From: Rhizobiaceae bacterium
Lineage (GTDB): Bacteria > Pseudomonadota > Alphaproteobacteria > Rhizobiales > Rhizobiaceae
Length of the DNA: 64,000 nt
Direction: 5' to 3'
NCBI GenBank assembly: GCA_017644105.1
Contig: JAEPMD010000017.1
Location: 1-64,000, forward strand
The notes under the pieces were generated by a model. It saw only the letters and a program-made list of their open reading frames with translations, was not told the DNA's origin and did no database searches. Below are positions 1 through 64,000 of the stretch, piece after piece (within the stretch, counting starts at the first letter, position 1; every line of letters starts with the position of its first letter). The translations under genes and the position numbers were made by a program.

Positions 1-591
1 GTGTTCAGCACAAAGTGCCACTGACAGGTCAAAATTTCACTTAAATCTCTTGTTCAAAATTGCCGAGCCACTTCTGTTCTATCTCCAAGACAGGAAAAAT
101 ATCGTTCAGTCGATCATGCCAAAAGACTGAATTAAGCCCTGATTTAACCCAATCGCAGTTCACATGGAGCTAGGAATTACGCGTCAAGTTTTTGACATTT
201 ATCTTCTTGGTCTCATCGGTCGGCTGAAGGACATCGCAGGCTGCGGAAATAAAACTATTAGGCAACAATCCGATCATTGGTAACGTTTATCAATTGCGGA
301 ACAATGCTAAAGGAGTCTCAGCCTTTGGTGTGAGAGGTGACCGGGCCGGGATATGGAAACCATTGACGCTAAAACGCTCTCTGCAATGAATTTTAATGAC
401 AGCCAAATTACTGATTATAAATTGTGCCTTTGAGCGATATGCAAAATTGAGTGATATTGCGTTTGAACAAACGCGAAACAGTTGATTTTACTATACAATA
501 TCAACGCGAATTTTCGGAGACCAAATCCCCACCTGAAATTGCATAATTTTAGACTTTGTTAACCATAAATCTCCATATTAGACAGGGATTA
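1..591. other. Intergenic region, left edge
   Basis: No open reading frame of convincing length or family is seen on either strand. A 7-2-7 inverted repeat (GCGTTTG-AA-CAAACGC) lies at 459-474 and an AT-rich stretch with a TATACA-like element at 492-497 follows it. These sit about 120 bp upstream of the haloperoxidase gene and could form its promoter and an operator, but no matching regulator is next to it. The rest of the region shows nothing recognisable. Confidence 0.5.
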
Positions 592-1989
592 ATGGCGCAT
601 CCTAAACTTATGAATTCATCACGTAGAAATTTCTGCAAATCACTCGCTTTGACGTCTGTCATGGGTCTTGGCGCATGTGCGTCGCCATATGGTTCTAAAT
701 CCTCCTATATTTCAAACATCGTCCATCCAAAGAACCACAATACCGTCTTTCATTGGCTTGATATTCTGCTCCAACAAATCCGCGAGCAACGTACGCCTCC
801 CCCGCGCGCAGCTGTTGTGCTTGCCATGCCACTTGCTGCAGGATTTTTGGCGGCAAATGGATTGGAACGCCGCTATCATGAACATTTCAGATTACCGGAA
901 GGTCCGTTTGAGGGCATTTCGCGCGTTGCTTATGCTGCAGCTTTCACAACCGCTGCAGCGGATTTGCTGGAAACGCCATTTCTCGCTGAAATTTCTGATT
1001 TCTATAAAGGATTCCCAGATGGAGTTGCGAAAGACAATGCCATTGCCTGGGGTCGACATGTTGGGCAGCACCTGCTCAGAATGCGGGTCAATGATGGATC
1101 TGAACCAAGCGAAGTCAATTATTATCTAGGCCGATATAAACGCCAGAAAGGCCCAATCAAATGGTCGCCAACAGGGCCTTTTTACAGCGCAAAACCTGGT
1201 CCGGCTTTTGGCAGTTTTGCGCGTGGTCTTTTTCCAGGGCAAGGGAAAATTACACCATGGACCATGCGTTCGTCAGATCAATTTCGTGCCAAGCCGTTTT
1301 ATGATGTAAGAAGCGCAGAATTTGCCGAAGAATTTCAATATATCAAAGCAATCGGCGGCAAAGATTCAAGGATACGCACCAAAGAGCAAGAGGAGATCGC
1401 ACTTTTTTGGGAAGATGGTCCCTGGGGCATCAACCCACCTGGACATTTTCTGCAGATCGCCATGCAGGTGCTGCAACATAAGGGCATGAGCTTTATCGAG
1501 CTCGCACGTGCCTTTGCACTTTTGGGCATGACACAATGCGACGCATCTATCTCGGCATGGGACAGCAAATATTATTACGACATCATTCGACCTGAAACTG
1601 CCATCCGTTCCCGTGCCCATGAATTTAAAAACCGCTACCAGCATTTGCGTCAACAAAGCAATTGGCAGAGCTATATACCAACACCTGAATTTCCTTCCTA
1701 CACATCCGGGCATTCAACCTTCGGTTCTGCGGGGACCAAGATGATCGAACTGCTGAATGGGAATGATCGTATTTCATTAAGCGGACAGCCACCTGACCAA
1801 GTCATTTGGCCCCAGATTAAAGGGGTTACGCGTCATTGGACAAGTTTAAGCCAGATCACCGATGAAAACGGCATGAGCCGTATTTATGGGGGTGTGCACT
1901 GGCAGCTCGACCACACCGAAGCGGTACGCGCCGGATATGGGATCGCAGAGCAAGCGTTTCATAATCTATTCCCATTAAGGACGATGTAA
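592..1989 (+). CDS. Vanadium-dependent haloperoxidase (PAP2 family), Tat lipoprotein
   Basis: The protein carries the full vanadate/phosphatase signature of the PAP2 superfamily: K...RP in KYYYDIIRPETAIR (about residues 326-339), SGH in PSYTSGHSTFG (about 368-378), and R...H in SRIYGGVHWQLDH (about 429-441). These residues bind vanadate or phosphate and include the catalytic histidine. The N-terminus has a twin-arginine motif (SSRRNFCKS) followed by a hydrophobic stretch and a lipobox-like LGAC, so export by Tat and lipidation on the periplasmic side are inferred. I chose the ATG at 592; a TTG at 556 and an ATG at 610 are in frame. Family members oxidise halides with hydrogen peroxide, but bacterial members may instead be acid phosphatases, so halide use is not proven. 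The stop overlaps the start of the next gene (TAATG). Confidence 0.88.
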   Translation: MAHPKLMNSSRRNFCKSLALTSVMGLGACASPYGSKSSYISNIVHPKNHNTVFHWLDILLQQIREQRTPPPRAAVVLAMPLAAGFLAANGLERRYHEHFRLPEGPFEGISRVAYAAAFTTAAADLLETPFLAEISDFYKGFPDGVAKDNAIAWGRHVGQHLLRMRVNDGSEPSEVNYYLGRYKRQKGPIKWSPTGPFYSAKPGPAFGSFARGLFPGQGKITPWTMRSSDQFRAKPFYDVRSAEFAEEFQYIKAIGGKDSRIRTKEQEEIALFWEDGPWGINPPGHFLQIAMQVLQHKGMSFIELARAFALLGMTQCDASISAWDSKYYYDIIRPETAIRSRAHEFKNRYQHLRQQSNWQSYIPTPEFPSYTSGHSTFGSAGTKMIELLNGNDRISLSGQPPDQVIWPQIKGVTRHWTSLSQITDENGMSRIYGGVHWQLDHTEAVRAGYGIAEQAFHNLFPLRTM

Positions 1990-2993
1990 TGGTCAAATTA
2001 GTGAAAACTTTTCTTTATTCCAGCGTCGCCTTCACGCTGTTATCAGGGGTTACACACAGCCAGGAGCGCCGGTTGTTCTACGACCAAATATCAACGGTCG
2101 AAGAGCCGCTTGCTACGCAAATTGGGGACACAACATTTTCTCTGCGCGGGTCAGTTGAGCTTCCCACACAAATTTCATCGACTACTAAAAAGGTCGAAAT
2201 TGGATTTCGAGGCGCATTTGAGGTTAAAGCCGAAACGCAATTGGAAAACTCGCTTAAAGTTGCGGCATCATACGCCGCTGAATATGACCATTTGAACGCA
2301 GATCCGTTCACCGATAAGGTTATATTATCAGCGTCGGGCTTTCTTGGTTCATTATATGTCGGCAATGTTTCAGACATGTTGCGTGAGAATCTAGCGCGGA
2401 AATCAGGTGTGGGTAATGCAGCCCTCGCTTACGATAGCAATTGGGGTCAACTGGGGCGCTGGTCAGCCGCGCATTTATCGCGTCACGGTCCGTTTCGCAC
2501 CGGTCTTGCCATCGATCAGAATGGTAAATTTGAGCTCGGCTTCGTCTTCCAACGTCCAGTCCAAACATTGGAGCATAAATACTCACTACGCTTAACCCAT
2601 GGCGAATTCAAACCTTCTGGCACGGCAAACAGTTTTGACACGCTCTCTGCTGAAGGGGTTGCAGAGCTTATTTATGGCAGCAGCACATTCAGTTTGAGCG
2701 CCGGGGTCGAGCGTTTAAAAGGTCCAATGACGAATGGAGATCGCTGGTTTGTTTCAGGTGGCGCGCAAACAAAAATAGGTGTTATTAGTTTGTCAGCTGA
2801 CGCGCAATATGGACAATTGAACAATCAAGGTGCAATGTCCGCAGCGCTTGGCGCACGATATGATTTTGCCAGAGGAGCCTCTTTGAATCTCGGTGTGAAT
2901 TACAAAAATGCAGATGTGTTATTAGATGGTGTGCAATTGCGCAAAGACGACAATGTCGTTGAGGGTGTGTTTTCACTCAGATATGATTTTTAG
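1989..2993 (+). CDS. Outer-membrane beta-barrel (porin-like) protein
   Basis: The 334-residue protein has a Sec signal peptide (cleavage probably after THS, about residue 24), a body of alternating amphipathic strands rich in glycine and aromatic residues, and a C-terminal strand ending in phenylalanine (FSLRYDF), the usual BAM recognition signature of outer-membrane barrels. The pattern resembles alphaproteobacterial general porins, though it lacks obvious loop-3 features that I can point to. Its ATG shares a base with the haloperoxidase stop codon, so the two are very likely cotranslated; the barrel may admit substrate or release products of the periplasmic enzyme. Confidence 0.75.
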   Translation: MVKLVKTFLYSSVAFTLLSGVTHSQERRLFYDQISTVEEPLATQIGDTTFSLRGSVELPTQISSTTKKVEIGFRGAFEVKAETQLENSLKVAASYAAEYDHLNADPFTDKVILSASGFLGSLYVGNVSDMLRENLARKSGVGNAALAYDSNWGQLGRWSAAHLSRHGPFRTGLAIDQNGKFELGFVFQRPVQTLEHKYSLRLTHGEFKPSGTANSFDTLSAEGVAELIYGSSTFSLSAGVERLKGPMTNGDRWFVSGGAQTKIGVISLSADAQYGQLNNQGAMSAALGARYDFARGASLNLGVNYKNADVLLDGVQLRKDDNVVEGVFSLRYDF

Positions 2994-3033
2994 ATTCAAT
3001 TTCCTGAATTAACTGACTGAATTATTGTTGTTT

Positions 3034-3630
3034 TCAAGAAGTCGCGCCGCACTCATTTGCAATCGGTCCGATGGTCTTGTCCAAACCTCTAATATCAAAT
3101 GTGGCGATTGAAATTTCATGATTTGCTTGCACAGCCCGCACCACAAGTTCGTCACCTTCAATAAGGTCTGTGATGATGGGTTTGGTCGTCGCTGTTTCCC
3201 AAACACCAATCGTTTTCTGTGATCGTGATAAGCTCATCCTCATGAGCTTGAGAGCGCGATTATCAATTTTGTAAAACACGCGCTGATGACCATGCCCGCT
3301 AATTTCCATACGTGCAAAGAAGTCAAGATAGATCGACATCTGATCATTTATGCAGCCAATGTGCAAATCAGCTCGTGCTGAACCGTTGCGTGTTAATACA
3401 TTGTCTTTGCCAATAATTGTGAGAACATCACGACCATTGTGATTGATAAACTCCCACACGATTGGAAGTTCTTTTTCTTCGTCATCCTCATCTTCTTCTG
3501 GCTGGAACAAAATATCGTAGCAAGCGAGACGTTCAGTATCGACAAACATGCGCGCGCAATCTTGCGCAGTCCCCATGCCAAAGGCGCTTTTTGATAACAG
3601 CAACAGGACGATCAAATACAAAATTCTCAT
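3034..3630 (-). CDS. Secreted VasI-like protein with cysteine-rich N-terminus
   Basis: A 198-residue protein with an N-terminal signal peptide (MRILYLIVLLLLSKSAFG) and the short motif DCARMFVDTERLACYD just after it. The pattern C...D..RL.CYD is typical of VasI/type VI-secretion-associated proteins (PF11319) and of related periplasmic proteins not tied to type VI secretion. An acidic linker (PEEDEDDEEKE) follows, then a mostly beta domain. No type VI genes occur in this window, so a role in that system is unlikely here. It stands alone, convergent with the porin gene. Confidence 0.5.
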   Translation of the reverse strand: MRILYLIVLLLLSKSAFGMGTAQDCARMFVDTERLACYDILFQPEEDEDDEEKELPIVWEFINHNGRDVLTIIGKDNVLTRNGSARADLHIGCINDQMSIYLDFFARMEISGHGHQRVFYKIDNRALKLMRMSLSRSQKTIGVWETATTKPIITDLIEGDELVVRAVQANHEISIATFDIRGLDKTIGPIANECGATS

Positions 3631-3792
3631 CTTCGCATCTCGATATTCAAACCAAATTTTGCATAAGACATATCAAATCAGATTTAACAGACGATAAAGA
3701 GGTCTCACACGAAATAACCAAGTCGCAGCCTCAACTCACTTTTATTATGAGGGATAAAATGATAGCGGTATCGCAAGAAGGATTTTGATTTT

Positions 3793-4371
3793 ATGGCACG
3801 ACCAGCTTCTGGAAATAAAGAGCGCGATATTCGAAATGCCACCGTTGCAGAAGTCGCCGCGGTGGGGTCGACCGCTGTGTCCGTTAATAAAATCGCCAAA
3901 CGTGCTGGAGTATCAGTCGGGACGATTTATCGCTTTTATGAGACAAAGGATGATTTGCTCTTCGCTGTTTATTTAGCGGTGAAAACGGATATTCACAACG
4001 CGATCATGGGCGCGACCAATGCGCAACAAAAGACAGAAGATAAAATCCGCGCAATGTGGTTTGGCTTGGTAGAATATGCAATCAAAGCCCCGCAAGACTT
4101 TCTGTTTGTCGAGATGCTTGCACCTGAAGCGCGCGTCAATTCGCGTAATACCAGCGCACTTGATGACATGCGCAATGAAATCCTTCAGCAGATTGAAGAC
4201 GGTATCACCAACGGCATTTTGGTCAAAGCTGGCACGAGATCTATCGAGTTAATGCTAGCAGCGCCGGCAATTTCACTTGCAAAACGCGCATCATTGATGG
4301 GAACCGTTCCTGATCAAGAACAACTGAACGAAGTCTTCTCGCTCGTTTGGGCCAGCATTTCCAACCACTGA
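3793..4371 (+). CDS. TetR/AcrR family transcriptional repressor
   Basis: A 192-residue protein with an N-terminal helix-turn-helix of the TetR type (VSVNKIAKRAGVSVGTIYRFYETKDDLLFAV, about residues 29-60) and a helical C-terminal ligand domain without recognisable ligand motif. The gene lies directly upstream of, and in the same direction as, the secreted NTF2-like gene at 4460. The 88-bp gap between them holds a perfect 11-2-11 inverted repeat over the -10 element of a strong-looking promoter, which is the expected layout for a local repressor. The inducer is unknown. Confidence 0.88.
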   Translation: MARPASGNKERDIRNATVAEVAAVGSTAVSVNKIAKRAGVSVGTIYRFYETKDDLLFAVYLAVKTDIHNAIMGATNAQQKTEDKIRAMWFGLVEYAIKAPQDFLFVEMLAPEARVNSRNTSALDDMRNEILQQIEDGITNGILVKAGTRSIELMLAAPAISLAKRASLMGTVPDQEQLNEVFSLVWASISNH

Positions 4372-4395
4372 TATGAAATATTACCAATTGCCATA

Positions 4396-4444
4396 TTGAC
4401 TTGGATGAGTGTGCAGGCATATTAATGAGCAAATGCTCATTAAT
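4396..4444 (+). promoter_or_regulatory. Sigma-70-type promoter with TetR-type operator
   Basis: TTGACT at 4396-4401 and TATTAA at 4420-4425 are separated by 18 bp. The -10 element lies inside a perfect inverted repeat: ATTAATGAGCA (4421-4431), AA, TGCTCATTAAT (4434-4444). A repressor bound here would block polymerase directly. The TetR gene just upstream is the obvious candidate. The target is the gene starting at 4460 and perhaps the genes after it. Confidence 0.75.
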
Positions 4445-4459
4445 TAATGGAACCAAAAC

Positions 4460-5395
4460 ATGACCACAAGAAAATCTATAAAAACAGCACTCGCTGTAGC
4501 AGTCATACTTGCTTCGGCTAGCCCGGCATTTAGCGCCGATATGACAGAACAAGACATTCGCAATGGCTATAAAGAACATGCCGCCAAAGCTCAGTTTTAC
4601 CGGTGGTATCAATATTATGAACGGTCAGAAGGTGGCGTGGAAAACGCGGTTGATATCCTCTCTTCTGATGTGCGTGTGAAATCGACATTAGGGGAAGCAA
4701 AAGGTACGGATGCCTATCGCAAACGCGTGTTACAATTGCCAACCACATGGAAAAACGCACATTTCGTCAACAATATCGAAACAACGGTCGAAGACGATGG
4801 TTCTGTTTCACTAAATGCTGAGATTACTTACTTGAATGAAGGTGCAAATGAGGATGGTTCACTTCGTGCTGCCGATCTGAAATATACCACAAAACTTGCA
4901 CCATCTGATGTGCTTTTACCGAAATTCACATCCATTGAAATCGATCTCGATAAAATGTCTGATGTAAAAGTGTATAAGGACGCTTATGCGACCAATCGCG
5001 CGCTGAGTGTTGTGCATTATTGGCTTGCAATTATTGAAGACCCTGCCCGCGACGCAGAACCTGCAAAAGAATTTTTGGCAGATGGATTTGCGCTCAATTT
5101 TTCAAGCGGAACCATCATGGACTTTGACGGTTTGGCGGCCTGGCTGACAGGCCCTGCAGCAGCGGTCTCAGCAAGTTCGCACACATTGAAAAATTTCTCG
5201 GTAAGATCAGAAGATGATGAGAATATTGAGATCACCTTTGGCTTCGATTGGCAGGGTATCACACCTGATGGAACACGTCTTGAAGCCGAGACATTGCATA
5301 ATTGGACACTGACCAATGATGTTACTGAACGCTTTGCTCGCATTAAAAGCGTTGATGTTGAGATCATCAAACCGTTCCAGCCCGTTTCGAAATAA
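4460..5395 (+). CDS. Secreted protein with two NTF2/SnoaL-like domains
   Basis: A 311-residue protein with a clear Sec signal peptide (cleavage after AFSA, about residue 25) and two successive domains of the NTF2-like alpha+beta type: the first about residues 30-165, opening with YKEHAAKAQFYRWYQYYE, the second about 175-300, with VVHYWLAIIED and FLADGFALNFSSG. The SnoaL-like fold is used for isomerases, dehydratases and binding proteins; no catalytic set can be named. It is preceded by a TetR operator and followed by a DoxX-like gene, which suggests an inducible envelope response. Confidence 0.6.
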   Translation: MTTRKSIKTALAVAVILASASPAFSADMTEQDIRNGYKEHAAKAQFYRWYQYYERSEGGVENAVDILSSDVRVKSTLGEAKGTDAYRKRVLQLPTTWKNAHFVNNIETTVEDDGSVSLNAEITYLNEGANEDGSLRAADLKYTTKLAPSDVLLPKFTSIEIDLDKMSDVKVYKDAYATNRALSVVHYWLAIIEDPARDAEPAKEFLADGFALNFSSGTIMDFDGLAAWLTGPAAAVSASSHTLKNFSVRSEDDENIEITFGFDWQGITPDGTRLEAETLHNWTLTNDVTERFARIKSVDVEIIKPFQPVSK

Positions 5396-5466
5396 TGGCG
5401 CTGTCATCGATCTGTCGGCTCTGGTAGTTTTCTCCGCCAGCGTCATCTTCAATTAAAGGATCAAAA

Positions 5467-5805
5467 ATGATTTATTGGATTTCGACAGGCCTATTGTCGA
5501 CGATGCTTTTTGCCAGTGCGCTAAGCTATATTTTACATCAGGGAACGATAGAGGGTATTCGAGACCTTGGATTTCCTGATCATTTTCGCATCCAACTGGC
5601 GGTGATGAAATTAGCGGCTGCAATCGTATTAATCCTACCCTTTGTTTCCGCAGAGATCAAAGAATGGGCCTATATCGGGGCTGCTTTGTTTTTCATCACC
5701 GCAATTGTGGCGCATTTCGCCCATGGCGATCCTTGGTATTTGAACGCGATCAACGTGATATTCATTGCGATATTGCTGATCTCAAGCCAACATCTCACCG
5801 CATAA
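5467..5805 (+). CDS. DoxX-like small membrane protein
   Basis: A 112-residue protein with four predicted membrane segments (about residues 3-22, 42-62, 66-84, 90-108). The central part around FRIQLAVMKLAAAIVLILP matches the pattern of the DoxX-like family (PF13564), small inner-membrane proteins often beside oxidoreductases or regulators. A good ribosome site (AAAGGA) lies 8 bases before the ATG. It follows the secreted NTF2-like gene by 71 bp in the same direction, so cotranscription is likely. The biochemical role of this family is not known. Confidence 0.7.
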   Translation: MIYWISTGLLSTMLFASALSYILHQGTIEGIRDLGFPDHFRIQLAVMKLAAAIVLILPFVSAEIKEWAYIGAALFFITAIVAHFAHGDPWYLNAINVIFIAILLISSQHLTA

Positions 5806-5893
5806 TAATTTAACGCCTAAATTTGTTTTCATCGCTTGAACGCGCCTCACGCCGACATTAAATTCGGTATGAAAGATTATTCAGGAGGGCGGA

Positions 5894-6250
5894 ATGATAA
5901 CGATCAATCTTGGCGAAAAACTCGCACAATTTTCAACCCATTGGGATCCTCATGTTGTTGCTGATTACAACAATAACGAAGTGATGATGGTCAAATTCAA
6001 GGGCGAATTTCCCTTTCACAAACACGATAATACCGACGATTTCTTCGTGGTTCTCGAAGGCGAAATGATCATGGATATTGAAGATCAGGAACCGCAGACA
6101 GTCAAAGCAGGCGAATTGTTTATTGTACCCAAGGGTGTCGTGCATCGCCCCCGCGCTGAGGAAGAAGTGAAAGTTCTTTTGATCGAACCCAAAGGCGAAC
6201 CCAATTCCGGTGATGCCGATCGCGAACCCGCACCAAAGCCACGAATTTAA
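5894..6250 (+). CDS. Cupin domain protein
   Basis: A 118-residue single-domain cupin. Motif 1 is seen in FPFHKHDNTDDFFVVLEGE (about residues 40-58), with two histidines as metal ligands and an aspartate where the usual glutamate sits; motif 2 is GELFIVPKGVVHRP (about 75-88) with the third histidine. The C-terminal tail is proline-rich and charged. Small cupins of this kind bind metal and may act as isomerases, dioxygenases or sensors; the substrate cannot be read from the sequence. A strong GGAGGG ribosome site precedes the ATG. Confidence 0.82.
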   Translation: MITINLGEKLAQFSTHWDPHVVADYNNNEVMMVKFKGEFPFHKHDNTDDFFVVLEGEMIMDIEDQEPQTVKAGELFIVPKGVVHRPRAEEEVKVLLIEPKGEPNSGDADREPAPKPRI

Positions 6251-6288
6251 TCACTTTAGTTCATCAGCCGCAAACAAGGAAAATATCC

Positions 6289-6780
6289 ATGGCCCATGGC
6301 GAACCAATACTACACTTGATGTGCGGGAAGATTGCGTCTGGTAAATCAACGCATGCCGAAAAATTGGGAAATCAAATCGGCCATGTGAAAATTGCTGAAG
6401 ACGATTGGCTCGCGGTGCTATTTGCTGATCAAATGACCTCGATTTCAGATTATGTGCGCTGCTCTGCTAAATTGCAGCAGATCATGGGGCCCCATGTCGC
6501 TCAACTGTTAAATGCGGGCATTTCTGTGGTGCTTGATTTTCCAGCCAACACGATCCCGCAAAGAGCATGGATGCGCGAGATCATTGATCAAACGGGTGTA
6601 GAACATCAACTGCATTATTTTGATGTGCCAGATGATGTTTGCATTGAACGCCTTCACAATCGCAATGCGCTTGGCGAACATCCTTTCACTGCCACTGAAG
6701 AACAATTTGCGATGATCTCAAAACATTTTGTTCCGCCAACAGATGAAGAAGGCTTTCATATTGTGCGCTACGAAAGCTGA
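6289..6780 (+). CDS. P-loop kinase-like ATPase
   Basis: A 163-residue protein with a Walker A motif GKIASGKST (about residues 13-21) and a Walker-B-like hydrophobic strand ending in aspartate (GISVVLDFPA, about 78-87). Size and layout fit the AAA_33/zeta-toxin-like group of small nucleotide or metabolite kinases. The arginine-containing segment ERLHNRNA (about 121-128) could be the lid. The phosphate acceptor is unknown. It lies between the cupin and old-yellow-enzyme genes with short gaps on the same strand, so it is probably part of the same transcript. Confidence 0.75.
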   Translation: MAHGEPILHLMCGKIASGKSTHAEKLGNQIGHVKIAEDDWLAVLFADQMTSISDYVRCSAKLQQIMGPHVAQLLNAGISVVLDFPANTIPQRAWMREIIDQTGVEHQLHYFDVPDDVCIERLHNRNALGEHPFTATEEQFAMISKHFVPPTDEEGFHIVRYES

Positions 6781-6812
6781 TTAGTCCGTATCCACAAACC
6801 CAAGGGGTTCTC

Positions 6813-8012
6813 ATGTCCGTCGATCCGCTTTTCTCTCCATTCACCCTGCCCTGCGGCGTAGTTCTCAAGTCTCGTCTAATTAAGTCAGCCATGTCGGATT
6901 CACTTGGCGATGGCACAGGACATCCGACACAGACGCAAGAGCGCCTTTACGAGCGCTGGGCAGAAGGTGGCATTGCCGCATCGATCATAGGTGAAGTGCA
7001 AGGCCTGTCTGGTTTTGCGGAAAAACCCGGGAATCTGGTTTTGAACGCACAATCCGATTTGGAAAAGTTTCGAGTGCTCGCTGAGCGCGGACAACAAAAT
7101 GGAAGCCTCTTATGGCTGCAATTAGGTCATGCGGGCGCTTTGTCCTATGCACCGACAAGTGCACCCAAAGGCCCAAGCGCGCTTGATTTAGAAGGCTTAA
7201 CTTGTGATGCCATCAGCACTGATGAGATTAAGGGCGTCATTCAACAATTTGCAGAAACTGCACGATTGGCAAGACAATGCGGTTTTGGCGGCGTGCAAAT
7301 TCATGCCGCACACGGATTTTTGCTGAGCCAGTTCTTATCGCCATTATTTAACAAACGCGATGACGAATATGGTGGTTCAATAGACAATCGCATGCGCCTG
7401 CTCCTAGAAACGGTTGAAGCTGTACGCGATACGGTCGGTCCAGATTTTCCCATTGCTTTGAAGCTGAATTCATCGGATCAACTTGAGAGAGGGTTCTCGC
7501 AAGATGAAGCCTTGATAGTCGTTAAAGCGCTCAATGACACATCCATCGACATTTTGGATATCAGCGGCGGCACTTATTTTCCTGGCGCGAAATCAGCTTC
7601 TGACAGCGCTGGAAAAGGACCATATTTCTTGGAATTTGCCAAACAAGCGAAAAAAATCACAAGTAAGCCGCTCATGTTGACCGGTGGTTTTAAAACAAAA
7701 GAGCAAGCGGATTATGCAGTCATGAGTGGTTCGGTTGATTTTGTGGGCCTAGCCCGTGCACTGATCGTTGCGCCATCTTTGCCAAACGAGTGGCATAAAG
7801 GTGTAAATTTGGCCCCACAATTTCCGCGATTTTCTCACTCTCCAGAAGGTGGTGTCACGGCTTGGTACACCATGCGGATCACCGATATAGGCGATGATAA
7901 ACCAATCGATGAGAGCTTCGATCTAGATATCGATAAAGCCATTGAAACCTATGAAGCTCGTGATCGGGAGCGCACTGAAATTTGGCTCAAACATTTTGGT
8001 CCGAGTAAATAG
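6813..8012 (+). CDS. NADH:flavin oxidoreductase (old yellow enzyme family)
   Basis: A 399-residue TIM-barrel flavoprotein. The signature of the family is complete: an N-terminal KSRLIKSAMSD segment contacting FMN, IHAAHGFLLSQFLSP with the two histidines that bind the enone oxygen (about residues 163-177), and a phosphate-binding end (GSVDFVGLARALI, about 306-318). It lacks a C-terminal FAD/NAD domain, so it is of the single-domain OYE type that reduces activated alkenes with NAD(P)H. The natural substrate is not evident. It ends the plus-strand run that began at 3793. Confidence 0.85.
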   Translation: MSVDPLFSPFTLPCGVVLKSRLIKSAMSDSLGDGTGHPTQTQERLYERWAEGGIAASIIGEVQGLSGFAEKPGNLVLNAQSDLEKFRVLAERGQQNGSLLWLQLGHAGALSYAPTSAPKGPSALDLEGLTCDAISTDEIKGVIQQFAETARLARQCGFGGVQIHAAHGFLLSQFLSPLFNKRDDEYGGSIDNRMRLLLETVEAVRDTVGPDFPIALKLNSSDQLERGFSQDEALIVVKALNDTSIDILDISGGTYFPGAKSASDSAGKGPYFLEFAKQAKKITSKPLMLTGGFKTKEQADYAVMSGSVDFVGLARALIVAPSLPNEWHKGVNLAPQFPRFSHSPEGGVTAWYTMRITDIGDDKPIDESFDLDIDKAIETYEARDRERTEIWLKHFGPSK

Positions 8013-8025
8013 ACGCTGGTTAGCC

Positions 8026-8475
8026 CTAGCGATAATCCGCAGGTTTTAACTGCCCATCCTTGGCTTGATAAGTTTCCATACCTGGCACAACATCAGTATT
8101 TTGTGCCGCCAAAGCCATCCAGCCATCCGCGCGCTTTTCTGCTACAAACATCATTACTGTTTGGCGTTTATCGAGCAAGTTACCGTCTTGATCTAACTGC
8201 CCCTCCAGCCACCATCTGGTGTGAACGATCGCGTGGTTTTCGTTCAGGTAACGAACCTCAACGCGCCCGACTCTGATATTGGAATTTTGAAAGAAGGTCC
8301 GCAAACCATAATCATGAGCTTTCTCAATATCAGCGCGATTATGCCACCACAGACCGACAACATTGACGAAATCCGCATCCTCGACAAACATCGCCGCAAG
8401 TGCTTTGGCGTCTCGGGCCATCCAAGCATTCGCGAAAGCTTGCGGCATTTGCTCCGGTGACTGGGGCAGTATCAT
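8026..8475 (-). CDS. SgcJ/EcaC-type NTF2-like protein
   Basis: A 149-residue protein of the SnoaL/NTF2-like fold. The opening (FANAWMARDAKALAAMFVEDADFVNVVGLWWHNRADIEKAH, given here as positions about 13-53) is the standard pattern of the SgcJ/EcaC subfamily, and RWWLEGQLD...DKRQTVMMFVAEK is the matching beta-sheet half. The substrate is unknown. The start codon overlaps the stop of the upstream gene (ATGA at 8472-8475 on the minus strand), so the two are translationally coupled. Confidence 0.75.
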   Translation of the reverse strand: MILPQSPEQMPQAFANAWMARDAKALAAMFVEDADFVNVVGLWWHNRADIEKAHDYGLRTFFQNSNIRVGRVEVRYLNENHAIVHTRWWLEGQLDQDGNLLDKRQTVMMFVAEKRADGWMALAAQNTDVVPGMETYQAKDGQLKPADYR

Positions 8476-8903
8476 TCCCCTTCACCCGATGTGGGTACGC
8501 CTTTCTTATCGGGCATTAAAAATATACCCTTCGCTTTTGAGGAATTGAGGCGATCTTTTGTGTAATATGCTTCCATGAAATCAGTATGTAGCAGATCTTG
8601 ATTGGTTTTTACAAACCCCTCCAGATCCTCACCGGACTGCATGCGTTCTGAGATAATACTCATGAAGGCGAGCGTCACCGTGAGGTTGAACTTGTCACTG
8701 GCGCCGGCATTCATCGCCATGGAGTGAATAGATTCTGAAAAGATCTGCACCGCCATTAAGAAATCAAATCTGAGAATAATTTCACGCGCCACACAAACAT
8801 GATCAAGATGAGAGAAATCGTTGGCGTCCACCTCCTGGCTCAAAAAGGCGTCGGTATACTCCTCATAATCGCGTATGACCTCAATGGAAGCAGGCAAACT
8901 CAT
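8472..8903 (-). CDS. Conserved-looking hypothetical protein, all-helical
   Basis: A 143-residue acidic protein with no signal peptide or membrane segment and a predicted helical makeup. I do not recognise a named family. The stretch FMEAYYTKDRLNSSKAKG (about residues 110-127) has the look of a conserved block. It is the first gene of a two-gene minus-strand unit and overlaps the following NTF2-like gene by four bases, so a shared function is likely, but none can be assigned. Confidence 0.6.
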   Translation of the reverse strand: MSLPASIEVIRDYEEYTDAFLSQEVDANDFSHLDHVCVAREIILRFDFLMAVQIFSESIHSMAMNAGASDKFNLTVTLAFMSIISERMQSGEDLEGFVKTNQDLLHTDFMEAYYTKDRLNSSKAKGIFLMPDKKGVPTSGEGE

Positions 8904-9098
8904 TAAAAATCCTTGTCAAATCCGATTCGAAATCACTCAGGTAAGTTTAAGGTTACCGTATTTTCACGTCAAACAAAATTCTGACTTATAAGTTGCAATC
9001 TAGATGGGTTGAATAAAGGATTTTCATTATGACAATATATCTGTCAAACTCCGTAAGCTAATAAACCCATAACGCCGACAAACGAGATAGGTTGAGAC

Positions 9099-10079
9099 AT
9101 GGATGATGCGCCGCTTAAAGGCTGGAACCACATACCGCCAGTACCGCTTAAAGTCTCGCCGTTTTTTTCATGGCCACCCAAGCCGCTTGATATGTTGGCG
9201 TGGATTTGGAATTCGTGGTTTTTAATCACCGAACGATTGATCATTGTTGGAATTGCATTTGTTTCGTTTTATTGGTTCCAACCGCCACTAGAAGTTACTA
9301 AAACACTCGCCTTAGGCTGGATTGCTGAAATGATTATCCGCAATATTGTGCTGATGAGCGTGGTCGCGGGTGGGTTACATCTTTATTTCTATAGCTTCAC
9401 CAAACAGGGTAAAAAACTGCGCTATGACGCGCGGCCTTTAATGAAAAATGGACGCCAATTCACGCTTGGCGGACAAATCCGCGATAATATGTTTTGGACG
9501 CTGGCCAGTGGCGTAACCGTGTGGACCACTTATGAAGTTCTCATGTTTTGGGCCTTAGCCAATAACTATGCCCCCATGCTGACCTGGGCAGCGCATCCGT
9601 TTTGGTTTGTGGCCATGTTTGCGTTGATCCCGATTTGGGAGAGTTTTTACTTCTACTGGATTCATCGGTTCCTGCATATTCCGTTCTTTTACAGACACGT
9701 TCATTCACATCATCATCGCAACATCAATGTTGGACCGTGGTCGGGTCTTTCCATGCATCCGGTAGAGCATTTGATATTCTTGGGCTCCGTTTTGATCCAT
9801 TTTCTGGTGGCAGCCCACCCTGTGCACATTCTCTATCATTTGCAGTATTACGCCCTGACCGCGGCTACAACGCATACCGGTTTTGAAGGTATCCTAATCA
9901 AAGATGAAAACCGTTTGGCATTAGGTACATTTCATCATCAAATGCATCATCGCTATTTTGAATGCAATTATGGCTCGCTTGAGATCCCTTGGGACAAATT
10001 TTTTGGCTCCTTCCATGATGGTACCAACGAAGCCAACGAGAAAATGAAGGAACGCCGCATCCGCATTATGGGCGGATAA
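9099..10079 (+). CDS. Sterol desaturase / fatty-acid hydroxylase family membrane enzyme
   Basis: A 326-residue integral membrane protein with several hydrophobic segments and the three histidine boxes that hold a di-iron centre: HRFLH (about residue 189), HSHHH (about 202) and HHQMHHRYFE (about 281). These define the fatty-acid hydroxylase superfamily (sterol desaturases, carotenoid hydroxylases, alkyl ether monooxygenase). The enzyme should oxidise a lipid or other hydrophobic substrate with oxygen; which one is not clear. The gene stands alone between the hypothetical pair and putR. Confidence 0.85.
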   Translation: MDDAPLKGWNHIPPVPLKVSPFFSWPPKPLDMLAWIWNSWFLITERLIIVGIAFVSFYWFQPPLEVTKTLALGWIAEMIIRNIVLMSVVAGGLHLYFYSFTKQGKKLRYDARPLMKNGRQFTLGGQIRDNMFWTLASGVTVWTTYEVLMFWALANNYAPMLTWAAHPFWFVAMFALIPIWESFYFYWIHRFLHIPFFYRHVHSHHHRNINVGPWSGLSMHPVEHLIFLGSVLIHFLVAAHPVHILYHLQYYALTAATTHTGFEGILIKDENRLALGTFHHQMHHRYFECNYGSLEIPWDKFFGSFHDGTNEANEKMKERRIRIMGG

Positions 10080-10099
10080 GCTCTTCCTTGCGGGATTGA

Positions 10100-10573
10100 T
10101 TAATTACCCGCCTGTGCGCCTTCTTTGACCGATTCCATCGCGACATAAGTCGATGAACTCGCTACATGTGGCAGGGCGGAGATCTTTTCACCCAAGACTT
10201 CGCGATAAGCATTGATATCTTTGGTGCGAACTTTGAGGAGATAGTCAAAGGGCCCTGCAATCATGTGGCATTGCTCAATTTCAGGAATAGCTTCAACAGC
10301 CTTGTTGAAACTCAACAAAGCGTTTTTGGTCGTATCGCGCAGCTTCACCTCAGCAAAGGCCACATGCCCTCGCTCAAGCTTTTGATAATCAACACTGGCT
10401 CTGAACCCAGTGATAAAGCCCTCATCGATCAGTCGCCGCATACGTACCTGACACGGGGTTTTCGACAAACCCACTTTTTTGGCAAGATCGGTGACCGTCA
10501 TTCGACCATCGATCAACAGCGCATCAATTATCTTCAAATCATAATGATCTAACTGACTTAAATTTACCGACAT
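10100..10573 (-). CDS. putR: Lrp/AsnC family regulator, probably PutR
   Basis: A 157-residue protein with an N-terminal winged helix-turn-helix (DLKIIDALLIDGRMTVTDLAKKVGLSKTPCQVRMRRLIDEG, positions about 12-52) and a C-terminal RAM domain (GHVAFAEVKL onward). It is divergent from putA with 122 bp between them, the arrangement described for PutR activators of proline catabolism in alphaproteobacteria. The assignment to PutR rests on this context. Proline is the expected effector. It should bind the inverted repeat in the shared intergenic region and raise putA expression. Confidence 0.85.
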   Translation of the reverse strand: MSVNLSQLDHYDLKIIDALLIDGRMTVTDLAKKVGLSKTPCQVRMRRLIDEGFITGFRASVDYQKLERGHVAFAEVKLRDTTKNALLSFNKAVEAIPEIEQCHMIAGPFDYLLKVRTKDINAYREVLGEKISALPHVASSSTYVAMESVKEGAQAGN

Positions 10574-10620
10574 AAAAGTTTTATTCTCCGAATTTAAATG
10601 AAATCTTGGTGAAATAATAT

Positions 10621-10669
10621 GTCATTTTACCAATTGAAGTCAAAATGACTATGTAAAAAATGTTATAAT
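10621..10669. promoter_or_regulatory. putR-putA control region
   Basis: An 8-bp inverted repeat GTCATTTT (10621-10628) / AAAATGAC (10642-10649), 13 bp apart, lies upstream of a perfect TATAAT at 10664-10669. No good -35 hexamer sits 17 bp before it, which fits an activator-dependent promoter with PutR bound at the repeat. A strong AGGAAGGA ribosome site follows just before the putA ATG. Confidence 0.55.
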
Positions 10670-10695
10670 TTTCACAACAGAAAGGAAGGAATGAC

Positions 10696-13600
10696 ATGAA
10701 GAGCTTGGCTGATCATCGCAATCTAATTCGCAAACATGCACGTGCTGATGAATTTGACGTTTTAAATGAGCTACGCAAAAAGTTTGAGCCTGAAGCTGAT
10801 ATTCGTCATTCAACCGTCACCCGAGCAACCAAATTGGTTGATAGCATTCGCAATGATGGTCGCCCGGGTTTGATGGAAGTCTTTCTTGCAGAATATGGTC
10901 TTTCCACCGATGAAGGCGTGGCTTTGATGTGCTTGGCGGAAGCCTTATTGCGGGTGCCAGATGCAGAAACCATCGATGAGTTGATTGAGGATAAGATTTC
11001 TCCCTCCTCCTGGGGTGAGCATTTGGGACGCTCAAGCTCGTCACTGGTGAATGCCTCCACCTGGGCCCTTATGCTTTCCGGTAAAGTTCTCAAAGACCCG
11101 GAGGGCAATGGCATAGCAGATCTTCTACACGGCGCCATCAAACGCCTTGGCGAACCTGTGATCCGCGTAGCGGTTCAAAGTGCCATGAAAGAAATGGGGC
11201 ATCAATTTGTTTTGGGTGAAACCATTGACGAGGCTGTTGAGCGTGGAAAATCTTCACAAGAACTGGGATATACCTATTCTTACGATATGCTCGGTGAAGC
11301 GGCACTGACTTATGAGGATGCAACGAATTTCTTCCACGCATATTGCGATGCCATCCGGGCGCTTTCAGAAAGATCAAATTCAGAGGACATTACCCAAAAT
11401 CCGGGCATTTCCATCAAGCTCTCCGCGCTTCATCCGCGCTATGAACTAGGTCAGAGGGCGCGTGTGATGGACGAACTTGTTCCGCGGGTGCGTGAATTGG
11501 CGATCCTTGCAAAATCCGCCGATATGGGCCTCAATATCGATGCTGAAGAAGCCGATCGTCTTGATATTTCACTCGACATTATTGAAGCCGTATTGCGTTC
11601 AAATGAACTCGAAGGCTGGGATGGGTTTGGCGTTGTGGTCCAGGCCTTTGGCAAACGCGCATCCTTCGTGCTCGATTGGCTTTATGCGCTATCTGAAGAG
11701 CTTGATCGCAAGATTATGGTTCGCCTCGTTAAAGGCGCTTATTGGGATAGCGAGATCAAAGTTGCGCAGGTCGATGGCGTGGAAGACTTCCCCGTTTTCA
11801 CGCGTAAGGCGCATACGGATGTTTCCTACATTTGTTGTGCGCAACAGCTATTGGCAATGACAGATCGCATTTATCCGCAATTTGCCACGCATAACGCGCA
11901 TACCATTGCGGCTATTCTGGAAACGGCAGACGACACATCGTCGTTCGAATTCCAACGTCTGCATGGGATGGGTGAACCACTACATGACCTCATTTTGAAA
12001 ACGGAAGATGTCAAAGCGCGCATTTATGCGCCGGTTGGTGCACATCGCGATCTATTGGCCTATCTGGTGCGCCGTTTATTGGAAAATGGTGCCAATAGTT
12101 CCTTCGTTAATCAGATTGTTGATAAGGATGTGCCTGCGGAAACTGTCGCCAGCGATCCTTTTGAGCAGCTTGAAGCAGGTAAGAACCTACCGCCATCTAA
12201 TGTCATCAACCCTCAGGATTTATTCCAGCCAGAACGCATAAACTCAAAAGGTTGGGACTTACGCAATACCGATGATCTTGAAACGTTTTACGCTGTTCGA
12301 GAACCCTTCAAGGATCATTCATGGGTCGCAGAACCGCTGATCGCCGGTAAGCTACGATCCTCAGAACCGCATGATGTGATTAATCCTACAGATTTAAACG
12401 ATGTCGTTGGCAAAGTGTCTCATGCATCTGCGCAGGATGTGGATACGGCGTTAGAAGCAGCAACAGATTGGCAATCCACATCAGATTCTGATCGGGCATA
12501 TATTTTGAATCTAGCCGCTGATTTATATGAACAGAATTCTGGTGAGATATTCGCTGTATTGTGTCGCGAAGCGGGCAAATCACCCAAAGATGCTGTTGCA
12601 GAAATTCGGGAAGCGGTTGACTTCTTACGTTATTACGCCGCTCAAGCAACGCAACTTGGCGAGCAAAAAGCACGCGGCATTATCAGCTGTATTTCGCCAT
12701 GGAATTTCCCGCTTGCAATCTTTACCGGCCAAATATCTGCAGCACTTGCGGCCGGTAACGGTGTATTAGCAAAACCCGCAGATCCAACACCTTTGATCGC
12801 AACTATTGCCGTTAAGCTTATGCATCAAGCAGGCGTTCCAAAAAGCGTTCTGCAGCTTCTGCCCGGTCCTGGCAGTGTGGTGGGCGCAAAAATCACCTCT
12901 GATCCGCGCGTGGATGGTGTTTGCTTTACTGGATCAACATCTGTCGCACAAACCATCAATAAGGCCATGGCAAATTCGCTCGCACCAGATGCGATGTTTA
13001 TTGCAGAAACCGGTGGGCTCAATGCGATGATTGTGGATTCAACCGCCCTACCCGAACAAGCAGTTAAAGACATCGTGGAATCTGCATTCCAGTCCGCAGG
13101 TCAACGTTGTTCTGCGCTGCGTGTTTTATATCTACAAGAAGACATTGCAGATGAGTTTTTAGATATGCTCTATGGTGCAATGAACCAGCTATCTATCGGC
13201 AATCCGTGGAATATTGAAACCGATATTGGACCAACGATCAGCCAAACAGCACATGATGAGATTGCCAACTATATAGCTGATGCCAAACATGCCGGTCGCT
13301 TATTGAAACAGCTCTCGGTGCCGGATGCTGGATATTTTGTTGCACCATCGGTGATTAAAGTGGGCGGTATTGCGGATCTGGAGAAAGAAGTCTTCGGTCC
13401 CGTTTTACATGTCGCGACTTTTAAAGCCGATGAGATTGATCAAGTTGTTGATGACATTAATGCCAGTGGCTATGGGCTAACTTTTGGCCTTCATACGCGT
13501 ATTGATGATCGAGTGGAACAAGTCACCAGTCGATTAGATGTTGGCAATATTTATGTAAACCGCAATCAAATTGGCGCTGTTGTTGGTTCCCAACCCTTTG

Positions 13601-14184
13601 GCGGCGAAGGCATGTCCGGTACCGGACCCAAAGCCGGCGGCCCGCATTATGTGCCAAAATTCCTCCATGTGGATCTCGAGGAGCGCGCAAGTGAAGACGG
13701 CAATCCTGTTAAACTTGAGGTCGTTCAATCCGCACTTGATAGACTTGCAGGCGAAACGCGTGGGACGCTCACCACCGCTGACTTACCAGGTCCAACGGGC
13801 GAATCTAACCGTTTATCGACCTTAGGGCGTGGCACAATCTTATGTTTGGGGCCAAGCTTTGAAGATGCAAAATCGCAGTATGACATAGCCCGCGCAAATG
13901 GCTGTTCTGCTTTAATGATTGTGCCGAACGCATCGGGAAAAAATGTCATTGAAGGGGTCTTGGACAGAGAAATGCTCGCACATTTGGACAATATTGATGG
14001 TGTTGCGCTTTGGTCGACGAAAGATGATCTCCAAAAAACTCGAATAGCGCTGGCAGCGCGCAAAGGTGCAATCATCCCGCTAATGACATCGGGTGATATG
14101 GCGCATGCATGCGTTATTGAACGGCATATTTGCATCGATACCACTGCGTCGGGTGGCAATGCGACGCTTCTAGCGGGTGAATAG
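10696..14184 (+). CDS. putA: Bifunctional proline dehydrogenase / P5C dehydrogenase
   Basis: A 1162-residue PutA that oxidises proline to glutamate in two steps: FAD-dependent proline dehydrogenase in the N-terminal half (barrel about residues 150-480, with RLVKGAYWDSEIK and ATHNAHT), and NAD-dependent aldehyde dehydrogenase in the second half (about 540-1020). The catalytic residues of the latter are visible: glutamate in AETGGLN (about 771) and cysteine in GQRCSALR (about 805), plus the nucleotide-binding FTGSTSVAQ. An extra C-terminal part of about 140 residues follows, as in long PutA proteins. No N-terminal ribbon-helix-helix is seen, so it does not autoregulate; PutR next door would do this. 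It links to the membrane respiratory chain through FAD. Confidence 0.96.
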   Translation: MKSLADHRNLIRKHARADEFDVLNELRKKFEPEADIRHSTVTRATKLVDSIRNDGRPGLMEVFLAEYGLSTDEGVALMCLAEALLRVPDAETIDELIEDKISPSSWGEHLGRSSSSLVNASTWALMLSGKVLKDPEGNGIADLLHGAIKRLGEPVIRVAVQSAMKEMGHQFVLGETIDEAVERGKSSQELGYTYSYDMLGEAALTYEDATNFFHAYCDAIRALSERSNSEDITQNPGISIKLSALHPRYELGQRARVMDELVPRVRELAILAKSADMGLNIDAEEADRLDISLDIIEAVLRSNELEGWDGFGVVVQAFGKRASFVLDWLYALSEELDRKIMVRLVKGAYWDSEIKVAQVDGVEDFPVFTRKAHTDVSYICCAQQLLAMTDRIYPQFATHNAHTIAAILETADDTSSFEFQRLHGMGEPLHDLILKTEDVKARIYAPVGAHRDLLAYLVRRLLENGANSSFVNQIVDKDVPAETVASDPFEQLEAGKNLPPSNVINPQDLFQPERINSKGWDLRNTDDLETFYAVREPFKDHSWVAEPLIAGKLRSSEPHDVINPTDLNDVVGKVSHASAQDVDTALEAATDWQSTSDSDRAYILNLAADLYEQNSGEIFAVLCREAGKSPKDAVAEIREAVDFLRYYAAQATQLGEQKARGIISCISPWNFPLAIFTGQISAALAAGNGVLAKPADPTPLIATIAVKLMHQAGVPKSVLQLLPGPGSVVGAKITSDPRVDGVCFTGSTSVAQTINKAMANSLAPDAMFIAETGGLNAMIVDSTALPEQAVKDIVESAFQSAGQRCSALRVLYLQEDIADEFLDMLYGAMNQLSIGNPWNIETDIGPTISQTAHDEIANYIADAKHAGRLLKQLSVPDAGYFVAPSVIKVGGIADLEKEVFGPVLHVATFKADEIDQVVDDINASGYGLTFGLHTRIDDRVEQVTSRLDVGNIYVNRNQIGAVVGSQPFGGEGMSGTGPKAGGPHYVPKFLHVDLEERASEDGNPVKLEVVQSALDRLAGETRGTLTTADLPGPTGESNRLSTLGRGTILCLGPSFEDAKSQYDIARANGCSALMIVPNASGKNVIEGVLDREMLAHLDNIDGVALWSTKDDLQKTRIALAARKGAIIPLMTSGDMAHACVIERHICIDTTASGGNATLLAGE

Positions 14185-14192
14185 CGGTTTTA

Positions 14193-15107
14193 TCAGCCAG
14201 CACGTCGTTTGGCTGAATATTCGCTTGCGATAAAATCAAACACTGTGCGGATACGGCGGCTGGTGTGCAATTCACGGTGGGCGACTAGCCAAACCGGATA
14301 GACCATTTTACGAAAGCTTGGCATGATCGAGCGCACTTTGGGTTCTAAGTCTCCCACCCGCTCGGGCATAATTCCAATGCCCACGCCAGCTTTGGTGAGT
14401 TCCCAATGCACCATGTGATTGCCAGCGCGGACAGTGATATTATCATCAGAAATCTCAAGTCCGATGCTGGAGAGTTGCTTGACCATTTCATCGGAGCCAT
14501 CAAACCCGACAAATTTATGATTTCTCAGATCGCGCAATTTATTCGGCACGCCGTATTTTTCGATATAATCGGCCGACGCATATAACATCGCGACCTCTTC
14601 ACCAATTTTGCGAGCAACAAGATCATTCTCTTTAGGGCGATAATTGCGCATAGCGATATCGGCTTCCCGGCGACGCAAATCTTTGCTGTCATCTGAAGCT
14701 GCCACTTCAACTTCGACACCGGGGTGAATTTTGCGCAATTTGGCAATGATAGGTGCAAGATCATAGATCGCAGTGACTTCCGTTGCGGTGATACATATTG
14801 AGCCTTCCAGCGCTTCTGAACGTCCGGTTGCCGCTAGCGACATTTGACTTGCCGCTTCGCCCATACTGCGCACATGAGAGAGCAATTCATGACCTGATGG
14901 CGTGAGGCTCAACCCTCGCCCAAGCCGCTCAAATAAAATGACACCTAACTCTTCTTCGAGCGCATCAACCTGCCGGCCTAAAGTCGGTTGTGCCATGCCT
15001 AGAGCTTTTGCCGCAGCGGACAAAGACCCCTCTTCGGCAGTGACCAAAAAGGCGCGCGCTCGGTTCCAATCAAATTTTACTGATTTCCAATCCATGCATA
15101 TATGCAT
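14193..15107 (-). CDS. LysR family transcriptional regulator
   Basis: A 304-residue LysR protein with the N-terminal helix-turn-helix (ARAFLVTAEEGSLSAAAKALGMAQPTLGRQVDALE, about residues 19-53) and a periplasmic-binding-protein-like effector domain. The start is uncertain: ATG at 15107 lies inside a 14-bp perfect palindrome (15094-15107), and ATG at 15095 (MDWKSVKFDW) may be the real start. It is convergent with putA, 8 bp from its stop, and divergent from the methyltransferase gene, which is the likely target if any. The effector is unknown. Confidence 0.88.
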   Translation of the reverse strand: MHICMDWKSVKFDWNRARAFLVTAEEGSLSAAAKALGMAQPTLGRQVDALEEELGVILFERLGRGLSLTPSGHELLSHVRSMGEAASQMSLAATGRSEALEGSICITATEVTAIYDLAPIIAKLRKIHPGVEVEVAASDDSKDLRRREADIAMRNYRPKENDLVARKIGEEVAMLYASADYIEKYGVPNKLRDLRNHKFVGFDGSDEMVKQLSSIGLEISDDNITVRAGNHMVHWELTKAGVGIGIMPERVGDLEPKVRSIMPSFRKMVYPVWLVAHRELHTSRRIRTVFDFIASEYSAKRRAG

Positions 15108-15237
15108 ATCACTCTTACGAATTTAGTCAATTTACCTTCGCATTACGCATTGGTATAAATCTCACAACACACAGCAAATGACCTTAGGCGCCAAGTCATT
15201 TTCAAACTTTACATTTCTTTACAAACGGGAAACACGC

Positions 15238-15990
15238 ATGACACATTCATCCGTTACACCTTTGGATCAGGACGTTAAACAAGCTATTTCATCAGGCGAC
15301 AATGATATGACAGCTCTTACACTTAACAACGCATCTCACCCGCAAACACCCGAAAAAAAGGCTGCCAATGAGAAGGCATCAAAGTTTTGGGACAAACTGG
15401 CCGCAAAATATGCTGCCCGACCAGTTGATGACCCCAAGGCATATGAACATACGCTTTCACGCACCAAGGCACATTTAAAACCATCAGACCATATGCTCGA
15501 AATTGGCTGTGGAACAGGTACGACTTCCCTCATTTTATTAGATCATGTGCGCCACATCACAGCGCAAGATTATTCCAGAGAAATGATTGATATCGCTGAG
15601 AAAAAGCGTGAAGTTGACGGCACGAATAATGTCACATTTGCGCAGAGCAGCGTCGATGATTTGCCAAGTTTTGAAACTTATGACGTAGTTTTTGCTTCTT
15701 CACTATTACATCTATTGCCAGATTTGGATGATGCGCTTGTTCGCATTCAGCAATCGGTGGAACCCGGCGGCCTGTTCATTTCAAAAACAGTGTGCCTGAA
15801 AAATCAAAGCCTGCTTTATGACATCATGGTTCCCTTGATGCGTTTGATAGGCAAAGCACCTTATGTCAATTTTGTCACAGGAGATGAAATCGAGGAAAAG
15901 ATTAAACAAAACGGTTTTGAAATTCTCGAAGCGGATGACCACAACCACAAGCCCGCTTGCCGTTTTGTTGTTGCGCGTCGCATAGCCTGA
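15238..15990 (+). CDS. Class I SAM-dependent methyltransferase
   Basis: A Rossmann-fold methyltransferase with a clear SAM-binding motif I (MLEIGCGTGTTS) and later acidic and DDLPSFETYDVVFASSLLHLL motifs (motif II/III region). It looks like the Methyltransf_11/25 group acting on small molecules; the substrate is not known. I chose the ATG at 15238, giving 250 residues; an ATG at 15178 and one at 15307 are also in frame. The N-terminal 50 residues are poorly structured in appearance. It is divergent from a LysR gene. Confidence 0.82.
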   Translation: MTHSSVTPLDQDVKQAISSGDNDMTALTLNNASHPQTPEKKAANEKASKFWDKLAAKYAARPVDDPKAYEHTLSRTKAHLKPSDHMLEIGCGTGTTSLILLDHVRHITAQDYSREMIDIAEKKREVDGTNNVTFAQSSVDDLPSFETYDVVFASSLLHLLPDLDDALVRIQQSVEPGGLFISKTVCLKNQSLLYDIMVPLMRLIGKAPYVNFVTGDEIEEKIKQNGFEILEADDHNHKPACRFVVARRIA

Positions 15991-16061
15991 CCACAACTTC
16001 GCTCAGCTCCACAAACCCAAAACTGAGCGATGCAGACTATGGCACGATGCTGCACTCGGCT

Positions 16062-16115
16062 CCACCTATCTAAGCTGTCCCCCCTGAATGCTCAGAGATA
16101 GGTGGCCCCCCCCCC
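16062..16115. repeat. Inverted repeat with adjoining C10 tract
   Basis: CCACCTATCT (16062-16071) and AGATAGGTGG (16096-16105) are perfect 10-bp arms around a 24-base loop that itself has a run of six C. The right arm runs straight into ten consecutive C (16106-16115). Such a tract is unlike anything else in the window. No transposase remnant or target duplication is visible. It lies in the leader of the dehydrogenase gene and could be an insertion scar, a hairpin or an assembly artefact. Confidence 0.5.
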
Positions 16116-16228
16116 GATTGACTTTGCCAGCCGAAATTGTTGGCGTGATAATGAAAGATAGTTCAATGACTAATCATTTCCCACAAGACACATATTCCGG
16201 AAATACATTTTCCAAAGACAGCTTTTTA

Positions 16229-17233
16229 ATGAGTTTGCCAAAACCAACCAAAATGAAAGCTGCGACCTATTCCAAATACGGCCCGCCAATAGTCGTTGGC
16301 ATCCAGGAGGTCCCAGTGCCAGAGATCAAAGACCATGAGGTTTTGATCCGCATTCGTGCGGCCAGCGTATCCTCTGGCGACTGGCGGGCGCGTTCCCTTT
16401 CGCTTCCCAAAGGTTTTGGCCTTTTGGGTCGCCTCATCTTCGGCATTACCGGTCCGCGCAAGCCGATCCTTGGCACAGAGTTGTCAGGTGAAGTGATTGA
16501 TACAGGCAAAGATGTCACCGAATTTGTTGTTGGCGATCAGGTGATTGCGTTTGCTGACACCGAACTTGGTTGTCATGCAGAATATCGCGCGTTTGATCAA
16601 AATGGTTTAATCACCAAGAAGCCGGCAAATCTTAGCTTTGAACACACCGCTGCCCTTTCTTTCGGCGGCACAACAGCGCTCAGTTTCTTGCGCGACAAGG
16701 CCAAGGTACAACAGGGTGAGAAAGTGTTGATCATTGGCGCGTCCGGCTCCGTTGGATCAGCCGCTGTTCAAATCGGTAAATATCTTGGTGCGGAAGTAAC
16801 CGGTGTCTGTTCAACGCGCAATCTTGATATTGTGTGCGAACTTGGTGCGGATCATGTGATTGATTACACACAAGAAGATGTTACCAAACTTGGCGAAAAA
16901 TACGACGTGATCCTCAACTGCAATGCTGAGATCAATATCCGCCAATATGAGACGATCTTAAATGCCAATGGCCGGTTGGTTTTAGTGCTTGGTTCATTTG
17001 CGCAAGCGATTGGGCTAGATCGCATGTCACGAAAAGCGCGCAAAGCTGGCAAACGCATCATCGGTGGTGTTGCAACTGCAAAACGTCGCGATATTGAGCT
17101 GCTTGCACATTTGGCTGCAAATTTGCAATTCACCCCGGTGATTGAGCATGTCTACCCGTTTAGCGAAATCATGTGCGCACATGCAGCGGTGGAAAGCGGT
17201 CATAAACGCGGCAATGTGATTGTTAAGATGTGA
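16229..17233 (+). CDS. MDR-family NAD(P)-dependent alcohol dehydrogenase / quinone reductase
   Basis: A medium-chain dehydrogenase/reductase without the structural-zinc cysteines, so of the quinone-oxidoreductase type. Seen are the GroES-like N-terminal part (MKAATYSKYGPPIVVGIQEVPVP), the GTELSGEVIDTG hinge, and the nucleotide site VLIIGASGSVGSAAVQIGKYLGAEV given as positions 16727-16800. It should reduce enones or quinones with NADPH. The start is unclear: ATG codons at 16151, 16229 and 16253 are in frame and none has a strong ribosome site; homologs usually begin near MKAATY (16253). Convergent with the EamA gene. Confidence 0.85.
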   Translation: MSLPKPTKMKAATYSKYGPPIVVGIQEVPVPEIKDHEVLIRIRAASVSSGDWRARSLSLPKGFGLLGRLIFGITGPRKPILGTELSGEVIDTGKDVTEFVVGDQVIAFADTELGCHAEYRAFDQNGLITKKPANLSFEHTAALSFGGTTALSFLRDKAKVQQGEKVLIIGASGSVGSAAVQIGKYLGAEVTGVCSTRNLDIVCELGADHVIDYTQEDVTKLGEKYDVILNCNAEINIRQYETILNANGRLVLVLGSFAQAIGLDRMSRKARKAGKRIIGGVATAKRRDIELLAHLAANLQFTPVIEHVYPFSEIMCAHAAVESGHKRGNVIVKM

Positions 17234-17242
17234 TTTTCACGC

Positions 17243-18118
17243 TCATTGCGCCTTTGCCAAACGCTCGCGCCACATCATATAGATGCCTGATGCAACAATC
17301 AGCGCTGCGCCAATGAGCACCCAAAACCCGGGTCTTTCATCAAATATGATAATCCCAAACGCCATTAGGAATATCAATCGCGAATATCTGTAGGGAGAGA
17401 CAACAGATACTTCCGCTGCGCGCACTGATGCGATGATGAGTAAGTAACCGATTGCACCGAAGGCCACCATGCCTATGAGCGATAGGATATGCGCGCTTGG
17501 TGGCACAAAACTCTCACCTAACATCAACATCCAAATGAGAGGTACAGGAATTGTTGCCACCATAGTGTAGCACGCCAAACTGGACGACGACATATTGGGT
17601 GGCGTCACGCGCGTTGTCAGATCGCGCACTGATAATGCAACGGCAGCCGTGAATGCCAATAAAACAACTGGTTCAAAAGAATCAGCACCTGGCTGAATGA
17701 TCAACAGGACACCCAAAAAACCAACAATGATGGACGTCCATCGCCGCCAGCTAACCCGCTCCTGCAGAAACAACACAGCGCCAAAGGTCACGAGCAAAGG
17801 TACAGATTGTATGATGGCGCCAATTGTCGACAACGGGACAAGTGCTAGCGCTAAAACCATGCTGACAAGTCCTGTAATTTCAGCCACATAGCGAATAATA
17901 AGAACCTTGGATATCGCGCGTTTATCCCAAACGCTCTCGCCTTGGTAAAGCGCAATTGCTGCAAAAACAATCAATCCGCCCAGAGTAAGAAAAAACATCG
18001 TTTGAGCCGGAGAAACGCCACCCGCGACAACTTTGATCAGCGTATCCGTTGTGGCAAATGCAAACATAGATGCAATCATAAAGACGATGGCTTTTGTGTT
18101 ATTGCTGAAGGTCTTCAT
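17243..18118 (-). CDS. EamA/DMT-family transporter
   Basis: A membrane protein of about 291 residues with ten hydrophobic segments arranged as two EamA repeats of five, the second starting near residue 145 (FEPVVLLAFTAAVALSVRD). This is the RhaT/EamA drug-metabolite transporter superfamily, exporters of amino acids, nucleosides or other metabolites. The substrate cannot be predicted. I chose the ATG at 18118 (MKTFSNNTKA), with GATGAAAAGAAATAC before it; a GTG or ATG farther upstream at 18145 is also in frame. Confidence 0.85.
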   Translation of the reverse strand: MKTFSNNTKAIVFMIASMFAFATTDTLIKVVAGGVSPAQTMFFLTLGGLIVFAAIALYQGESVWDKRAISKVLIIRYVAEITGLVSMVLALALVPLSTIGAIIQSVPLLVTFGAVLFLQERVSWRRWTSIIVGFLGVLLIIQPGADSFEPVVLLAFTAAVALSVRDLTTRVTPPNMSSSSLACYTMVATIPVPLIWMLMLGESFVPPSAHILSLIGMVAFGAIGYLLIIASVRAAEVSVVSPYRYSRLIFLMAFGIIIFDERPGFWVLIGAALIVASGIYMMWRERLAKAQ

Positions 18119-18340
18119 GTATTTCTTTTCATCCGCTCGTCCCAAGTATGATTATCCCCTATCAGAGATTTATCCTCGGGCCAATTGGAAGTTCTCCAAT
18201 CCAACTCGTTCCTGGCTATTTTCGGAATTGCCAACCAAGGCTGGGTAAATAAATCAAAGAATCCCGGTAAAACCCTTCTCTAAAGTTCGACATTTCTGTC
18301 AAAACTTTGTAACTCAGTGAGATGATCACGTGGGTGCTCA

Positions 18341-19153
18341 ATGAAATTAAAAGAATTCTTCTACAAATTTGGACTCCGTCCAAATTATAAATTTTTTCCG
18401 TCGATAAAAACCGTTGTCGGCGAGCACAACAATAAGAGTGTCGAATTTTATCAATGGCGGGAACCAAAAGCCAAAGACTTAAAACTAAACGCCGATGAAA
18501 TTGTGGAACTCTCTTCATTCATTCAAGAAGGTGAAACCGCCATCGATGTTGGCGCTCATATCGGTGACAGTACATTACCCATCGCGCTGGCCTGCGGTGC
18601 AAGCGGAAAGGTTTTTGCATTTGAACCCAACCCGATCGTGTTTGCTACATTGGCTAAAAACGCAGCCATAAACACTGAGCTCACTCAGATCATTCCCATC
18701 CCATTTGCCTGCACAGATGGTGATGTGGAAATGGTGTTTAAATATTCCGAAGCATCCATGTCCAATGGTGGGGATAAAAGCAATGCTGGCTTTCGAGACG
18801 GACACACATTCCCTATGCCTGTTAATGGATTGAATCCTTTATCTTTTCTTCAGGAAAGATATTCGCAAGACCTTGAAAAATTGCGTTATATCAAGATTGA
18901 TGTCGAAGGGCTCGATTATCTTGTTTTAAAGCAGTTTGAAGCGCTTATTGATCGACATACCCCTTATATCAAATTTGAGATTGCGAAATTTACAAACCAA
19001 GATATGCGTATGGCATTGCAAACTTATTTCAAAAACAAGCCATATAAATTTTACAGAGTCGATGAAGCACAATCAAAATTGGCAGGCTTTGAAGCTGACG
19101 ATAATATTTTCTTTTATCCAACGCATTGCGATGTGTTTTGCGTACCTAAGTAA
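18341..19153 (+). CDS. FkbM family methyltransferase
   Basis: A 270-residue SAM-dependent methyltransferase of the FkbM family. Motif I is AIDVGAHIGDSTLPIALA (about residues 67-84), followed by VFAFEPNPIVFATLAKNA and YIKIDVEGLDYLVLKQFE (about 186-203), the family's DVEG signature. FkbM proteins O-methylate sugars or polyketide and peptide products. The ugd/UXS/GT90 genes lie 4 kb away and glycan methylation is one option, but nothing binds the two loci. No strong ribosome site is visible before the ATG. Confidence 0.83.
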   Translation: MKLKEFFYKFGLRPNYKFFPSIKTVVGEHNNKSVEFYQWREPKAKDLKLNADEIVELSSFIQEGETAIDVGAHIGDSTLPIALACGASGKVFAFEPNPIVFATLAKNAAINTELTQIIPIPFACTDGDVEMVFKYSEASMSNGGDKSNAGFRDGHTFPMPVNGLNPLSFLQERYSQDLEKLRYIKIDVEGLDYLVLKQFEALIDRHTPYIKFEIAKFTNQDMRMALQTYFKNKPYKFYRVDEAQSKLAGFEADDNIFFYPTHCDVFCVPK

Positions 19154-19215
19154 CGTAAGTTTTGGAGCGCAGTTGCGCAGCAATTGGTCTCCTGAGACGC
19201 TATCCACGCTCTGAA

Positions 19216-19716
19216 CTATAATGGGTAATCAAGACAAAAATAGACACTATCCACCCATTCGTTACCGACCTTAAATGTGTTGTTTTTACGATGAGTTTCA
19301 ACAAACCCCAATCCTTCGAGCAAACGAATCGATCGTTCATTGCGTGGGTCAACATCTGCTGTAATTTTCGTGAGTTGTTTCTTATCAAAGCCATAATCAA
19401 TAAGCGCCGAAACAGCTTCTTTCGCGAAGCCCTGCCCCCAAAAATCCGGGTTGAAAATAAATCCAATTTCTGGAAACCGCCAAAAGCCCGCTTTACCGAT
19501 CACTTGGCCATCAAATTCAACGACAAAATCTTCACCCTGCTCAGGTGACATGCCCATCATGCCGCGAACAAAATCCTCTGTTTGCGAAAGATTGGCGTGA
19601 GGTAAAGTATCCCAATATAGCATGGCGGTTTTATCGCTAAAGGCGTCATGGAGCGCGATTGCGTCGTCCATTCTTGCCGGTCTCAATTCAAGGCGATTTG
19701 TGTAAATGATAGTCAT
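19216..19716 (-). CDS. GNAT acetyltransferase (RimJ/RimL type)
   Basis: A 166-residue N-acetyltransferase. The acetyl-CoA site is seen in GFIFNPDFWGQGFAKEAV (about residues 96-113) and the pattern TAMLYWDTLPHANLSQTEDFV plus DPRNERSIRLLEGLGFVETH matches the RimJ/RimL-like Acetyltransf_3 group. Substrate unknown; it may be a protein N-terminus or a small amine. It stands alone and converges with the FkbM gene. Confidence 0.85.
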   Translation of the reverse strand: MTIIYTNRLELRPARMDDAIALHDAFSDKTAMLYWDTLPHANLSQTEDFVRGMMGMSPEQGEDFVVEFDGQVIGKAGFWRFPEIGFIFNPDFWGQGFAKEAVSALIDYGFDKKQLTKITADVDPRNERSIRLLEGLGFVETHRKNNTFKVGNEWVDSVYFCLDYPL

Positions 19717-19797
19717 ATATCTAGACTAGAGTTCAGATAGAGCGCGCGCAATCGCTGGCGTCGTGAAAGATGATAGATGCCGGTCCCGGTAGACGAA

Positions 19798-20379
19798 TTA
19801 TTCCAAAATAGTCCAGCTTTTTAAATGCGTTGGAATGGCGGAACACATACCAATCACCAGATCCCTGGACATGAATGGCCCGGCTTGCCGACTTTCTCCA
19901 GCTGATGCGAGACAGAAATTATCTATACCCTGTGGTCGAATTTGAGCGGTATTTTCGTCATAGGAAAACTTCTGCATAATTGAGTTCTGACATTTCACCA
20001 GTTTCAAGTTGCCCATGGTCGCGTCATCATATTCTGCATCCTTAGACGAAATTTCAGCACATAGATTATCAAATGTGGCTGACTTTATCTGACCAGTTCC
20101 GATATCGAGAGAGAATTGCACATCTCCGCCTTGGGGCTTGCATGAATGCAAATGTAGATTGTCTGACAATCCTCGGCCAACCGTGTCGATACAAAAACCG
20201 AGTTTATCTTTTTCATCTAGGTTGTTAGATAGAAAAATAATCGGTGCCGGTGTTTTGATTTTCGGCATTTGATCGGTCGGCGTGATGATTTGCGCGTTGG
20301 AGGAAGGAATTAAAACGCCGAGCGCGGCCATGCTCGCGGCGAAAGTAACTCTTGCTAAACTCTGCTCTACAAATGGCAA
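19798..20379 (-). CDS. Secreted ricin-type beta-trefoil protein
   Basis: A 193-residue protein with an N-terminal signal sequence (cleavage probably after SNA, about residue 29) and three weak repeats typical of the ricin B/beta-trefoil fold: LGFCIDT...LHLHSCK..GDVQFSLD, NLCAEIS...LKLVKCQNSIMQKFSYD, and NFCLAS...VIGMCS...KSWTI. Each repeat has a cysteine pair and the QxF/QxW-like turn. It is probably a sugar-binding protein in the periplasm or outside. The only fitting start is a TTG at 20379. No partner enzyme is fused or adjacent. Confidence 0.6.
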   Translation of the reverse strand: MPFVEQSLARVTFAASMAALGVLIPSSNAQIITPTDQMPKIKTPAPIIFLSNNLDEKDKLGFCIDTVGRGLSDNLHLHSCKPQGGDVQFSLDIGTGQIKSATFDNLCAEISSKDAEYDDATMGNLKLVKCQNSIMQKFSYDENTAQIRPQGIDNFCLASAGESRQAGPFMSRDLVIGMCSAIPTHLKSWTILE

Positions 20380-20701
20380 TTTGCAACTCTTTTTCGCAGT
20401 GCACCTCGCCCCCAGATTGGTTGCTTTGTATCACAACAGACCTAAATTATCAATGAAAAGCAGTAGCTTAGAAATCATTGATGAAATATCGGAACACGAG
20501 GATCGCATATTGCCAATGCTAAGCAATGCATGCTTGCAAGCAATTGGTCAAAAGTTTAATTCACATGACACATCACCAAATAAATCGATAATTTATAAAA
20601 AAATCGATATTTTTACATCCACCGACAAATTTATGGCGTATAATGAATTTATAAATCAACCCACAACATCTTACCCTTGATTTGACAAAAGGAGTCGCAC
20701 C
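20380..20701. other. Intergenic region before the metallo-hydrolase gene
   Basis: A divergent control region, AT-rich towards the right. ATCGAT occurs twice 20 bp apart (20584-20589 and 20604-20609) and may be a repeat for a regulator. A 75-codon reading frame at 20453-20680 has no ribosome site and no family resemblance, so I do not call it a gene. AAAGGAG ends 8 bases before the ATG at 20702. Confidence 0.4.
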
Positions 20702-21661
20702 ATGAGCGTCAACATCAAATTCCCCCGCCGCAATTTTTTACTCGGAAGCGCAGCGCTGCCATTTGCGGGAAGTGCTACAACTGTTTTGAGCTCAAACGCG
20801 CACGCAGCCGGTCACTCAGCTGCCAAGACAAATGCGCCATACTCACATTATAAAGTGGGTGATTTTATTGTCACAACATTGCTGGCTGGGGCGCGAAATG
20901 CAAACGAACCGCAAAAGACATTTGGCATGAATGTTTCTGCAGATGAATTTAACGCATTTTCAGCAGAAAACCTGATCGCAAGCGACGCATTCAAAGCCTT
21001 TTTCACACCAACTGTGGTGGATACGGGCTCCGAAGTTGTTTTGTTTGATACAGGTTTAGGTGGCGATGTCCCAGGTGTTGTAACTGCGCTCGAGGGTGCA
21101 GGTTATGCACCTTCAGATATAACAATCCTCGTCATCACACATATGCACCCCGACCACATTGGTGGTTTGATGATGGGTGGCAAACCGACCTTCCCCAATG
21201 CCAAAATCTTTACAGGGTCTGCAGAATATAATTTCTGGTCAAAATTGGATGCTGGAAATCGCGTGGGTGATATGGTGGCAAAAATGCTCACACCCATGGC
21301 CGACAAAATCACATTCCTAGATGATGGTGGTGCTGTGACGTCAGGGATCACGGCTATGGCCGCCTTTGGTCACACACCTGGCCACATGACTTACATGTTA
21401 GAAAGCAATGGTCAGCAATTGCTGATTGCTGCTGATCTTGCCAATCACTATGTCTGGTCATTAGCAAAGCCCGACTGGGAAGTTAGATTTGACGCAGACA
21501 AAGCTGCAGCTGCTGCATCTCGCCGTAAGGTATTTGGGATGTTAGCTGCCGATAAAATCCCGTTTATTGGTTACCATATGCCTTTCCCGGCGGTTGGCTA
21601 TGTGGTCGCACGTGGAAATGGATTCCACTATGCGCCTGAGACCTATCAGCTGTCACTATAG
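20702..21661 (+). CDS. Tat-exported MBL-fold metallo-hydrolase
   Basis: A 319-residue metallo-beta-lactamase-fold hydrolase. The N-terminus has a twin-arginine motif (FPRRNFLLGSAALPFAGSA) and cleavage after AHA (about residue 38), so it acts in the periplasm. The zinc ligands are visible: HMHPDH (about residues 147-152), a histidine in GHTPGHMTY (about 222-230) and an aspartate in AADLANH (about 244). The fold covers lactonases, thiolesterases and alkylsulfatase-like enzymes; this one looks like the AHL-lactonase-like subgroup but the substrate is unproven. A Rho-independent terminator follows. Confidence 0.87.
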   Translation: MSVNIKFPRRNFLLGSAALPFAGSATTVLSSNAHAAGHSAAKTNAPYSHYKVGDFIVTTLLAGARNANEPQKTFGMNVSADEFNAFSAENLIASDAFKAFFTPTVVDTGSEVVLFDTGLGGDVPGVVTALEGAGYAPSDITILVITHMHPDHIGGLMMGGKPTFPNAKIFTGSAEYNFWSKLDAGNRVGDMVAKMLTPMADKITFLDDGGAVTSGITAMAAFGHTPGHMTYMLESNGQQLLIAADLANHYVWSLAKPDWEVRFDADKAAAAASRRKVFGMLAADKIPFIGYHMPFPAVGYVVARGNGFHYAPETYQLSL

Positions 21662-21694
21662 TCCAATTTATCAATATCTAAATTTTAAAGTTTG

Positions 21695-21725
21695 GCGCGG
21701 TGTAGAGCAACATCGCGCTTTTTTT
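21695..21725 (+). terminator. Rho-independent terminator after the MBL gene
   Basis: GCGCGGTGT (21695-21703) pairs with ACATCGCGC (21710-21718) with one mismatch across a 6-base loop, followed by seven T (21719-21725). It lies 34 bp after the stop of the metallo-hydrolase gene. Confidence 0.85.
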
Positions 21726-21736
21726 GTTGGATAAAT

Positions 21737-22009
21737 TTAGGCAATCGTAAAGGCGACGATCAAAATCTCCAAAAACAATAGAACGATAATGGCGACGAGC
21801 AATCGGAGCCGGAAGACCATTTTGCGGGTTGGTTTATCATTTTTATCAACATGTTTGGCGATTGCAGACTTAATGATATTTGAATAACCCTGAGGAGTAT
21901 CCGGAGAACCTTCTTGCACCGCACGCTCTATAGCTCCACTTAGCCTTAACGCCATGACCAAAAAAGCCAAAGTCGCAAATGCGAGCACAGTTATTAAAAT
22001 CGGAACCAT
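21737..22009 (-). CDS. Small membrane protein with two transmembrane segments
   Basis: A 90-residue protein with hydrophobic helices at about residues 3-22 and 68-88, joined by a polar 45-residue loop rich in lysine and aspartate. A GGGGAA ribosome site precedes the ATG. I do not recognise a family. It is convergent with the metallo-hydrolase gene and divergent from the HigA-like gene. Confidence 0.6.
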   Translation of the reverse strand: MVPILITVLAFATLAFLVMALRLSGAIERAVQEGSPDTPQGYSNIIKSAIAKHVDKNDKPTRKMVFRLRLLVAIIVLLFLEILIVAFTIA

Positions 22010-22132
22010 CTTTTCCCCTTAGATACGCGACTTAGAAATCATCATCATACGAAATAAACATCACTGACAACTTGAGGGCAAGTCTAATCGAGGCTAAAAG
22101 TCATTGTTAGGTAAACACTTAAAGGGCCGATT

Positions 22133-22495
22133 ATGCCTCCATTGAAGACAAAAATATCTGCTGGCGAAGCGCCTCAACATCCAGGTGAGATTATTCACAA
22201 AGCCATAAAAGACAGCAACCTTCACGTCCTACAGTTTTCGAAGATTATCGGTTTGTCTAAATTTTACATCAATGATTTGATCGACGGCAAGGAGCGGATA
22301 AATCGCGCCAGCGCTGGCAAATTTGGGCTGTATTTTAAAAACGGTTCAGGTGCTTGGCTCACCATGCAAAAACTGCATGATGATTGGGTGAAATCAGGTG
22401 GAGTGATCGCACCTCAGCAGTCCGTTGAAGAAGACACCGAAACACCTGATGAGCCACCCCGTCTATCGCGATCGCGCGGTATCAAATCGCATTGA
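22133..22495 (+). CDS. Solitary HigA-like helix-turn-helix protein
   Basis: A 120-residue protein of the XRE/HigA antitoxin type. The segment APQHPGEIIHKAI opens the domain as in HigA (HPGEIL...), the helix-turn-helix is QFSKIIGLSKFYINDLIDGKERI, and GSGAWLTMQKLHDDW matches the C-terminal part with the usual FWLNLQ region. A disordered acidic tail follows. No higB-like toxin gene lies on either side: the neighbours are a membrane protein and ugd. It may act as a stand-alone regulator. Confidence 0.72.
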   Translation: MPPLKTKISAGEAPQHPGEIIHKAIKDSNLHVLQFSKIIGLSKFYINDLIDGKERINRASAGKFGLYFKNGSGAWLTMQKLHDDWVKSGGVIAPQQSVEEDTETPDEPPRLSRSRGIKSH

Positions 22496-22597
22496 TATCA
22501 CTGCTGTGCTCGCTATCGATTTTGAGCGCAATCACCAATAAGGAATTTGATTCATTAACGTGCGATAAACCTTTGAAAACACTTTTAAAAACAAAGC

Positions 22598-23770
22598 TCA
22601 GTTTTCACCCGTGATGTCGCGCGTAAACACTTTTGAACTCACACCCTGGAGATCATTTGAAAGCCGGTTGGCCACAATCACATCTGATCTTTCCTTAAAA
22701 GCCTCAAAATCACCTACGACGTCCAAACCCTGATAATCACTACCTTGCAAAGTCGGTTCATAAATAATGACTTCGACATTTTTTGCACGCAAACGTTTTA
22801 CGATGCCTAAAACTGCGGATTGTCGGAAATTATCGGATCCTGCTTTCATAGAAAGGCGATAAATACCTACGGTCGAAGGCGACCGTTTCATAATCTGGTC
22901 GGTTAAGAAATCTTTACGCGTACGATTGGAAGCAACAATCCCGCTGATCAATTTTTGCGGTGTGTCTTTAAATCCTGCCTGCAATTGTTTTGAATCTTTT
23001 GGTAAGCAATATCCACCATAACCAAACGATGGATTGTTGTAATGGTTTCCAATTCGAGGGTCATGGGATAGACCTGAAATAATCTGAGCTGAATCCAAAC
23101 CGTTATTCAAAGCATAGGAATCGAGTTCATTGAAATAGGCGACACGCATGGCAAGATAGGTATTTGCAAATAGCTTAATCGATTCTGCTTCATCCATGCC
23201 TGTTAAAAAAGATGGCACATCCTCTGATAGGCTGGCATTTGAAAACAAGTCTCTAACATGCTCAGCACGTTGACTTTGTTCGCCCACAACAATTCTTGAG
23301 GGGTTTAAATTGTCATAAAGGGCTTGCCCCTCGCGCAAGAACTCCGGGCAAAATATAATGCGATCAGTTTGTAATTTCTCACGCATTTTTCGAACATAAC
23401 CCACAGGGATTGTCGATTTAATAACAATGACCACTTCAGCGTTATTGGTCAAAACGATTTCGCAGACTTCATCAACGGTGGACGTATCAAAACTGTCTCG
23501 CTCAACATCATAATCCGTAGGGGTAGCAACGACGATATAATCAGCGCCATCTAAAGCTTCATCCATATTTGTCGTTGCAGTAAGATCAAGTTGATTATTA
23601 GTTAAAAACTCACTGGCCAGCGGATCTTCGATTGGGCTTTTGCCCTCATTTATAAGATCCACTTTTTCAGTGGAGATATCAACTGCAACAACTCGATTTC
23701 GTTGCGCTAACAATATCGCGTTAGATACACCAACATAACCCAAACCAATAACTGCTATCTTATAGGACAA
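22598..23770 (-). CDS. ugd: UDP-glucose 6-dehydrogenase
   Basis: A 390-residue enzyme that oxidises UDP-glucose twice to UDP-glucuronate with NAD. The N-terminal NAD site is IAVIGLGYVGVSNAILLAQ, and the catalytic cysteine lies in FGYGGYCLPKDSKQL (about residues 246-260), as in the short E. coli type. It is followed in function by the UDP-glucuronate decarboxylase gene just upstream on the same strand (47 bp between the two frames), so the pair supplies UDP-xylose. Confidence 0.95.
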   Translation of the reverse strand: MSYKIAVIGLGYVGVSNAILLAQRNRVVAVDISTEKVDLINEGKSPIEDPLASEFLTNNQLDLTATTNMDEALDGADYIVVATPTDYDVERDSFDTSTVDEVCEIVLTNNAEVVIVIKSTIPVGYVRKMREKLQTDRIIFCPEFLREGQALYDNLNPSRIVVGEQSQRAEHVRDLFSNASLSEDVPSFLTGMDEAESIKLFANTYLAMRVAYFNELDSYALNNGLDSAQIISGLSHDPRIGNHYNNPSFGYGGYCLPKDSKQLQAGFKDTPQKLISGIVASNRTRKDFLTDQIMKRSPSTVGIYRLSMKAGSDNFRQSAVLGIVKRLRAKNVEVIIYEPTLQGSDYQGLDVVGDFEAFKERSDVIVANRLSNDLQGVSSKVFTRDITGEN

Positions 23771-23817
23771 AATCTTGTTCCTTAAACATTAAGTTGGACA
23801 AACAAGTTGTGCGTCTC

Positions 23818-24780
23818 CTAACGGCCACGCAATATTTTCGAGAAGTAATCGATGGTCTTCTGCAGCCCGTGTTCCAGCTGAATTTCTGGCTGCCAGTCTA
23901 ATAATCGTTGTGCTTTTGAAATATCTGGTTGGCGTTTTTTGGGATCATCCGAAGGTAAATCTTTATAGATTATCTCGGACCCAGAACCTGTCATCTCAAT
24001 GACTTTCTCCGCCAATTCTTTAATGGTAAATTCGTTTGGGTTGCCTAAATTGACAGGTCCAGTAACACCGTTGTCAGATTGCATAAGTTTGATAAATCCA
24101 TCCACCAGATCATCAACATAACAAAACGATCGCGTTTGCGATCCATCTCCATAGATTGTGATTGGTTGACCGGTCAAAGCTTGGACTATGAAATTTGACA
24201 CTACTCGTCCATCAGACTTGTGCATTCTGGGACCATAGGTGTTGAATATTCTTGCAATTTTAATATCCAGATCATGTTGTCGGTGAAAATCGAAAAAAAG
24301 AGTTTCAGCGCACCGTTTTCCCTCATCATAGCAAGCTCGAATACCATGTGGATTTACATTTCCCAAATAGCTTTCCTTTTGTGGGTGCACATTGGGATCA
24401 CCATAAACTTCACTGGTCGAGGCTTGGAATATTTTGCATTCCAAATTCTTCGCTAGTTCCAACAAATTCATGGAGCCATAAACAGATGTCTTGATGGTAT
24501 GTATCGGGTCATGCTGATAATGAATTGGCGATGCAGGACAAGCTAAATTGTAAATTTCATCAACTTCTGCCTGTAAGGGTATGCAAATGTCGTGATTTAT
24601 GAATTCAAAATTTGGATTATTGAGATGATGCTTAAAATTGCCCTCATGTCCGGTAAACAGATTATCAACGCATAATACTTTATGCCCTTCGCCCATCAGC
24701 CGGTCAACCAAATGTGAACCAACGAAACCTGCGCCACCAGATACCAAAATACGCCGGCTTTCAGCTGCAAAACTCATCAT
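23818..24780 (-). CDS. uxs: UDP-glucuronate decarboxylase (UDP-xylose synthase)
   Basis: A short-chain dehydrogenase/epimerase of about 320 residues that converts UDP-glucuronate to UDP-xylose. The NAD site is [18 protein letters not shown] near the start; the catalytic tyrosine and lysine are in [31 protein letters not shown] and [16 protein letters not shown] are typical of UXS. The ATG at 24780 has GGAGAAAA directly before it and fits homologs; the frame extends upstream to 24837. First gene of a minus-strand unit with ugd. The only caution is that related dTDP- or UDP-sugar dehydratases share most motifs. Confidence 0.9.
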
Positions 24781-24918
24781 TTTTTCTCCATCAAGAATGT
24801 GACCATATAGACTTTGGGCGATGGTATTACAATGCAAGTTATGGCCTTAATCCCATTAACAAAAACGATCGGTTTAAATAGTCAATAACATAAAGCTGTT
24901 GCGGAGGGTTTACACCTC

Positions 24919-26028
24919 ATGCTAGACGACTTTTCAACTCAAATTGGCAACGAAATACTCCGCCTCACCAATAACGATTACCGAAAGCTGAATGAAATGT
25001 TAGCCTTTGCTATCAACAAACATTACAACTCGCGCATTCAACAGAAAATCCGCAGCAACCTGGCAAAGCATAAACACAGACTCCCTAATTTCGACGTTAA
25101 GAATTTCACATTTTCAAACAGCCAAGAACTCGTTTCACCGAACGATATTCTCATCGAGCATCGCGGCTCCACCATTAACTTTGCATGCCGAGACGATGTG
25201 TTTTCATCTAAATATCCTTACGCATACGGATACCTGAAAGACAGAAGCGCAACTTTTCTGTTTTATGTGGCCTTGGCTGGCGATGTCGCAAAACATCTGG
25301 TTTGCGATACTTCTGATGGAAACAATTTGAGTATGGCGGACATTCGATTTTCATCTCCCCTTGCCAAAGATGGACTATTACCAGACGCTTTTTTCTTTGA
25401 AAGCGAAGGATATCAGCATCAACGTGATTTATATGCAAATAATGCTGTGCCTTGGACTAAGCGAAGCGACAAAATCGTTTGGCGCGGCGGTTTAAATGGC
25501 GAAGGACTGCGCCTTTGTGATGAACAATTGATATCGAACGGAGCTGTTCATCAGCGCGCGCGAATGGCGTTCGCTTGCAAAGGGACAGACATTGATTTCA
25601 AATTTGCCAATGCTGGTCATGAGAGCAGAGTGTTAAGTGCGCAGGGACTTATGGGCGAACGCATTGATACAACGAGCTGGCTTCAACGAAAATTTGCAAT
25701 CGATGTTGACGGGTATTCAAACGCTTGGGACAATTTGTTCCATCGCTTACTTTTTGGCTGCTGCGTTCTAAAGGTTGAAAGCCAGGCGGGGTTTAGGCAA
25801 TGGTACTATGATAAACTCGTTCCATTTGAACATTATGTGCCCATCAAGGCAGATCTCAGCGATCTTCATGAACAGGCAGACTGGGTGCAATCCAACCCTA
25901 AAGAAGCTGAACGAATTGCCGCAGCTGGCTGCAGGCTTGCTCATTCAATGACGTTTGAAAGTGAAGCTGATTACGCAGTGCGCGAGATCCAGCGGGTATG
26001 CGAAGCAAAAAACGCTGTGTCACACTAG
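24919..26028 (+). CDS. CAP10/GT90-family glycosyltransferase
   Basis: A 369-residue protein with the features of the CAP10-like glycosyltransferase family 90: PWTKRSDKIVWRGG (about residues 181-194), RARMAFACKGTDIDFKF, and the conserved end FAIDVDGYSNAWDNLFHRLLFG with VESQAGFRQWYYDKLVPFEHYVPIKADLSDL (positions 25690-25862). GT90 members include fungal xylosyltransferases and protein O-glucosyltransferases; they use UDP-sugars. The divergent ugd-uxs unit makes UDP-xylose, so xylose transfer onto lipopolysaccharide or another surface glycan is a reasonable guess. A GGAGGG ribosome site lies 11 bases from the ATG. Confidence 0.82.
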   Translation: MLDDFSTQIGNEILRLTNNDYRKLNEMLAFAINKHYNSRIQQKIRSNLAKHKHRLPNFDVKNFTFSNSQELVSPNDILIEHRGSTINFACRDDVFSSKYPYAYGYLKDRSATFLFYVALAGDVAKHLVCDTSDGNNLSMADIRFSSPLAKDGLLPDAFFFESEGYQHQRDLYANNAVPWTKRSDKIVWRGGLNGEGLRLCDEQLISNGAVHQRARMAFACKGTDIDFKFANAGHESRVLSAQGLMGERIDTTSWLQRKFAIDVDGYSNAWDNLFHRLLFGCCVLKVESQAGFRQWYYDKLVPFEHYVPIKADLSDLHEQADWVQSNPKEAERIAAAGCRLAHSMTFESEADYAVREIQRVCEAKNAVSH

Positions 26029-26060
26029 CCGGCCAAGCCGATCAGATTTGCATGTTTTGG

Positions 26061-26726
26061 CTAAACACTCATCGCTACAACGCGCGATATTTCAGTGAGT
26101 GACCGTCCAGATTGCTCACGCCAGATATTAAAGGCTTCTTGGACTTGTTGCATCGCTTTTTGCGATGTTGGTGCTTTGTCAATCACGCCTTCTGCCGTTA
26201 GACGACCGACAACACTTTGTGACAACAAAAAACTGTCCTTGCCCTGAAAACGCAGGCAATATTGTCCCGTCGTGCCGCCCATTCGCGCCGCGCTCTTTTT
26301 AAGCAAATGTAACAATCCAATATAATCTTCTGATGGCCAATCACCAATAACTTTGCCAATACCACCTTTTTCAGAAAGAGATGCGATAAAACCAGCATTT
26401 TGCTGCACAGCTTTGATCTTAGCGCCATAACGTACAATGCGGGTATCCGACACCAAGCGTTCAAAATCCTCATCATTGAGCATCAAGCAATGCCCGATAT
26501 CAAACCCTTCAAATGCCGCTTCAAAACCCGGCCACATGGATTCAACCACTTTCCAATTAAACCCGGCTTGAAACACGCATTTGGTCATGGCGGCCAACCA
26601 TCGATCATCTGAGATAGCGGCAAGTTCAGCTGCAGATTTTGGTTTATCACCAATGAGGGTTTCCAAAGCATCATGTCCTCCTTTGCGATCCGCCGAAATC
26701 TCATAAATCTCCTCAAACGTGCGCAT
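26061..26726 (-). CDS. DNA-3-methyladenine glycosylase I-like protein
   Basis: A 221-residue protein with the core of the Tag family: AAMTKCVFQAGFNWKVVESMWPGFEAAFEGFD and DTRIVRYGAKIKAVQQNAGF (helix-hairpin-helix region, about residues 45-120). The zinc-binding N-terminal CxW motif and C-terminal HxxxC of E. coli Tag are absent, so this is a shortened relative whose removal of alkylated adenine remains to be shown. Overlap with neighbours is nil; it converges with the GT90 gene. Confidence 0.8.
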   Translation of the reverse strand: MRTFEEIYEISADRKGGHDALETLIGDKPKSAAELAAISDDRWLAAMTKCVFQAGFNWKVVESMWPGFEAAFEGFDIGHCLMLNDEDFERLVSDTRIVRYGAKIKAVQQNAGFIASLSEKGGIGKVIGDWPSEDYIGLLHLLKKSAARMGGTTGQYCLRFQGKDSFLLSQSVVGRLTAEGVIDKAPTSQKAMQQVQEAFNIWREQSGRSLTEISRVVAMSV

Positions 26727-26891
26727 GGTGCCTCCCTTCTATTTTTATGTCAGCCGCTTATTTTATCGCGTATATGCTAACTGTAAATCTCTGATTACGC
26801 CTATCATGAAATTCGAAATCATTTGCGTTTTTAAGTAGGATCCAATGGAGTAATTGACAATTTCGCCATTTTTCATCAACGAACGCAAGCA

Positions 26892-27512
26892 TCAGTCCCC
26901 GCTCTCATAACCCCAATATTTGGCCAGAACAGATAGATCCTTACGCAGATTTACCATTTGCTTTGCAATTGATTTCGAACTTTTAAGACCCAATATCATT
27001 GCGCAATATTGCGTGACAGTAAAACCATCCCCTACAATCTTTTGAATGCGTGTGACGGCTTCATCGTCCTTTCGTTGATTTTGACCAAACTTTGCTAATT
27101 CTTTATTGGCATTTCTGATCACATCTTGCGCGTTGATTTGTTTTTCGGTCAAAGTCAACTGCGCGGATGCAAAGTCCACACGCTGACGCGCATAATCGAT
27201 ACCCTTCCCTGTTTGACCGGAGCACACCAAATAAGCCCCCATATATTTGTAGCCAGCCAAAAACTGCGGTTGTGTAATTCTTTTTCGATTAAGCAGTTCG
27301 AGTAACGCATTGTCGGAAACGCGTTGAATGGCGCGCAACTTTTGTTTCCCGAGTGCTTGATCTGAACCTGTGACCTTTTTCAGGATATCAGGATCGTCCA
27401 CATCAGATAAGATAAAACCTTTTGTCCCTTTAGGTAATTTCTTGGCTCCCGGTTTTAATTGGACACAGTGCGGGTTGAGAGATTTATGTTTGCTTTGACT
27501 TTGTGTGTGCAA
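26892..27512 (-). CDS. DUF6456-like protein next to GcrA
   Basis: A basic protein of about 206 residues. The central part (RVSDNALLELLNRKRITQPQFLAGYKYMGAYLV) and the C-terminal part (VTRIQKIVGDGFTVTQYCAMILGLKSSKSIAKQMVNLRKDL) resemble the alphaproteobacterial DUF6456 family, helical proteins often encoded near regulators of the cell cycle. I favour the TTG at 27512 because GGAG sits 6 bases before it; the frame continues to 27620 and overlaps the GcrA-like gene by 40 bases. It follows that gene on the same strand, so they share a transcript. Confidence 0.6.
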   Translation of the reverse strand: MHTQSQSKHKSLNPHCVQLKPGAKKLPKGTKGFILSDVDDPDILKKVTGSDQALGKQKLRAIQRVSDNALLELLNRKRITQPQFLAGYKYMGAYLVCSGQTGKGIDYARQRVDFASAQLTLTEKQINAQDVIRNANKELAKFGQNQRKDDEAVTRIQKIVGDGFTVTQYCAMILGLKSSKSIAKQMVNLRKDLSVLAKYWGYESGD

Positions 27513-27580
27513 TTTGTACTCCAATTTTATAATCTGAAAACTCGTAAACCGGTACAATGATCCCGCGCAAATCGTTCGAT

Positions 27581-28087
27581 CTATTTCGGCCTTATGCTCT
27601 TTTTGAAGTGATATAAACAATGGCTCGCGCGACGATCACCTTCACGTTTTGATTTATCCATCACTGGTGCTGCGCAACACATCATGCCTGCTCCCGCATC
27701 TTCAACCTCATCATCAACACACCAACTGCAAAACCCGCGCTTAAGCTGCATAAATGGCATGGGTGCGTTTTGAGGCTTGTGAACCTCAACAGATGGAGCT
27801 TTCCAATTTAGTGCGGCAAGACTGGACGCGTTAAACTTTTTGTCCGTGCTTCTTTCAGGGTTCCTCGGTGCCGCGGATTCACGATTACCCTTCCGCTTGA
27901 GACAAGAAGAACCAACGCGAGTATTTAAGGAAAGAATGGCCTTAGTTTTACGCAAGCGATGGATACGCCCTGACACCATCGCTTTACTCATACCCAACTG
28001 ATCTGCAATCTGAGAATATGTTTGATCGGTTTTTAAACCTTGAAGCAAAATTTCATCTTGTGCCTCTGTCCATGTGGTTACACCCAT
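27581..28087 (-). CDS. GcrA-family cell-cycle regulator paralog
   Basis: A 168-residue protein with an N-terminal DNA-binding helix-turn-helix (TWTEAQDEILLQGLKTDQTYSQIADQLGMSKAMVSGRIHRLRK, positions about 4-47) and a C-terminal zinc-like cysteine part (RGFCSWCVDDEVEDAGAGMMCCAAP...SHCLYH), both seen in GcrA. GcrA binds methylated DNA and sigma-70 to control cell-cycle genes. The low-complexity linker and the position beside a phage-type repressor suggest a paralog, maybe of a mobile element, rather than the housekeeping copy. Confidence 0.75.
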   Translation of the reverse strand: MGVTTWTEAQDEILLQGLKTDQTYSQIADQLGMSKAMVSGRIHRLRKTKAILSLNTRVGSSCLKRKGNRESAAPRNPERSTDKKFNASSLAALNWKAPSVEVHKPQNAPMPFMQLKRGFCSWCVDDEVEDAGAGMMCCAAPVMDKSKREGDRRASHCLYHFKKSIRPK

Positions 28088-28121
28088 AAGCCCCTACCTT
28101 GTTCAGCAATTGAAACGGCAA

Positions 28122-28251
28122 ACGTATAAACCCCACGTTTAAACGTATATACGTATAATTCCAATTTGACAAGGATAATTATTCGTATATGTATAAAATA
28201 ACTGATTCAGTATCCGCGTATCAACAAACACAAATAAGAACGGAATACGTT
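28122..28251. promoter_or_regulatory. Operator cluster between GcrA-like and repressor genes
   Basis: The core CGTATA or its complement occurs repeatedly: around 28122-28128, in the perfect palindrome ACGTATATACGT (28143-28154) with an extra TACGTATA at 28150, and at 28184-28195 (CGTATATGTATA). A partial match ends near the repressor start (ATACGTTTA). TTGACA lies at 28166-28171 and CGTATAT begins 12 bp after it, overlapping a -10 of the plus-strand promoter. This is the expected layout for a self-repressed phage-type switch. The spacing TTGACA-N12-CGTATAT recurs at 33366. Confidence 0.65.
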
Positions 28252-28252
28252 T

Positions 28253-28921
28253 ATGGATTATCGGCAATTGCTTCGCATCATGCTTCAAGACACCAAGCAA
28301 GAAGAGCTCGCAATTGAGCTAAAAACAACACAGGCAACGATCTCCCGATGGCTATCAGGACAAGAACCGCGCGGCGCAGCACTCGAACGCATCCGTAATT
28401 TGGCGCGTGCTCGCCGCCTAGCGGAAGATGCCACAATTGAACAGAGTTATGACAGTAGTGGAACGGGAAACTTCCGTGAGCCCGGAGCGACATTGCTGCG
28501 CAATCGAACACGAATTAGACGTGGAAATGGTGAGATCTCGAACATTTCCACGAATCCAAAACTTAAAAATGCAAATCTTCCTTCACCTTCTGATGGCACA
28601 TGGAGTTTTCCAATTGAAGTTAAAGCGGGATGGCAAAATTTTGACCAATCCTATGCCATTTTGATCGAAGGGGATTCCATGGCTCCGACATTGCCCAATG
28701 GCTCTTATGCTTTTGTCGATACCAGCCAAACATACCCCTCCCCGCCAGATCTTTATGCGATAAATTATGGGCATGGTGCTATGGTTAAACGCGTTGAATT
28801 ACTCCCGGGAGATAAAATCCGCATTATTTCCGATAATGGCCGCTATTCTGATTTCGAATTTGAGCAATGCGATGTGGAGGTTTATGGGCGCGTTATTGCT
28901 AGCTTTATTCAGCATGGCTAG
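28253..28921 (+). CDS. S24-family phage-type repressor (LexA/CI-like)
   Basis: A 222-residue protein with an N-terminal XRE helix-turn-helix (EELAIELKTTQATISRWLSGQEPRGAALERI, about residues 18-48), a basic linker, and a C-terminal S24 peptidase domain with GDSMAPTLPNGSYAF (serine nucleophile in GDSM, about residue 143) and the lysine region around GAMVKRVEL. Such repressors are cut at the linker when RecA is active. It faces the GcrA-like gene across a 165-bp region full of CGTATA repeats. It may be a prophage remnant that now controls local genes. Confidence 0.85.
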   Translation: MDYRQLLRIMLQDTKQEELAIELKTTQATISRWLSGQEPRGAALERIRNLARARRLAEDATIEQSYDSSGTGNFREPGATLLRNRTRIRRGNGEISNISTNPKLKNANLPSPSDGTWSFPIEVKAGWQNFDQSYAILIEGDSMAPTLPNGSYAFVDTSQTYPSPPDLYAINYGHGAMVKRVELLPGDKIRIISDNGRYSDFEFEQCDVEVYGRVIASFIQHG

Positions 28922-28942
28922 ACGTCGCGTGCAGTTTTAACC

Positions 28943-29509
28943 TCATTCAACCCGCAAGATCTCAATACCTGTCCATTTGTCGCCATCACGTGCGAGGCGA
29001 AATCCTTCGCAATATCCAAAAACTGCTCCCCAGTCTTTATGATCCGCGCTTGGCAATGCACCCATTGCCATCAATTCCATAATGCCCCCATGGGAAATGC
29101 CCAAAATGGTTTGTTCGTCTTCAATTTGATCAATATGGAGCGCTAAAATATCCGCCTGTTGCTTGGCGTATTTCGCCACTGGTTTATTTTTCTTAACAGC
29201 TTTGCTCATCGCCTCGAAGTTTGCCGGCCATTTGCTTTTTCGATAGACCTTTTCAGGAAAGAAACCAAAGCTCTTTGTAAAGACATCGACTTCGAAACCG
29301 AAGGATATTGCAGTTTCGATGGCACGGGGTTTTTTGGATGTGATCACACCATGAAATGGGTTGTCATGCTGTTTACGCATTTGATCACCCACTTGCCGCG
29401 CAAGGTCTATGCCCGCCTGGCTTAAATGCTTACGGGGGTTTTTCGTACCGGATTTACAGTTTTCATATTTCCGCCGCATGGTATGGCGACGCATCTCGAA
29501 ATATTTCAT
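28943..29509 (-). CDS. Histidine phosphatase family protein
   Basis: A 188-residue protein of the phosphoglycerate-mutase-like superfamily. The catalytic histidine is in FEMRRHTMR near the N-terminus (LRHG is replaced by MRRHTMR), arginine follows in VITSKKPRAIETA (about residues 54-66) and the second histidine is in LGISHGGIMELM (about 136-147). SixA or small-molecule phosphatase activity is possible. It is convergent with the S24 repressor gene. Confidence 0.75.
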   Translation of the reverse strand: MKYFEMRRHTMRRKYENCKSGTKNPRKHLSQAGIDLARQVGDQMRKQHDNPFHGVITSKKPRAIETAISFGFEVDVFTKSFGFFPEKVYRKSKWPANFEAMSKAVKKNKPVAKYAKQQADILALHIDQIEDEQTILGISHGGIMELMAMGALPSADHKDWGAVFGYCEGFRLARDGDKWTGIEILRVE

Positions 29510-29630
29510 AAATATCCCCCAATACGCAAAAACTCACATAATTATGGAATAAGTTAGAGAAATCAGCAAGTTCGAAGTGAAAATACCGTTAATCCTGTCA
29601 CAAATCTGAAAAGTAGAAACCTAACTGCGA

Positions 29631-29644
29631 TTGACTCAGATCAA
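29631..29644 (+). promoter_or_regulatory. FNR/FixK-type binding box
   Basis: TTGAC-TCAG-ATCAA matches the FNR consensus TTGAT-N4-ATCAA at nine of ten positions. Its centre (29637/29638) is about 41 bases before a plausible transcription start near 29679, the class II activator position, with a TACAAC element at 29667-29672 as a weak -10. No plus-strand coding gene follows, only the RNA candidate. Confidence 0.6.
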
Positions 29645-29678
29645 TTTCAAACAAATGAAATGCATCTACAACTCATTA

Positions 29679-29797
29679 CAGAGTTACGGAGTGTGTATAC
29701 CCTCCCCGACCTATCCCCAATTGGGTCGACCGCAAAGATCCTCCGTCAACTCCTATGATTAAGGCTTCAAGTTGAGAAACTTGAAGCCTTCTTTTTT
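29679..29797 (+). ncRNA. Candidate small RNA with anti-Shine-Dalgarno segments
   Basis: A plus-strand transcript of about 120 bases is inferred from an upstream FNR-type box and a strong terminator. No plus-strand coding gene exists between 28922 and 30656. The body carries four CU-rich stretches complementary to ribosome sites: CCCTCCCC (29700-29707), TATCCCC (29712-29718), CCTCC (29740-29744) and CTCCT (29750-29754). One sits in the 12-base loop of a CGACC/GGTCG stem (29707-29711/29724-29728). The start is approximate. This is the pattern of alphaproteobacterial small RNAs that block translation, but it is inference. Confidence 0.6.
29761..29797 (+). terminator. Rho-independent terminator of the RNA candidate
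   Basis: AAGGCTTCAAGTT (29761-29773) and AACTTGAAGCCTT (29778-29790) form a perfect 13-bp stem with a GAGA loop, followed by C and six T (29792-29797). Its minus-strand reading lacks a T tract, so it ends plus-strand transcription only, opposite to both neighbouring genes. Confidence 0.92.
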
Positions 29798-29838
29798 GGT
29801 ATTTTAACAAGAGATACGCTTTAGCGTATTGTCTTGTT

Positions 29839-30354
29839 CTATGCCTCAAGCGGCTTAAAAGTCAGTGCTGCACCGTTTAAGCAGTGACGCAAACCGGTCG
29901 GCTGTGGACCATCATCGAAAATATGACCAAAGTGCCCACCGCAGCGACGACAGTGAACTTCTGTGCGGGTTGAGAAGAAGGAATTATCTTCCTTTGTCAG
30001 CACAGCATCATCGATATTGTCCCAAAAACTTGGCCAACCTGTCCCGCTTTTATATTTGGTCTTGGATGAATAAACCGGTAGATCGCATCCCGCACAATGG
30101 AATGTTCCTTCGCGGTTTTCATTGAGCAATGGATGGGTGAACGAGCGCTCAGTTGCTTCGTGGCGCAAGACTTTATATTGCATATCGTCTAAAATTGCTT
30201 TCCATTCTGCATCCGGCTTTGTGATTTCATATGCGAAATTTTCTCCCGCCTCTTGCGGCCACTCATTTTTTGAAGCATTGGCAAAACCCGAACGCGCTAA
30301 GAATGCACCTGCGCCCAAGCCAGTGGTGATGGTAAGAAATGTTCTACGGTCCAT
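29839..30354 (-). CDS. msrB: Tat-exported peptide methionine (R)-S-oxide reductase
   Basis: A 171-residue MsrB with a twin-arginine-like signal (MDRRTFLTITTGLGAGAFL), so it repairs oxidised methionine in periplasmic proteins. Seen are the two zinc CxxC pairs (FHCAGCDLP and HCRRCGGHFGH), KSGTGWPSFW, and the catalytic cysteine in GLRHCLNGAAL near the C-terminus. Cytoplasmic MsrB lacks such a signal. An msrA gene is not adjacent. It would fit the oxidant-producing haloperoxidase and the multicopper oxidase found nearby. Confidence 0.93.
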   Translation of the reverse strand: MDRRTFLTITTGLGAGAFLARSGFANASKNEWPQEAGENFAYEITKPDAEWKAILDDMQYKVLRHEATERSFTHPLLNENREGTFHCAGCDLPVYSSKTKYKSGTGWPSFWDNIDDAVLTKEDNSFFSTRTEVHCRRCGGHFGHIFDDGPQPTGLRHCLNGAALTFKPLEA

Positions 30355-30655
30355 GTTTTTCTCCTGTGGTCATTACTTCATTCATTTATTGTGGATGTTA
30401 AAGTAACGTGAAAAGACGAAGTTTAGTTTCAATTGACGCCTTTATCTCAGAAGTGAAGATAAACTGATATAAAAGTGTTCGTGACCAAACCAAACGTTTT
30501 CATGACGCGATTGTGAGGGGAAAGTTATTGAGACTAACTAATTGAAATATTTTAGTATTCAATTAAATTTCTTGATGCGTCACTGCAAGTCAGACGCATC
30601 AAGACTTACTAAATTCAGTGTAGTTGGATTTTTCGAACCACACGTTAGCATGCAC
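30355..30655. other. Intergenic region between gloA and msrB
   Basis: It holds the msrB promoter region on the minus strand and the tail of the gloA transcript. A perfect 11-bp hairpin (CTTGATGCGTC at 30571-30581, GACGCATCAAG at 30593-30603) lies 53 bp downstream of the gloA stop and is followed on the minus strand by AAATTT only, so it is a weak terminator at best. The rest is AT-rich with no gene. Confidence 0.5.
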
Positions 30656-31072
30656 CTACCAGTGACCTGTATTGCCCATTGATGCCCAAGGTTCTGCTTT
30701 TTCTAATGGTGTACCCTTTTGTAAAAACTCGATGGATTGATTGTCAGGCGTGCGAATAAACGCCATTCTGCCATCATGTGGCGGGCGATTGATCGTCACA
30801 CCATTGGCCTGCAGATGCGCACAAGTTTCATAGATATTATCAACTTCATAGGCTAAATGCCCGAAATAGCGTGCTTCTCCGAGTTCTTCAGGATCATAAT
30901 TCCAGGTGAGTTCAACCGGCGTATCCTCACCACCAGGAGGGGCCAGCATGACAATGGTAAATCGCGCTTCGGGCTCATCATAACGTGCGGTTTCCTTAAA
31001 ACCCAGCAATTCAAAAAATGCGATGGAGGCGTCTAAATCGCTGACCCTAAGCATTGTATGTAGATATTTCAT
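30656..31072 (-). CDS. gloA: Glyoxalase I (lactoylglutathione lyase)
   Basis: A 138-residue glyoxalase that isomerises the methylglyoxal-glutathione hemithioacetal to lactoylglutathione. All four metal ligands of the family are in place: histidine in KYLHTML (residue 5), glutamate in VELTWNYD, histidine in FGHLAYEVDN and glutamate in SIEFLQ. I chose the ATG at 31072 because GGGAGAGAC precedes it directly and it matches the family start (MKYLHTMLRV); the frame runs on to 31141. Confidence 0.92.
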   Translation of the reverse strand: MKYLHTMLRVSDLDASIAFFELLGFKETARYDEPEARFTIVMLAPPGGEDTPVELTWNYDPEELGEARYFGHLAYEVDNIYETCAHLQANGVTINRPPHDGRMAFIRTPDNQSIEFLQKGTPLEKAEPWASMGNTGHW

Positions 31073-31234
31073 TGTCTCTCCCAAATCTGACATTGATTGC
31101 GTTGTTCGATTAAATTTTGAACATGACCACGCAACTAACATGTTAGTTTTAGGAAGTCAATTTCCTACTTCTTGCCTCCATTCCGTAAAGTGCGTCTAAA
31201 TAAATCGAATGAAACCAAAGTCATTCTGAACCGT

Positions 31235-32746
31235 TTACGTCACAGTAAACTGTCCCATCATGCCGCAATCTTCATGTTCTAAAATATGGCAATGATACAT
31301 ATAGGGCGCGTGTTCTGGCGCTTCATAATCGAATTTGACGAGGACTTCAGACCAGCCATCCTCGACATGCACCATATCTTTCCATCCTTGCGCATATGCA
31401 GGAGGTTCGGCCCCTTGTTGGCTTAATATGCGGAAAGAGCAGCCATGAATATGGAACGGATGAACATCTTCGCCCACAGTCATGCGCCAAATCTCAGTAT
31501 CACCTTTGCGCACTTTCTGATCGATGCGCTCCATATTCATAGGCTGGCCATTAATTCCCATCGCACCTTCGCCACAAATATTGCCCCATGCTAATGCCAG
31601 CGCGGTGAAATCAGTATCACCATCCATGTTGAGTTCAAAGGATCGCGTAATTGTCGCTTGGCTCGGATCAGGCACATCCATATTGGCCAGTGTCTTTGGC
31701 ATGGTTGCATCAATACCCTGCTCGCCATTCTGGTTTAGTGTAAGCAATGTGGTCTGGTTGCCACCGCCAAATAACCCACCCAAAAATCCAAAGACCCCCT
31801 CACCACCAGCTAATTGAACTTGTAGACTATTCGTTTGCGCCGCACCCATATCCACGAGAATCTCATAACGTTCGCCGGGCGACATAACGATATTTTCAGC
31901 TGGAACTGTCGACGCTAAAAAACCACCATCGGAGGCAATCACATTAACCGGTCCACTGGCCATTGAAAGTGTCAAAAACCTGGCATTACAAGCATTTAGA
32001 ATACGCAGACGCACCAAACCCTTCGGAACGGATTGCGCCACCGGTGCTATGGCACCATTGACCACCATCGTATCGCCTAAAAAGCCTTCTTCGAAGACCT
32101 CACCAGTGTGCTCATAGCTCATTTCATTGGCGGCATTGAAGGTTTTGTCCTGCAGAATGAGCGTGAAATCATCAACCCCATAGGTCTTGGGTAGATCGGC
32201 AGAAAGGCTGGCGTCATCCTCAATGAGCATCACGCCGGCGAGCCCTTTATAGGTTTGTTGCGAAGTTTTTCCATGGGTATGAGAATGGAACCAATTCATC
32301 GAGGCATTCTGTACAATTGGTACATCAGGTGACCAGGTTTCCCCAACTTCGATTTCCTGATGTGGACCGCCGTCGACGTCTCCAGGTATATGCAAGCCAT
32401 GCCAGTGCAAAGTCGAGACATCATCAATTGCGTTTGTCACATCAAATGGCAGTGTTTGCCCCTGCCTAACGCGGATAACCGGCCCCAGATAATCGTGGTT
32501 GATACCAAAGGTTTGGCTTTTGCCTCCATGACCAAAATCATGCGTTGCGGTCTGAAGCTTCAGCGAAATGCGACCTTCAATACCCTCCAAAAAGTCCATC
32601 ATTGGGATAAGTGGAAGAGGTCGCGATGCATTCTGAGCGATAGCTGACTGAGCCCCCAGCCCACTTACTGCCCCACCAGCTGCCACTATGGTGGTCACAC
32701 CTAAGGCACTTGATCCCGCTGCTTTTAGAAAATCACGTCTGTTCAT
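31235..32746 (-). CDS. Tat-exported multicopper oxidase
   Basis: A 503-residue three-domain multicopper oxidase. The Tat signal is MNRRDFLKAAGSS with the usual AQNA cleavage area near residue 38. Copper motifs in order: HWHGLH (about 114), HSHTHGK (about 155), HPFHIHG (about 437) and HCHILEHEDCGMMG (about 485) with the type 1 copper cysteine. The type fits CueO/SufI-like enzymes that oxidise metals or phenolics in the periplasm. ATG at 32746 is preferred to the longer frame from 32797. A divergent MarR gene probably controls it. Confidence 0.93.
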   Translation of the reverse strand: MNRRDFLKAAGSSALGVTTIVAAGGAVSGLGAQSAIAQNASRPLPLIPMMDFLEGIEGRISLKLQTATHDFGHGGKSQTFGINHDYLGPVIRVRQGQTLPFDVTNAIDDVSTLHWHGLHIPGDVDGGPHQEIEVGETWSPDVPIVQNASMNWFHSHTHGKTSQQTYKGLAGVMLIEDDASLSADLPKTYGVDDFTLILQDKTFNAANEMSYEHTGEVFEEGFLGDTMVVNGAIAPVAQSVPKGLVRLRILNACNARFLTLSMASGPVNVIASDGGFLASTVPAENIVMSPGERYEILVDMGAAQTNSLQVQLAGGEGVFGFLGGLFGGGNQTTLLTLNQNGEQGIDATMPKTLANMDVPDPSQATITRSFELNMDGDTDFTALALAWGNICGEGAMGINGQPMNMERIDQKVRKGDTEIWRMTVGEDVHPFHIHGCSFRILSQQGAEPPAYAQGWKDMVHVEDGWSEVLVKFDYEAPEHAPYMYHCHILEHEDCGMMGQFTVT

Positions 32747-32782
32747 ATCCGAATCCAAACAATCATATTTTATCAACCATAG

Positions 32783-32815
32783 TTGACAATTAATCATCTA
32801 TGACCACAATGTCAA
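32783..32815. promoter_or_regulatory. Divergent promoter region with inverted repeat
   Basis: TTGACA (32783-32788) and TGTCAA (32810-32815) form an inverted pair 21 bp apart between the multicopper oxidase and MarR genes. Each resembles a -35 element of one of the two promoters, so a MarR dimer bound here could block both. No perfect palindrome of MarR length is seen. Confidence 0.4.
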
Positions 32816-32833
32816 TCGTGATAATTGAAGTTC

Positions 32834-33283
32834 ATGATTGAGAAAAAAGACGACGATTTCCTTGGTGTGAACATCAAGGGCTTGATGATGACCCTGCTCG
32901 CGCGCTGGAACGAGCAGATGGATCTTGCGCGTGAAAAAACGGAATTTGCTGACATTCGGCAATCAGATATGCGTGTTTTCGGCCAGTTGCGTGGACGCAC
33001 GGTGAAACTGTCTGTCATTCACAAAGAGATGGGGTTTTCTCGCCAGGCAGCGCAACAGGCTGTTGAACGTCTGGTGGAACGTGGCGTGCTGAGAGTAGAA
33101 ATGGCTGAGGGCAATAAGCGCGATAAAATGGTTTCCATCACAGAAAAGGGTCAAGAACTCAGAACTCTCGCCGCCCTCCAAATCCGCGACATTGAAGAAA
33201 ATTGTGCTGATATTATTGGCGAGGACGGCAAAGAAACCATGCGGCAGCTTCTTCATCAATTGGTGAAAGATGGCAGGCAGTAA
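32834..33283 (+). CDS. MarR family transcriptional regulator
   Basis: A 149-residue winged-helix protein; the recognition part is VIHKEMGFSRQAAQQAVERLVERGVLRVEMAEGNKRDKMVSITEKG (positions about 60-105) with the usual wing. The ATG at 32834 is preferred to the TTG at 32825. It lies 87 bp from the divergent multicopper oxidase gene, and a role as its repressor is inferred from that alone. Confidence 0.85.
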   Translation: MIEKKDDDFLGVNIKGLMMTLLARWNEQMDLAREKTEFADIRQSDMRVFGQLRGRTVKLSVIHKEMGFSRQAAQQAVERLVERGVLRVEMAEGNKRDKMVSITEKGQELRTLAALQIRDIEENCADIIGEDGKETMRQLLHQLVKDGRQ

Positions 33284-33365
33284 GCCTCACTTGAATTTCC
33301 TTAGAAATCTGGTGCCAACGGGCTCCCTTTCCCATTTGAGAACAGCAATATATCCCAAAATAAGT

Positions 33366-33400
33366 TTGACAAATATACATTATCGTATATCGTATATACG
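33366..33400 (+). promoter_or_regulatory. Promoter with CGTATAT repeats, shared with the S24 repressor
   Basis: TTGACA (33366-33371) is followed after exactly 12 bp by CGTATAT (33384-33390), then CGTATATACG (33391-33400). The same spacing TTGACA-N12-CGTATAT is found at 28166-28190 in front of the S24 repressor gene. The repeat overlaps the probable -10. It is the only such match I noticed outside the repressor locus. Confidence 0.6.
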
Positions 33401-33423
33401 CTCAGTACAACGGTTCGCATTTT

Positions 33424-33810
33424 TTGAAACAACAGTCAGTTGATGACACGGATTCCAAAAACCTAATGTGTGGCGAACGGGAAGATATTTTGTCTAAATT
33501 CTGTAATTCACAAGAGTTTTTGCTGTTTGTTGACCAATATGATTGTCAATTTGTGCATGAAGCTGAATTATCCCCTTCCTCCAAGCAGGACGCTGTCGCA
33601 GCCTGCCAAGACACGACCCTTCAGATCGTTCGGATGGATCAAACAAATTGGATTGGTGAAGATGTGACGGAAGATGTCGCCAATGCCTGGCTTGATTATT
33701 ATGCCCCGAAGCCCACCCAAGAAAGAACCCTCCCCGCGTTTGTCTTAGAAAGCCATGCATGGCTGCAATATTTGAAGGATTTTCGATTGATCTATCGACA
33801 AATAAAATAG
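33424..33810 (+). CDS. Hypothetical acidic protein
   Basis: A reading frame of 128 codons starting with TTG at 33424; an in-frame ATG lies at 33466. The protein is acidic, soluble, without signal peptide and without recognisable family. The composition looks coding (balanced, with several aromatic residues). Directly upstream is a promoter carrying the CGTATAT repeat also found before the S24 repressor, so repression by that protein is possible. The function is unknown. Confidence 0.5.
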   Translation: MKQQSVDDTDSKNLMCGEREDILSKFCNSQEFLLFVDQYDCQFVHEAELSPSSKQDAVAACQDTTLQIVRMDQTNWIGEDVTEDVANAWLDYYAPKPTQERTLPAFVLESHAWLQYLKDFRLIYRQIK

Positions 33811-33955
33811 GCATCTTTGATCACTATGAATTTTCACGAAAAATCTGATAATTCTACCCATAGATGCGGATAAATACCAGGTTGAGCAACCTATATATCT
33901 TAAGCAAAAGATCTGTAAGCGCTTGCACGATCTACCCAAAATTTCTCAAATTCAA

Positions 33956-33989
33956 CAAAAAAAGGCCTATTTCTCACGAAATAGACCTT
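33956..33989 (-). terminator. Rho-independent terminator, minus strand
   Basis: Read on the minus strand, AAGGTCTATTTC (33989-33978) and GAAATAGGCCTT (33973-33962) pair with one mismatch over a 4-base loop and are followed by TTTTT. It lies about 290 bases beyond the MFS stop at 34276 and would end its transcript. Confidence 0.7.
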
Positions 33990-34022
33990 AATCCATAGGT
34001 TTTACGCAAAAAACCTACTATC

Positions 34023-34045
34023 CAGCCTATTATTTGGCTGTTTTT
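34023..34045 (+). terminator. Rho-independent terminator, plus strand
   Basis: CAGCC (34023-34027) and GGCTG (34036-34040) form a 5-bp stem with an 8-base loop, followed directly by TTTTT (34041-34045). It could end the transcript of the 33424 gene, 210 bases upstream. Confidence 0.55.
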
Positions 34046-34275
34046 GCCCTCTCCCGAATTTGATTTTTTCGTCAATTGATCGGAAAGAATTGCGATTGCG
34101 ACCATGAGCAAACAGTCATCTTCTTTTGCGTATCATACAGCATGAATACCCTATTTACGTGTATATTGATAATCATAAATTGAAATACAAAATCTGTTTC
34201 CATGCATTTTCGTTATAATTAGTGAGAAATGGAACCAAAATTCGCTTTTTTTGATCAGAAACTAAAAGTTTTGAT

Positions 34276-35589
34276 TTAATTTTTCGAAAAAAACACCGAT
34301 TTTGCGCGTTTCACAACATTTCCATCGATCGGACAACGATCAGCGCGAGGCGGTATGATGAAAGCCAAAGCAAGGCATAAAAGCCCGCAAAGTCCGAATA
34401 TCCAGTCCATCTCCACACCATTGCGTAGACATAATCCGATCAATACCGGACCTATGCCCTGCCCCAAGGAAATCAGGAAAAACGTGATGGCAAAGCCGGT
34501 TGCCGGTGCCCAATCGAATATGCGCAGTGACCACATGCCCAAAAATGCAGTCGTGACGATAAAACCTAGACCGAACACGGCTGAAGATGCGAAGATTGCA
34601 TAATTGCTGGTGGCAATCATCGGCAAAGCACCGATGGAAACTGCCGTTACGACCATCAATGCACAATAGGAACCTCGCAATCCAAAATTGGACGTCAACC
34701 AACCGGCGAGGAATCCAAATATGCCTGCTGTTCCCAATACACTCCAAAAAATTATACGTGTATTTTCGGCATCACCAGCGTCATAAAGTAAGTCTACTGC
34801 AAATGTCCAGTAAGCGCTGCTTGCCAAACCATAACCCAAAGCCGCCACAAACAAGGGACGCGCTTTTGCGCATTTGATCACCGCAGCAAAACCTGTATCC
34901 AGTGGCGTGACGCGTTGATCTGACGGCTGTTTATCTTGGGTCACATCTTTGACATCTGTACGAATAGTCGAAAAATTCCAAATGCTAACAAGCAAAGCAA
35001 GACCTGCAAAAATCATATAGGCCGATCGCCAGTCAAACGCTGAAAACAGCACGATTGGACCTGCAACCGCAACACCAAATCCGGTTCCAGAGTTAATCCA
35101 AGCATAAGTGCGCTCTTGATCTTGTTTGTAAATTTGCCGGACAATAACTTCAGAAAACGGTGGATAGCTGAGGCCTGGCGACGTACCGGCGATGAAAATT
35201 GCGATCAAGAGACCCAGACCTGTTTCTGAAAAGCCCACCAGCAACATGCCAAGACCGGCAGTCACCCCCCCTAAAACAATCGGGACACGAGGACCAAAGT
35301 GTCTGGAAATCCCAGCAGCGGATAACGTGGCGCATAAATATCCAATATATGATGAACCGGCAATAAGGCCGATGACATCTGGGGACAAGGAAAGATCCCG
35401 CGAGATATCCGGTACAAACAACCCAAAACCGTAGCGGGCTAGGCCAAAGGTCACGGCGACCATGGCCAGGCCAGCAAAGGTAAAATTTCGGGTTTGATGC
35501 GCCAAAAGCTCTCCTTCTTTTATCACCTCTTCCGTTACGACATCACCCGCTACCGACATGTGTTTGGAGCTTTTGCTGATATTAAGCAT
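34276..35589 (-). CDS. MFS transporter, YbfB/YjiJ type
   Basis: A 12-segment major facilitator of about 437 residues. The opening FGLARYGFGLFVPDISRDLSLSPD and the MFS loop (SRHFGPRVPIVLGG) fit the YbfB/YjiJ group of unknown substrate. A GTG at 35607 overlaps the stop of the upstream gene, while the ATG at 35589 follows by six codons; both allow coupled translation with the EgtD-like methyltransferase. Transport of the methylated product is the simple inference. Confidence 0.85.
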   Translation of the reverse strand: MLNISKSSKHMSVAGDVVTEEVIKEGELLAHQTRNFTFAGLAMVAVTFGLARYGFGLFVPDISRDLSLSPDVIGLIAGSSYIGYLCATLSAAGISRHFGPRVPIVLGGVTAGLGMLLVGFSETGLGLLIAIFIAGTSPGLSYPPFSEVIVRQIYKQDQERTYAWINSGTGFGVAVAGPIVLFSAFDWRSAYMIFAGLALLVSIWNFSTIRTDVKDVTQDKQPSDQRVTPLDTGFAAVIKCAKARPLFVAALGYGLASSAYWTFAVDLLYDAGDAENTRIIFWSVLGTAGIFGFLAGWLTSNFGLRGSYCALMVVTAVSIGALPMIATSNYAIFASSAVFGLGFIVTTAFLGMWSLRIFDWAPATGFAITFFLISLGQGIGPVLIGLCLRNGVEMDWIFGLCGLLCLALAFIIPPRADRCPIDGNVVKRAKSVFFSKN

Positions 35590-35606
35590 AACGTCCACTT
35601 TGAACA

Positions 35607-36680
35607 CTAATTTCGGAGGGATATTTGAAACATTAATGTTTCGTCCTGCGTCAAAGTCTCCTCTACAATTTTAAAGTGTTTGTTGATCTCACGATACGCA
35701 CGATATTGCGGAAAATCAAACTTTAAACAATAGTTTGATACAAACAATTTGCGATTACGGTCGACATCTAAGAACTCTTCACAGAGAATGGCTGCGAATA
35801 TGAATTCTCCATCTGACGTCTGAACCGGAAGCAGATAAAACCGACCTACCGAAATCGCAGTATCTTTCACAGCTTGCTCAAACGCAATACGTGAAAATCT
35901 TTGCATCATTGGGTTTCGGTAGAAGCTGGAGATATTCAGCGCGCTGGAATTGCTATATAATTGCACCTCAGACAATAACATATCATCCTTGCGCGCGATG
36001 TTCTGCAACCAATTTGTAATTGTATGAGGATCATCGTTGCCCTCCTGAAACCCAAGCATTGTGATTAATGCAGGTGTTTGAGTTTGTCCCAGATACGCGT
36101 TTAAGGAGAATTCATCAAATGATGCGTTTACAAAATCAACTGGGGTAGTACCCAGAATTCTCTCAAATACAGGCCTCAAAGGAGCTTCAGAAGCGGGATT
36201 AATATCCACCGCTATATATCGAGCAATACTAACCCCAAAATCCAGCAATCTTTGAAGTATGAAACTTGTCTTAATGGGTTCAGGCCCAAGCTCAACATAA
36301 ATTAATTCTCTGCCGTTTAAACGCTGAACAATTTTTTCGATCGAGGTTTCCAGTGCTGCTTTGAACGACACGCCTGACGGATCAATCTGACCTAGAGCTT
36401 CATTTGTCAGACCCTGCATGTTTAGTGATGCCATCGCATTGACGATTTCGGCTAAATAATCATGACTTTTGGTCGGCTCCATCACATCATGATACTTATA
36501 TTTATTGCTCTGGGTAATAATTTGATGTGCGGAGAACTCTGTGTGTGAATAAAGCGCTTTCTTTACATTCATTTCCAGGGTTCTGTTTTGATCAATCTCT
36601 TGATCAAAATGATGGTTCATATCGAAATTCGTTACTTTATTATTGGTTATAAAATCTCTGTCTAAAAGCTTATCACTCAT
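35607..36680 (-). CDS. EgtD-like (Methyltransf_33) SAM-dependent methyltransferase
   Basis: A 357-residue protein. The SAM motif ELIYVELGPEPIKTSFILQRLL (positions about 125-146) plus RYIAVDINPASEAPLRP and ALITMLGFQEGNDDPHTITNWLQNIA match the layout of histidine-betaine-forming EgtD and related N-methyltransferases (PF10017), in which VELG..G..KT, D.S..AL and LGST.GN recur. The N-terminal 70 residues are unrelated to EgtD and no EgtB gene (sulfoxide synthase) is present here, so ergothioneine is not implied. The substrate is probably an amino acid or amine. It is the first gene of a unit with the MFS gene. Confidence 0.65.
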   Translation of the reverse strand: MSDKLLDRDFITNNKVTNFDMNHHFDQEIDQNRTLEMNVKKALYSHTEFSAHQIITQSNKYKYHDVMEPTKSHDYLAEIVNAMASLNMQGLTNEALGQIDPSGVSFKAALETSIEKIVQRLNGRELIYVELGPEPIKTSFILQRLLDFGVSIARYIAVDINPASEAPLRPVFERILGTTPVDFVNASFDEFSLNAYLGQTQTPALITMLGFQEGNDDPHTITNWLQNIARKDDMLLSEVQLYSNSSALNISSFYRNPMMQRFSRIAFEQAVKDTAISVGRFYLLPVQTSDGEFIFAAILCEEFLDVDRNRKLFVSNYCLKFDFPQYRAYREINKHFKIVEETLTQDETLMFQISLRN

Positions 36681-37074
36681 ATTTATTTCCTCGTTTTATA
36701 CAACTTTGGGAAGACAATAAAAAACTAGGAGCTTGGACCGTTAACTGAAAATTAGTATTTGCTACAAGCCATCACAGAAATTTATGATGAAGACGAATAA
36801 ACAACCATAAAGGGAATTATTTGTCTTTTTTACCGATAAAATCGCTATTTAAGTGCATTTGACCGCATGATGTGTACAGCAATAAATGTCGCAATGTGTA
36901 AAATTTTATGAAGCTGTTTTGATATAGGACAACAATCTTTAATCGAAATTCTGACTTAGATTTACATTAACCAATCCGTAACAAATAGGAGTTGCGATCA
37001 GTAAAACACATATATTGAGAATTGCAATCACACCTTGCCCGATGCTATACTCGTTAAAGTAAGGAGGCTTAATC
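36681..37074. other. Divergent control region of methyltransferase and LysR genes
   Basis: Without a gene. Near the right end a promoter reads TTGCAA (37022-37027), 18 bp, TATACT (37046-37051), then AAGGAGG (37061-37067) and the LysR ATG at 37075. ATTGCAAT (37021-37028) is a palindrome overlapping the -35 element, a place where LysR autoregulation could act. The left part carries poly-T runs but no clear promoter for the minus-strand pair. Confidence 0.5.
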
Positions 37075-37998
37075 ATGACAACCGGACGCTTAAGTATAGA
37101 ATTGTTAGAAGCATTTGTTACTGTTGCGAAGACTGGAAATGTGACAAAAGCAGGCGATATATTAAACCGAACCCAGCCGTGTATTTCAACGCAAATCAAG
37201 CGACTAGAAGAGCGTGTGGGCAAGCCACTTATTGAGCGATCGGCGAGAACCATACATCTTACCCAAACTGGCAGGATTTTGCTTGAGAACGCGCAAAACA
37301 TCCTGCAATGCTATGAAACAACACGCATGCGTCTGTCGGTACCGGAACTCACCGGAGAGATCAGGATCGGTCTCCCCGAATGGTTTGCAACGGATAATTT
37401 ACAAACTGTATTTTGTGATTTTGCCCGCGCCCATCCGAACGTAAATTTAGATATCACCATCGCTGATAGTGTTACCTTGCATAAGAAATTAAATGAGGGG
37501 GAGATCAGTATCGCGATCGCACTTTCCTCTGATCAGCGAGAAGAACCCTTAGATATTGTGGAAGAACCTCTTGTCTGGGTAGCCAGCCAAAAGGATATCA
37601 TTGATGAAAAAGTCCCGCTCGTATTATTTGAACACCCCTGCCCGTTCCGCGAACTTGTCTTCAGTGCGCTTGCAGACATGGGTCGCCATTGGGAAGAGCG
37701 GCTAACTACAACATCAGTTGCGGTTGCCCAAGTCGCTGTTTCTTCAGGTGTAGGTATTTCAGCCCTTCCAGCGGGTGCAGTCCAACCTCACCACAAGATT
37801 TTGCGGGAATCTGACGGTTTTCCAAAACTGCCAACCATTAATTTGGGCGTTTACACGCCGTCAAAAGACCAATCGCAAACAATCAGCTATTTTGCGGACC
37901 ACCTTAAAAGCTTCTTGTATGACAGTGTCATGCAGCCATCGGTTTTATCAGATCAATTGAATCAGATGAACGGCGGTGAACTACGCGTAGTGCAATAG
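37075..37998 (+). CDS. LysR family transcriptional regulator
   Basis: A 307-residue LysR protein: helix-turn-helix ELLEAFVTVAKTGNVTKAGDILNRTQPCISTQIKRLEERVGKPLIERSARTIHLTQTG (positions about 9-66) and an effector-binding half. The start is well supported by AAGGAGG. Divergent from the EgtD-like and MFS genes, it is their probable regulator. Its 3' end overlaps the convergent OhrR-like gene by 37 bases (37962-37998). Confidence 0.9.
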   Translation: MTTGRLSIELLEAFVTVAKTGNVTKAGDILNRTQPCISTQIKRLEERVGKPLIERSARTIHLTQTGRILLENAQNILQCYETTRMRLSVPELTGEIRIGLPEWFATDNLQTVFCDFARAHPNVNLDITIADSVTLHKKLNEGEISIAIALSSDQREEPLDIVEEPLVWVASQKDIIDEKVPLVLFEHPCPFRELVFSALADMGRHWEERLTTTSVAVAQVAVSSGVGISALPAGAVQPHHKILRESDGFPKLPTINLGVYTPSKDQSQTISYFADHLKSFLYDSVMQPSVLSDQLNQMNGGELRVVQ

Positions 37999-38504
37999 CA
38001 TTTTCGGACGTGATTTGCGGGAATTAAGGAAGCGTGTTCGTCTCTCGCAGCTAGATTATCGCGCATTTTGCTGATTGTCCCTACAAGTCGTACAAGCTCA
38101 TCCTCAGGTAAGCCGGTGTCCGCGACCACACATTTTGTAATATTGGCTTGCTCAGATTTCAGCGCAGCGCCTTTTTCAGACAATGAGATCAATACTTGAC
38201 GCTTATCTTCTTGTCCTTTGCGGCGGATAATATGCCCCGAGGCTTCTAGCCGCTTTAAAATTGGCGTCATGGTATTGGTATCAGTCATCAATTTCTGACA
38301 TAGCCACCCTACTGTCACCGCGCCATCACCATCTACCTGGTGCTGCCACAATGCGGACAGCGTGATATATTGCGGATAGGTTAGTTCTATCCGGGCAAGA
38401 TGCGGTGCATATGCTTTATTGATCGCACTTGTTGCAGAATACAGCGCAAAGCAAATTAAATCCTCGACCTTTTGATTCTCCTCAGATGGCATATTCAAAT
38501 CCAC
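37962..38504 (-). CDS. OhrR-like MarR-family regulator
   Basis: A 180-residue MarR protein whose N-terminus (DLICFALYSATSAINKAYAPHLARIELTYPQYITLSALW) matches OhrR, including the cysteine at about residue 18 that senses organic peroxides. The winged helix is LCQKLMTDTNTMTPILKRLEASGHIIRRKGQEDKRQVLISLSEKG (positions about 68-112). OhrR normally controls ohr; here two operator-like palindromes stand divergently upstream of a 73-residue orphan instead. The C-terminal tail beyond residue 150 is longer than usual and lies over the LysR gene end. Confidence 0.85.
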   Translation of the reverse strand: MDLNMPSEENQKVEDLICFALYSATSAINKAYAPHLARIELTYPQYITLSALWQHQVDGDGAVTVGWLCQKLMTDTNTMTPILKRLEASGHIIRRKGQEDKRQVLISLSEKGAALKSEQANITKCVVADTGLPEDELVRLVGTISKMRDNLAARDEHASLIPANHVRKCYCTTRSSPPFI

Positions 38505-38560
38505 TCCCGCATTGTCGGCAAACCAATTGATTACCCCAATTATTTTCTACAACGTCTATA

Positions 38561-38625
38561 TACATCGCGCACGATATAATTGACAAGGCCGCAGAAATCC
38601 GTTTTATATCGTGCACGATATAAAA
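38561..38625. promoter_or_regulatory. Two OhrR-type operators
   Basis: A perfect 24-bp palindrome at 38602-38625 has the core ATATCGTGCACGATAT. A second copy with two mismatches in its left half is TACATCGCGCACGATATA at 38561-38578. Centres are 44 bp apart, about four helical turns. One copy stands nearer the OhrR-like gene, the other next to the small gene at 38641, so the repressor may act on both. Confidence 0.8.
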
Positions 38626-38640
38626 TTTGAGGAGAACAAT

Positions 38641-38862
38641 ATGTCTTGGCTACCAACATTAATTACATCCAACGCAGAAGAGGGTTTCGAACTTGCCATA
38701 AAACTGTCACGGATGGGCGTTAAAAAGACCCAACCGGATGACGAAATTCGTGCGAAATTGCGGCCAATCTACGAAAATGACGCAGACAGTCTCACACATG
38801 TATCTCATGTGATTGCAACAAATTTCCAAACCGTAGCAGCCGCCAATAATTATTGGCGATAA
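38641..38862 (+). CDS. 73-residue protein under OhrR-type operators
   Basis: A short gene with a strong ribosome site (GAGGAG, 6-base spacing) just after the perfect OhrR-like operator. The 73-residue product (opening MSWLPTLITSNAEEGFELA) is soluble, with no cysteine, so it cannot be Ohr or a peroxiredoxin. The last codons overlap an 18-bp perfect palindrome (CGCCAATAATTATTGGCG, 38841-38858). I do not recognise it. Control by an organic peroxide sensor suggests a stress role. Confidence 0.6.
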   Translation: MSWLPTLITSNAEEGFELAIKLSRMGVKKTQPDDEIRAKLRPIYENDADSLTHVSHVIATNFQTVAAANNYWR

Positions 38863-39289
38863 TCCTTTCCGTCGGCGGAACAACACCAGTTTCATTTCCT
38901 CTGCATCCCCCGCAGACTATCGCCTCTACAGCGATGTGGACATGGCTGGTGTCTGGCGCTGATGTCTGATGACTGCTTTTTGGCGACTAAACTTTGGTCC
39001 AATATCCTGATGTGCTGATTGCGCAACATCGCGATCTCAATTTGCACTGATACCATCCAATCAGCCTTGAGCTTTTAAAAGCACCACGCTACCTTAAGCC
39101 TACTTCGGGAATGGTCCCGTATGGAGTTTTTATGTCTGAGAATGTGGTTCGCCACTAGGTCTTAGCTTTTTTGCTGAGACTTGTTTGAAATCAAAACCAG
39201 CTCTTGCAAATTGCTGCAAGTAGCTCGCTTTTTGTTATGTTCAAATGGGAACGCGCATTGCGCCTTTCCCCAATTCTTAAGACGAAACA
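38863..39289. other. Structured gene-free region
   Basis: No gene is seen. Hairpins are frequent: CGGGA/TCCCG (39106-39119), an 8-bp stem GTCTTAGC/GCTGAGAC (39159-39180) with a T6 loop, and a terminator (39199-39233). The segment 38880-38990 is more GC-rich and has no open frame. It may be a long 3' leader of the 73-residue gene or a small RNA gene, and the strand would be plus. Confidence 0.45.
39199..39233 (+). terminator. Rho-independent terminator
   Basis: AGCT-C-TTGCA (39199-39208) pairs with TGCAA-GT-AGCT (39215-39225) around a 6-base loop with a small bulge, then CGC and five T (39229-39233). It would end a plus-strand transcript upstream, either that of the 73-residue gene or an RNA. 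Confidence 0.6.
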
Positions 39290-39550
39290 TTGAATATCTC
39301 AAAATTAGAACAACGTGTCTTACACGTGCTCGCGCAGGGTGGATCGATCCATCATATCCGCGGGCAAAATCGAAAGATCAACAAAGTCACCTGCTATACA
39401 CGCGAGGGCTATGTGCTCTCAGACTGTACGCTTGACGTTTTCACGCGGCTTAAAAAGCGCCGCTTCATTAAATCAAAAAGCGGTGCGCCCTATCAAGCAA
39501 CTAAGCTTGGTTTAAGCGCCGTACTTTCACAATTGGACAATAGATCATGA
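39290..39550 (+). CDS. yjhX: YjhX/TopAI-family toxin-like protein
   Basis: An 86-residue protein of the UPF0386/YjhX family. The start MNISKLEQRVLHVLAQGG, TCYTREGYVLSDCTLDVF and C-terminal QLDNR match E. coli YjhX (TopAI), described as an inhibitor of topoisomerase I. A TTG at 39290 is the only start that gives the conserved MN(I/L)S beginning. Its stop overlaps the start of the following acetyltransferase gene (ATGA), as in the topAI-yjhQ pair. Confidence 0.85.
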   Translation: MNISKLEQRVLHVLAQGGSIHHIRGQNRKINKVTCYTREGYVLSDCTLDVFTRLKKRRFIKSKSGAPYQATKLGLSAVLSQLDNRS

Positions 39551-40017
39551 ATAAAAACATAAGCTTACGACCTGCACGGGGTGAAGATTTAGACGCGCTC
39601 TCCAGCCTTGTCGAAAAAGTTGAACTCATGCCCGGTGATATGCTTGCGCATAGCATGGCACCTTATTTTGACACCCTGCCAGACAATGAAATCTGTGTCA
39701 TTGCCGAATTGGACGGTGAGATTATTGGCTTTTACTATGCTCGGCAGGAAGAAATGGCGCATAATGTTTGGAATATGCTGATCATTGCTGTTGATCGGGA
39801 CAATCAAAGCAAGGGCATTGGCCGAACATTGATCGCGCATTTAGAACAAACATTGCGTGACCAAAATCAGCGGATTTTGATCATCGATACATCGAGCGAT
39901 GATCAATTTATCAAAACGCAAAAATTCTATCAGGATTTGGGCTTTGAACGCACAGCCACCATCCCCGATTTTTGGACAGATGGCGAGGATAAAATCACCT
40001 ACTATAAAAGACTATAA
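39547..40017 (+). CDS. GNAT acetyltransferase coupled to YjhX, possible antitoxin
   Basis: A 156-residue N-acetyltransferase; the acetyl-CoA loop is QSKGIGRTLIAHLE (about residues 97-110), and FYQDLGFERTATIPDFW is the usual C-terminal signature. The ATG overlaps the yjhX stop by four bases. In E. coli the neighbour of TopAI is YjhQ, also a GNAT protein, which acts as antitoxin; by position this could be the same, though sequence identity was not tested. Confidence 0.8.
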   Translation: MNKNISLRPARGEDLDALSSLVEKVELMPGDMLAHSMAPYFDTLPDNEICVIAELDGEIIGFYYARQEEMAHNVWNMLIIAVDRDNQSKGIGRTLIAHLEQTLRDQNQRILIIDTSSDDQFIKTQKFYQDLGFERTATIPDFWTDGEDKITYYKRL

Positions 40018-40019
40018 CG

Positions 40020-40676
40020 TTAAGCACACCCTTCGAGCCAAACATCATTAAAATTGTTTGGCTCGCACTTTTCATGGGCCAATTTGGTGATCCGAGCCAC
40101 GCGTTCTTCCAGCGCCGCATCTGGTGCTGAGAGCTTTAATTTTGATGGCGCAATTAACACGGCGACCAGCGAGTTGAACTCGTTTTCGTCGAGCTCGGCG
40201 ACGCGTTTTTGATAGATCAAATCAGCCGCATTATGAAAGCCGGTGATCCAGCCATTTGGCCCTCTGCCCATTTCAGCGGTCGCTAAAAACAGCGCCACTT
40301 GCTGATGTTTGCTGAGCACACTGTCGAGTCCCAAGGCAAAACCAGATTGGCGGATCTTACCAATGCCCGGGGTATAATTTTTAAATCCCAACCGCTTGGC
40401 GAGCGATTGCGTGAGCGTTGTGATCCCCGCCCCTTTGGAGCTGAAATCAATGCCATCGTGCTCGTAAAAGCCCGGGTCCTGAACCTTTATCAGCGTATTG
40501 AGTTGCTGTGAAGTGAGGCTCTCAACGCCTTTTCCGCTTCGGGTCAATTGTTCAGCCTGCAGCTTAAAACCATCGGCCATCTGAACCGCGTCATACCAGC
40601 CCTTACCACCATAACCGAATATGGCGATAAGTAATGCCAATCCCGTTAAACCAATTCCATTGATTGCTTTGCCCAT
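40020..40676 (-). CDS. GT51-like glycosyltransferase domain without catalytic glutamates
   Basis: A 218-residue protein with one N-terminal membrane segment (about residues 8-24) and a domain like the peptidoglycan glycosyltransferase GT51: VQDPGFYEHDGID (about 65-77), GAGITTLTQSLAKRLGF (about 82-98) and KIRQSGFALGLDSVLSKHQ. In GT51 the first motif starts ED..F and its E is catalytic; here Q66 is found, and the second glutamate of motif 3 is Q110. Activity is therefore doubtful; a binding or regulatory role is possible. Genes of this kind occur in other alphaproteobacteria as far as I recall. Confidence 0.7.
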   Translation of the reverse strand: MGKAINGIGLTGLALLIAIFGYGGKGWYDAVQMADGFKLQAEQLTRSGKGVESLTSQQLNTLIKVQDPGFYEHDGIDFSSKGAGITTLTQSLAKRLGFKNYTPGIGKIRQSGFALGLDSVLSKHQQVALFLATAEMGRGPNGWITGFHNAADLIYQKRVAELDENEFNSLVAVLIAPSKLKLSAPDAALEERVARITKLAHEKCEPNNFNDVWLEGCA

Positions 40677-40772
40677 AATAGCCTCATACTTGATCTGAGC
40701 TTAAAAGCTAGGCAAACATCTTGTCCGGACTGAGATCAAATTTTGGCATAATTTGGGTGATTATGTGAAGGT

Positions 40773-41300
40773 TTAAGCCACCACGCGGCCCTCTTCGACC
40801 AAAGCTGCAACATCAAGCGGACGATTGACAAGTTCCGGCACGCCATCAGCAGTCATTTTCCATTCCTCACGCGGACGGTCGCGATAGAGCTCTAGGCCAT
40901 TGCCATCTGGGTCATTGAGATAAACCGCTTCGCTGACACCATGATCGGACGCGCCAATCAACTCATATCCAGCGCTTTGCACCCGGTCGATCACTTGGCC
41001 GAGTGACGCGCGATCTGGGAACACAAAAGCGATGTGATAAAGCCCCGTATGCCCTTTTGGCGGTGGGCTACCATTTTTACTTTCCCATGTATTGAGGCCC
41101 AAATGATGGTGGTAATCATCAAAGGACATAAAGGCAGCTTGCGAACCATAGCGCAGCATCAACCGCATGCCGATTACATCTTGATAGAACGCGATTGCGC
41201 GCTCAATATCTGCCACCATTAAATGCCCATGCCCAACATGCGCACCTTGAACGCCGTTTTGGTCTGATACTTTATGCTCTGACTCTACTTGATCCGACAT
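40773..41300 (-). CDS. VOC-family dioxygenase-like protein
   Basis: A 175-residue vicinal-oxygen-chelate protein similar to catechol 2,3-dioxygenases of the CatE type. Metal ligands are seen: histidine in VGHGHLMVAD, histidine in GLYHIAFVFPD and glutamate in GNGLELYRDRPREEW. It could cleave a catechol or bind a small molecule. The N-terminal 20 residues are a polar tail and the C-terminus is extended. Confidence 0.8.
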   Translation of the reverse strand: MSDQVESEHKVSDQNGVQGAHVGHGHLMVADIERAIAFYQDVIGMRLMLRYGSQAAFMSFDDYHHHLGLNTWESKNGSPPPKGHTGLYHIAFVFPDRASLGQVIDRVQSAGYELIGASDHGVSEAVYLNDPDGNGLELYRDRPREEWKMTADGVPELVNRPLDVAALVEEGRVVA

Positions 41301-41379
41301 GGCATTCTCCTTTCTTGAGTTTTTTACTCTGCTTTAAATAGGAAGGAGAATTGCAAATTCAATAAGGGGGTGTTTGGGG

Positions 41380-42402
41380 CTAAATATTGGTTTCTAGAAG
41401 TTTGATTTCCTCAGGCGTGAGGTCAAACAATTGATAAACCAATTCATTGATCTTGTCTTCATTGGATTTGATCTCTGCGCTAAGCAAATTGATTGCCTCA
41501 CGATCCTTTGCAATCCAGTCTTCCCATTCATTGCGCTCGGCAAGCGGAATATCCGTTTTAAACTGCTTTTTGATCTCTGTTTTAAAATCCGCGAAGGTCT
41601 TAAATTCCCACCAGTTTTTCAGCTTGTTAGAAAGTTTTGCCTCGCGCTCCGGTGGGCAGAGATCCGGGATGCGACGAGACAAATTGCGCTGCAATTCAAG
41701 CCGCTGCTCTGCGGCTGTTTGGCAGTCTTTGGCCAGCGTAGCGAGTTGAGCTTTTTGTTGGTCGGAGGCATCGGGTATGGGAATTGTTTCAATGTATTGG
41801 CTGAACATTCTAATCCGCCATTCGCCACCGCGCATTGCACTTGATACACCCCGCAAATAAAACCACGTTAATTTTGCGTTCAAATTAGCTAATGCTGTGA
41901 AGTTTGAACAGTCGAGTAGATAACCAGTGTTCGGAACAAATGTACAACTTTCATCTATACTAAATTTTGCTCCTTGAGAAAGATCAGGATATATTATTTT
42001 TGATCGTACAAATACCTCGACAAATCCTTCCTGAGCTTGTTGGAGTTCAAACCATTCTTGCTTAGTAGCGCGCTTTTCAAGTTTTTCTTTGAAAGGTAAC
42101 AGCCAAGATTTAATTGCAGGATATTGATCTATATCGACCTTGTTCTTCGGAATGTATATGAGCCACAATCCACGCGATTCTGTTCGCCATCGCTTGATGT
42201 CCTTGCCCTCCAAGAATGGTCTCAACAGCTCAAATGATTTCGGGTCTTCGGCACAAAGTCTGTTTTTTACACCGGTGTCAATTACAAATGCTTCATTTAA
42301 TCCTGTAACAATTCCTCTGCAGGGCGATCCATAATCCTCTTTGAGCGTTTTTTTTACCCTTGGTAATTTTTTTGCGCAATGCTCGTAACGCAGGGTTTTC
42401 AA
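41380..42402 (-). CDS. Type IIG restriction-methyltransferase, C-terminal part
   Basis: A 340-codon frame that continues the 42293-44584 gene after a frameshift. It opens with the last conserved methyltransferase block (CRGIVTGLNEAFVID), then the target-recognition domain (FEVFV.SKIIYPDLSQGAKF, PNTGYLLDC, YLRGVSSAMRGGEWR) and a coiled C-terminal part ending in LTPEEIKLLE. It has no credible start of its own; the ATG at 42402 lies inside the preceding gene. Together the two make a protein of about 1067 residues, usual for the Eco57I-like class. Confidence 0.8.
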   Translation of the reverse strand: MKTLRYEHCAKKLPRVKKTLKEDYGSPCRGIVTGLNEAFVIDTGVKNRLCAEDPKSFELLRPFLEGKDIKRWRTESRGLWLIYIPKNKVDIDQYPAIKSWLLPFKEKLEKRATKQEWFELQQAQEGFVEVFVRSKIIYPDLSQGAKFSIDESCTFVPNTGYLLDCSNFTALANLNAKLTWFYLRGVSSAMRGGEWRIRMFSQYIETIPIPDASDQQKAQLATLAKDCQTAAEQRLELQRNLSRRIPDLCPPEREAKLSNKLKNWWEFKTFADFKTEIKKQFKTDIPLAERNEWEDWIAKDREAINLLSAEIKSNEDKINELVYQLFDLTPEEIKLLETNI

Positions 42403-44584
42403 GCTCCCAAGAGCCCTCGCTTAAGGCTTTTTGCGGATAAGGTGCGGCATGATCTTTAAATGACGCAATGAAATTGGATTTTGGCAGATCCTTAATGTTC
42501 CAAAATCGCAATTCGCTCTTTTCAGTCGGTTTTTCATTGCGCATGGTCAGGATTGCTGGATAGGTCGTCACACCATCAAATATTTGAATGTCACCAAAAT
42601 CAATAATGCGTTCAATTGATGCATTCTTGCGCAAAAAATTTCGGAGCGGCTGACCTGAGCCCGTTTTAAAAAATGTCGATGATGAAATATAACCTAACCG
42701 CCCGCCCGGTTTGAGCAATTTCAAACCCCGCTCGAAGAAGTATGCATAAAGATCAGCACGATCTGAGACTACTTCGTAGCGCGTTTCCAAATATGGTTTG
42801 ATTTGCTTTAGAAACTCCATGCGCACATATGGCGGGTTGCCCAAGACAACATCAAAGCCACCTTCATCGAACACTTCCTTAAAGGCTGTTTGCCAGGTGA
42901 AGCCATGTTCGAGATAAGCATAATTGCTGTCCTCAATCAGACTGTCACCAACTTTTAAGTTAGCATCCAAACTGTCCAATTTTTTGCCGCGCTTTGCTGT
43001 TTTGACCCAAAGGGACAATTTGGCGATTTCAACGCTTTCAGCATTCACGTCCACGCCAAATAAATTATTGGTCAGGATCTCGCTATCTGGATCGAATAAT
43101 CCAAAAGCGTCACCGCCAACACCGGTCAGGCTGGCAATATGATTGTTCACCCGTTTAAACTCGGCCTTCATAAAATCAAACGCCATGACCAAAAACACAC
43201 CTGATCCACAGGCTGGATCAACGATACGCAGTTTTTGAATGCGCTCACGATAGGCCTGCCATGCCTTTAGCTCCGCACCTTTGCGCTTCCATTTGATGTT
43301 TTGATCATCTGAAATATTCACACCTTTCTGGGTGAATTCAGCCATTGTTTTCGCGAAAATCTCTTTAAGATGCGTGCCCAATGTCTGATCAACAATGAAA
43401 CGCGCGATATAATCGGGTGTATAGACAACGCCGTCTCGTTTTTTGCGCCCTGATGTACCTGTTTTCTTTTCCTGTTCGGTGTCTTCCCCGCGGGCAATCG
43501 CTTGCAGACGCTCCACATCTGAAATGGATTGCTCAAAAATTCGGCCAAGCACCGTGACCGAGACTTCAGTACCAAAGTCATAGGCGCCGATGTCTTTGAA
43601 ACCTTCGCAGAGTTCGTCGCTTAAATTGAGATGATCTATGATCGGATCAGGTGCAAACAAGCCGCCATTATAGGGTGGCACATCAAGCGGCGTATTACCT
43701 CTATCAATTGCCTGAAACAAGCCTTTAAAATTCTCCCAAATCGGTTTTGGATTGAATTGATCGGTATGTTCGTAAGCAATTTCCAATATCCGCTTGGGCA
43801 ACAGACCGGTATCTTCCGCGAATGCGATAAACAGCACGCGATCTAAAATGGTTTGCGCCACAGAGATGGGTTTAAGCGGATCATCATCACCCAATTCTTG
43901 CCGTATCGCGAAGATGAGATTTTGGCGGATAGTTTTATAGTCGGCATAGAGCGCATCAGTGATCCGCTTTTCTTCTTTACGACTTTCTTCCATCAAATCC
44001 TGTGTCGCGCCGGATAATAAATTATCGGCACTTAACAGGCGGATAAATTTTGAGTATTCTTTCGGATCATCAAGCTTTGAAAGGTCAAATAATTCATAGC
44101 TTTGCGTGCCCTCGCCAAAACCATAAAGTCGAATTTCAAGATAGTTTGAAACGAGTACCCACTTTACACCTGGCGCATTGGTTGCATATTCCCATACTTG
44201 CTGAACCGGGCTTTTCGCCCTACCCGCTATGATCGCGTCGAGATCCTTTTTGTTGGCATCTTTAAGTTCAAACGGCGCGATGATTTGTTTGTTTTCTGAG
44301 GAAAAATGCCCAAGAGCCAGATCAACCGAACCGCTTAAAATCGCTTGCTCTGATGAAACCGTGTATTCCTCAGCGTCAGCGGCTCCTGTGTAGCCAAGCA
44401 CCTTTTCGACAATCGTTTTTTTCAACTCAGCGTGAAATTCGGTTTCCTTAAACTCAAATATGCGCCGGGTTTTGATCAGATCGACATAGTGATCAATTGT
44501 TGGCTTATGCTCGTACGGAATTCGATCAACGACAGCAACGTTGCTGTCTATGGTTTTTTGGTTAAACAACGGCGTGTGTGACAA
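42293..44584 (-). CDS. Type IIG restriction-methyltransferase, N-terminal part
   Basis: A 763-codon frame of an Eco57I-like fused nuclease and N6-adenine methyltransferase. The N-terminal region has a PD-(D/E)xK-like pattern (SGSVDLALG ... FELKDANKKDL, about residues 84-108), a helical linker, motif I DPACGSGVFLVMAF (about 451-464) and motif IV NPPYVRM (about 581-587). The frame ends prematurely after a shift at a poly-A tract, and the target-recognition part continues at 41380-42402. The start appears to be a TTG at 44584. As it stands the product lacks target recognition and is probably inactive. Confidence 0.85.
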   Translation of the reverse strand: MSHTPLFNQKTIDSNVAVVDRIPYEHKPTIDHYVDLIKTRRIFEFKETEFHAELKKTIVEKVLGYTGAADAEEYTVSSEQAILSGSVDLALGHFSSENKQIIAPFELKDANKKDLDAIIAGRAKSPVQQVWEYATNAPGVKWVLVSNYLEIRLYGFGEGTQSYELFDLSKLDDPKEYSKFIRLLSADNLLSGATQDLMEESRKEEKRITDALYADYKTIRQNLIFAIRQELGDDDPLKPISVAQTILDRVLFIAFAEDTGLLPKRILEIAYEHTDQFNPKPIWENFKGLFQAIDRGNTPLDVPPYNGGLFAPDPIIDHLNLSDELCEGFKDIGAYDFGTEVSVTVLGRIFEQSISDVERLQAIARGEDTEQEKKTGTSGRKKRDGVVYTPDYIARFIVDQTLGTHLKEIFAKTMAEFTQKGVNISDDQNIKWKRKGAELKAWQAYRERIQKLRIVDPACGSGVFLVMAFDFMKAEFKRVNNHIASLTGVGGDAFGLFDPDSEILTNNLFGVDVNAESVEIAKLSLWVKTAKRGKKLDSLDANLKVGDSLIEDSNYAYLEHGFTWQTAFKEVFDEGGFDVVLGNPPYVRMEFLKQIKPYLETRYEVVSDRADLYAYFFERGLKLLKPGGRLGYISSSTFFKTGSGQPLRNFLRKNASIERIIDFGDIQIFDGVTTYPAILTMRNEKPTEKSELRFWNIKDLPKSNFIASFKDHAAPYPQKALSEGSWELENPALRALRKKITKGKKNAQRGLWIALQRNCYRIK
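42348..42355 (-). other. A8 homopolymer at the frameshift
   Basis: On the coding (minus) strand the sequence reads GGGTAAAAAAAACGC with eight A. With seven A (or by slippage) the reading frame passes into the 41380-42402 frame and gives KGKKTLKEDYG. A second tract of seven A lies 18 bases earlier (42367-42373). Either tract could host phase-variable slippage. Confidence 0.8.
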
Positions 44585-44817
44585 TTTTCGACTTACTATC
44601 TAAAGTAGATTAACTGTTTTATACAATTTAAGATAGTGAGTCACGCTTCATATTTGCCGTATTTCATCCAGCATTCTGGCCATTCATAAATAGCTCTGCA
44701 CAATTCATCATTTATTCTCATTTGATCCGCGTTCGCTTTTAGTTTATGAAACCGATTACAACTTCTTTCAAATCTAACGCCATCATTGTTGTCATCTTCT
44801 GCTTTCAGAGGTTCATT

Positions 44818-46059
44818 ATGCTGTCTAGCGTATTTCAAACCATTTCCATTTCGTGGAATGATCGTCTGTTGCGCATTGCGTTTTTGGCGATTTTGTTCAT
44901 GGGAACTGTGATTGCGTCTCTCGGGCCATTTCAGTCCGTAATCGGGATTGAGCAGCTTGGGTTTTCCAACACAGCCTATGCAGCAATTGTGTTTGCCGGG
45001 TCGGTTTTTTCTATATTGATATCGGTCTGCGTTGGGATTTATTGCGATCAAACCGGGCGATATCGCGAAGTCCTCCTTGTTTCTATTACATTGGGCATCT
45101 TTGCGGGCGCGGTGATGTGGTTTGTGCCGACCAAACTGGTTTTCGCCGTTGTCCATGCGGTTTTGATCCCCTTGGGCGGCACGATTTTCACCCAAGCGTT
45201 TGCCATGGCCAGCCTTGCCGCCAAGCGCAATAAAGCGCTTAACCGAGATATGTCGATGTCGATTGTCCGCGCGGGTTTTGCGGGTTCTTTTGCCATCACG
45301 CCGCCGATATGGGCGATTCTAATGTCAAAAGGCGTCGAGCTGTTAAGCGTTTATGCCTATGTCGCGGTTATACAAATTGCGATTTTGATCCTGGTTCTCA
45401 CCTCTTGGCCAAAGAAACATCCCGAGCAAGATAGCGAAAAATCCGGCATCAGTTTTTTAGCCTCCGTTCGGGAATTGGCGAATATCTCCATTTTCATCCG
45501 GCTTTTGCTCGTTGCGGCGATGATTGGTGCCAATATGCTCTACAACATCATTTTGGGCCTGTTGGTGATCAACACCATGAATGGATCTGAATCCGATGTG
45601 GGTTGGTTTGCGGGCGGCGTCGCGCTGTTGGAAGTTCCAATCATGTTGTTGGGTGCCGTATTCTTAAGGCATTTTACCCGCACACAGCTGATGTTTATCG
45701 GCATGATCATTTATACCGCGTTTCTTATTGGTCTGGGAACGATTACGAATATGGCATTGGCTTGGTTCCTGATCATCCCAGCCGGAATTGGTGCTGGGAT
45801 TATTCTGTCCATTCCGCTTGCTTATATTCAGGATCTCAAGGCTGATCGCCCTGGCGCTGGCTCATCGCTCATTTCGATTGCGCAGGTCATGGGCATGGTG
45901 ATTGCATCGGGTGTATTTGCGGCCGGTTCCGCCGTGACAGATTATCAAGGCGTTGCTTATATTGGCGCAGTCATGGGATTTAGCGCCGCGCTTTGGCTGT
46001 TGTTGATAGATCAAAAAGCTGTTCAGAACCGACGTGAGAGCGATGAGAAAACCGCTTAA
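44818..46059 (+). CDS. MFS transporter, sugar-efflux-like
   Basis: A 413-residue, 12-segment major facilitator; the loop SVCVGIYCDQTGRYREVLLVS (positions about 75-95) is the MFS A-type signature. The pattern of the N-terminal half resembles sugar efflux transporters of the SetA type but I cannot confirm this. The ATG at 44818 has AGAGG six bases upstream; the frame extends to 44746. Its end overlaps the next gene by 17 bases. Confidence 0.82.
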   Translation: MLSSVFQTISISWNDRLLRIAFLAILFMGTVIASLGPFQSVIGIEQLGFSNTAYAAIVFAGSVFSILISVCVGIYCDQTGRYREVLLVSITLGIFAGAVMWFVPTKLVFAVVHAVLIPLGGTIFTQAFAMASLAAKRNKALNRDMSMSIVRAGFAGSFAITPPIWAILMSKGVELLSVYAYVAVIQIAILILVLTSWPKKHPEQDSEKSGISFLASVRELANISIFIRLLLVAAMIGANMLYNIILGLLVINTMNGSESDVGWFAGGVALLEVPIMLLGAVFLRHFTRTQLMFIGMIIYTAFLIGLGTITNMALAWFLIIPAGIGAGIILSIPLAYIQDLKADRPGAGSSLISIAQVMGMVIASGVFAAGSAVTDYQGVAYIGAVMGFSAALWLLLIDQKAVQNRRESDEKTA

Positions 46060-46573
46060 CCGCATCATGATTATTGGTCAACCGGGTTCAGGTAAATCGA
46101 CACTTGCTAGAAAGCTCGGCGACATCACTGGCCTGCCCGTGGTGCATATCGATACCATCCATTGGATGCCCGGATGGCAGGAACGCCCGCATGCTGAGAA
46201 AACACGATTATGCGAAGAGGTTCATGCGCGCGATCAATGGATATTTGAAGGTGGACATTCGATCACCTGGCCATCGCGCGTGGCGCGCGCGGATATGATC
46301 ATAGCGCTCGATATTCCCCTGCGCATCAGAGCCTGGCGGGTCTTTTGGCGTATTATCAAACATTATGGCCAAACGAGGCCGGATCTGCCGCCCAATTGTC
46401 CAGAACGCTTTAATTGGGAATTTATTATGTGGATTTGGAACACGCGCAACACCGCGCGCAAAAATCTGATTGCGACCTTTAACCGAGCACCGGATGATAA
46501 GATCAAGCACCTTCTCGCTTCACCTTCGGAAGTACGCGTTTTTATTGCGGACATGAAAAAGGCCGCGACATAA
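46043..46573 (+). CDS. P-loop kinase of the FlaR/adenylate-kinase-like group
   Basis: A protein of about 176 residues with a Walker A motif IIGQPGSGKSTLARKL near the start, D..HW in VVHIDTIHWMPGWQ, and the helical part RVFWRIIKHYGQTRPDLPPNCPERF. Such proteins are annotated as topology modulation protein FlaR or adenylate-kinase-like. A GTG at 46034 is also in frame. It overlaps the MFS gene and probably shares its transcript, which ends in a hairpin at the stop. Confidence 0.8.
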   Translation: MRKPLNRIMIIGQPGSGKSTLARKLGDITGLPVVHIDTIHWMPGWQERPHAEKTRLCEEVHARDQWIFEGGHSITWPSRVARADMIIALDIPLRIRAWRVFWRIIKHYGQTRPDLPPNCPERFNWEFIMWIWNTRNTARKNLIATFNRAPDDKIKHLLASPSEVRVFIADMKKAAT

Positions 46574-46592
46574 TCGCGGCCTCTTGATCTTT
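46561..46592 (+). terminator. Hairpin terminator after the kinase gene
   Basis: GGCCGCGA (46561-46568) and TCGCGGCC (46574-46581) form a perfect 8-bp stem over a 5-base loop; the stop codon lies in the loop. A short T-rich tail (TCTTGATCTTTT) follows. Confidence 0.75.
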
Positions 46593-46608
46593 TAGTTTCG
46601 CGTATCGC

Positions 46609-48792
46609 TTATGCAGATAAACGCTGCTCTTCAGGTTCAGCAGAACCTACTGTTCTGAACTGAGATACCAATTGAGAAAGTGTCTCAGTTTCTGCAGACA
46701 GACGGTGTGTAACAGCGTTCGTCTCTTCCACCATGGCCGCATTGCTTTGCGTGACCTGATCCATCTCGCTCACAGAACGATTGATGTCTGTTAGACCAGC
46801 TGATTGTTCCGCTGAAGCGCGAGCAATGGATTGAACATGCTCATCAATCTCGTTCACTTCGACGGAGATTTGCTGCAGCGCTTCACCTGTTGCCTGAACC
46901 AGTGACACACCATTGGAAACTTCAACACCTGAATTTGTAATCAGGTCTTTAATTTCCTTCGCCGCATTTGCTGAGCGTTGCGCAAGTTCACGAACTTCCT
47001 GCGCAACAACCGCAAAGCCTTTACCTGCTTCACCAGCACGCGCGGCCTCTACCCCGGCGTTCAGTGCAAGTAGGTTCGTTTGGAAGGCGATGTCGTCAAT
47101 CACACCGATGATCTGTGAGATTTCTTCCGATGCTGATTCAATGCGGCCCATTGCTTCAACCGCATCTTTCACAACATCACCAGATTTATTGGTGCTTTCT
47201 TTTGCCTGCGAAGCTTTTGTACGCGCTTCACTTGCACGATCAGCAGATTCCTTCACTGTTGATGTGATCTCTTCAAGCGCTGCAGAAGTTTGTTCAAGCG
47301 CAGCAGCTTGTTGCTCAGTCCGCATAGCCAAGTCGTCAGCTGCACGGCGAAGCTCATGAGAATTATTACCGATCTCAGCTGTTGAATCGCTGATATCGTT
47401 TAATGCTGCAGAGAGTTTTGTGATCGAATGTCCAAAGTCATTTTTAAGCTGTTGGAATTCTTCAGCATATTCTGTTGAAATGTTTTTCGACAAATCGCCA
47501 TCAGCAAGACGTTGCAAGGCATTACCGAGAGACTGCACAACTGTTTCAACTTCCTTATTATGCTTGTCTTTAGCTTGTTCGATTGCAATACGCGACGCTT
47601 TCGCACGCTCACGCTCTTCATCGGCTTCTTTTTCCATCTCGATTTTGCGCAGCGCATTTTCTTTAAATGTCTGCAATGCGTCAGCCATAACGCCAAGCTC
47701 GGTTGTTTTACCAAGTTGAGAAATCTCAACTTCAACATCACCATTGGCCAAGACTTCCATTTCGTTCGATGTACCGCGAACGGCCGTTGAGATGGAACGA
47801 GCGATAAAGTAACCACCCAGAACCGCTAGAAGGAGAACCACGACTGAGATACTTGCCACAATGATCATTTCAGTTAAGAAACCATCAGAAACTTTGGCTG
47901 CACCAGCTTGAATGATCTTACCAGTTTCCATTTCAATTTCGCGAAGTTTAACAATACGGTTGGTAGCAACAGCAAACCAGGTTTTGGCATCTAGTTCAAT
48001 ATACTCTTCACCAATTGATTCTTTCAACAGTGCATCGCGATATGCATCCAATTGAGTTGTCTCAATATCGGCCAGCATTGTTTTAAATTTGTCTTGGTAA
48101 CGAAGCGGCTGATTGTGAATGAAGTTGTCGATCAAGGTTTCTTGCTTACCAATTGATTTTTCAAGCTTCACAAGGGCATCGGTTGTCACCGCACCCGCTG
48201 AAATCAGGCCAGCGACCAGACCACGTTCTTGGCCGGCAAATTCTTTAGCTTCTGCCAGATCCAACATGGCGACTGTTTCAAGCGCCAGTTCAGCATTATT
48301 GGCCATTTTCGATGCATGGAAACCAATTTCGATAATATGCGAGATGGTTTTAGAATACTGCTTCATTGCAGCGCCTAAAGTTACGCTGCCTGCATCAACT
48401 CTGTTTCGATAATCGACGAACTCACCAATCTCAGCTTCGAGTTCCGCAAGTTCGTCTGCCATTTGTGCGGCCTCAACTTGTTTCACATGTTCCAAAACCT
48501 CATGGAGACGCGCTTTTTCCATATTTGTTGCTTTACGCGCATCTAAAAGAGCCTGCTGCGGAACGGTTGCACCTGAGCCAATGAAGATAGCTGTTTGTCC
48601 GCGTTCAACTTGTAGATTATGCGTGAGCGCTGCCAATTCGTTGATTGTTTCAGATACATATCCAAGAAACACCATCGATTTGTAGTTTCGATAGGCTTCC
48701 CATGTCGCAACAGCACCCAAAATGACCAGGCCGATCATCGGAATTAAAATCCCGAGCGCAACGCGTTTTGTTATTGTCATATTATTGAGCAT
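46609..48792 (-). CDS. Methyl-accepting chemotaxis protein with NIT sensor domain
   Basis: A 727-residue chemoreceptor: a membrane segment near residue 10-30, a periplasmic NIT domain (LTHNLQVERGQTAIFIGSG at its start) to about residue 295, a second membrane segment (SVVVLLLAVLGGYFIARS), two HAMP-like stretches and a signalling domain with the hairpin tip IGVIDDIAFQTNLLALNAGVEAARAGEAGKGFAVVAQEVRELAQRS (positions about 560-605). NIT domains are linked to nitrate and nitrite sensing. The ATG at 48792 has GGGGACC before it; the frame runs on to 48858. No other che genes are near. No C-terminal CheR-tether pentapeptide is seen. Confidence 0.93.
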   Translation of the reverse strand: MLNNMTITKRVALGILIPMIGLVILGAVATWEAYRNYKSMVFLGYVSETINELAALTHNLQVERGQTAIFIGSGATVPQQALLDARKATNMEKARLHEVLEHVKQVEAAQMADELAELEAEIGEFVDYRNRVDAGSVTLGAAMKQYSKTISHIIEIGFHASKMANNAELALETVAMLDLAEAKEFAGQERGLVAGLISAGAVTTDALVKLEKSIGKQETLIDNFIHNQPLRYQDKFKTMLADIETTQLDAYRDALLKESIGEEYIELDAKTWFAVATNRIVKLREIEMETGKIIQAGAAKVSDGFLTEMIIVASISVVVLLLAVLGGYFIARSISTAVRGTSNEMEVLANGDVEVEISQLGKTTELGVMADALQTFKENALRKIEMEKEADEERERAKASRIAIEQAKDKHNKEVETVVQSLGNALQRLADGDLSKNISTEYAEEFQQLKNDFGHSITKLSAALNDISDSTAEIGNNSHELRRAADDLAMRTEQQAAALEQTSAALEEITSTVKESADRASEARTKASQAKESTNKSGDVVKDAVEAMGRIESASEEISQIIGVIDDIAFQTNLLALNAGVEAARAGEAGKGFAVVAQEVRELAQRSANAAKEIKDLITNSGVEVSNGVSLVQATGEALQQISVEVNEIDEHVQSIARASAEQSAGLTDINRSVSEMDQVTQSNAAMVEETNAVTHRLSAETETLSQLVSQFRTVGSAEPEEQRLSA

Positions 48793-49155
48793 GATGGTCC
48801 CCGAAGAGTTTGATCTCGCCATCATGGCTTTGCAAGAACACGCATCATGCGCATACAATATTGCCCAACATTATGAGAATATTGGTTAAAAAAACCTTAT
48901 GGAATCAATATAAATGCTAATATTTGTAGTTATTTCTAGTGTACTACAAATTGCGTGCTTGCAAAACTTATCTATACAACCCTAAATTACTTTATTGCAA
49001 AAAAGTATCAATTTGATAGCAAAAATGTATTATTGATTTCCAGAAAAGTCTCATTTTCTGATTATGAGCTTCTCAATTCATCAAAACATCTCTAAAATTT
49101 TTATTTTAATAATGTGCTCAGCTTAGACCTTTTTACCAACACTGAGCACAAAAAA
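48793..49155. other. Intergenic region between chemoreceptor and VOC gene
   Basis: An AT-rich stretch without genes. A 9-bp inverted repeat (TGTGCTCAG 49113-49121, CTGAGCACA 49142-49150) lies just after the VOC stop (minus strand) and may end that transcript; the tail after it on the minus strand is A/T-mixed, so terminator strength is uncertain. Nothing else is seen. Confidence 0.5.
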
Positions 49156-49581
49156 TTAAGCAGGCAAAGCACTTGCGTCGTAGTTTTCGAGGAATTCTTC
49201 ACTTGGTGGGATGGGTTTGATAACATCAATCAATATTCCATTGGGATCCTGAGCGATGAAATGGCGCTGTCCAAAAGCTTCATCCTGCAGTTCTTTTATA
49301 ATGCTGACCCCAGCCGTTTTCATTTTGTTATATTCTATATCAACGTCATTAATCTCAAAGTTGATGATAACGCCGGACGTCTTGCCCCTGCCCGCTTTCG
49401 GAATTGTTTCATGATCATGTTGAAGTATCGCGAGATTTACATGGTCATCCGTGTCTGATTGCAGATGGATGTACCAGTCGCTGTCAAATCGAGACACAAA
49501 ACCAAAATGTGTTTTGTAGAATTCTGCGGTCTCCTCAACATCGTCTGTTTGGATGACCGGGTAATATTGCGTCAATTTCAT
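49156..49581 (-). CDS. VOC-family protein divergent from TetR gene
   Basis: A 141-residue vicinal-oxygen-chelate protein of the glyoxalase/bleomycin-resistance type ([28 protein letters not shown], positions 1-28; [19 protein letters not shown] near the end). It may bind or modify a small toxic compound. It has an AAAGGAGC ribosome site. The start faces a TetR gene over two palindromes, which suggests induction by the compound. Confidence 0.8.
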
Positions 49582-49600
49582 AGCTTGCTCCTTTTCAATT

Positions 49601-49649
49601 TACATGCATAGTGTATGTAAGTGAAAAAATTAACATACAGGCTGTATGT
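49601..49649. promoter_or_regulatory. Two TetR-type operators
   Basis: A perfect 17-bp palindrome ACATACAG-G-CTGTATGT lies at 49633-49649, ending next to the TetR ATG. A near-match TACATGCA-TAG-TGTATGTA lies at 49601-49619. The common form is ACATRCA-N3-TGTATGT with centres about 31 bp apart. Both genes on either side would be covered. Confidence 0.75.
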
Positions 49650-50267
49650 ATGCAAGATAAAATCGTTGAAAGACGCAGCAATGCTGCGCGAACTGCTGAA
49701 ACAACAGAGAAATTTCTATCAATCGCTCGCGCGCTCTTTGCTGAAAAAGGCTATGCGGAGACCTCAACGCCCGAAATTGTGAAAGCTGCTGGCGTGACAC
49801 GCGGCGCGCTCTATCATCACTTTGGTGATAAACAGGGCCTCTTCCGTGCGGTGATTGATCGTGAAGCGAAATTAGTGGCTGAAGAGATCAAAACCAACTC
49901 AATTGCAAGTGAGAATGCGCGCAATGCGTTACTGGACGGCTCGCTCGCATATTTCGAAGCTATGGCAGCAAAAGGACGCGCCGAACTATTATTGATCGAG
50001 GGTCCTGCGGTCTTGGGTTTTGAGGCGATGGCGGAGATTGATCAAAACTATGGTGGCAATGAGTTGAAGATCGGTTTGGATATGGCCGTCAAACACGGGG
50101 CGCTTGCGCCGATGCCAACACAAGAAATGGCGGATATTTTATCAGCTTCCTTTGATCGCGCTGCTTTGGTATCTGCAAAGTCACCCAGCCAGCGCAAAAA
50201 CTATATCGATGCGTTCAAACATCTGTTTTTGGCGTTGTTTGACTATAAGCCAGAAAACAAAACCTGA
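49650..50267 (+). CDS. TetR family transcriptional regulator
   Basis: A 205-residue TetR protein with the helix-turn-helix STPEIVKAAGVTRGALYHHFGDKQGLFRAV (about residues 40-69). I chose the ATG at 49650; it directly abuts the operator and lacks a ribosome site, so the message may be leaderless or begin at the GTG 49611. It faces the VOC gene and is followed by a DUF1330 gene 15 bp after its stop, which probably forms an operon with it. Confidence 0.85.
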   Translation: MQDKIVERRSNAARTAETTEKFLSIARALFAEKGYAETSTPEIVKAAGVTRGALYHHFGDKQGLFRAVIDREAKLVAEEIKTNSIASENARNALLDGSLAYFEAMAAKGRAELLLIEGPAVLGFEAMAEIDQNYGGNELKIGLDMAVKHGALAPMPTQEMADILSASFDRAALVSAKSPSQRKNYIDAFKHLFLALFDYKPENKT

Positions 50268-50282
50268 AACGGAGTGCATTAA

Positions 50283-50603
50283 ATGCCGGCCTATGTTGTT
50301 GCCATGATGTCAATTCATGATCCAGAAAACTACAAGAATTACACAGATCGCACCCCGCCACTTGTGAAAAAATATGGTGGCAAGTTTTTAACCCGCGGAG
50401 AAGATATCACTTGTGTTGAAGGTGCAGATTATGACGGGCGTATGGTTTTGCTTGAATTCCCATCAAAACAACATGTCGATGATTGGTATAATGATCCTGA
50501 ATATCAGGAAGCCGTGCAATATCGCAAAGCCGCTTCCAAGATGAACATGTTACTGGTGCAAGAAGGTGGCATTGATACCGAAGCACCAGATCCAAAACTA
50601 TAA
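50283..50603 (+). CDS. DUF1330 domain protein
   Basis: A 106-residue protein that fits DUF1330: PAYVVAMMSIHDPENYKNYTDRTPPLVKKYGGKFLTRG (positions 2-39) and VLLEFPSKQHVDDWYNDPEYQEAVQYRKAAS. The fold is a dimeric ferredoxin-like alpha/beta barrel of unknown activity. It lies 15 bp after the TetR gene and is likely repressed with it. Confidence 0.88.
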   Translation: MPAYVVAMMSIHDPENYKNYTDRTPPLVKKYGGKFLTRGEDITCVEGADYDGRMVLLEFPSKQHVDDWYNDPEYQEAVQYRKAASKMNMLLVQEGGIDTEAPDPKL

Positions 50604-50623
50604 CATGATCTCAGCGAGATGAG

Positions 50624-51106
50624 CTAAACTCCGCTTTTTGCCAACCATAGCAATGTGCGCGCATAAAGCTTGTGAAACCCTAAAAGCGCGTGGAATAAAA
50701 AGCCCTTATCGCCTTTCTCATTTCGCGGCAAAATCGCAGAGCCAAAATACATATTTGTGTGGCCATCATTTTGCTCAGACATGAGCCAGGTTCGAATCTG
50801 ACCATCCCCCACCTTCATCAATATTTGATTGTCGGTTCTGTCTTCAACCTGCCAGACAGCAAAGCCGTCGGTTTGGCCGGATATGAGCTCGTGAACATTT
50901 TGTTCAGTAGTTTTCTTACCTGTTGTGAGCGCGATCAATATGCGTTCGAGCTTAAAAACAGGCGATGTGAAAAAAGCATGTGCATATTTTTCAAACGAAA
51001 CACTTTGATCAATTTGTGTTTTAAAGCAGTCCGTATATGCATGTTCAACAAGGTTATAACGCCCTAGTAATCCTTGCGCTGGAATTTCGCCTGTCTGAAT
51101 GCTCAT
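50624..51106 (-). CDS. Hypothetical protein, SRPBCC/DUF2867-like
   Basis: About 160 residues, without signal or membrane segment. The pattern YTDCFKTQIDQSVSFEKYAHAFFTSPVFKLERI and WQVEDRTDNQILMKVGDGQIRTWL recalls DUF2867-like small-molecule binding proteins, but I am not sure. The start at 51106 is chosen because GGAG lies six bases before it, among several in-frame ATGs. Convergent with the DUF1330 gene. Confidence 0.6.
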   Translation of the reverse strand: MSIQTGEIPAQGLLGRYNLVEHAYTDCFKTQIDQSVSFEKYAHAFFTSPVFKLERILIALTTGKKTTEQNVHELISGQTDGFAVWQVEDRTDNQILMKVGDGQIRTWLMSEQNDGHTNMYFGSAILPRNEKGDKGFLFHALLGFHKLYARTLLWLAKSGV

Positions 51107-51273
51107 CATCATCTCCATTTGCAACTATATCTGTATATTTAGCAATGATTGTTGCCGATCCACAGATGTCGAATTGACGCGTTTTCGAAACGTGACCCAT
51201 ATGATTTTGCAACTGGCACTATCACGCCTTCGATTTGGCTCTATGATGAATGCCTAACGGAGGGAATGGGCGC

Positions 51274-52437
51274 ATGCGAAAATTTGTCTTAGCTATTTAT
51301 TTCATCGCAATCTTTCTGCAATCAGCAACCTATGGGCTGACATTTTTGCTGCCAAAGCTCTTTGCCGAATTTGGTGCAAACGAAAAAAATGTTGGCTTCA
51401 TGCTAGCGCTCACAGCCATCTCAACGCTGATTTCGGTTTATTATTCCGGACATTTATCTGATCTCTTCGGTCGCATGATGACACTTGGTATCTCGAGCTT
51501 CTCACTAACATTGGCGCTATATTTATACTCAATTGCAGATTCCGTTGGGCTGGTTCTCACAATTGCCAGCATATTAATCGGTTTCGGATGGGGGCTCATG
51601 TACACGCTCGGACCCGTTGTGCTCACGAGATTGTCCACCCCCGATTCCCGCGTTCAAATCTTCTCAGCTTATTCGGTCTTTCTAATGGCTGGCTTTGGTT
51701 TGTCCCCAGTCTTTGCCGCCTATCTTGAAACACTTGGTTATGGGGTGCGAGATTCGTTCTGGATTGTCGCAATCCTCTGCGTCATCAGCGGTTTAGCTTT
51801 CATAAATTTGCGGGGGCCGATCAATGATATTGCGACCACAAAAGCGCCAGATAATCGATCGAAACTTTCAGTTCCATCTGTTGTTTCAATCTTAACCTCG
51901 CGCGCATGGCTGCCCGTTGTGATGGGAATGTTGGGTGCATCGGTGTTTGCCGGCATGAATAATTTTCAAACCGTTTTCGCCGAACGCGAAGGCCTCGCCT
52001 ATGCAGATTTCTTCTTCTATTACACACTCACTGTCGTGATCGGACGCGTTTTTCTTGCCAGGTTTTCAGGTGGAAAATCGCCCTATAACACAATTGCGTT
52101 GCTGCAATTTGTCATGGCTGCTAGCGTTGTGTTGTTTATCTATGTCAATGGAAGTCAGGTGCTTTACATCGCAAGCGCTGTGTTTTTTGGCATTGGATAT
52201 GGTGTATCTTACCCAATCCTCGCCGCCATGGCAGCCAATGACGCGCCTGACGACTTAATGCCGCAAACCATGCAGCTCTTCTCGTTGTCCTATTTTATCG
52301 GGATCTTTGGTTTTCCACTCATTGCCGGCATCATGATTGTGGATGTTTCGATTCCCGCGCTTTTGGTCTTGGTAGCAATGCTTGCCTTTATCGAAGCCAG
52401 CATGGCACTGGGGCGCCACCTTAACGCATCGAAATAG
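51274..52437 (+). CDS. MFS transporter
   Basis: A 387-residue major facilitator with 12 membrane segments. The first loop (GHLSDLFGRMMTLG, about residues 60-73) is the MFS signature and SARFSGGKSP-like motifs follow in the C-terminal half (LARFSGGKSPYNT). Substrate unknown. The ATG at 51274 is preceded by GGAGGGAATGG, so it is preferred to the one at 51250. A hairpin (GCGACCAA/TTGGTCGC at 52446-52476) follows the stop. Confidence 0.85.
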   Translation: MRKFVLAIYFIAIFLQSATYGLTFLLPKLFAEFGANEKNVGFMLALTAISTLISVYYSGHLSDLFGRMMTLGISSFSLTLALYLYSIADSVGLVLTIASILIGFGWGLMYTLGPVVLTRLSTPDSRVQIFSAYSVFLMAGFGLSPVFAAYLETLGYGVRDSFWIVAILCVISGLAFINLRGPINDIATTKAPDNRSKLSVPSVVSILTSRAWLPVVMGMLGASVFAGMNNFQTVFAEREGLAYADFFFYYTLTVVIGRVFLARFSGGKSPYNTIALLQFVMAASVVLFIYVNGSQVLYIASAVFFGIGYGVSYPILAAMAANDAPDDLMPQTMQLFSLSYFIGIFGFPLIAGIMIVDVSIPALLVLVAMLAFIEASMALGRHLNASK

Positions 52438-52540
52438 GAAAAATAGCGACCAACACAATTAACTTGCATTGGTCGCCATCGTCCATTGTTGTTCACGTTG
52501 GGGGCGTTAACTGAACAACAATTTCAGACCTGGGTTCGCT

Positions 52541-52957
52541 CTAATTGGAAATAACTACGGGGATAGTCATTATTCCATCTCGGCCCAGATCAAGCTCAAA
52601 TGCGAGGAACATTGAGCGGCGGTACTCTGTTGGTATTTGGATTGCTCGCGTACCACTTACTTCCAAACTCGCTTGATCGGCTAGGGATTGATCGATCGAA
52701 CGCAACGCTACGCCATTAATACTAAGGGATTGAACATCGATTGTTTTGCCAGAAAAATTGGCGAGGTTAAGATCAAGCATAAGGTGATCATCAACCAATT
52801 TTGTCGATGTCGTTGCGACCAGATGTTGTTGAACATCATCTTCGTGGCTAAGTGCCCTAACTGTTGAGAGTGATGTTACCATTGCTGTAAACACCATCAA
52901 ATTAGCAACTATGAGCCAAACGGCTAAATATTGCTTAGTGGTATGGATGTAACTCAT
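52541..52957 (-). CDS. Membrane-anchored periplasmic protein, unknown
   Basis: About 138 residues with one N-terminal membrane segment (QYLAVWLIVANLMVFTAMVTSL, given as about residues 9-30) and a beta-rich domain that should lie in the periplasm. The ATG at 52957 (MSYIHTTKQ) has GGGGCTGATGAA before it; the frame extends to 53026. I do not recognise a family. It is downstream of the flavoprotein gene but on the same strand, 132 bp away. Confidence 0.5.
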   Translation of the reverse strand: MSYIHTTKQYLAVWLIVANLMVFTAMVTSLSTVRALSHEDDVQQHLVATTSTKLVDDHLMLDLNLANFSGKTIDVQSLSINGVALRSIDQSLADQASLEVSGTRAIQIPTEYRRSMFLAFELDLGRDGIMTIPVVISN

Positions 52958-53088
52958 TTCATCAGCCCCAATATTTATTTCGTTAGGATCAATATCGCGT
53001 GAGAAATTGAGCTCACAATGAAGCAAATATGGAGAGAATGTGGAAAATGGGACTTATTTACGGGTTTGAGACCCGTAGAAACAGCTGT

Positions 53089-55134
53089 TTATAGGTCTTT
53101 CACCAAGCGAATAGCGTCGTAAATCGCTGCATGTGTGTTGCGTGCGCTCACGGCATCGCCGATTCGAAACAGTTGAAAAGCACCAGCTTCATTACGATTC
53201 ACCATCTGCGGCTTTCCGGCAATTAATGCATCATGATCGACAGCACCAAGATTGGACGATAAGGGCTTGAGTTCAAAATATAGTTCATCGAACGGTAACG
53301 TTCCGTAATTGACGACGATCTGATCATATTCCTGGGTATGAACGAGATCACTATAGTCTGTGCCAATCATCGCGTTGAGCTTGTTGCCGGATTTCTCCAC
53401 CCCTAGCAAGCGTCTTGTGACGGTGAAGCTGACGTCTTTATCCTGTAAAACGCGCATATAGGGCACCAGATTCATTGCCATGATTTCAGGAGCAAAGGTG
53501 CGATCGGGCGTCATGATTTCAACTATCGAGCCGGCCAAGGCCGCAACTTCTGCCGCCTGCAATCCCGGATGATCACCCGATTCATCATAGATCAGCACAT
53601 TGTCCGCCGGTTTCACATCACCCGAAATTATGTCCCAAGACGTAACGACATTCTGCGCATCTTTTTTGCTTTCAAACAGCTCCGTATTGGGCAATCCACC
53701 AGTGGCGACAATCACAATATCCGGATTATGTGACTGCACAATTTCGGCATCTGCCCATGTGTTGAAATGAAATTCAACGCCAAGTTTTTCGCATTGTGCC
53801 ATGCGCCAATCAATGATCGAAATCATCTCGCGTCGTCTGGGGTTCAGAGCAGTTAAGCGAATTTGTCCACCAGCATCTGCTTGTGCCTCGAACACAGTCA
53901 CTTTATGGCCTCGCTCTGCGCCGACACGTGCCGCTTCTAACCCTGCTGGCCCTGCCCCAATCACCACCATGGTCTTAATATTCTCGGCTTTAGGAATATC
54001 ATGCGGAATTGTGAGCTCACGACCGGTTGCAGCATTATGCGTGCAAAGGGCCTCGCCACCCTGGTAAATCCGATCAAGGCAGTAAGTAGCACCGACACAT
54101 GGCCGGATATCGTCCTCACGGCCTTCAACAATTTTACGCACAATATGCGGGTCTGCCATATGGGCGCGTGTCATGCCCACCATATCCAGCAAACCTGATG
54201 CAACGGCGTGGCGCGCAGTGGCGACATCTGGGATCCTCGCTGCATGAAATGTCGGCATGCCTGTTGCTTTTCGCACTTCGCCCGCAAAATCTAAATGCGG
54301 TGCACTGGCCATTCCCTGAACGGGTATAACATCGGTCATTGCCGGGTCTGTGTGAATACGGCCTCTAATCACATTGAGGAAATCAACTTTACCCGTCGCC
54401 GCAAGCTTTTTGGATATCTCCAGCCCTTCTTGTGCTGTGATGCCACCTTTTTGCGCTTCATCGGCTGTATAGCGCATGCCAACAATAAATTCATCGCCAA
54501 CACGCTTGCGAATGGCGTTGAGCACATCAAGCGGGAAGCGCAATCTGTTTTCCAAAGTATCTGCGCCATATGGCCCCGTTAAATCATTCGACAATGGCGA
54601 CCAGAATTGGTCTAACAAATGGCCATAGACTTGCAATTCAATGCCATCCATGCCGCCAGCTTTCATACGCTCGGCAGCATCAGCAAAATCATTGATTATG
54701 CGCTCAATATCCCAATCCTCAATCAGTTTGGGAAATGCACGATGTGCCGGTTCGCGATGTTTTGAGGATGAAACAGATGGCAGCCAATTGCCTTTATTCC
54801 AATTGGTTCTGCGACCTAAATGTGTGAGCTGGATCATCGCCGCACAATCATGTTCGTGACAGGCATCCGTGAGATTTTTGATCCACGGCACGACCTCATC
54901 GCGATAGGCCAAGATATTGTTAAAAACTGGCGGACTATCCTTACTCACCGCTGCAGAACCTGCCGTCATTGTGAGCGCCACACCGGCCTTGGCACGCTCT
55001 GAATGATAGGCAGCATAACGTTCTTTCGGCATACCATCTTCAGCATAAGCGGGTTCATGACTGGTCGTCATGATGCGGTTCTTTAGCGTGAGATGTTTGA
55101 GCTGAAATGGCTGCAGCAGCGGATCTTTAGACAT
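53089..55134 (-). CDS. OYE/FAD-dependent demethylase, N-methylproline-demethylase-like (StcD/DgcA)
   Basis: A 681-residue enzyme with an OYE barrel (about 1-360), a 4Fe-4S cysteine cluster (PCVGATYCLDRIYQGGEALCTHN, positions about 340-362) and a C-terminal FAD/NAD domain (VVIGAGPAGLEAARVGAERGH). This is the layout of 2,4-dienoyl-CoA reductase and trimethylamine dehydrogenase. The opening LLQPFQLKHLTLKNRIMTTSHEPAYAEDGMPKERY (positions 6-40) recalls the rhizobial N-methylproline demethylase StcD and dimethylglycine demethylase DgcA. It is the second gene of an operon with the MttB-like gene, so demethylation of an N-methylated amine is likely. Confidence 0.85.
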   Translation of the reverse strand: MSKDPLLQPFQLKHLTLKNRIMTTSHEPAYAEDGMPKERYAAYHSERAKAGVALTMTAGSAAVSKDSPPVFNNILAYRDEVVPWIKNLTDACHEHDCAAMIQLTHLGRRTNWNKGNWLPSVSSSKHREPAHRAFPKLIEDWDIERIINDFADAAERMKAGGMDGIELQVYGHLLDQFWSPLSNDLTGPYGADTLENRLRFPLDVLNAIRKRVGDEFIVGMRYTADEAQKGGITAQEGLEISKKLAATGKVDFLNVIRGRIHTDPAMTDVIPVQGMASAPHLDFAGEVRKATGMPTFHAARIPDVATARHAVASGLLDMVGMTRAHMADPHIVRKIVEGREDDIRPCVGATYCLDRIYQGGEALCTHNAATGRELTIPHDIPKAENIKTMVVIGAGPAGLEAARVGAERGHKVTVFEAQADAGGQIRLTALNPRRREMISIIDWRMAQCEKLGVEFHFNTWADAEIVQSHNPDIVIVATGGLPNTELFESKKDAQNVVTSWDIISGDVKPADNVLIYDESGDHPGLQAAEVAALAGSIVEIMTPDRTFAPEIMAMNLVPYMRVLQDKDVSFTVTRRLLGVEKSGNKLNAMIGTDYSDLVHTQEYDQIVVNYGTLPFDELYFELKPLSSNLGAVDHDALIAGKPQMVNRNEAGAFQLFRIGDAVSARNTHAAIYDAIRLVKDL

Positions 55135-55142
55135 GGTTTTCC

Positions 55143-56708
55143 TTAATACCAAGCATCTTCCATTGAGGATTTTTTACGCGCGATGAAGTCTTTGAGTTCT
55201 TCATCAATGGCAATATCGAGATAGGGTTTTTGATAATCGGCCAGCACTTGTTTCCAACGTGTATTGGCACGGGTTGCCATATCAATCTCACCCTGCTCGT
55301 CCCAGGTTTCCCAGGGCTGATTGTCATCAAGCGCGCTGTCATAATAGGCGGTTTTATAATGCCGCATTGTATGTGCTGTTGAGAATAAGTGTTCACCCGG
55401 CCCCTGCTCTGCGAGCGCTTCAAATGCGAGCGTATCCTCATCGATTTTTAAGCCATTGAGATAGGTATGGAGCGCTCCGCACACGTCGGTATCCATGACG
55501 AATTTCTCATATGACATTGAGAGCAATCCATCTAAAAAACCAGCGGAATGAAGAATGTAATTGGCGCCGCCCTGCACGGCCGACATCATCGACATCATGG
55601 CTTGCTGCATCGCCTGCCCATCGGGTAATTTTGACGTTGTAAAATTCCCCGCGCAACGCAATGGCAGGTTCAACCGTCGCGCCAATTGCCCCATAACCAG
55701 CGAACCTAACGCAGGTTCCGCTGTACCAAATGTTGGCGATCCAGACCGCAAAGCCATGGTGCTCAAAAAGGCAGCTAAAACCGTTGGCGCGCCGGGTCTG
55801 ACAAGTTGGGTCAATGCGCACGATACCATGCTCTCTGCCAAAGCATGCGCCACCGAACCCGCCATTGTAAGCGGAGAAACCGCACCACCTAGCAAAAATG
55901 GCAAGTGAATGGACCCTTGATTAGCTGCCGCATAGGCACGGATGCCCGCACAAGTAACCCCATCCATCACAAGCGGAGATGTAGTGTTGAAATTACCCAT
56001 GATGACACAGTTTTTATCGGTAAATTCCTCCCCAAACACGATGCGCGCCAATGCTATGGAATCTTCAGCGCGTTCTGCTGCTGTGATCGAACCTAAAAAC
56101 GCCCTGTCTGAATATTTGATATGGCTATAAACCATATCCAAATGGCGTTTATTCACCGCTATATCTGTGGGTTCACAAATCGTTCCACCTGAATGATGCA
56201 GCCAAGGGGAAGATTGCGCGAGTTTGATGAAATTTTGGAAGTCTTCAATCGTGCCATAGCGCCGCCCCTTGTCCAGGTCCATCACAAAAGGTGAACCATA
56301 AGCAGGTGCGAGAACCACGGCATCGCCGCCAATTTCAACCGATTTTGCTGGATTACGAGCATGCTGAGTAAATTGTGCTGGCGCGGTCTTTAAAATCTCG
56401 CGGATCATGCCGGGTTCAAATTTGATGTTCCAGCTCTTGTCAGTGAGTTGCGTAACATTGCCGCCGGCTTTGCGGAAGAGTTCAACCGCTTCGAAATCCT
56501 CCCAAAACTCAATGCCAATTTCAGCGAGGATACGATCGGTCGTCGCCTCAATTTTTACAAGGTTCTCTTCACCGACAATGTCGTAAGTTGGGATATTTCG
56601 GATGATATAAGGCACTTCGAGATGCGGGTTTTGCCCCGCTTCAGAAGATCGTTTTTCACGACCACCACGCTTGCGGGATCGCCTTTTTGTTTGCGTTAAA
56701 TCATCCAT
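55143..56708 (-). CDS. MttB-family (trimethylamine methyltransferase-like) protein, non-pyrrolysine
   Basis: A 521-residue protein of the trimethylamine methyltransferase MttB superfamily: FEPGMIREILKTAPAQFTQHARNPAKSVEIGGDAVV (positions about 96-131), GMVYSHIKYSDRAFLGSIT-like block and GDLL-type C-terminus. The reading frame has no amber codon, so it is a non-pyrrolysine member like the glycine betaine or proline betaine methyltransferases. A methyl group would go to a corrinoid protein, which is not encoded nearby. ATG at 56708 has GGGAGACTAAC before it. Operon with the flavoprotein gene, under a divergent TetR gene. Confidence 0.88.
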   Translation of the reverse strand: MDDLTQTKRRSRKRGGREKRSSEAGQNPHLEVPYIIRNIPTYDIVGEENLVKIEATTDRILAEIGIEFWEDFEAVELFRKAGGNVTQLTDKSWNIKFEPGMIREILKTAPAQFTQHARNPAKSVEIGGDAVVLAPAYGSPFVMDLDKGRRYGTIEDFQNFIKLAQSSPWLHHSGGTICEPTDIAVNKRHLDMVYSHIKYSDRAFLGSITAAERAEDSIALARIVFGEEFTDKNCVIMGNFNTTSPLVMDGVTCAGIRAYAAANQGSIHLPFLLGGAVSPLTMAGSVAHALAESMVSCALTQLVRPGAPTVLAAFLSTMALRSGSPTFGTAEPALGSLVMGQLARRLNLPLRCAGNFTTSKLPDGQAMQQAMMSMMSAVQGGANYILHSAGFLDGLLSMSYEKFVMDTDVCGALHTYLNGLKIDEDTLAFEALAEQGPGEHLFSTAHTMRHYKTAYYDSALDDNQPWETWDEQGEIDMATRANTRWKQVLADYQKPYLDIAIDEELKDFIARKKSSMEDAWY

Positions 56709-56754
56709 GTTAGTCTCCCAGCTAACGTCGATTATAAGCCCATCATGAGCCAAC

Positions 56755-56791
56755 TTGACATGAGTGTCATAAATATTGACATAAGTGTCAA
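56755..56791. promoter_or_regulatory. Tandem TetR operators
   Basis: TTGACATAAGTGTCAA (56776-56791) is a perfect palindrome and TTGACATGAGTGTCAT (56755-56770) is a one-base variant. The centres are 21 bp apart, two helical turns, so two dimers would sit on the same face. They lie between the mttB-like and TetR genes and cover both promoters. Confidence 0.85.
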
Positions 56792-56809
56792 GTCATAATA
56801 TGTCAGGCT

Positions 56810-57442
56810 ATGAATATCGAAAATGTATCGCGCTTGCGTGGGTCAGAAGATATCTGGCTAAACGCTGCTTTTGACATGCTTCGCGAGAGTGGCGTTGAAG
56901 CTGTGAAAGTCATGCCCTTGGCGAAAAAACTTGGGCTGACGCGCACCAGCTTCTATTGGCACTTTACCGATCGAGACGCACTATTAGAGGCGATGATCCG
57001 CGGTTGGGAACGCAAGAACACCGGCAATTTGGTCAAACAAACCATAGGCTTTGCCGAAACAATTAGTGAGGCGATGTTTAACGTCTTTGATTGCTGGCTT
57101 GATGAGAAACTTTTCGATGCGCGCTTAGATTTAGCAATCCGCAATTGGGCCCGCAACAATGAGGCGCTCCAAGAAAGATTAGACCTGGCGGATACGGCAC
57201 GTGGACAAGCCCTTTTTGAGATGTTCAAGAGGTTTGGTTATGAGGATGCAGAAGCGAAAGCGCGAAGCATGACGGTGATCTATACCCAGATCGGATATAT
57301 TTCGATGGATGTGCGCGAAAACCTTGCTGAACGGGTTTCTCGAATGCCGGACTATATTGCTGTATTTACCGGCAAAACGCCTTTAAACTCTGAATTTGAA
57401 CGCTTTAAAACGCGACATCGCGCAATATTGGATCGCGGTTGA
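56810..57442 (+). CDS. TetR family transcriptional regulator
   Basis: A 210-residue TetR protein with helix-turn-helix VKVMPLAKKLGLTRTSFYWHFTDRDALLEAM (about residues 31-61). It faces the MttB-like operon across two operators. The effector is presumably a methylated amine or betaine, by context only. No strong ribosome site precedes the ATG. Convergent with the response-regulator gene 14 bp away. Confidence 0.87.
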   Translation: MNIENVSRLRGSEDIWLNAAFDMLRESGVEAVKVMPLAKKLGLTRTSFYWHFTDRDALLEAMIRGWERKNTGNLVKQTIGFAETISEAMFNVFDCWLDEKLFDARLDLAIRNWARNNEALQERLDLADTARGQALFEMFKRFGYEDAEAKARSMTVIYTQIGYISMDVRENLAERVSRMPDYIAVFTGKTPLNSEFERFKTRHRAILDRG

Positions 57443-57456
57443 GTTTGGGCGTTTAA

Positions 57457-58149
57457 CTATCCATCATATGCATAGCCAACACCATATACAGATCTGATCA
57501 ACTCATCTTCACCCGAGAAAGGTTTGAGCTTCTGGCGGATGTTTTTAATGTGGCTATCAACAGTTCGGTCAAAGACCATCGCGTCATCTGGGAAAGCTAA
57601 TTCTAAGAGCTGCGCGCGCGAGAAAACCCGTCCTGGACGCTTGAACAAAATAAACAATAGCCGGAATTCACGACGGGTGAAATCAAGCTGTTCGCTGCCA
57701 AAAAAGACGGTCCAATTTTCTTCGTTCATTTGCAAGCCGTCAGGTGTTTCCTGAGGTGCAATTTCTGTCGTTGAAACGGGTCTTTTTGTGCGGCGGAGAA
57801 TGGCTTTGACGCGTGCCACAACTTCTCGCGGGGACCATGGTTTGCAGATATAATCATCAGCGCCGAGTTCCAGACCAAGCAAGCGATCGATTTCTTCAAT
57901 GCGGGCGGTCTCAAGAATGATTGGCACTTCGCTTTTGGCCCGGACTTCACGACAAATAGAAAGCCCATCTTTGCCCGGCAACATCACATCCAAAATAACT
58001 AAATCCGGGTCTTCTTCCAATATGGTTTCAACAGCTGAGTGGCCATCATTTAATACAGTGACGCGCATATCCAGCTGAGATAGATAATCCTTCAGCACTT
58101 CGGCGAGTGCTTCTTCATCTTCGACAATGATGATGTGATCTTGAGCCAT
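57457..58149 (-). CDS. Response regulator, BaeR-like (OmpR/PhoB type)
   Basis: A 230-residue regulator: receiver domain with the acidic pair EDE (about residue 10) and phosphorylation aspartate in LVILDVMLPGKDGLS (D55 region), lysine in ICKPWSPREVV (about 105), and a winged-helix C-terminus (EQLDFTRREFRLLFILF, RTVDSHIKNIRQKL). The segment ARIEEIDRLLGLELGADDYICKPWSPREVVARVKAILRR (positions about 83-121) is characteristic of BaeR. It is one base after the kinase stop, so same transcript. Confidence 0.9.
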   Translation of the reverse strand: MAQDHIIIVEDEEALAEVLKDYLSQLDMRVTVLNDGHSAVETILEEDPDLVILDVMLPGKDGLSICREVRAKSEVPIILETARIEEIDRLLGLELGADDYICKPWSPREVVARVKAILRRTKRPVSTTEIAPQETPDGLQMNEENWTVFFGSEQLDFTRREFRLLFILFKRPGRVFSRAQLLELAFPDDAMVFDRTVDSHIKNIRQKLKPFSGEDELIRSVYGVGYAYDG

Positions 58150-58150
58150 T

Positions 58151-59632
58151 TTATTTTTTTCGTTCCAAAGGTAATTTGATGATCATAGCAAGCCCGCCCC
58201 TAGGGGAAGGCTCTGCCATAATCTCTCCATTATGCGCATCAACGATAAGCTTACAAATCGATAAGCCCAGCCCTGAACCACCAGAGGCACGGGCCCGCGA
58301 TTGATCTTCGCGATAGAAGCGATCAAAGAGCTTTTCACGTGCGGATTCTGGCGGGCAATTATTGCTGTCATCAACACGGATGATGACATGCTCATTATCG
58401 TCAGCCTTAACGCTCACCATGATGCTTCCTGGCGCATGCGTGTAGCGTCGTGCATTTGTCAGAATGTTGTCGAGCAATTGCCCAATACGCATAGCATCGC
58501 AATCTGCCATCAAGCCGTCTTGCAGATCTGTTTCTAAAATCAATCCTGCATCTTCGATCAAGCCATGCGCTTTTTGAGCCGCTTGAGCTGCCATGACGGA
58601 AATGTCCTCGCGGGTCCAATTGACAACAAGGCGCCCTTCCCGCGCATTGGACAATTGGCTGATATCTTTGACCAATGCCGACAATCGCGTGACCGATTGA
58701 TGAAGCGTGTTGAGCGTTTTTTTATCAGCATTGCGAACACCATCTTGCATAGCTTCAATCTCAGCGCGCAATACGGCGATTGGGGTTTGCAATTCATGAC
58801 TTGTGTCAGACATCCATTGGCGCTCAGCTTTTTCTTGTGCGCTTAACTGCGCAGCGAGCTTATTGAACTGTTCAACAAGATTTCCAAATTCATCTTCGCT
58901 GGTTTTCTCAAGTCGAAGATCATATTTCCCTTTTGCCAATGCGTCCGTGCCAGATACTAAACGCTCAACGGGCTTTGTAAATTGCCTTGCTAAAAGGTAA
59001 GCCGCAACTGCTGAGAGTAATAAAGCCATAAACAAAGTGAGGCCCAACACACGCAATTGATCTTTTAGAAAAATCGCGTTTGACGCGTTATCGCTGACAC
59101 CTGGTCGGACAATTGAGATAAAACCCAAAACCTTGCCATCCGCATCTTCAATCACGCGCAGGCCGCTATTGGTATAGTCGAAATTCGCGCCGACAATCAG
59201 ATTTTTATCAGGACCAAGAAGCGCAATCCTCTGCGCGATCGACATTGGATCTCCTGGCGCTACTCTACGCGGCGGCCGATTTTTATCCCCGTCTCGTTTC
59301 GGAGGTGGTCTTTGTTCTCCCTGCTGAGGTGGTCTTCCCTGGCCATTTGGACGTTCAACCGGAGGAATGGCCTGGCGGATCAGATTGCTAAGTTGGCGCC
59401 GTTTTCCTTTTAGTTCTGGCCAACCAGGATTGGCGGCATTATGTCTTTCCACCAGCCGTTCAACCAGCGGATCAAAGCGATCAAGTTCAGCCTGCAAAAT
59501 ATAATTGATAAAACCGGCACGCATTGAAAATGTGACCAACACCGCAATGAAGACAACGACAGCAAGAACCGTTATCATCATGGCAATGAAGAGCTTTTTT
59601 CCGATTGAAAGTTTGGACCACATCTTTTTCAT
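58151..59632 (-). CDS. Sensor histidine kinase, BaeS-like
   Basis: A 493-residue kinase: membrane segments at about residues 10-35 and 218-240, a periplasmic loop between them with a long proline/glycine/arginine-rich stretch (ERPNGQGRPPQQGEQRPPPK and following, about 88-125), HAMP, H-box SDTSHELQTPIAVLRAE and an ATPase domain (DDSNNCPPESAREKLFDRFYRED, GGSGLGLSICK). ATG at 59632 is preferred; the frame goes up to 59785. It is the upstream gene of a kinase-regulator pair and divergent from a secreted YHYH protein, probably its target. Confidence 0.9.
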   Translation of the reverse strand: MKKMWSKLSIGKKLFIAMMITVLAVVVFIAVLVTFSMRAGFINYILQAELDRFDPLVERLVERHNAANPGWPELKGKRRQLSNLIRQAIPPVERPNGQGRPPQQGEQRPPPKRDGDKNRPPRRVAPGDPMSIAQRIALLGPDKNLIVGANFDYTNSGLRVIEDADGKVLGFISIVRPGVSDNASNAIFLKDQLRVLGLTLFMALLLSAVAAYLLARQFTKPVERLVSGTDALAKGKYDLRLEKTSEDEFGNLVEQFNKLAAQLSAQEKAERQWMSDTSHELQTPIAVLRAEIEAMQDGVRNADKKTLNTLHQSVTRLSALVKDISQLSNAREGRLVVNWTREDISVMAAQAAQKAHGLIEDAGLILETDLQDGLMADCDAMRIGQLLDNILTNARRYTHAPGSIMVSVKADDNEHVIIRVDDSNNCPPESAREKLFDRFYREDQSRARASGGSGLGLSICKLIVDAHNGEIMAEPSPRGGLAMIIKLPLERKK

Positions 59633-59843
59633 TTTATATATATTGCTAAACAAATGTGGAGTGAGAATGAAGCAGTTTTTGCCCTTTTCACGCCAAATCG
59701 TGCTCAAAACACCATATTCTACACAATTGCTACATATTGTCTGCAAACTAACATCACGCTCAACCCTCATGATGGTTTTCATCAATTTGCGACACCCCTT
59801 CGCTCATTGATCCAGTTAATCAAGTTTGAGAAGAGAGATAACC

Positions 59844-60977
59844 ATGAGACTTAAATCGACACCCCAACCTACGCATAACAAAACAAAATTTGCAGCTCTT
59901 GCATTCACTTCGGTTGCCGTGAGCGTTTTAAGTGCACAGGCATTTGCAGCCTCAAATCAAGTCAGCATTACGGAAGCCGATGGTCAACGCTGCATGACAT
60001 CAAATGGCATTCCCGATCATCAAACTGGACAGTTTCCGAACAATGGAAACCCGCATTCTATCTCGACACAAAATACCAAGCTTTGCGTGGATGCGACACC
60101 GGTGAAAGGTTCAACCGCGCAAGATCTGCGTGGCACAATCGGCTTTGCATTGAACGGTGTGATCATTCGCCCCGGCACAGCGGATTGGTATGATGCATCT
60201 TCATCCCGCGGTCATTCCCGCGATCGTTCATCGGGCTGGAATTTAGATGGTGTGGGTGCAAGAGAAGCGCTTGGCCTCGATAGTAATAACGCCCATGTTG
60301 GTCCGGATGGTGAATATCACTATCACGCGCCATCTGATGGCATATTAGCAGCCGCACAAGGCACATTGATTGGCTACGCAGCTGATGGTCATGAAATCCA
60401 CTATGTGGGTGCAGGAGCCAATCCAAGCTGGCAGCTTAAATCCGGCACGCGTGGCACAGCGCCAGGTGGCCAATATGACGGCACCTATAATCAGGACTTT
60501 GAATATGTGGCAGGATCAGGCAATCTTGATAAATGTAATGGTGGAACGCTGAACGGGAAGTATGTCTATTTTGCCACCGATGCATACCCCTTTTTCCCAC
60601 GCTGTGCCAATGGCGAAATTTCATCTGATTTCAAACCTGGCGGTGGTCAAACAGCTGGTCGCCAGGGTGGTGAACGCGGTGAGCGCGGTCAACGCGGCCA
60701 AGGACGCGAACAAGCGCAGGGCTTTGGCAATCGTTTAGGCAAGATATTTGGCCGAAATGGCAATCGTCAAGAACAGACCAGTTTGCGCGGAAATAACCGC
60801 GCCGGTGGCCAACAAGGTCGTGGTGAACGCCGCGGTCCACCTGAATTTGCACTGGTGGCCTGCCAAACAAAAGCTGTTGGTAACGCCTGTTCTATGACAA
60901 CCCCGCGCGGTCAAGTCACAGGCCAATGCGTTTTGACACGAGATCAACAAACAGCCTGCCGCCCTCAGCGTCGCTAA
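59844..60977 (+). CDS. Secreted YHYH-domain protein
   Basis: A 377-residue protein with a signal peptide (cleavage after AFA, about residue 35) and the YHYH motif (GPDGEYHYHAPSDG, about residues 153-166), which names a family of uncertain role (PF14240). The pattern NAHVGPDGEYHYH and GYAADGHEIHY is as in the family. A second part has a long glycine/arginine-rich stretch (GGERGERGQRGQGRE and following, about 280-345), and a cysteine-rich end (ACQTKAVGNACSM). ATG at 59844 has AAGAGAGATAACC before it. It faces a BaeSR-like operon. Confidence 0.85.
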   Translation: MRLKSTPQPTHNKTKFAALAFTSVAVSVLSAQAFAASNQVSITEADGQRCMTSNGIPDHQTGQFPNNGNPHSISTQNTKLCVDATPVKGSTAQDLRGTIGFALNGVIIRPGTADWYDASSSRGHSRDRSSGWNLDGVGAREALGLDSNNAHVGPDGEYHYHAPSDGILAAAQGTLIGYAADGHEIHYVGAGANPSWQLKSGTRGTAPGGQYDGTYNQDFEYVAGSGNLDKCNGGTLNGKYVYFATDAYPFFPRCANGEISSDFKPGGGQTAGRQGGERGERGQRGQGREQAQGFGNRLGKIFGRNGNRQEQTSLRGNNRAGGQQGRGERRGPPEFALVACQTKAVGNACSMTTPRGQVTGQCVLTRDQQTACRPQRR

Positions 60978-61091
60978 TCCATCGCATGGCGCTGAAGCAG
61001 AAATTGGTCGTTAAGGCATTCTCGACCCATTTCCAACCAATCACGGAGGAGACTTTTCTACACTCAATGTGATGGCCTGCTATTTGTTGAA

Positions 61092-61173
61092 GGCCAAAGC
61101 AAAACCCCAGACCTCACAACCTTTGCTTTGGCCGATATGAACACCCAAATCCCCGCCGGATTTGGGTGTTTTT
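61092..61173 (+). terminator. Inverted repeat followed by Rho-independent terminator
   Basis: ACACCCAAATCC (61141-61152) and GGATTTGGGTGT (61158-61169) form a perfect 12-bp stem followed by TTTTT. Upstream, GGCCAAAGCAAA (61092-61103) and TTTGCTTTGGCC (61122-61133) are perfect 12-bp arms 18 bp apart. Together they end the YHYH transcript, 110-200 bases past its stop; the region may also yield a 3' RNA. Confidence 0.8.
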
Positions 61174-61372
61174 ATGGTTTTTTGACAAAAATTAGATGCA
61201 AGAGCGTGATCAAAGTCGACAATACTAAAGCCACGGTGGCATATTCTAATATGGTCTCAGCCTCCAGATAACCATATTTAAGGTAGCTCCCTATGCACCC
61301 GCCAGCGGCGCCAGCGATGCTTAATAGGGAATGATACCTGGTCGCGATAAAACTGGTTTTTAGTTTTTGCAT
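61172..61372 (-). CDS. Small membrane protein
   Basis: A 66-codon frame on the minus strand with one or two hydrophobic stretches (SLLSIAGAAGGCIGSYL and EYATVALVLSTLITLLHLIF, about residues 15-31 and 43-62). No ribosome site and no family match. It touches the YHYH terminator at its end. It could be a real small membrane protein or a chance frame. Confidence 0.35.
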   Translation of the reverse strand: MQKLKTSFIATRYHSLLSIAGAAGGCIGSYLKYGYLEAETILEYATVALVLSTLITLLHLIFVKKP

Positions 61373-61608
61373 TTTTTAATCTTTATAATAGCAAAACTTA
61401 GAATTACTTTTTCATAAATTGCATTTTAAATCTGATACACGCGCAAGGTTTTTCTGTTCGAAACACCGCGCTCGGCACGCAAATAAGCAAGGTGCAAAAA
61501 CAGATTAATTTCGGTCACATTCTTGCTTGATTTAATCTCTAATGGGTCTAAACTTCACAATTGTGTAGTGATTTGATCCAAAATCACGCTTTTTCGACAA
61601 TTAGTACA

Positions 61609-62907
61609 ATGAAAAACAAAATCTTTTCGCTTTCGGCCCTCCTGCTTGGATCGGGCTTTTTGTTCTTTGCTGGTGGCTTAAACGGGCTCATCTTGCCTGT
61701 GCGTGGTGCAGCAGAAGGCTTTTCAGCCTTTAGTTTGGGCCTTTTGGGAACCGGGTGGGCCGTCGGTTATATTGCCGGCTGCTTGTATGTCCCGCGCCTT
61801 GTGACCAAGGTCGGACACGTGCGCTCCTTCAGCGTTATGGCAGCAGTTGCGTCCTTGTCTATTCTCCTCTCGGCGCTGATTGTCTTTCCAAGTTCATGGA
61901 TCATCTTGCGTTCGTTGTCCGGATTTGCCTTTGCTGGTGCGGCGATGATCGTAGAAAGCTGGCTGACAAGCACGACCGAACCCAAAGAACGCGGCTCAGT
62001 GTTTGGCACTTATACCATGATCAATCTGCTCGGCAGCACATTGGGGCAGCTATCCATTGCCACCAGCGGTGAACTCGGCCTTGAATTTTTCATCATCGGT
62101 GCGGTGTTTTATTCCCTTGCATTGCTGCCAACAGCGGTGTCTGCATCATCCACGCCTGCCCCATTGTCAGAAGCAAAACTCGACTTGAAAGCGCTATGGC
62201 TCAATTCACCCATAGCTGTAGTCGCAGTTGTCTGCGTTGGTGTGTCCAATGGCGCATTTGGGACGCTGGGCGCGGTTTATGCAGGCGATATCGGTCTTTC
62301 AGTTGGCGCAATCTCCCTGTTTATGTCAGCTCCTATTCTCGCAGGTGCCTTATCACAAATACCGGTCGGTTACGCCTCTGATCACATGGATCGGCGTTAT
62401 GTGCTATTAATCGTCGGCATTTTGGCGATCGTTGCAGATCTAATGTTCATTACGGTCGCTACCACCGATCCAACCATATTGATCATTAAAGCCGCGGGCT
62501 TTGGCGCGCTCATTTTTGTCATGTATCCGATCATCATTGCGCACGCCAATGACCATGCGAAGGCTGGCTCTGCGCTGCAGGTCACAAGTGGTTTACTGCT
62601 GCTACAGGGGGTTGGCACCATATCTGGCCCACTGGTTGCTGGTGGGCTGATGTCGATTTATGGGCCGCAAGGTCTCTTCATTGTGGTCTTGATTGCGCAT
62701 ATTGTCATCGTTGTTTACGCGATTTACCGGATGGCAAAACGCCGTGCGGTGGCAGCGGCTGACAAAGCGAGATTTATCCTGTCCAATCCACTGCGTGGAA
62801 GTACACCACAGACACCTGTCTTATCTGGTCGGTCGATGGAAAAGATATCTGCATTCCTTGAAGAGAAAAACCGCGCCGCAGAAAAGGACAAGGACACAAA
62901 GGAATGA
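61609..62907 (+). CDS. MFS transporter, YcaD-like
   Basis: A 432-residue major facilitator; the segment LSGFAFAGAAMIVESWLTSTTEPKERGSVFGTYTMINLLG (positions about 105-144) is close to the YcaD group. The substrate is unknown. The ATG at 61609 gives the expected N-terminus (MKNKIFSLSALLLGS); the frame reaches 61561. The C-terminal tail of 50 residues is polar. Its stop overlaps the next gene by four bases (ATGA). Confidence 0.87.
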   Translation: MKNKIFSLSALLLGSGFLFFAGGLNGLILPVRGAAEGFSAFSLGLLGTGWAVGYIAGCLYVPRLVTKVGHVRSFSVMAAVASLSILLSALIVFPSSWIILRSLSGFAFAGAAMIVESWLTSTTEPKERGSVFGTYTMINLLGSTLGQLSIATSGELGLEFFIIGAVFYSLALLPTAVSASSTPAPLSEAKLDLKALWLNSPIAVVAVVCVGVSNGAFGTLGAVYAGDIGLSVGAISLFMSAPILAGALSQIPVGYASDHMDRRYVLLIVGILAIVADLMFITVATTDPTILIIKAAGFGALIFVMYPIIIAHANDHAKAGSALQVTSGLLLLQGVGTISGPLVAGGLMSIYGPQGLFIVVLIAHIVIVVYAIYRMAKRRAVAAADKARFILSNPLRGSTPQTPVLSGRSMEKISAFLEEKNRAAEKDKDTKE

Positions 62908-63782
62908 TTATCAGGCTGCTTGATAATCAAGATTCAGCTGTCACCAAAGCTTTTCTCGATAAACATATAGAAACCTCATTGTTTTTGCGGTCGAACATGG
63001 AAAAAGTTGGCCTAGAAAATCAAGGCAATGCCTATCAAGGTGATTATTTTGGGGCATTCGGCGATGATGAACTCGTTGGTGTAATTGCGCATTACTGGAA
63101 TGGTACTGTGATGATGCAATCGCCAGATTTGACCGTGTTATCACAGCTTTATAATGAGATTACATTAAATATGACACGCCCGGTGAAAGCCGTTGTGGGT
63201 GATGCGGAACAAGGCCAATATATCCTAAAACGTCTGACAATCGCAGAAGAAAAATTTGCGCTCAATGCAATTGATAGCCTGATGTCGTTGGATTTAAATA
63301 AGCTCTATATTCCGCGTGCAAAGGACAATTCCCTTGCCATGGTCGATATTACAGAACGCCACTTTGAGATCCTAAAAAAGTGGACACGCGCGTATGAGAT
63401 TGAAGCGCTCGGCACGCCCGATGATGACCAACTTATCGAAAAGTCCATAAAGACAGCTCATGATCTTATTGATGGTGATAATTGTTGGATTTTAGAGGCA
63501 GATGGCGTGCCGGTCGCGCTTTCAGGGTTCAATGCGCAACTACCCGAAATTGTGCAGGTTGGCCCCGTTTGGACACCGCCTGAACATAGAAATAAAGGCT
63601 ATGCCCGCCATCTCGTCGCACGCACGCTCGAGCATGCAAGAGCGCGTGGCGTTCAACAGTCGATCCTGTTTACGGATGTGCCCGCAGCCCAAAAAGCTTA
63701 TGAAGCCATTGGTTATAGAGAGATTGGCAAGTTTCAACTGGCCTTGCTGAAAGAACCTATTTCCGACTTATCTGGTCGATGA
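62904..63782 (+). CDS. GNAT acetyltransferase
   Basis: A 292-residue protein with a C-terminal GNAT domain (VGPVWTPPEHRNKGYARHLVARTLEHARARG, about residues 220-250; the RNKGYA loop binds acetyl-CoA) preceded by a less conserved half. It is translationally coupled to the MFS gene, so the two may act in the same detoxification or export. The last 26 bases overlap the convergent LysR gene. Confidence 0.85.
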   Translation: MIIRLLDNQDSAVTKAFLDKHIETSLFLRSNMEKVGLENQGNAYQGDYFGAFGDDELVGVIAHYWNGTVMMQSPDLTVLSQLYNEITLNMTRPVKAVVGDAEQGQYILKRLTIAEEKFALNAIDSLMSLDLNKLYIPRAKDNSLAMVDITERHFEILKKWTRAYEIEALGTPDDDQLIEKSIKTAHDLIDGDNCWILEADGVPVALSGFNAQLPEIVQVGPVWTPPEHRNKGYARHLVARTLEHARARGVQQSILFTDVPAAQKAYEAIGYREIGKFQLALLKEPISDLSGR

Positions 63783-64000
63783 ATAGCCTAACCAATCCAT
63801 GGCGCGGGGCGTTGGTTGGCCACATGGCATAAACATCGATCATATCAAGCTTCCAATCCGGCAACACATAAGCAACCTCTCCCGCTTCCACCCCGGGCTC
63901 GGAAATAAATTCCGGCACCATGGCCAATCCGCAATCAGCTTTTGCGAGTTGAAACAAAGCACGCGCATCATTGGCCTTTAATCGTGCATCTGGGCGCAAG
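63757..64000 (-). CDS. LysR-family regulator, C-terminal part (cut by window edge)
   Basis: Eighty C-terminal codons are visible. LKANDARALFQLAKADCGLAMVPEFISEP and YVLPDWKLDMIDVYAMWPTNAPRHGLVRLFID fit the effector-binding domain of LysR proteins of the AaeR/DmlR-like group. The 5' part with the DNA-binding domain lies beyond 64000. Confidence 0.82.
   Translation of the reverse strand, partial: LRPDARLKANDARALFQLAKADCGLAMVPEFISEPGVEAGEVAYVLPDWKLDMIDVYAMWPTNAPRHGLVRLFIDQISRK

Follow-up and report, generated by a model that had tools for sequence, protein, structure and literature searches.

A putative FNR-controlled small RNA with two open anti-Shine-Dalgarno-like motifs next to msrB in a Rhizobiaceae bacterium

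In the 64-kb stretch of DNA analyzed here (the window), two minus-strand genes, encoding a histidine-phosphatase-like protein and MsrB, flank a region that can be read as one plus-strand unit with an FNR box, C-rich motifs, and an intrinsic terminator. A previous reading made from the sequence alone (the sequence-only reading) had stated that both neighbors lie on the minus strand (28943-29509 and 29839-30354) and that no plus-strand gene exists here, and this is correct: no plus-strand gene was recognized between the phosphatase gene and msrB, and none follows the terminator. The main features are listed below, in which G000 refers to this genome and G001 to another genome of the same genus (as are G002 and G003).

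28943-29509, minus strand: histidine-phosphatase-like gene, divergent (Pfam PF00300, 24.6 bits; cut-off 21.7)
29541-29569, minus strand: promoter-like TTGCTG-N17-CATAAT of the phosphatase gene (TTGCCG-N17-CATAAT in G001)
29631-29644, plus strand: FNR box TTGACTCAGATCAA, centered 41.5 bases before 29679
29667-29672, plus strand: -10-like hexamer TACAAC, 36 bases past the first base of the box
29678-29797, plus strand: putative small RNA of ~119 nt, from a start near 29679 (29678-29680) to the end of the terminator
29681-29752, plus strand: closing stem GAGUUACGGAG / CUCCGU-C-AACUC, from the predicted fold and two-species alignment
29699-29706, plus strand: motif 1, ACCCUCCC, open, invariant, and anti-Shine-Dalgarno-like, inside the invariant UAUACCCUCCC
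29707-29728, plus strand: inner hairpin of 7 pairs, 3 of which are changed in G001 and all of which still pair
29714-29721, plus strand: motif 2, UCCCCAAU, in the hairpin loop, open and invariant
29761-29797, plus strand: intrinsic terminator (13-pair stem at 29761-29790, 4-nt loop, CTTTTTT tail)
29839-30354, minus strand: msrB (SelR domain, Pfam PF01641), convergent

The near-perfect FNR box and the plus-strand terminator with a 13-bp stem and a U tract, both proposed by the sequence-only reading, are indeed present. A pattern scan found TTGACTCAGATCAA to be the sole TTGAYNNNNRTCAA site within the window; such a box is not significant by itself, as 0.67 sites are expected by chance per 64 kb and at least one was found in 50 of 100 shuffles. 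The 5' end of the predicted RNA was deduced solely from the position of the box, whose center at 41.5 bases before 29679 corresponds to the class II position, and this start coincides with the foot of the RNA's own closing stem in the predicted fold. Three terminator-like sites were found in 601 bases scanned (0.6 expected). When box sites were collected from 1.63 Mb of this genome (approximately 41%), the box described here was the only one of 22 strict boxes followed by a terminator 60-260 bases downstream. Among 186 loose box directions scanned, six had a terminator at this distance, three of these units had no called gene across them, and the box in the window was the only strict one. The combination of a box and a terminator unit exceeds chance, whereas the box alone does not.

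In the predicted fold, the mean unpaired value is 0.96 for motif 1 and 1.00 for motif 2, and both motifs are almost fully unpaired in the folds of both species (0.96-1.00). Four CU-rich stretches had been proposed between the box and the terminator; all of them exist, but only ACCCUCCC and UCCCCAAU are open, whereas CCUCC at 29740-29744 lies mostly inside the main stem and CUCCUAU is approximately half paired. The sequence-only reading had drawn on alphaproteobacterial RNAs with CCUCC loops; the open motifs differ from the CCUCCUCCC loops of the known RNAs of that group. By sequence criteria, the unit is stand-alone and non-coding and has its own terminator.

G001 carries the unit at the same place (homologue at L002:1501-1619). 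The box is identical at 12/14 positions (TTGATGCAGATCAA in G001) and the -10 hexamer at 3/6 (TATCAA in G001), while the offset of 36 from box start to hexamer, which corresponds to class II spacing for the deduced start site, is the same in both genomes. In a two-way alignment, identity is 64/83 in the RNA body and 30/38 columns in the terminator. Across the full structure, pairing cells make up 95.1% in the two sequences versus 25-52.5% when the partner was slid; with just two sequences available, the observed covariation value was also reached by 251/500 shuffles. The box, its spacing, the stems, both motifs, and the terminator are kept in G001, in contrast to the immediately surrounding DNA.

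With regard to the switch, proteins with an HTH_Crp_2 domain were found in both species (two in G000 and one in G001). The FNR-type proteins (L276 and L275) have an N-terminal CxxC-x6-C and an ETVSR helix, residues that mark this type; the Pfam domains of L276 are cNMP_binding, Crp, and HTH_Crp_2, and a hemN-like gene (by eye) adjoins the FNR-type genes. Elsewhere in G000 (contig C33, L336:9959), a strict FNR box, TTGACATGAATCAA, was observed 50 bases upstream of a frame that begins with VSEQDNGQNDHNEPTRRDFLYLTTG, a Rieske-type protein by eye, which suggests a working FNR regulon. Of the original proposal of an FNR-box-controlled small RNA, the unit, the class II box, the anatomy in G001, the FNR-type gene, and the phosphatase gene's own promoter-like sequence all speak in favor, and the set of motifs was corrected. 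The simplest reading would be that FNR activates a small RNA encoded on the plus strand.

Considering these features together, we give a probability of roughly 0.6 to the hypothesis that the locus encodes an FNR-activated, trans-acting small RNA that silences mRNAs via their ribosome-binding sites. At low oxygen, FNR carrying its iron-sulphur cluster would bind 29631-29644 and activate a class II promoter, from which transcription would start near 29679 and yield an RNA of ~119 nt ending at the terminator. By pairing with ribosome-binding sites rich in purines, the two open C-rich motifs would then reduce the translation of target mRNAs. Covering of ribosome-binding sites, as AbcR and NfeR1 do, would be the likeliest mode of action. 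The gene and its likely control are supported by sequence, and the mechanism and targets are plausible.

Possible targets of motif 1 were sought through its internal complement, GGGAGGG, which occurs 2-13 bases before an ATG at 34 places in G000 and 27 in G001 (reversed pattern: 11 and 6); part of this excess is expected because GGGAGGG is itself a good Shine-Dalgarno (SD) sequence. Frames of at least 100 codons follow 16 of these places in G000 and 13 in G001, and 11 genes are shared, namely six ABC permeases/ATPases and one TRAP transporter (seven transporter parts), SoxA, an IclR regulator, a proteasome-like peptidase, and a response regulator. Gene labels of the kind MalG-, DppC-, or RbsA-like were given by eye, and Pfam provided the domain only. 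According to Pfam, ABC parts account for 6/20 compared with 5/100 random genes used (p 0.003); from 110 random genes, 100 were scanned, leaving out three window references and the last seven listed, and the random-gene ABC matches listed were two ABC_tran and two BPD_transp_2, with BPD_transp_1 not among the matches listed. Compared with genes having equally strong SDs of other sequence, the values are 6/20 vs 15/110 (p 0.07) or, with 6/16, p 0.03. The 15 controls (5 ABC_tran, 5 BPD_transp_2, 4 BPD_transp_1, and 1 ABC-3) were summed over family rows, in which one protein may count twice, and hence represent up to 15 proteins. The excess shrinks against these controls because ABC genes often have strong SDs. 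A regular-expression count over 1121 ATG genes gave 1/20 vs 23/1101 ABC genes (p 0.35), but this count is insensitive, recognizing one of the six found by Pfam. The corresponding contrast in G001 (p 0.0096) was computed with 6/13 where the correct count is 7/13, and this p value is not relied on. As a further control, 30 of 81 matches to AAGGAGA were taken, among which 16 led into frames of at least 100 codons and 2/16 were ABC parts by eye. Ranking 1484 crudely called genes by duplex gave too much noise to be useful, and 18 candidate targets were listed for motif 2. Complementary SDs occur in both species; the ABC excess is marginal against strong-SD genes (p 0.03-0.07) and the targets are therefore hypothetical. 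Genes for sugar, peptide, and dicarboxylate uptake are weakly suggested among them, and the set resembles the targets of AbcR/NfeR1, which offers only a lead; RNAs of the AbcR or NfeR1 type could act at these GGGAGGG sites as well. Genes for an ABC permease, an IclR regulator, and a TRAP transporter, all led by GGGAGGG, were observed within ~9 kb of each other, likewise in both species (L210-L212 on G000 contig C21, ~22500-31900; L230-L232 on G001 contig C110).

The marginal target signal of motif 1 would also be consistent with an FNR-activated small RNA whose main action is something other than SD covering, such as that of a sponge, a protein binder, or a regulator of a single partner (the phosphatase mRNA), a reading that we consider unlikely but deserving of some weight. 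In this genome, the phosphatase gene has a ribosome-binding site, AUUGGGGGAUA (window 29499-29529), that is nearly complementary to motif 2, the hairpin loop UAUCCCCAAU of the RNA, whose transcription leads away from this gene. However, the corresponding site in G001, AAUCGGGGUUG, pairs poorly with motif 2, and C-rich motifs that are both open and invariant are the usual mark of SD-binding RNAs (PMC8844928, PMC10746234).

It is improbable that the box serves the divergent phosphatase gene and that the hairpin is merely the terminator of the convergent msrB. The FNR box, a palindrome, is 122 bases away from the start codon of the phosphatase gene, and the stem works in both directions, with a minus-strand model match of 28.4 bits in G001. 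However, the box is unlikely to serve the phosphatase gene because this gene has its own promoter-like sequence, TTGC[CT]G-N17-CATAAT, which is kept in both species and is closer than the box to the start codon. The hairpin can be assigned to the plus strand because a T tract follows it on that strand in both species; msrB has a terminator-like site of its own on the minus strand (29814-29829), and the RNA body that separates the box from the hairpin is kept in G001.

Less probable again is a fortuitous arrangement, in which an FNR-like box and a terminator met by chance or remained as decayed sequence without a functional RNA. The box alone is expected by chance, the unit was found in two genomes only, and conserved intergenic DNA between the two species is not rare: other intergenic DNA can be equally conserved, as in the 30-base windows upstream of msrB (30391-30660), which show 77-97% identity to G001. 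This upstream region, whose identity is at least that of the msrB gene (best window 97%, at 30421-30450), had no credible Rfam match. Against a chance origin, conservation around the unit falls on the box, body, and terminator, whereas identity is 9/22 in the spacer between box and -10 hexamer and 67/123 left of the box, and the DNA right of the terminator is mostly deleted in G001; for the flanking genes, identity is 97/109 (phosphatase start) and 430/517 (msrB). In addition, the fold z is -5.5 in this genome and -7.2 in the G001 homologue, and none of 200 shuffles was equally good in either case. A short leader or small-protein mRNA is very improbable, since the frames of 12-23 codons present in the RNA of this genome are not kept in G001 (no reading frame is kept in both RNAs) and no plus-strand gene lies past the terminator.

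Returning to the proposed FNR-activated silencer of mRNAs, we examined its distribution with a covariance model (R1) built from the G000 and G001 copies; the large scans used stricter filters, so that weak relatives may have been missed. At E up to 0.1, matches were detected in 5/297 genomes of the family and 3/61 of the order, among which the real copies are those of G000 and G001 in the family set and that of G000 alone in the order set. In G230, G228, G185, G346, and G328, what the model matched is a terminator-like hairpin that lacks an FNR box in register, a box-like site in L014 is 1.4 kb away from the hairpin match, and the DNA matches L005, L006, and L007 are short and have no box in register. 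Neither G002 (82% complete) nor G003 (99%) yielded a model match at E up to 10; in G003, msrB is found among other genes and a box-like site is absent from its 3.5-kb locus (L097). In the best 80 of 436 msrB loci searched with the model, only L015 (on the G001 contig) matches, and a plasmid search returned one irrelevant 27-base match. Conservation in relatives, which the sequence-only reading had made a test of its proposal, thus extends to one of the three other genomes of the genus, and to no other family or order genome searched with the model. Being found in 2/297 family genomes, the RNA gene appears to be either young or diverging too fast to follow.

Other FNR boxes in the family may drive comparable RNAs. 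A box followed by CCCTCC was present in 63/394 family genomes, and 4 of the 30 loci examined contain a terminator: L113, L129, and L130 are candidates, and L105 was discarded as CCCTCC itself forms the hairpin before a frame. None of the 30 loci matches the R1 model. A box with CCTCC and a T tract was found in 17/397 genomes of the order (G001 being outside the draw), with a hairpin in 3 of 22 loci examined; one is the present window (L146), and the other two (L134 and L154) are short and inside coding sequence by eye. In both genomes of genus g65 in the draw (L129 in G151 and L130 in G067, 1501-1650 each), an FNR box is accompanied by an invariant TTCCCTCCTCC and a strong terminator. These candidates resemble the present RNA in having an FNR box, CCCTCCTCC, and a terminator, but differ from it in their location between ccoP- and ccoG-like genes, their other stems, and the lack of an R1 match. 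A ccoG leader is an alternative for L129 because the unit is flanked by frames judged by eye to be ccoP-like and ccoG-like; the g65 unit is therefore a second candidate FNR-driven anti-SD RNA or else an attenuated ccoG leader. In genus g53, an FNR box in L113 of G055 (minus strand, ~1589 down to 1430) precedes a long stem, inside which lies TACCCTCCCTCC/TACCCTCCCTCCCC, and a GC-rich hairpin whose T tract is poor; this type of unit occurs in 1/6 g53 genomes of the draw. Rfam gave one sub-threshold match for the g65 and g53 candidates (rimP leader on L129), and the plasmid search gave none for the g65 RNA. Expression of the g65 and g53 candidates would mean that Rhizobiaceae acquired FNR-driven anti-SD RNAs more than once. 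We only tentatively raise the idea, which is more doubtful than the main reading, that such RNAs arose several times independently in this family (next to msrB, in g65 with TTCCCTCCTCC, and perhaps in g53) and form an oxygen-controlled branch of AbcR/NfeR1-type uptake silencing; if so, import of sugars, peptides, and dicarboxylates would be turned down when respiration is limited.

Comparison with Rfam gave no match of the present RNA at the gathering score and four matches up to E 10, none of which is credible. Rfam holds an FnrS family, which was not matched at the gathering score or up to E 10, and the pairing sequence of FnrS presumably differs from that of the present RNA. SuhB (RF00519) was likewise absent from the four matches. 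The best of these was RsaE/RoxS (RF01820; 18.9 bits, E 0.65, gathering score 79), which responds to respiratory regulators (ResDE; table in PMC8139620) and shares C-rich open motifs with the present RNA, but belongs to Firmicutes; the likeness is convergent or due to chance.

In Rhizobiales, AbcR1/AbcR2 (alpha-r15) are ~115-120 nt long, end in a terminator, have two unpaired CU-rich anti-SD motifs, and target largely transport genes (PMC8844928, PMC7143759); SuhB is their Rfam relative (PMC7143759). The present RNA is similar to them in size, end terminator, and two unpaired C-rich motifs. However, the AbcR motifs are CUCCUCCC and UUCCCCUC rather than ACCCUCCC and UCCCCAAU, and the AbcR promoters are LsrB- or RpoH1-dependent (PMC8844928). 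NfeR1 (alpha-r14), a 123-nt RNA of Rhizobiaceae controlled by NtrC and LsrB, silences mRNAs via anti-SD motifs (PMC10746234) and is composed of three hairpins, each with an unpaired CCUCCUCCC (PMC10746234, PMC3927594), whereas the present RNA has zero copies of CCUCCUCCC and one hairpin inside a long stem.

Among RNAs linked to oxygen, FnrS of E. coli is directly activated by FNR and represses mRNAs that are dispensable without oxygen (PMC8139620, PMC4263372); the likeness lies in FNR control of a small RNA, which for the present RNA is deduced from the box. In Rhodobacter sphaeroides, FnrL is bound at the promoters of RSs0019 and RSs2461, whose function is uncharacterized in that paper (PMC4263372); they are alphaproteobacterial like the present RNA but from another order, and the comparison concerns FNR-type control. 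PcrZ of the same species is induced by low oxygen and represses mRNAs by pairing, but differs in having a PrrA site in its promoter, a perhaps indirect effect of FnrL, and photosynthesis targets (PMC8139620).

By the tests made, the present RNA falls outside alpha-r14, alpha-r15, RsaE/RoxS, and FnrS, although it may work like them. In our literature search, with subscription journals mostly outside its range, we recognized no Rhizobiaceae anti-SD RNA driven by FNR or FixK. Both FNR-controlled small RNAs and Rhizobiaceae anti-SD RNAs are already known kinds. The RNA described here would be a modest and easily tested addition and no new principle; if real, it would be a young regulator of narrow distribution, and its origin could be dated. 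The anti-SD RNAs of Rhizobiaceae are well studied and have been tied to nitrogen, carbon, and stress signals; if our main reading is true, low oxygen would gain a direct post-transcriptional arm over translation, and perhaps over nutrient uptake, in this family.
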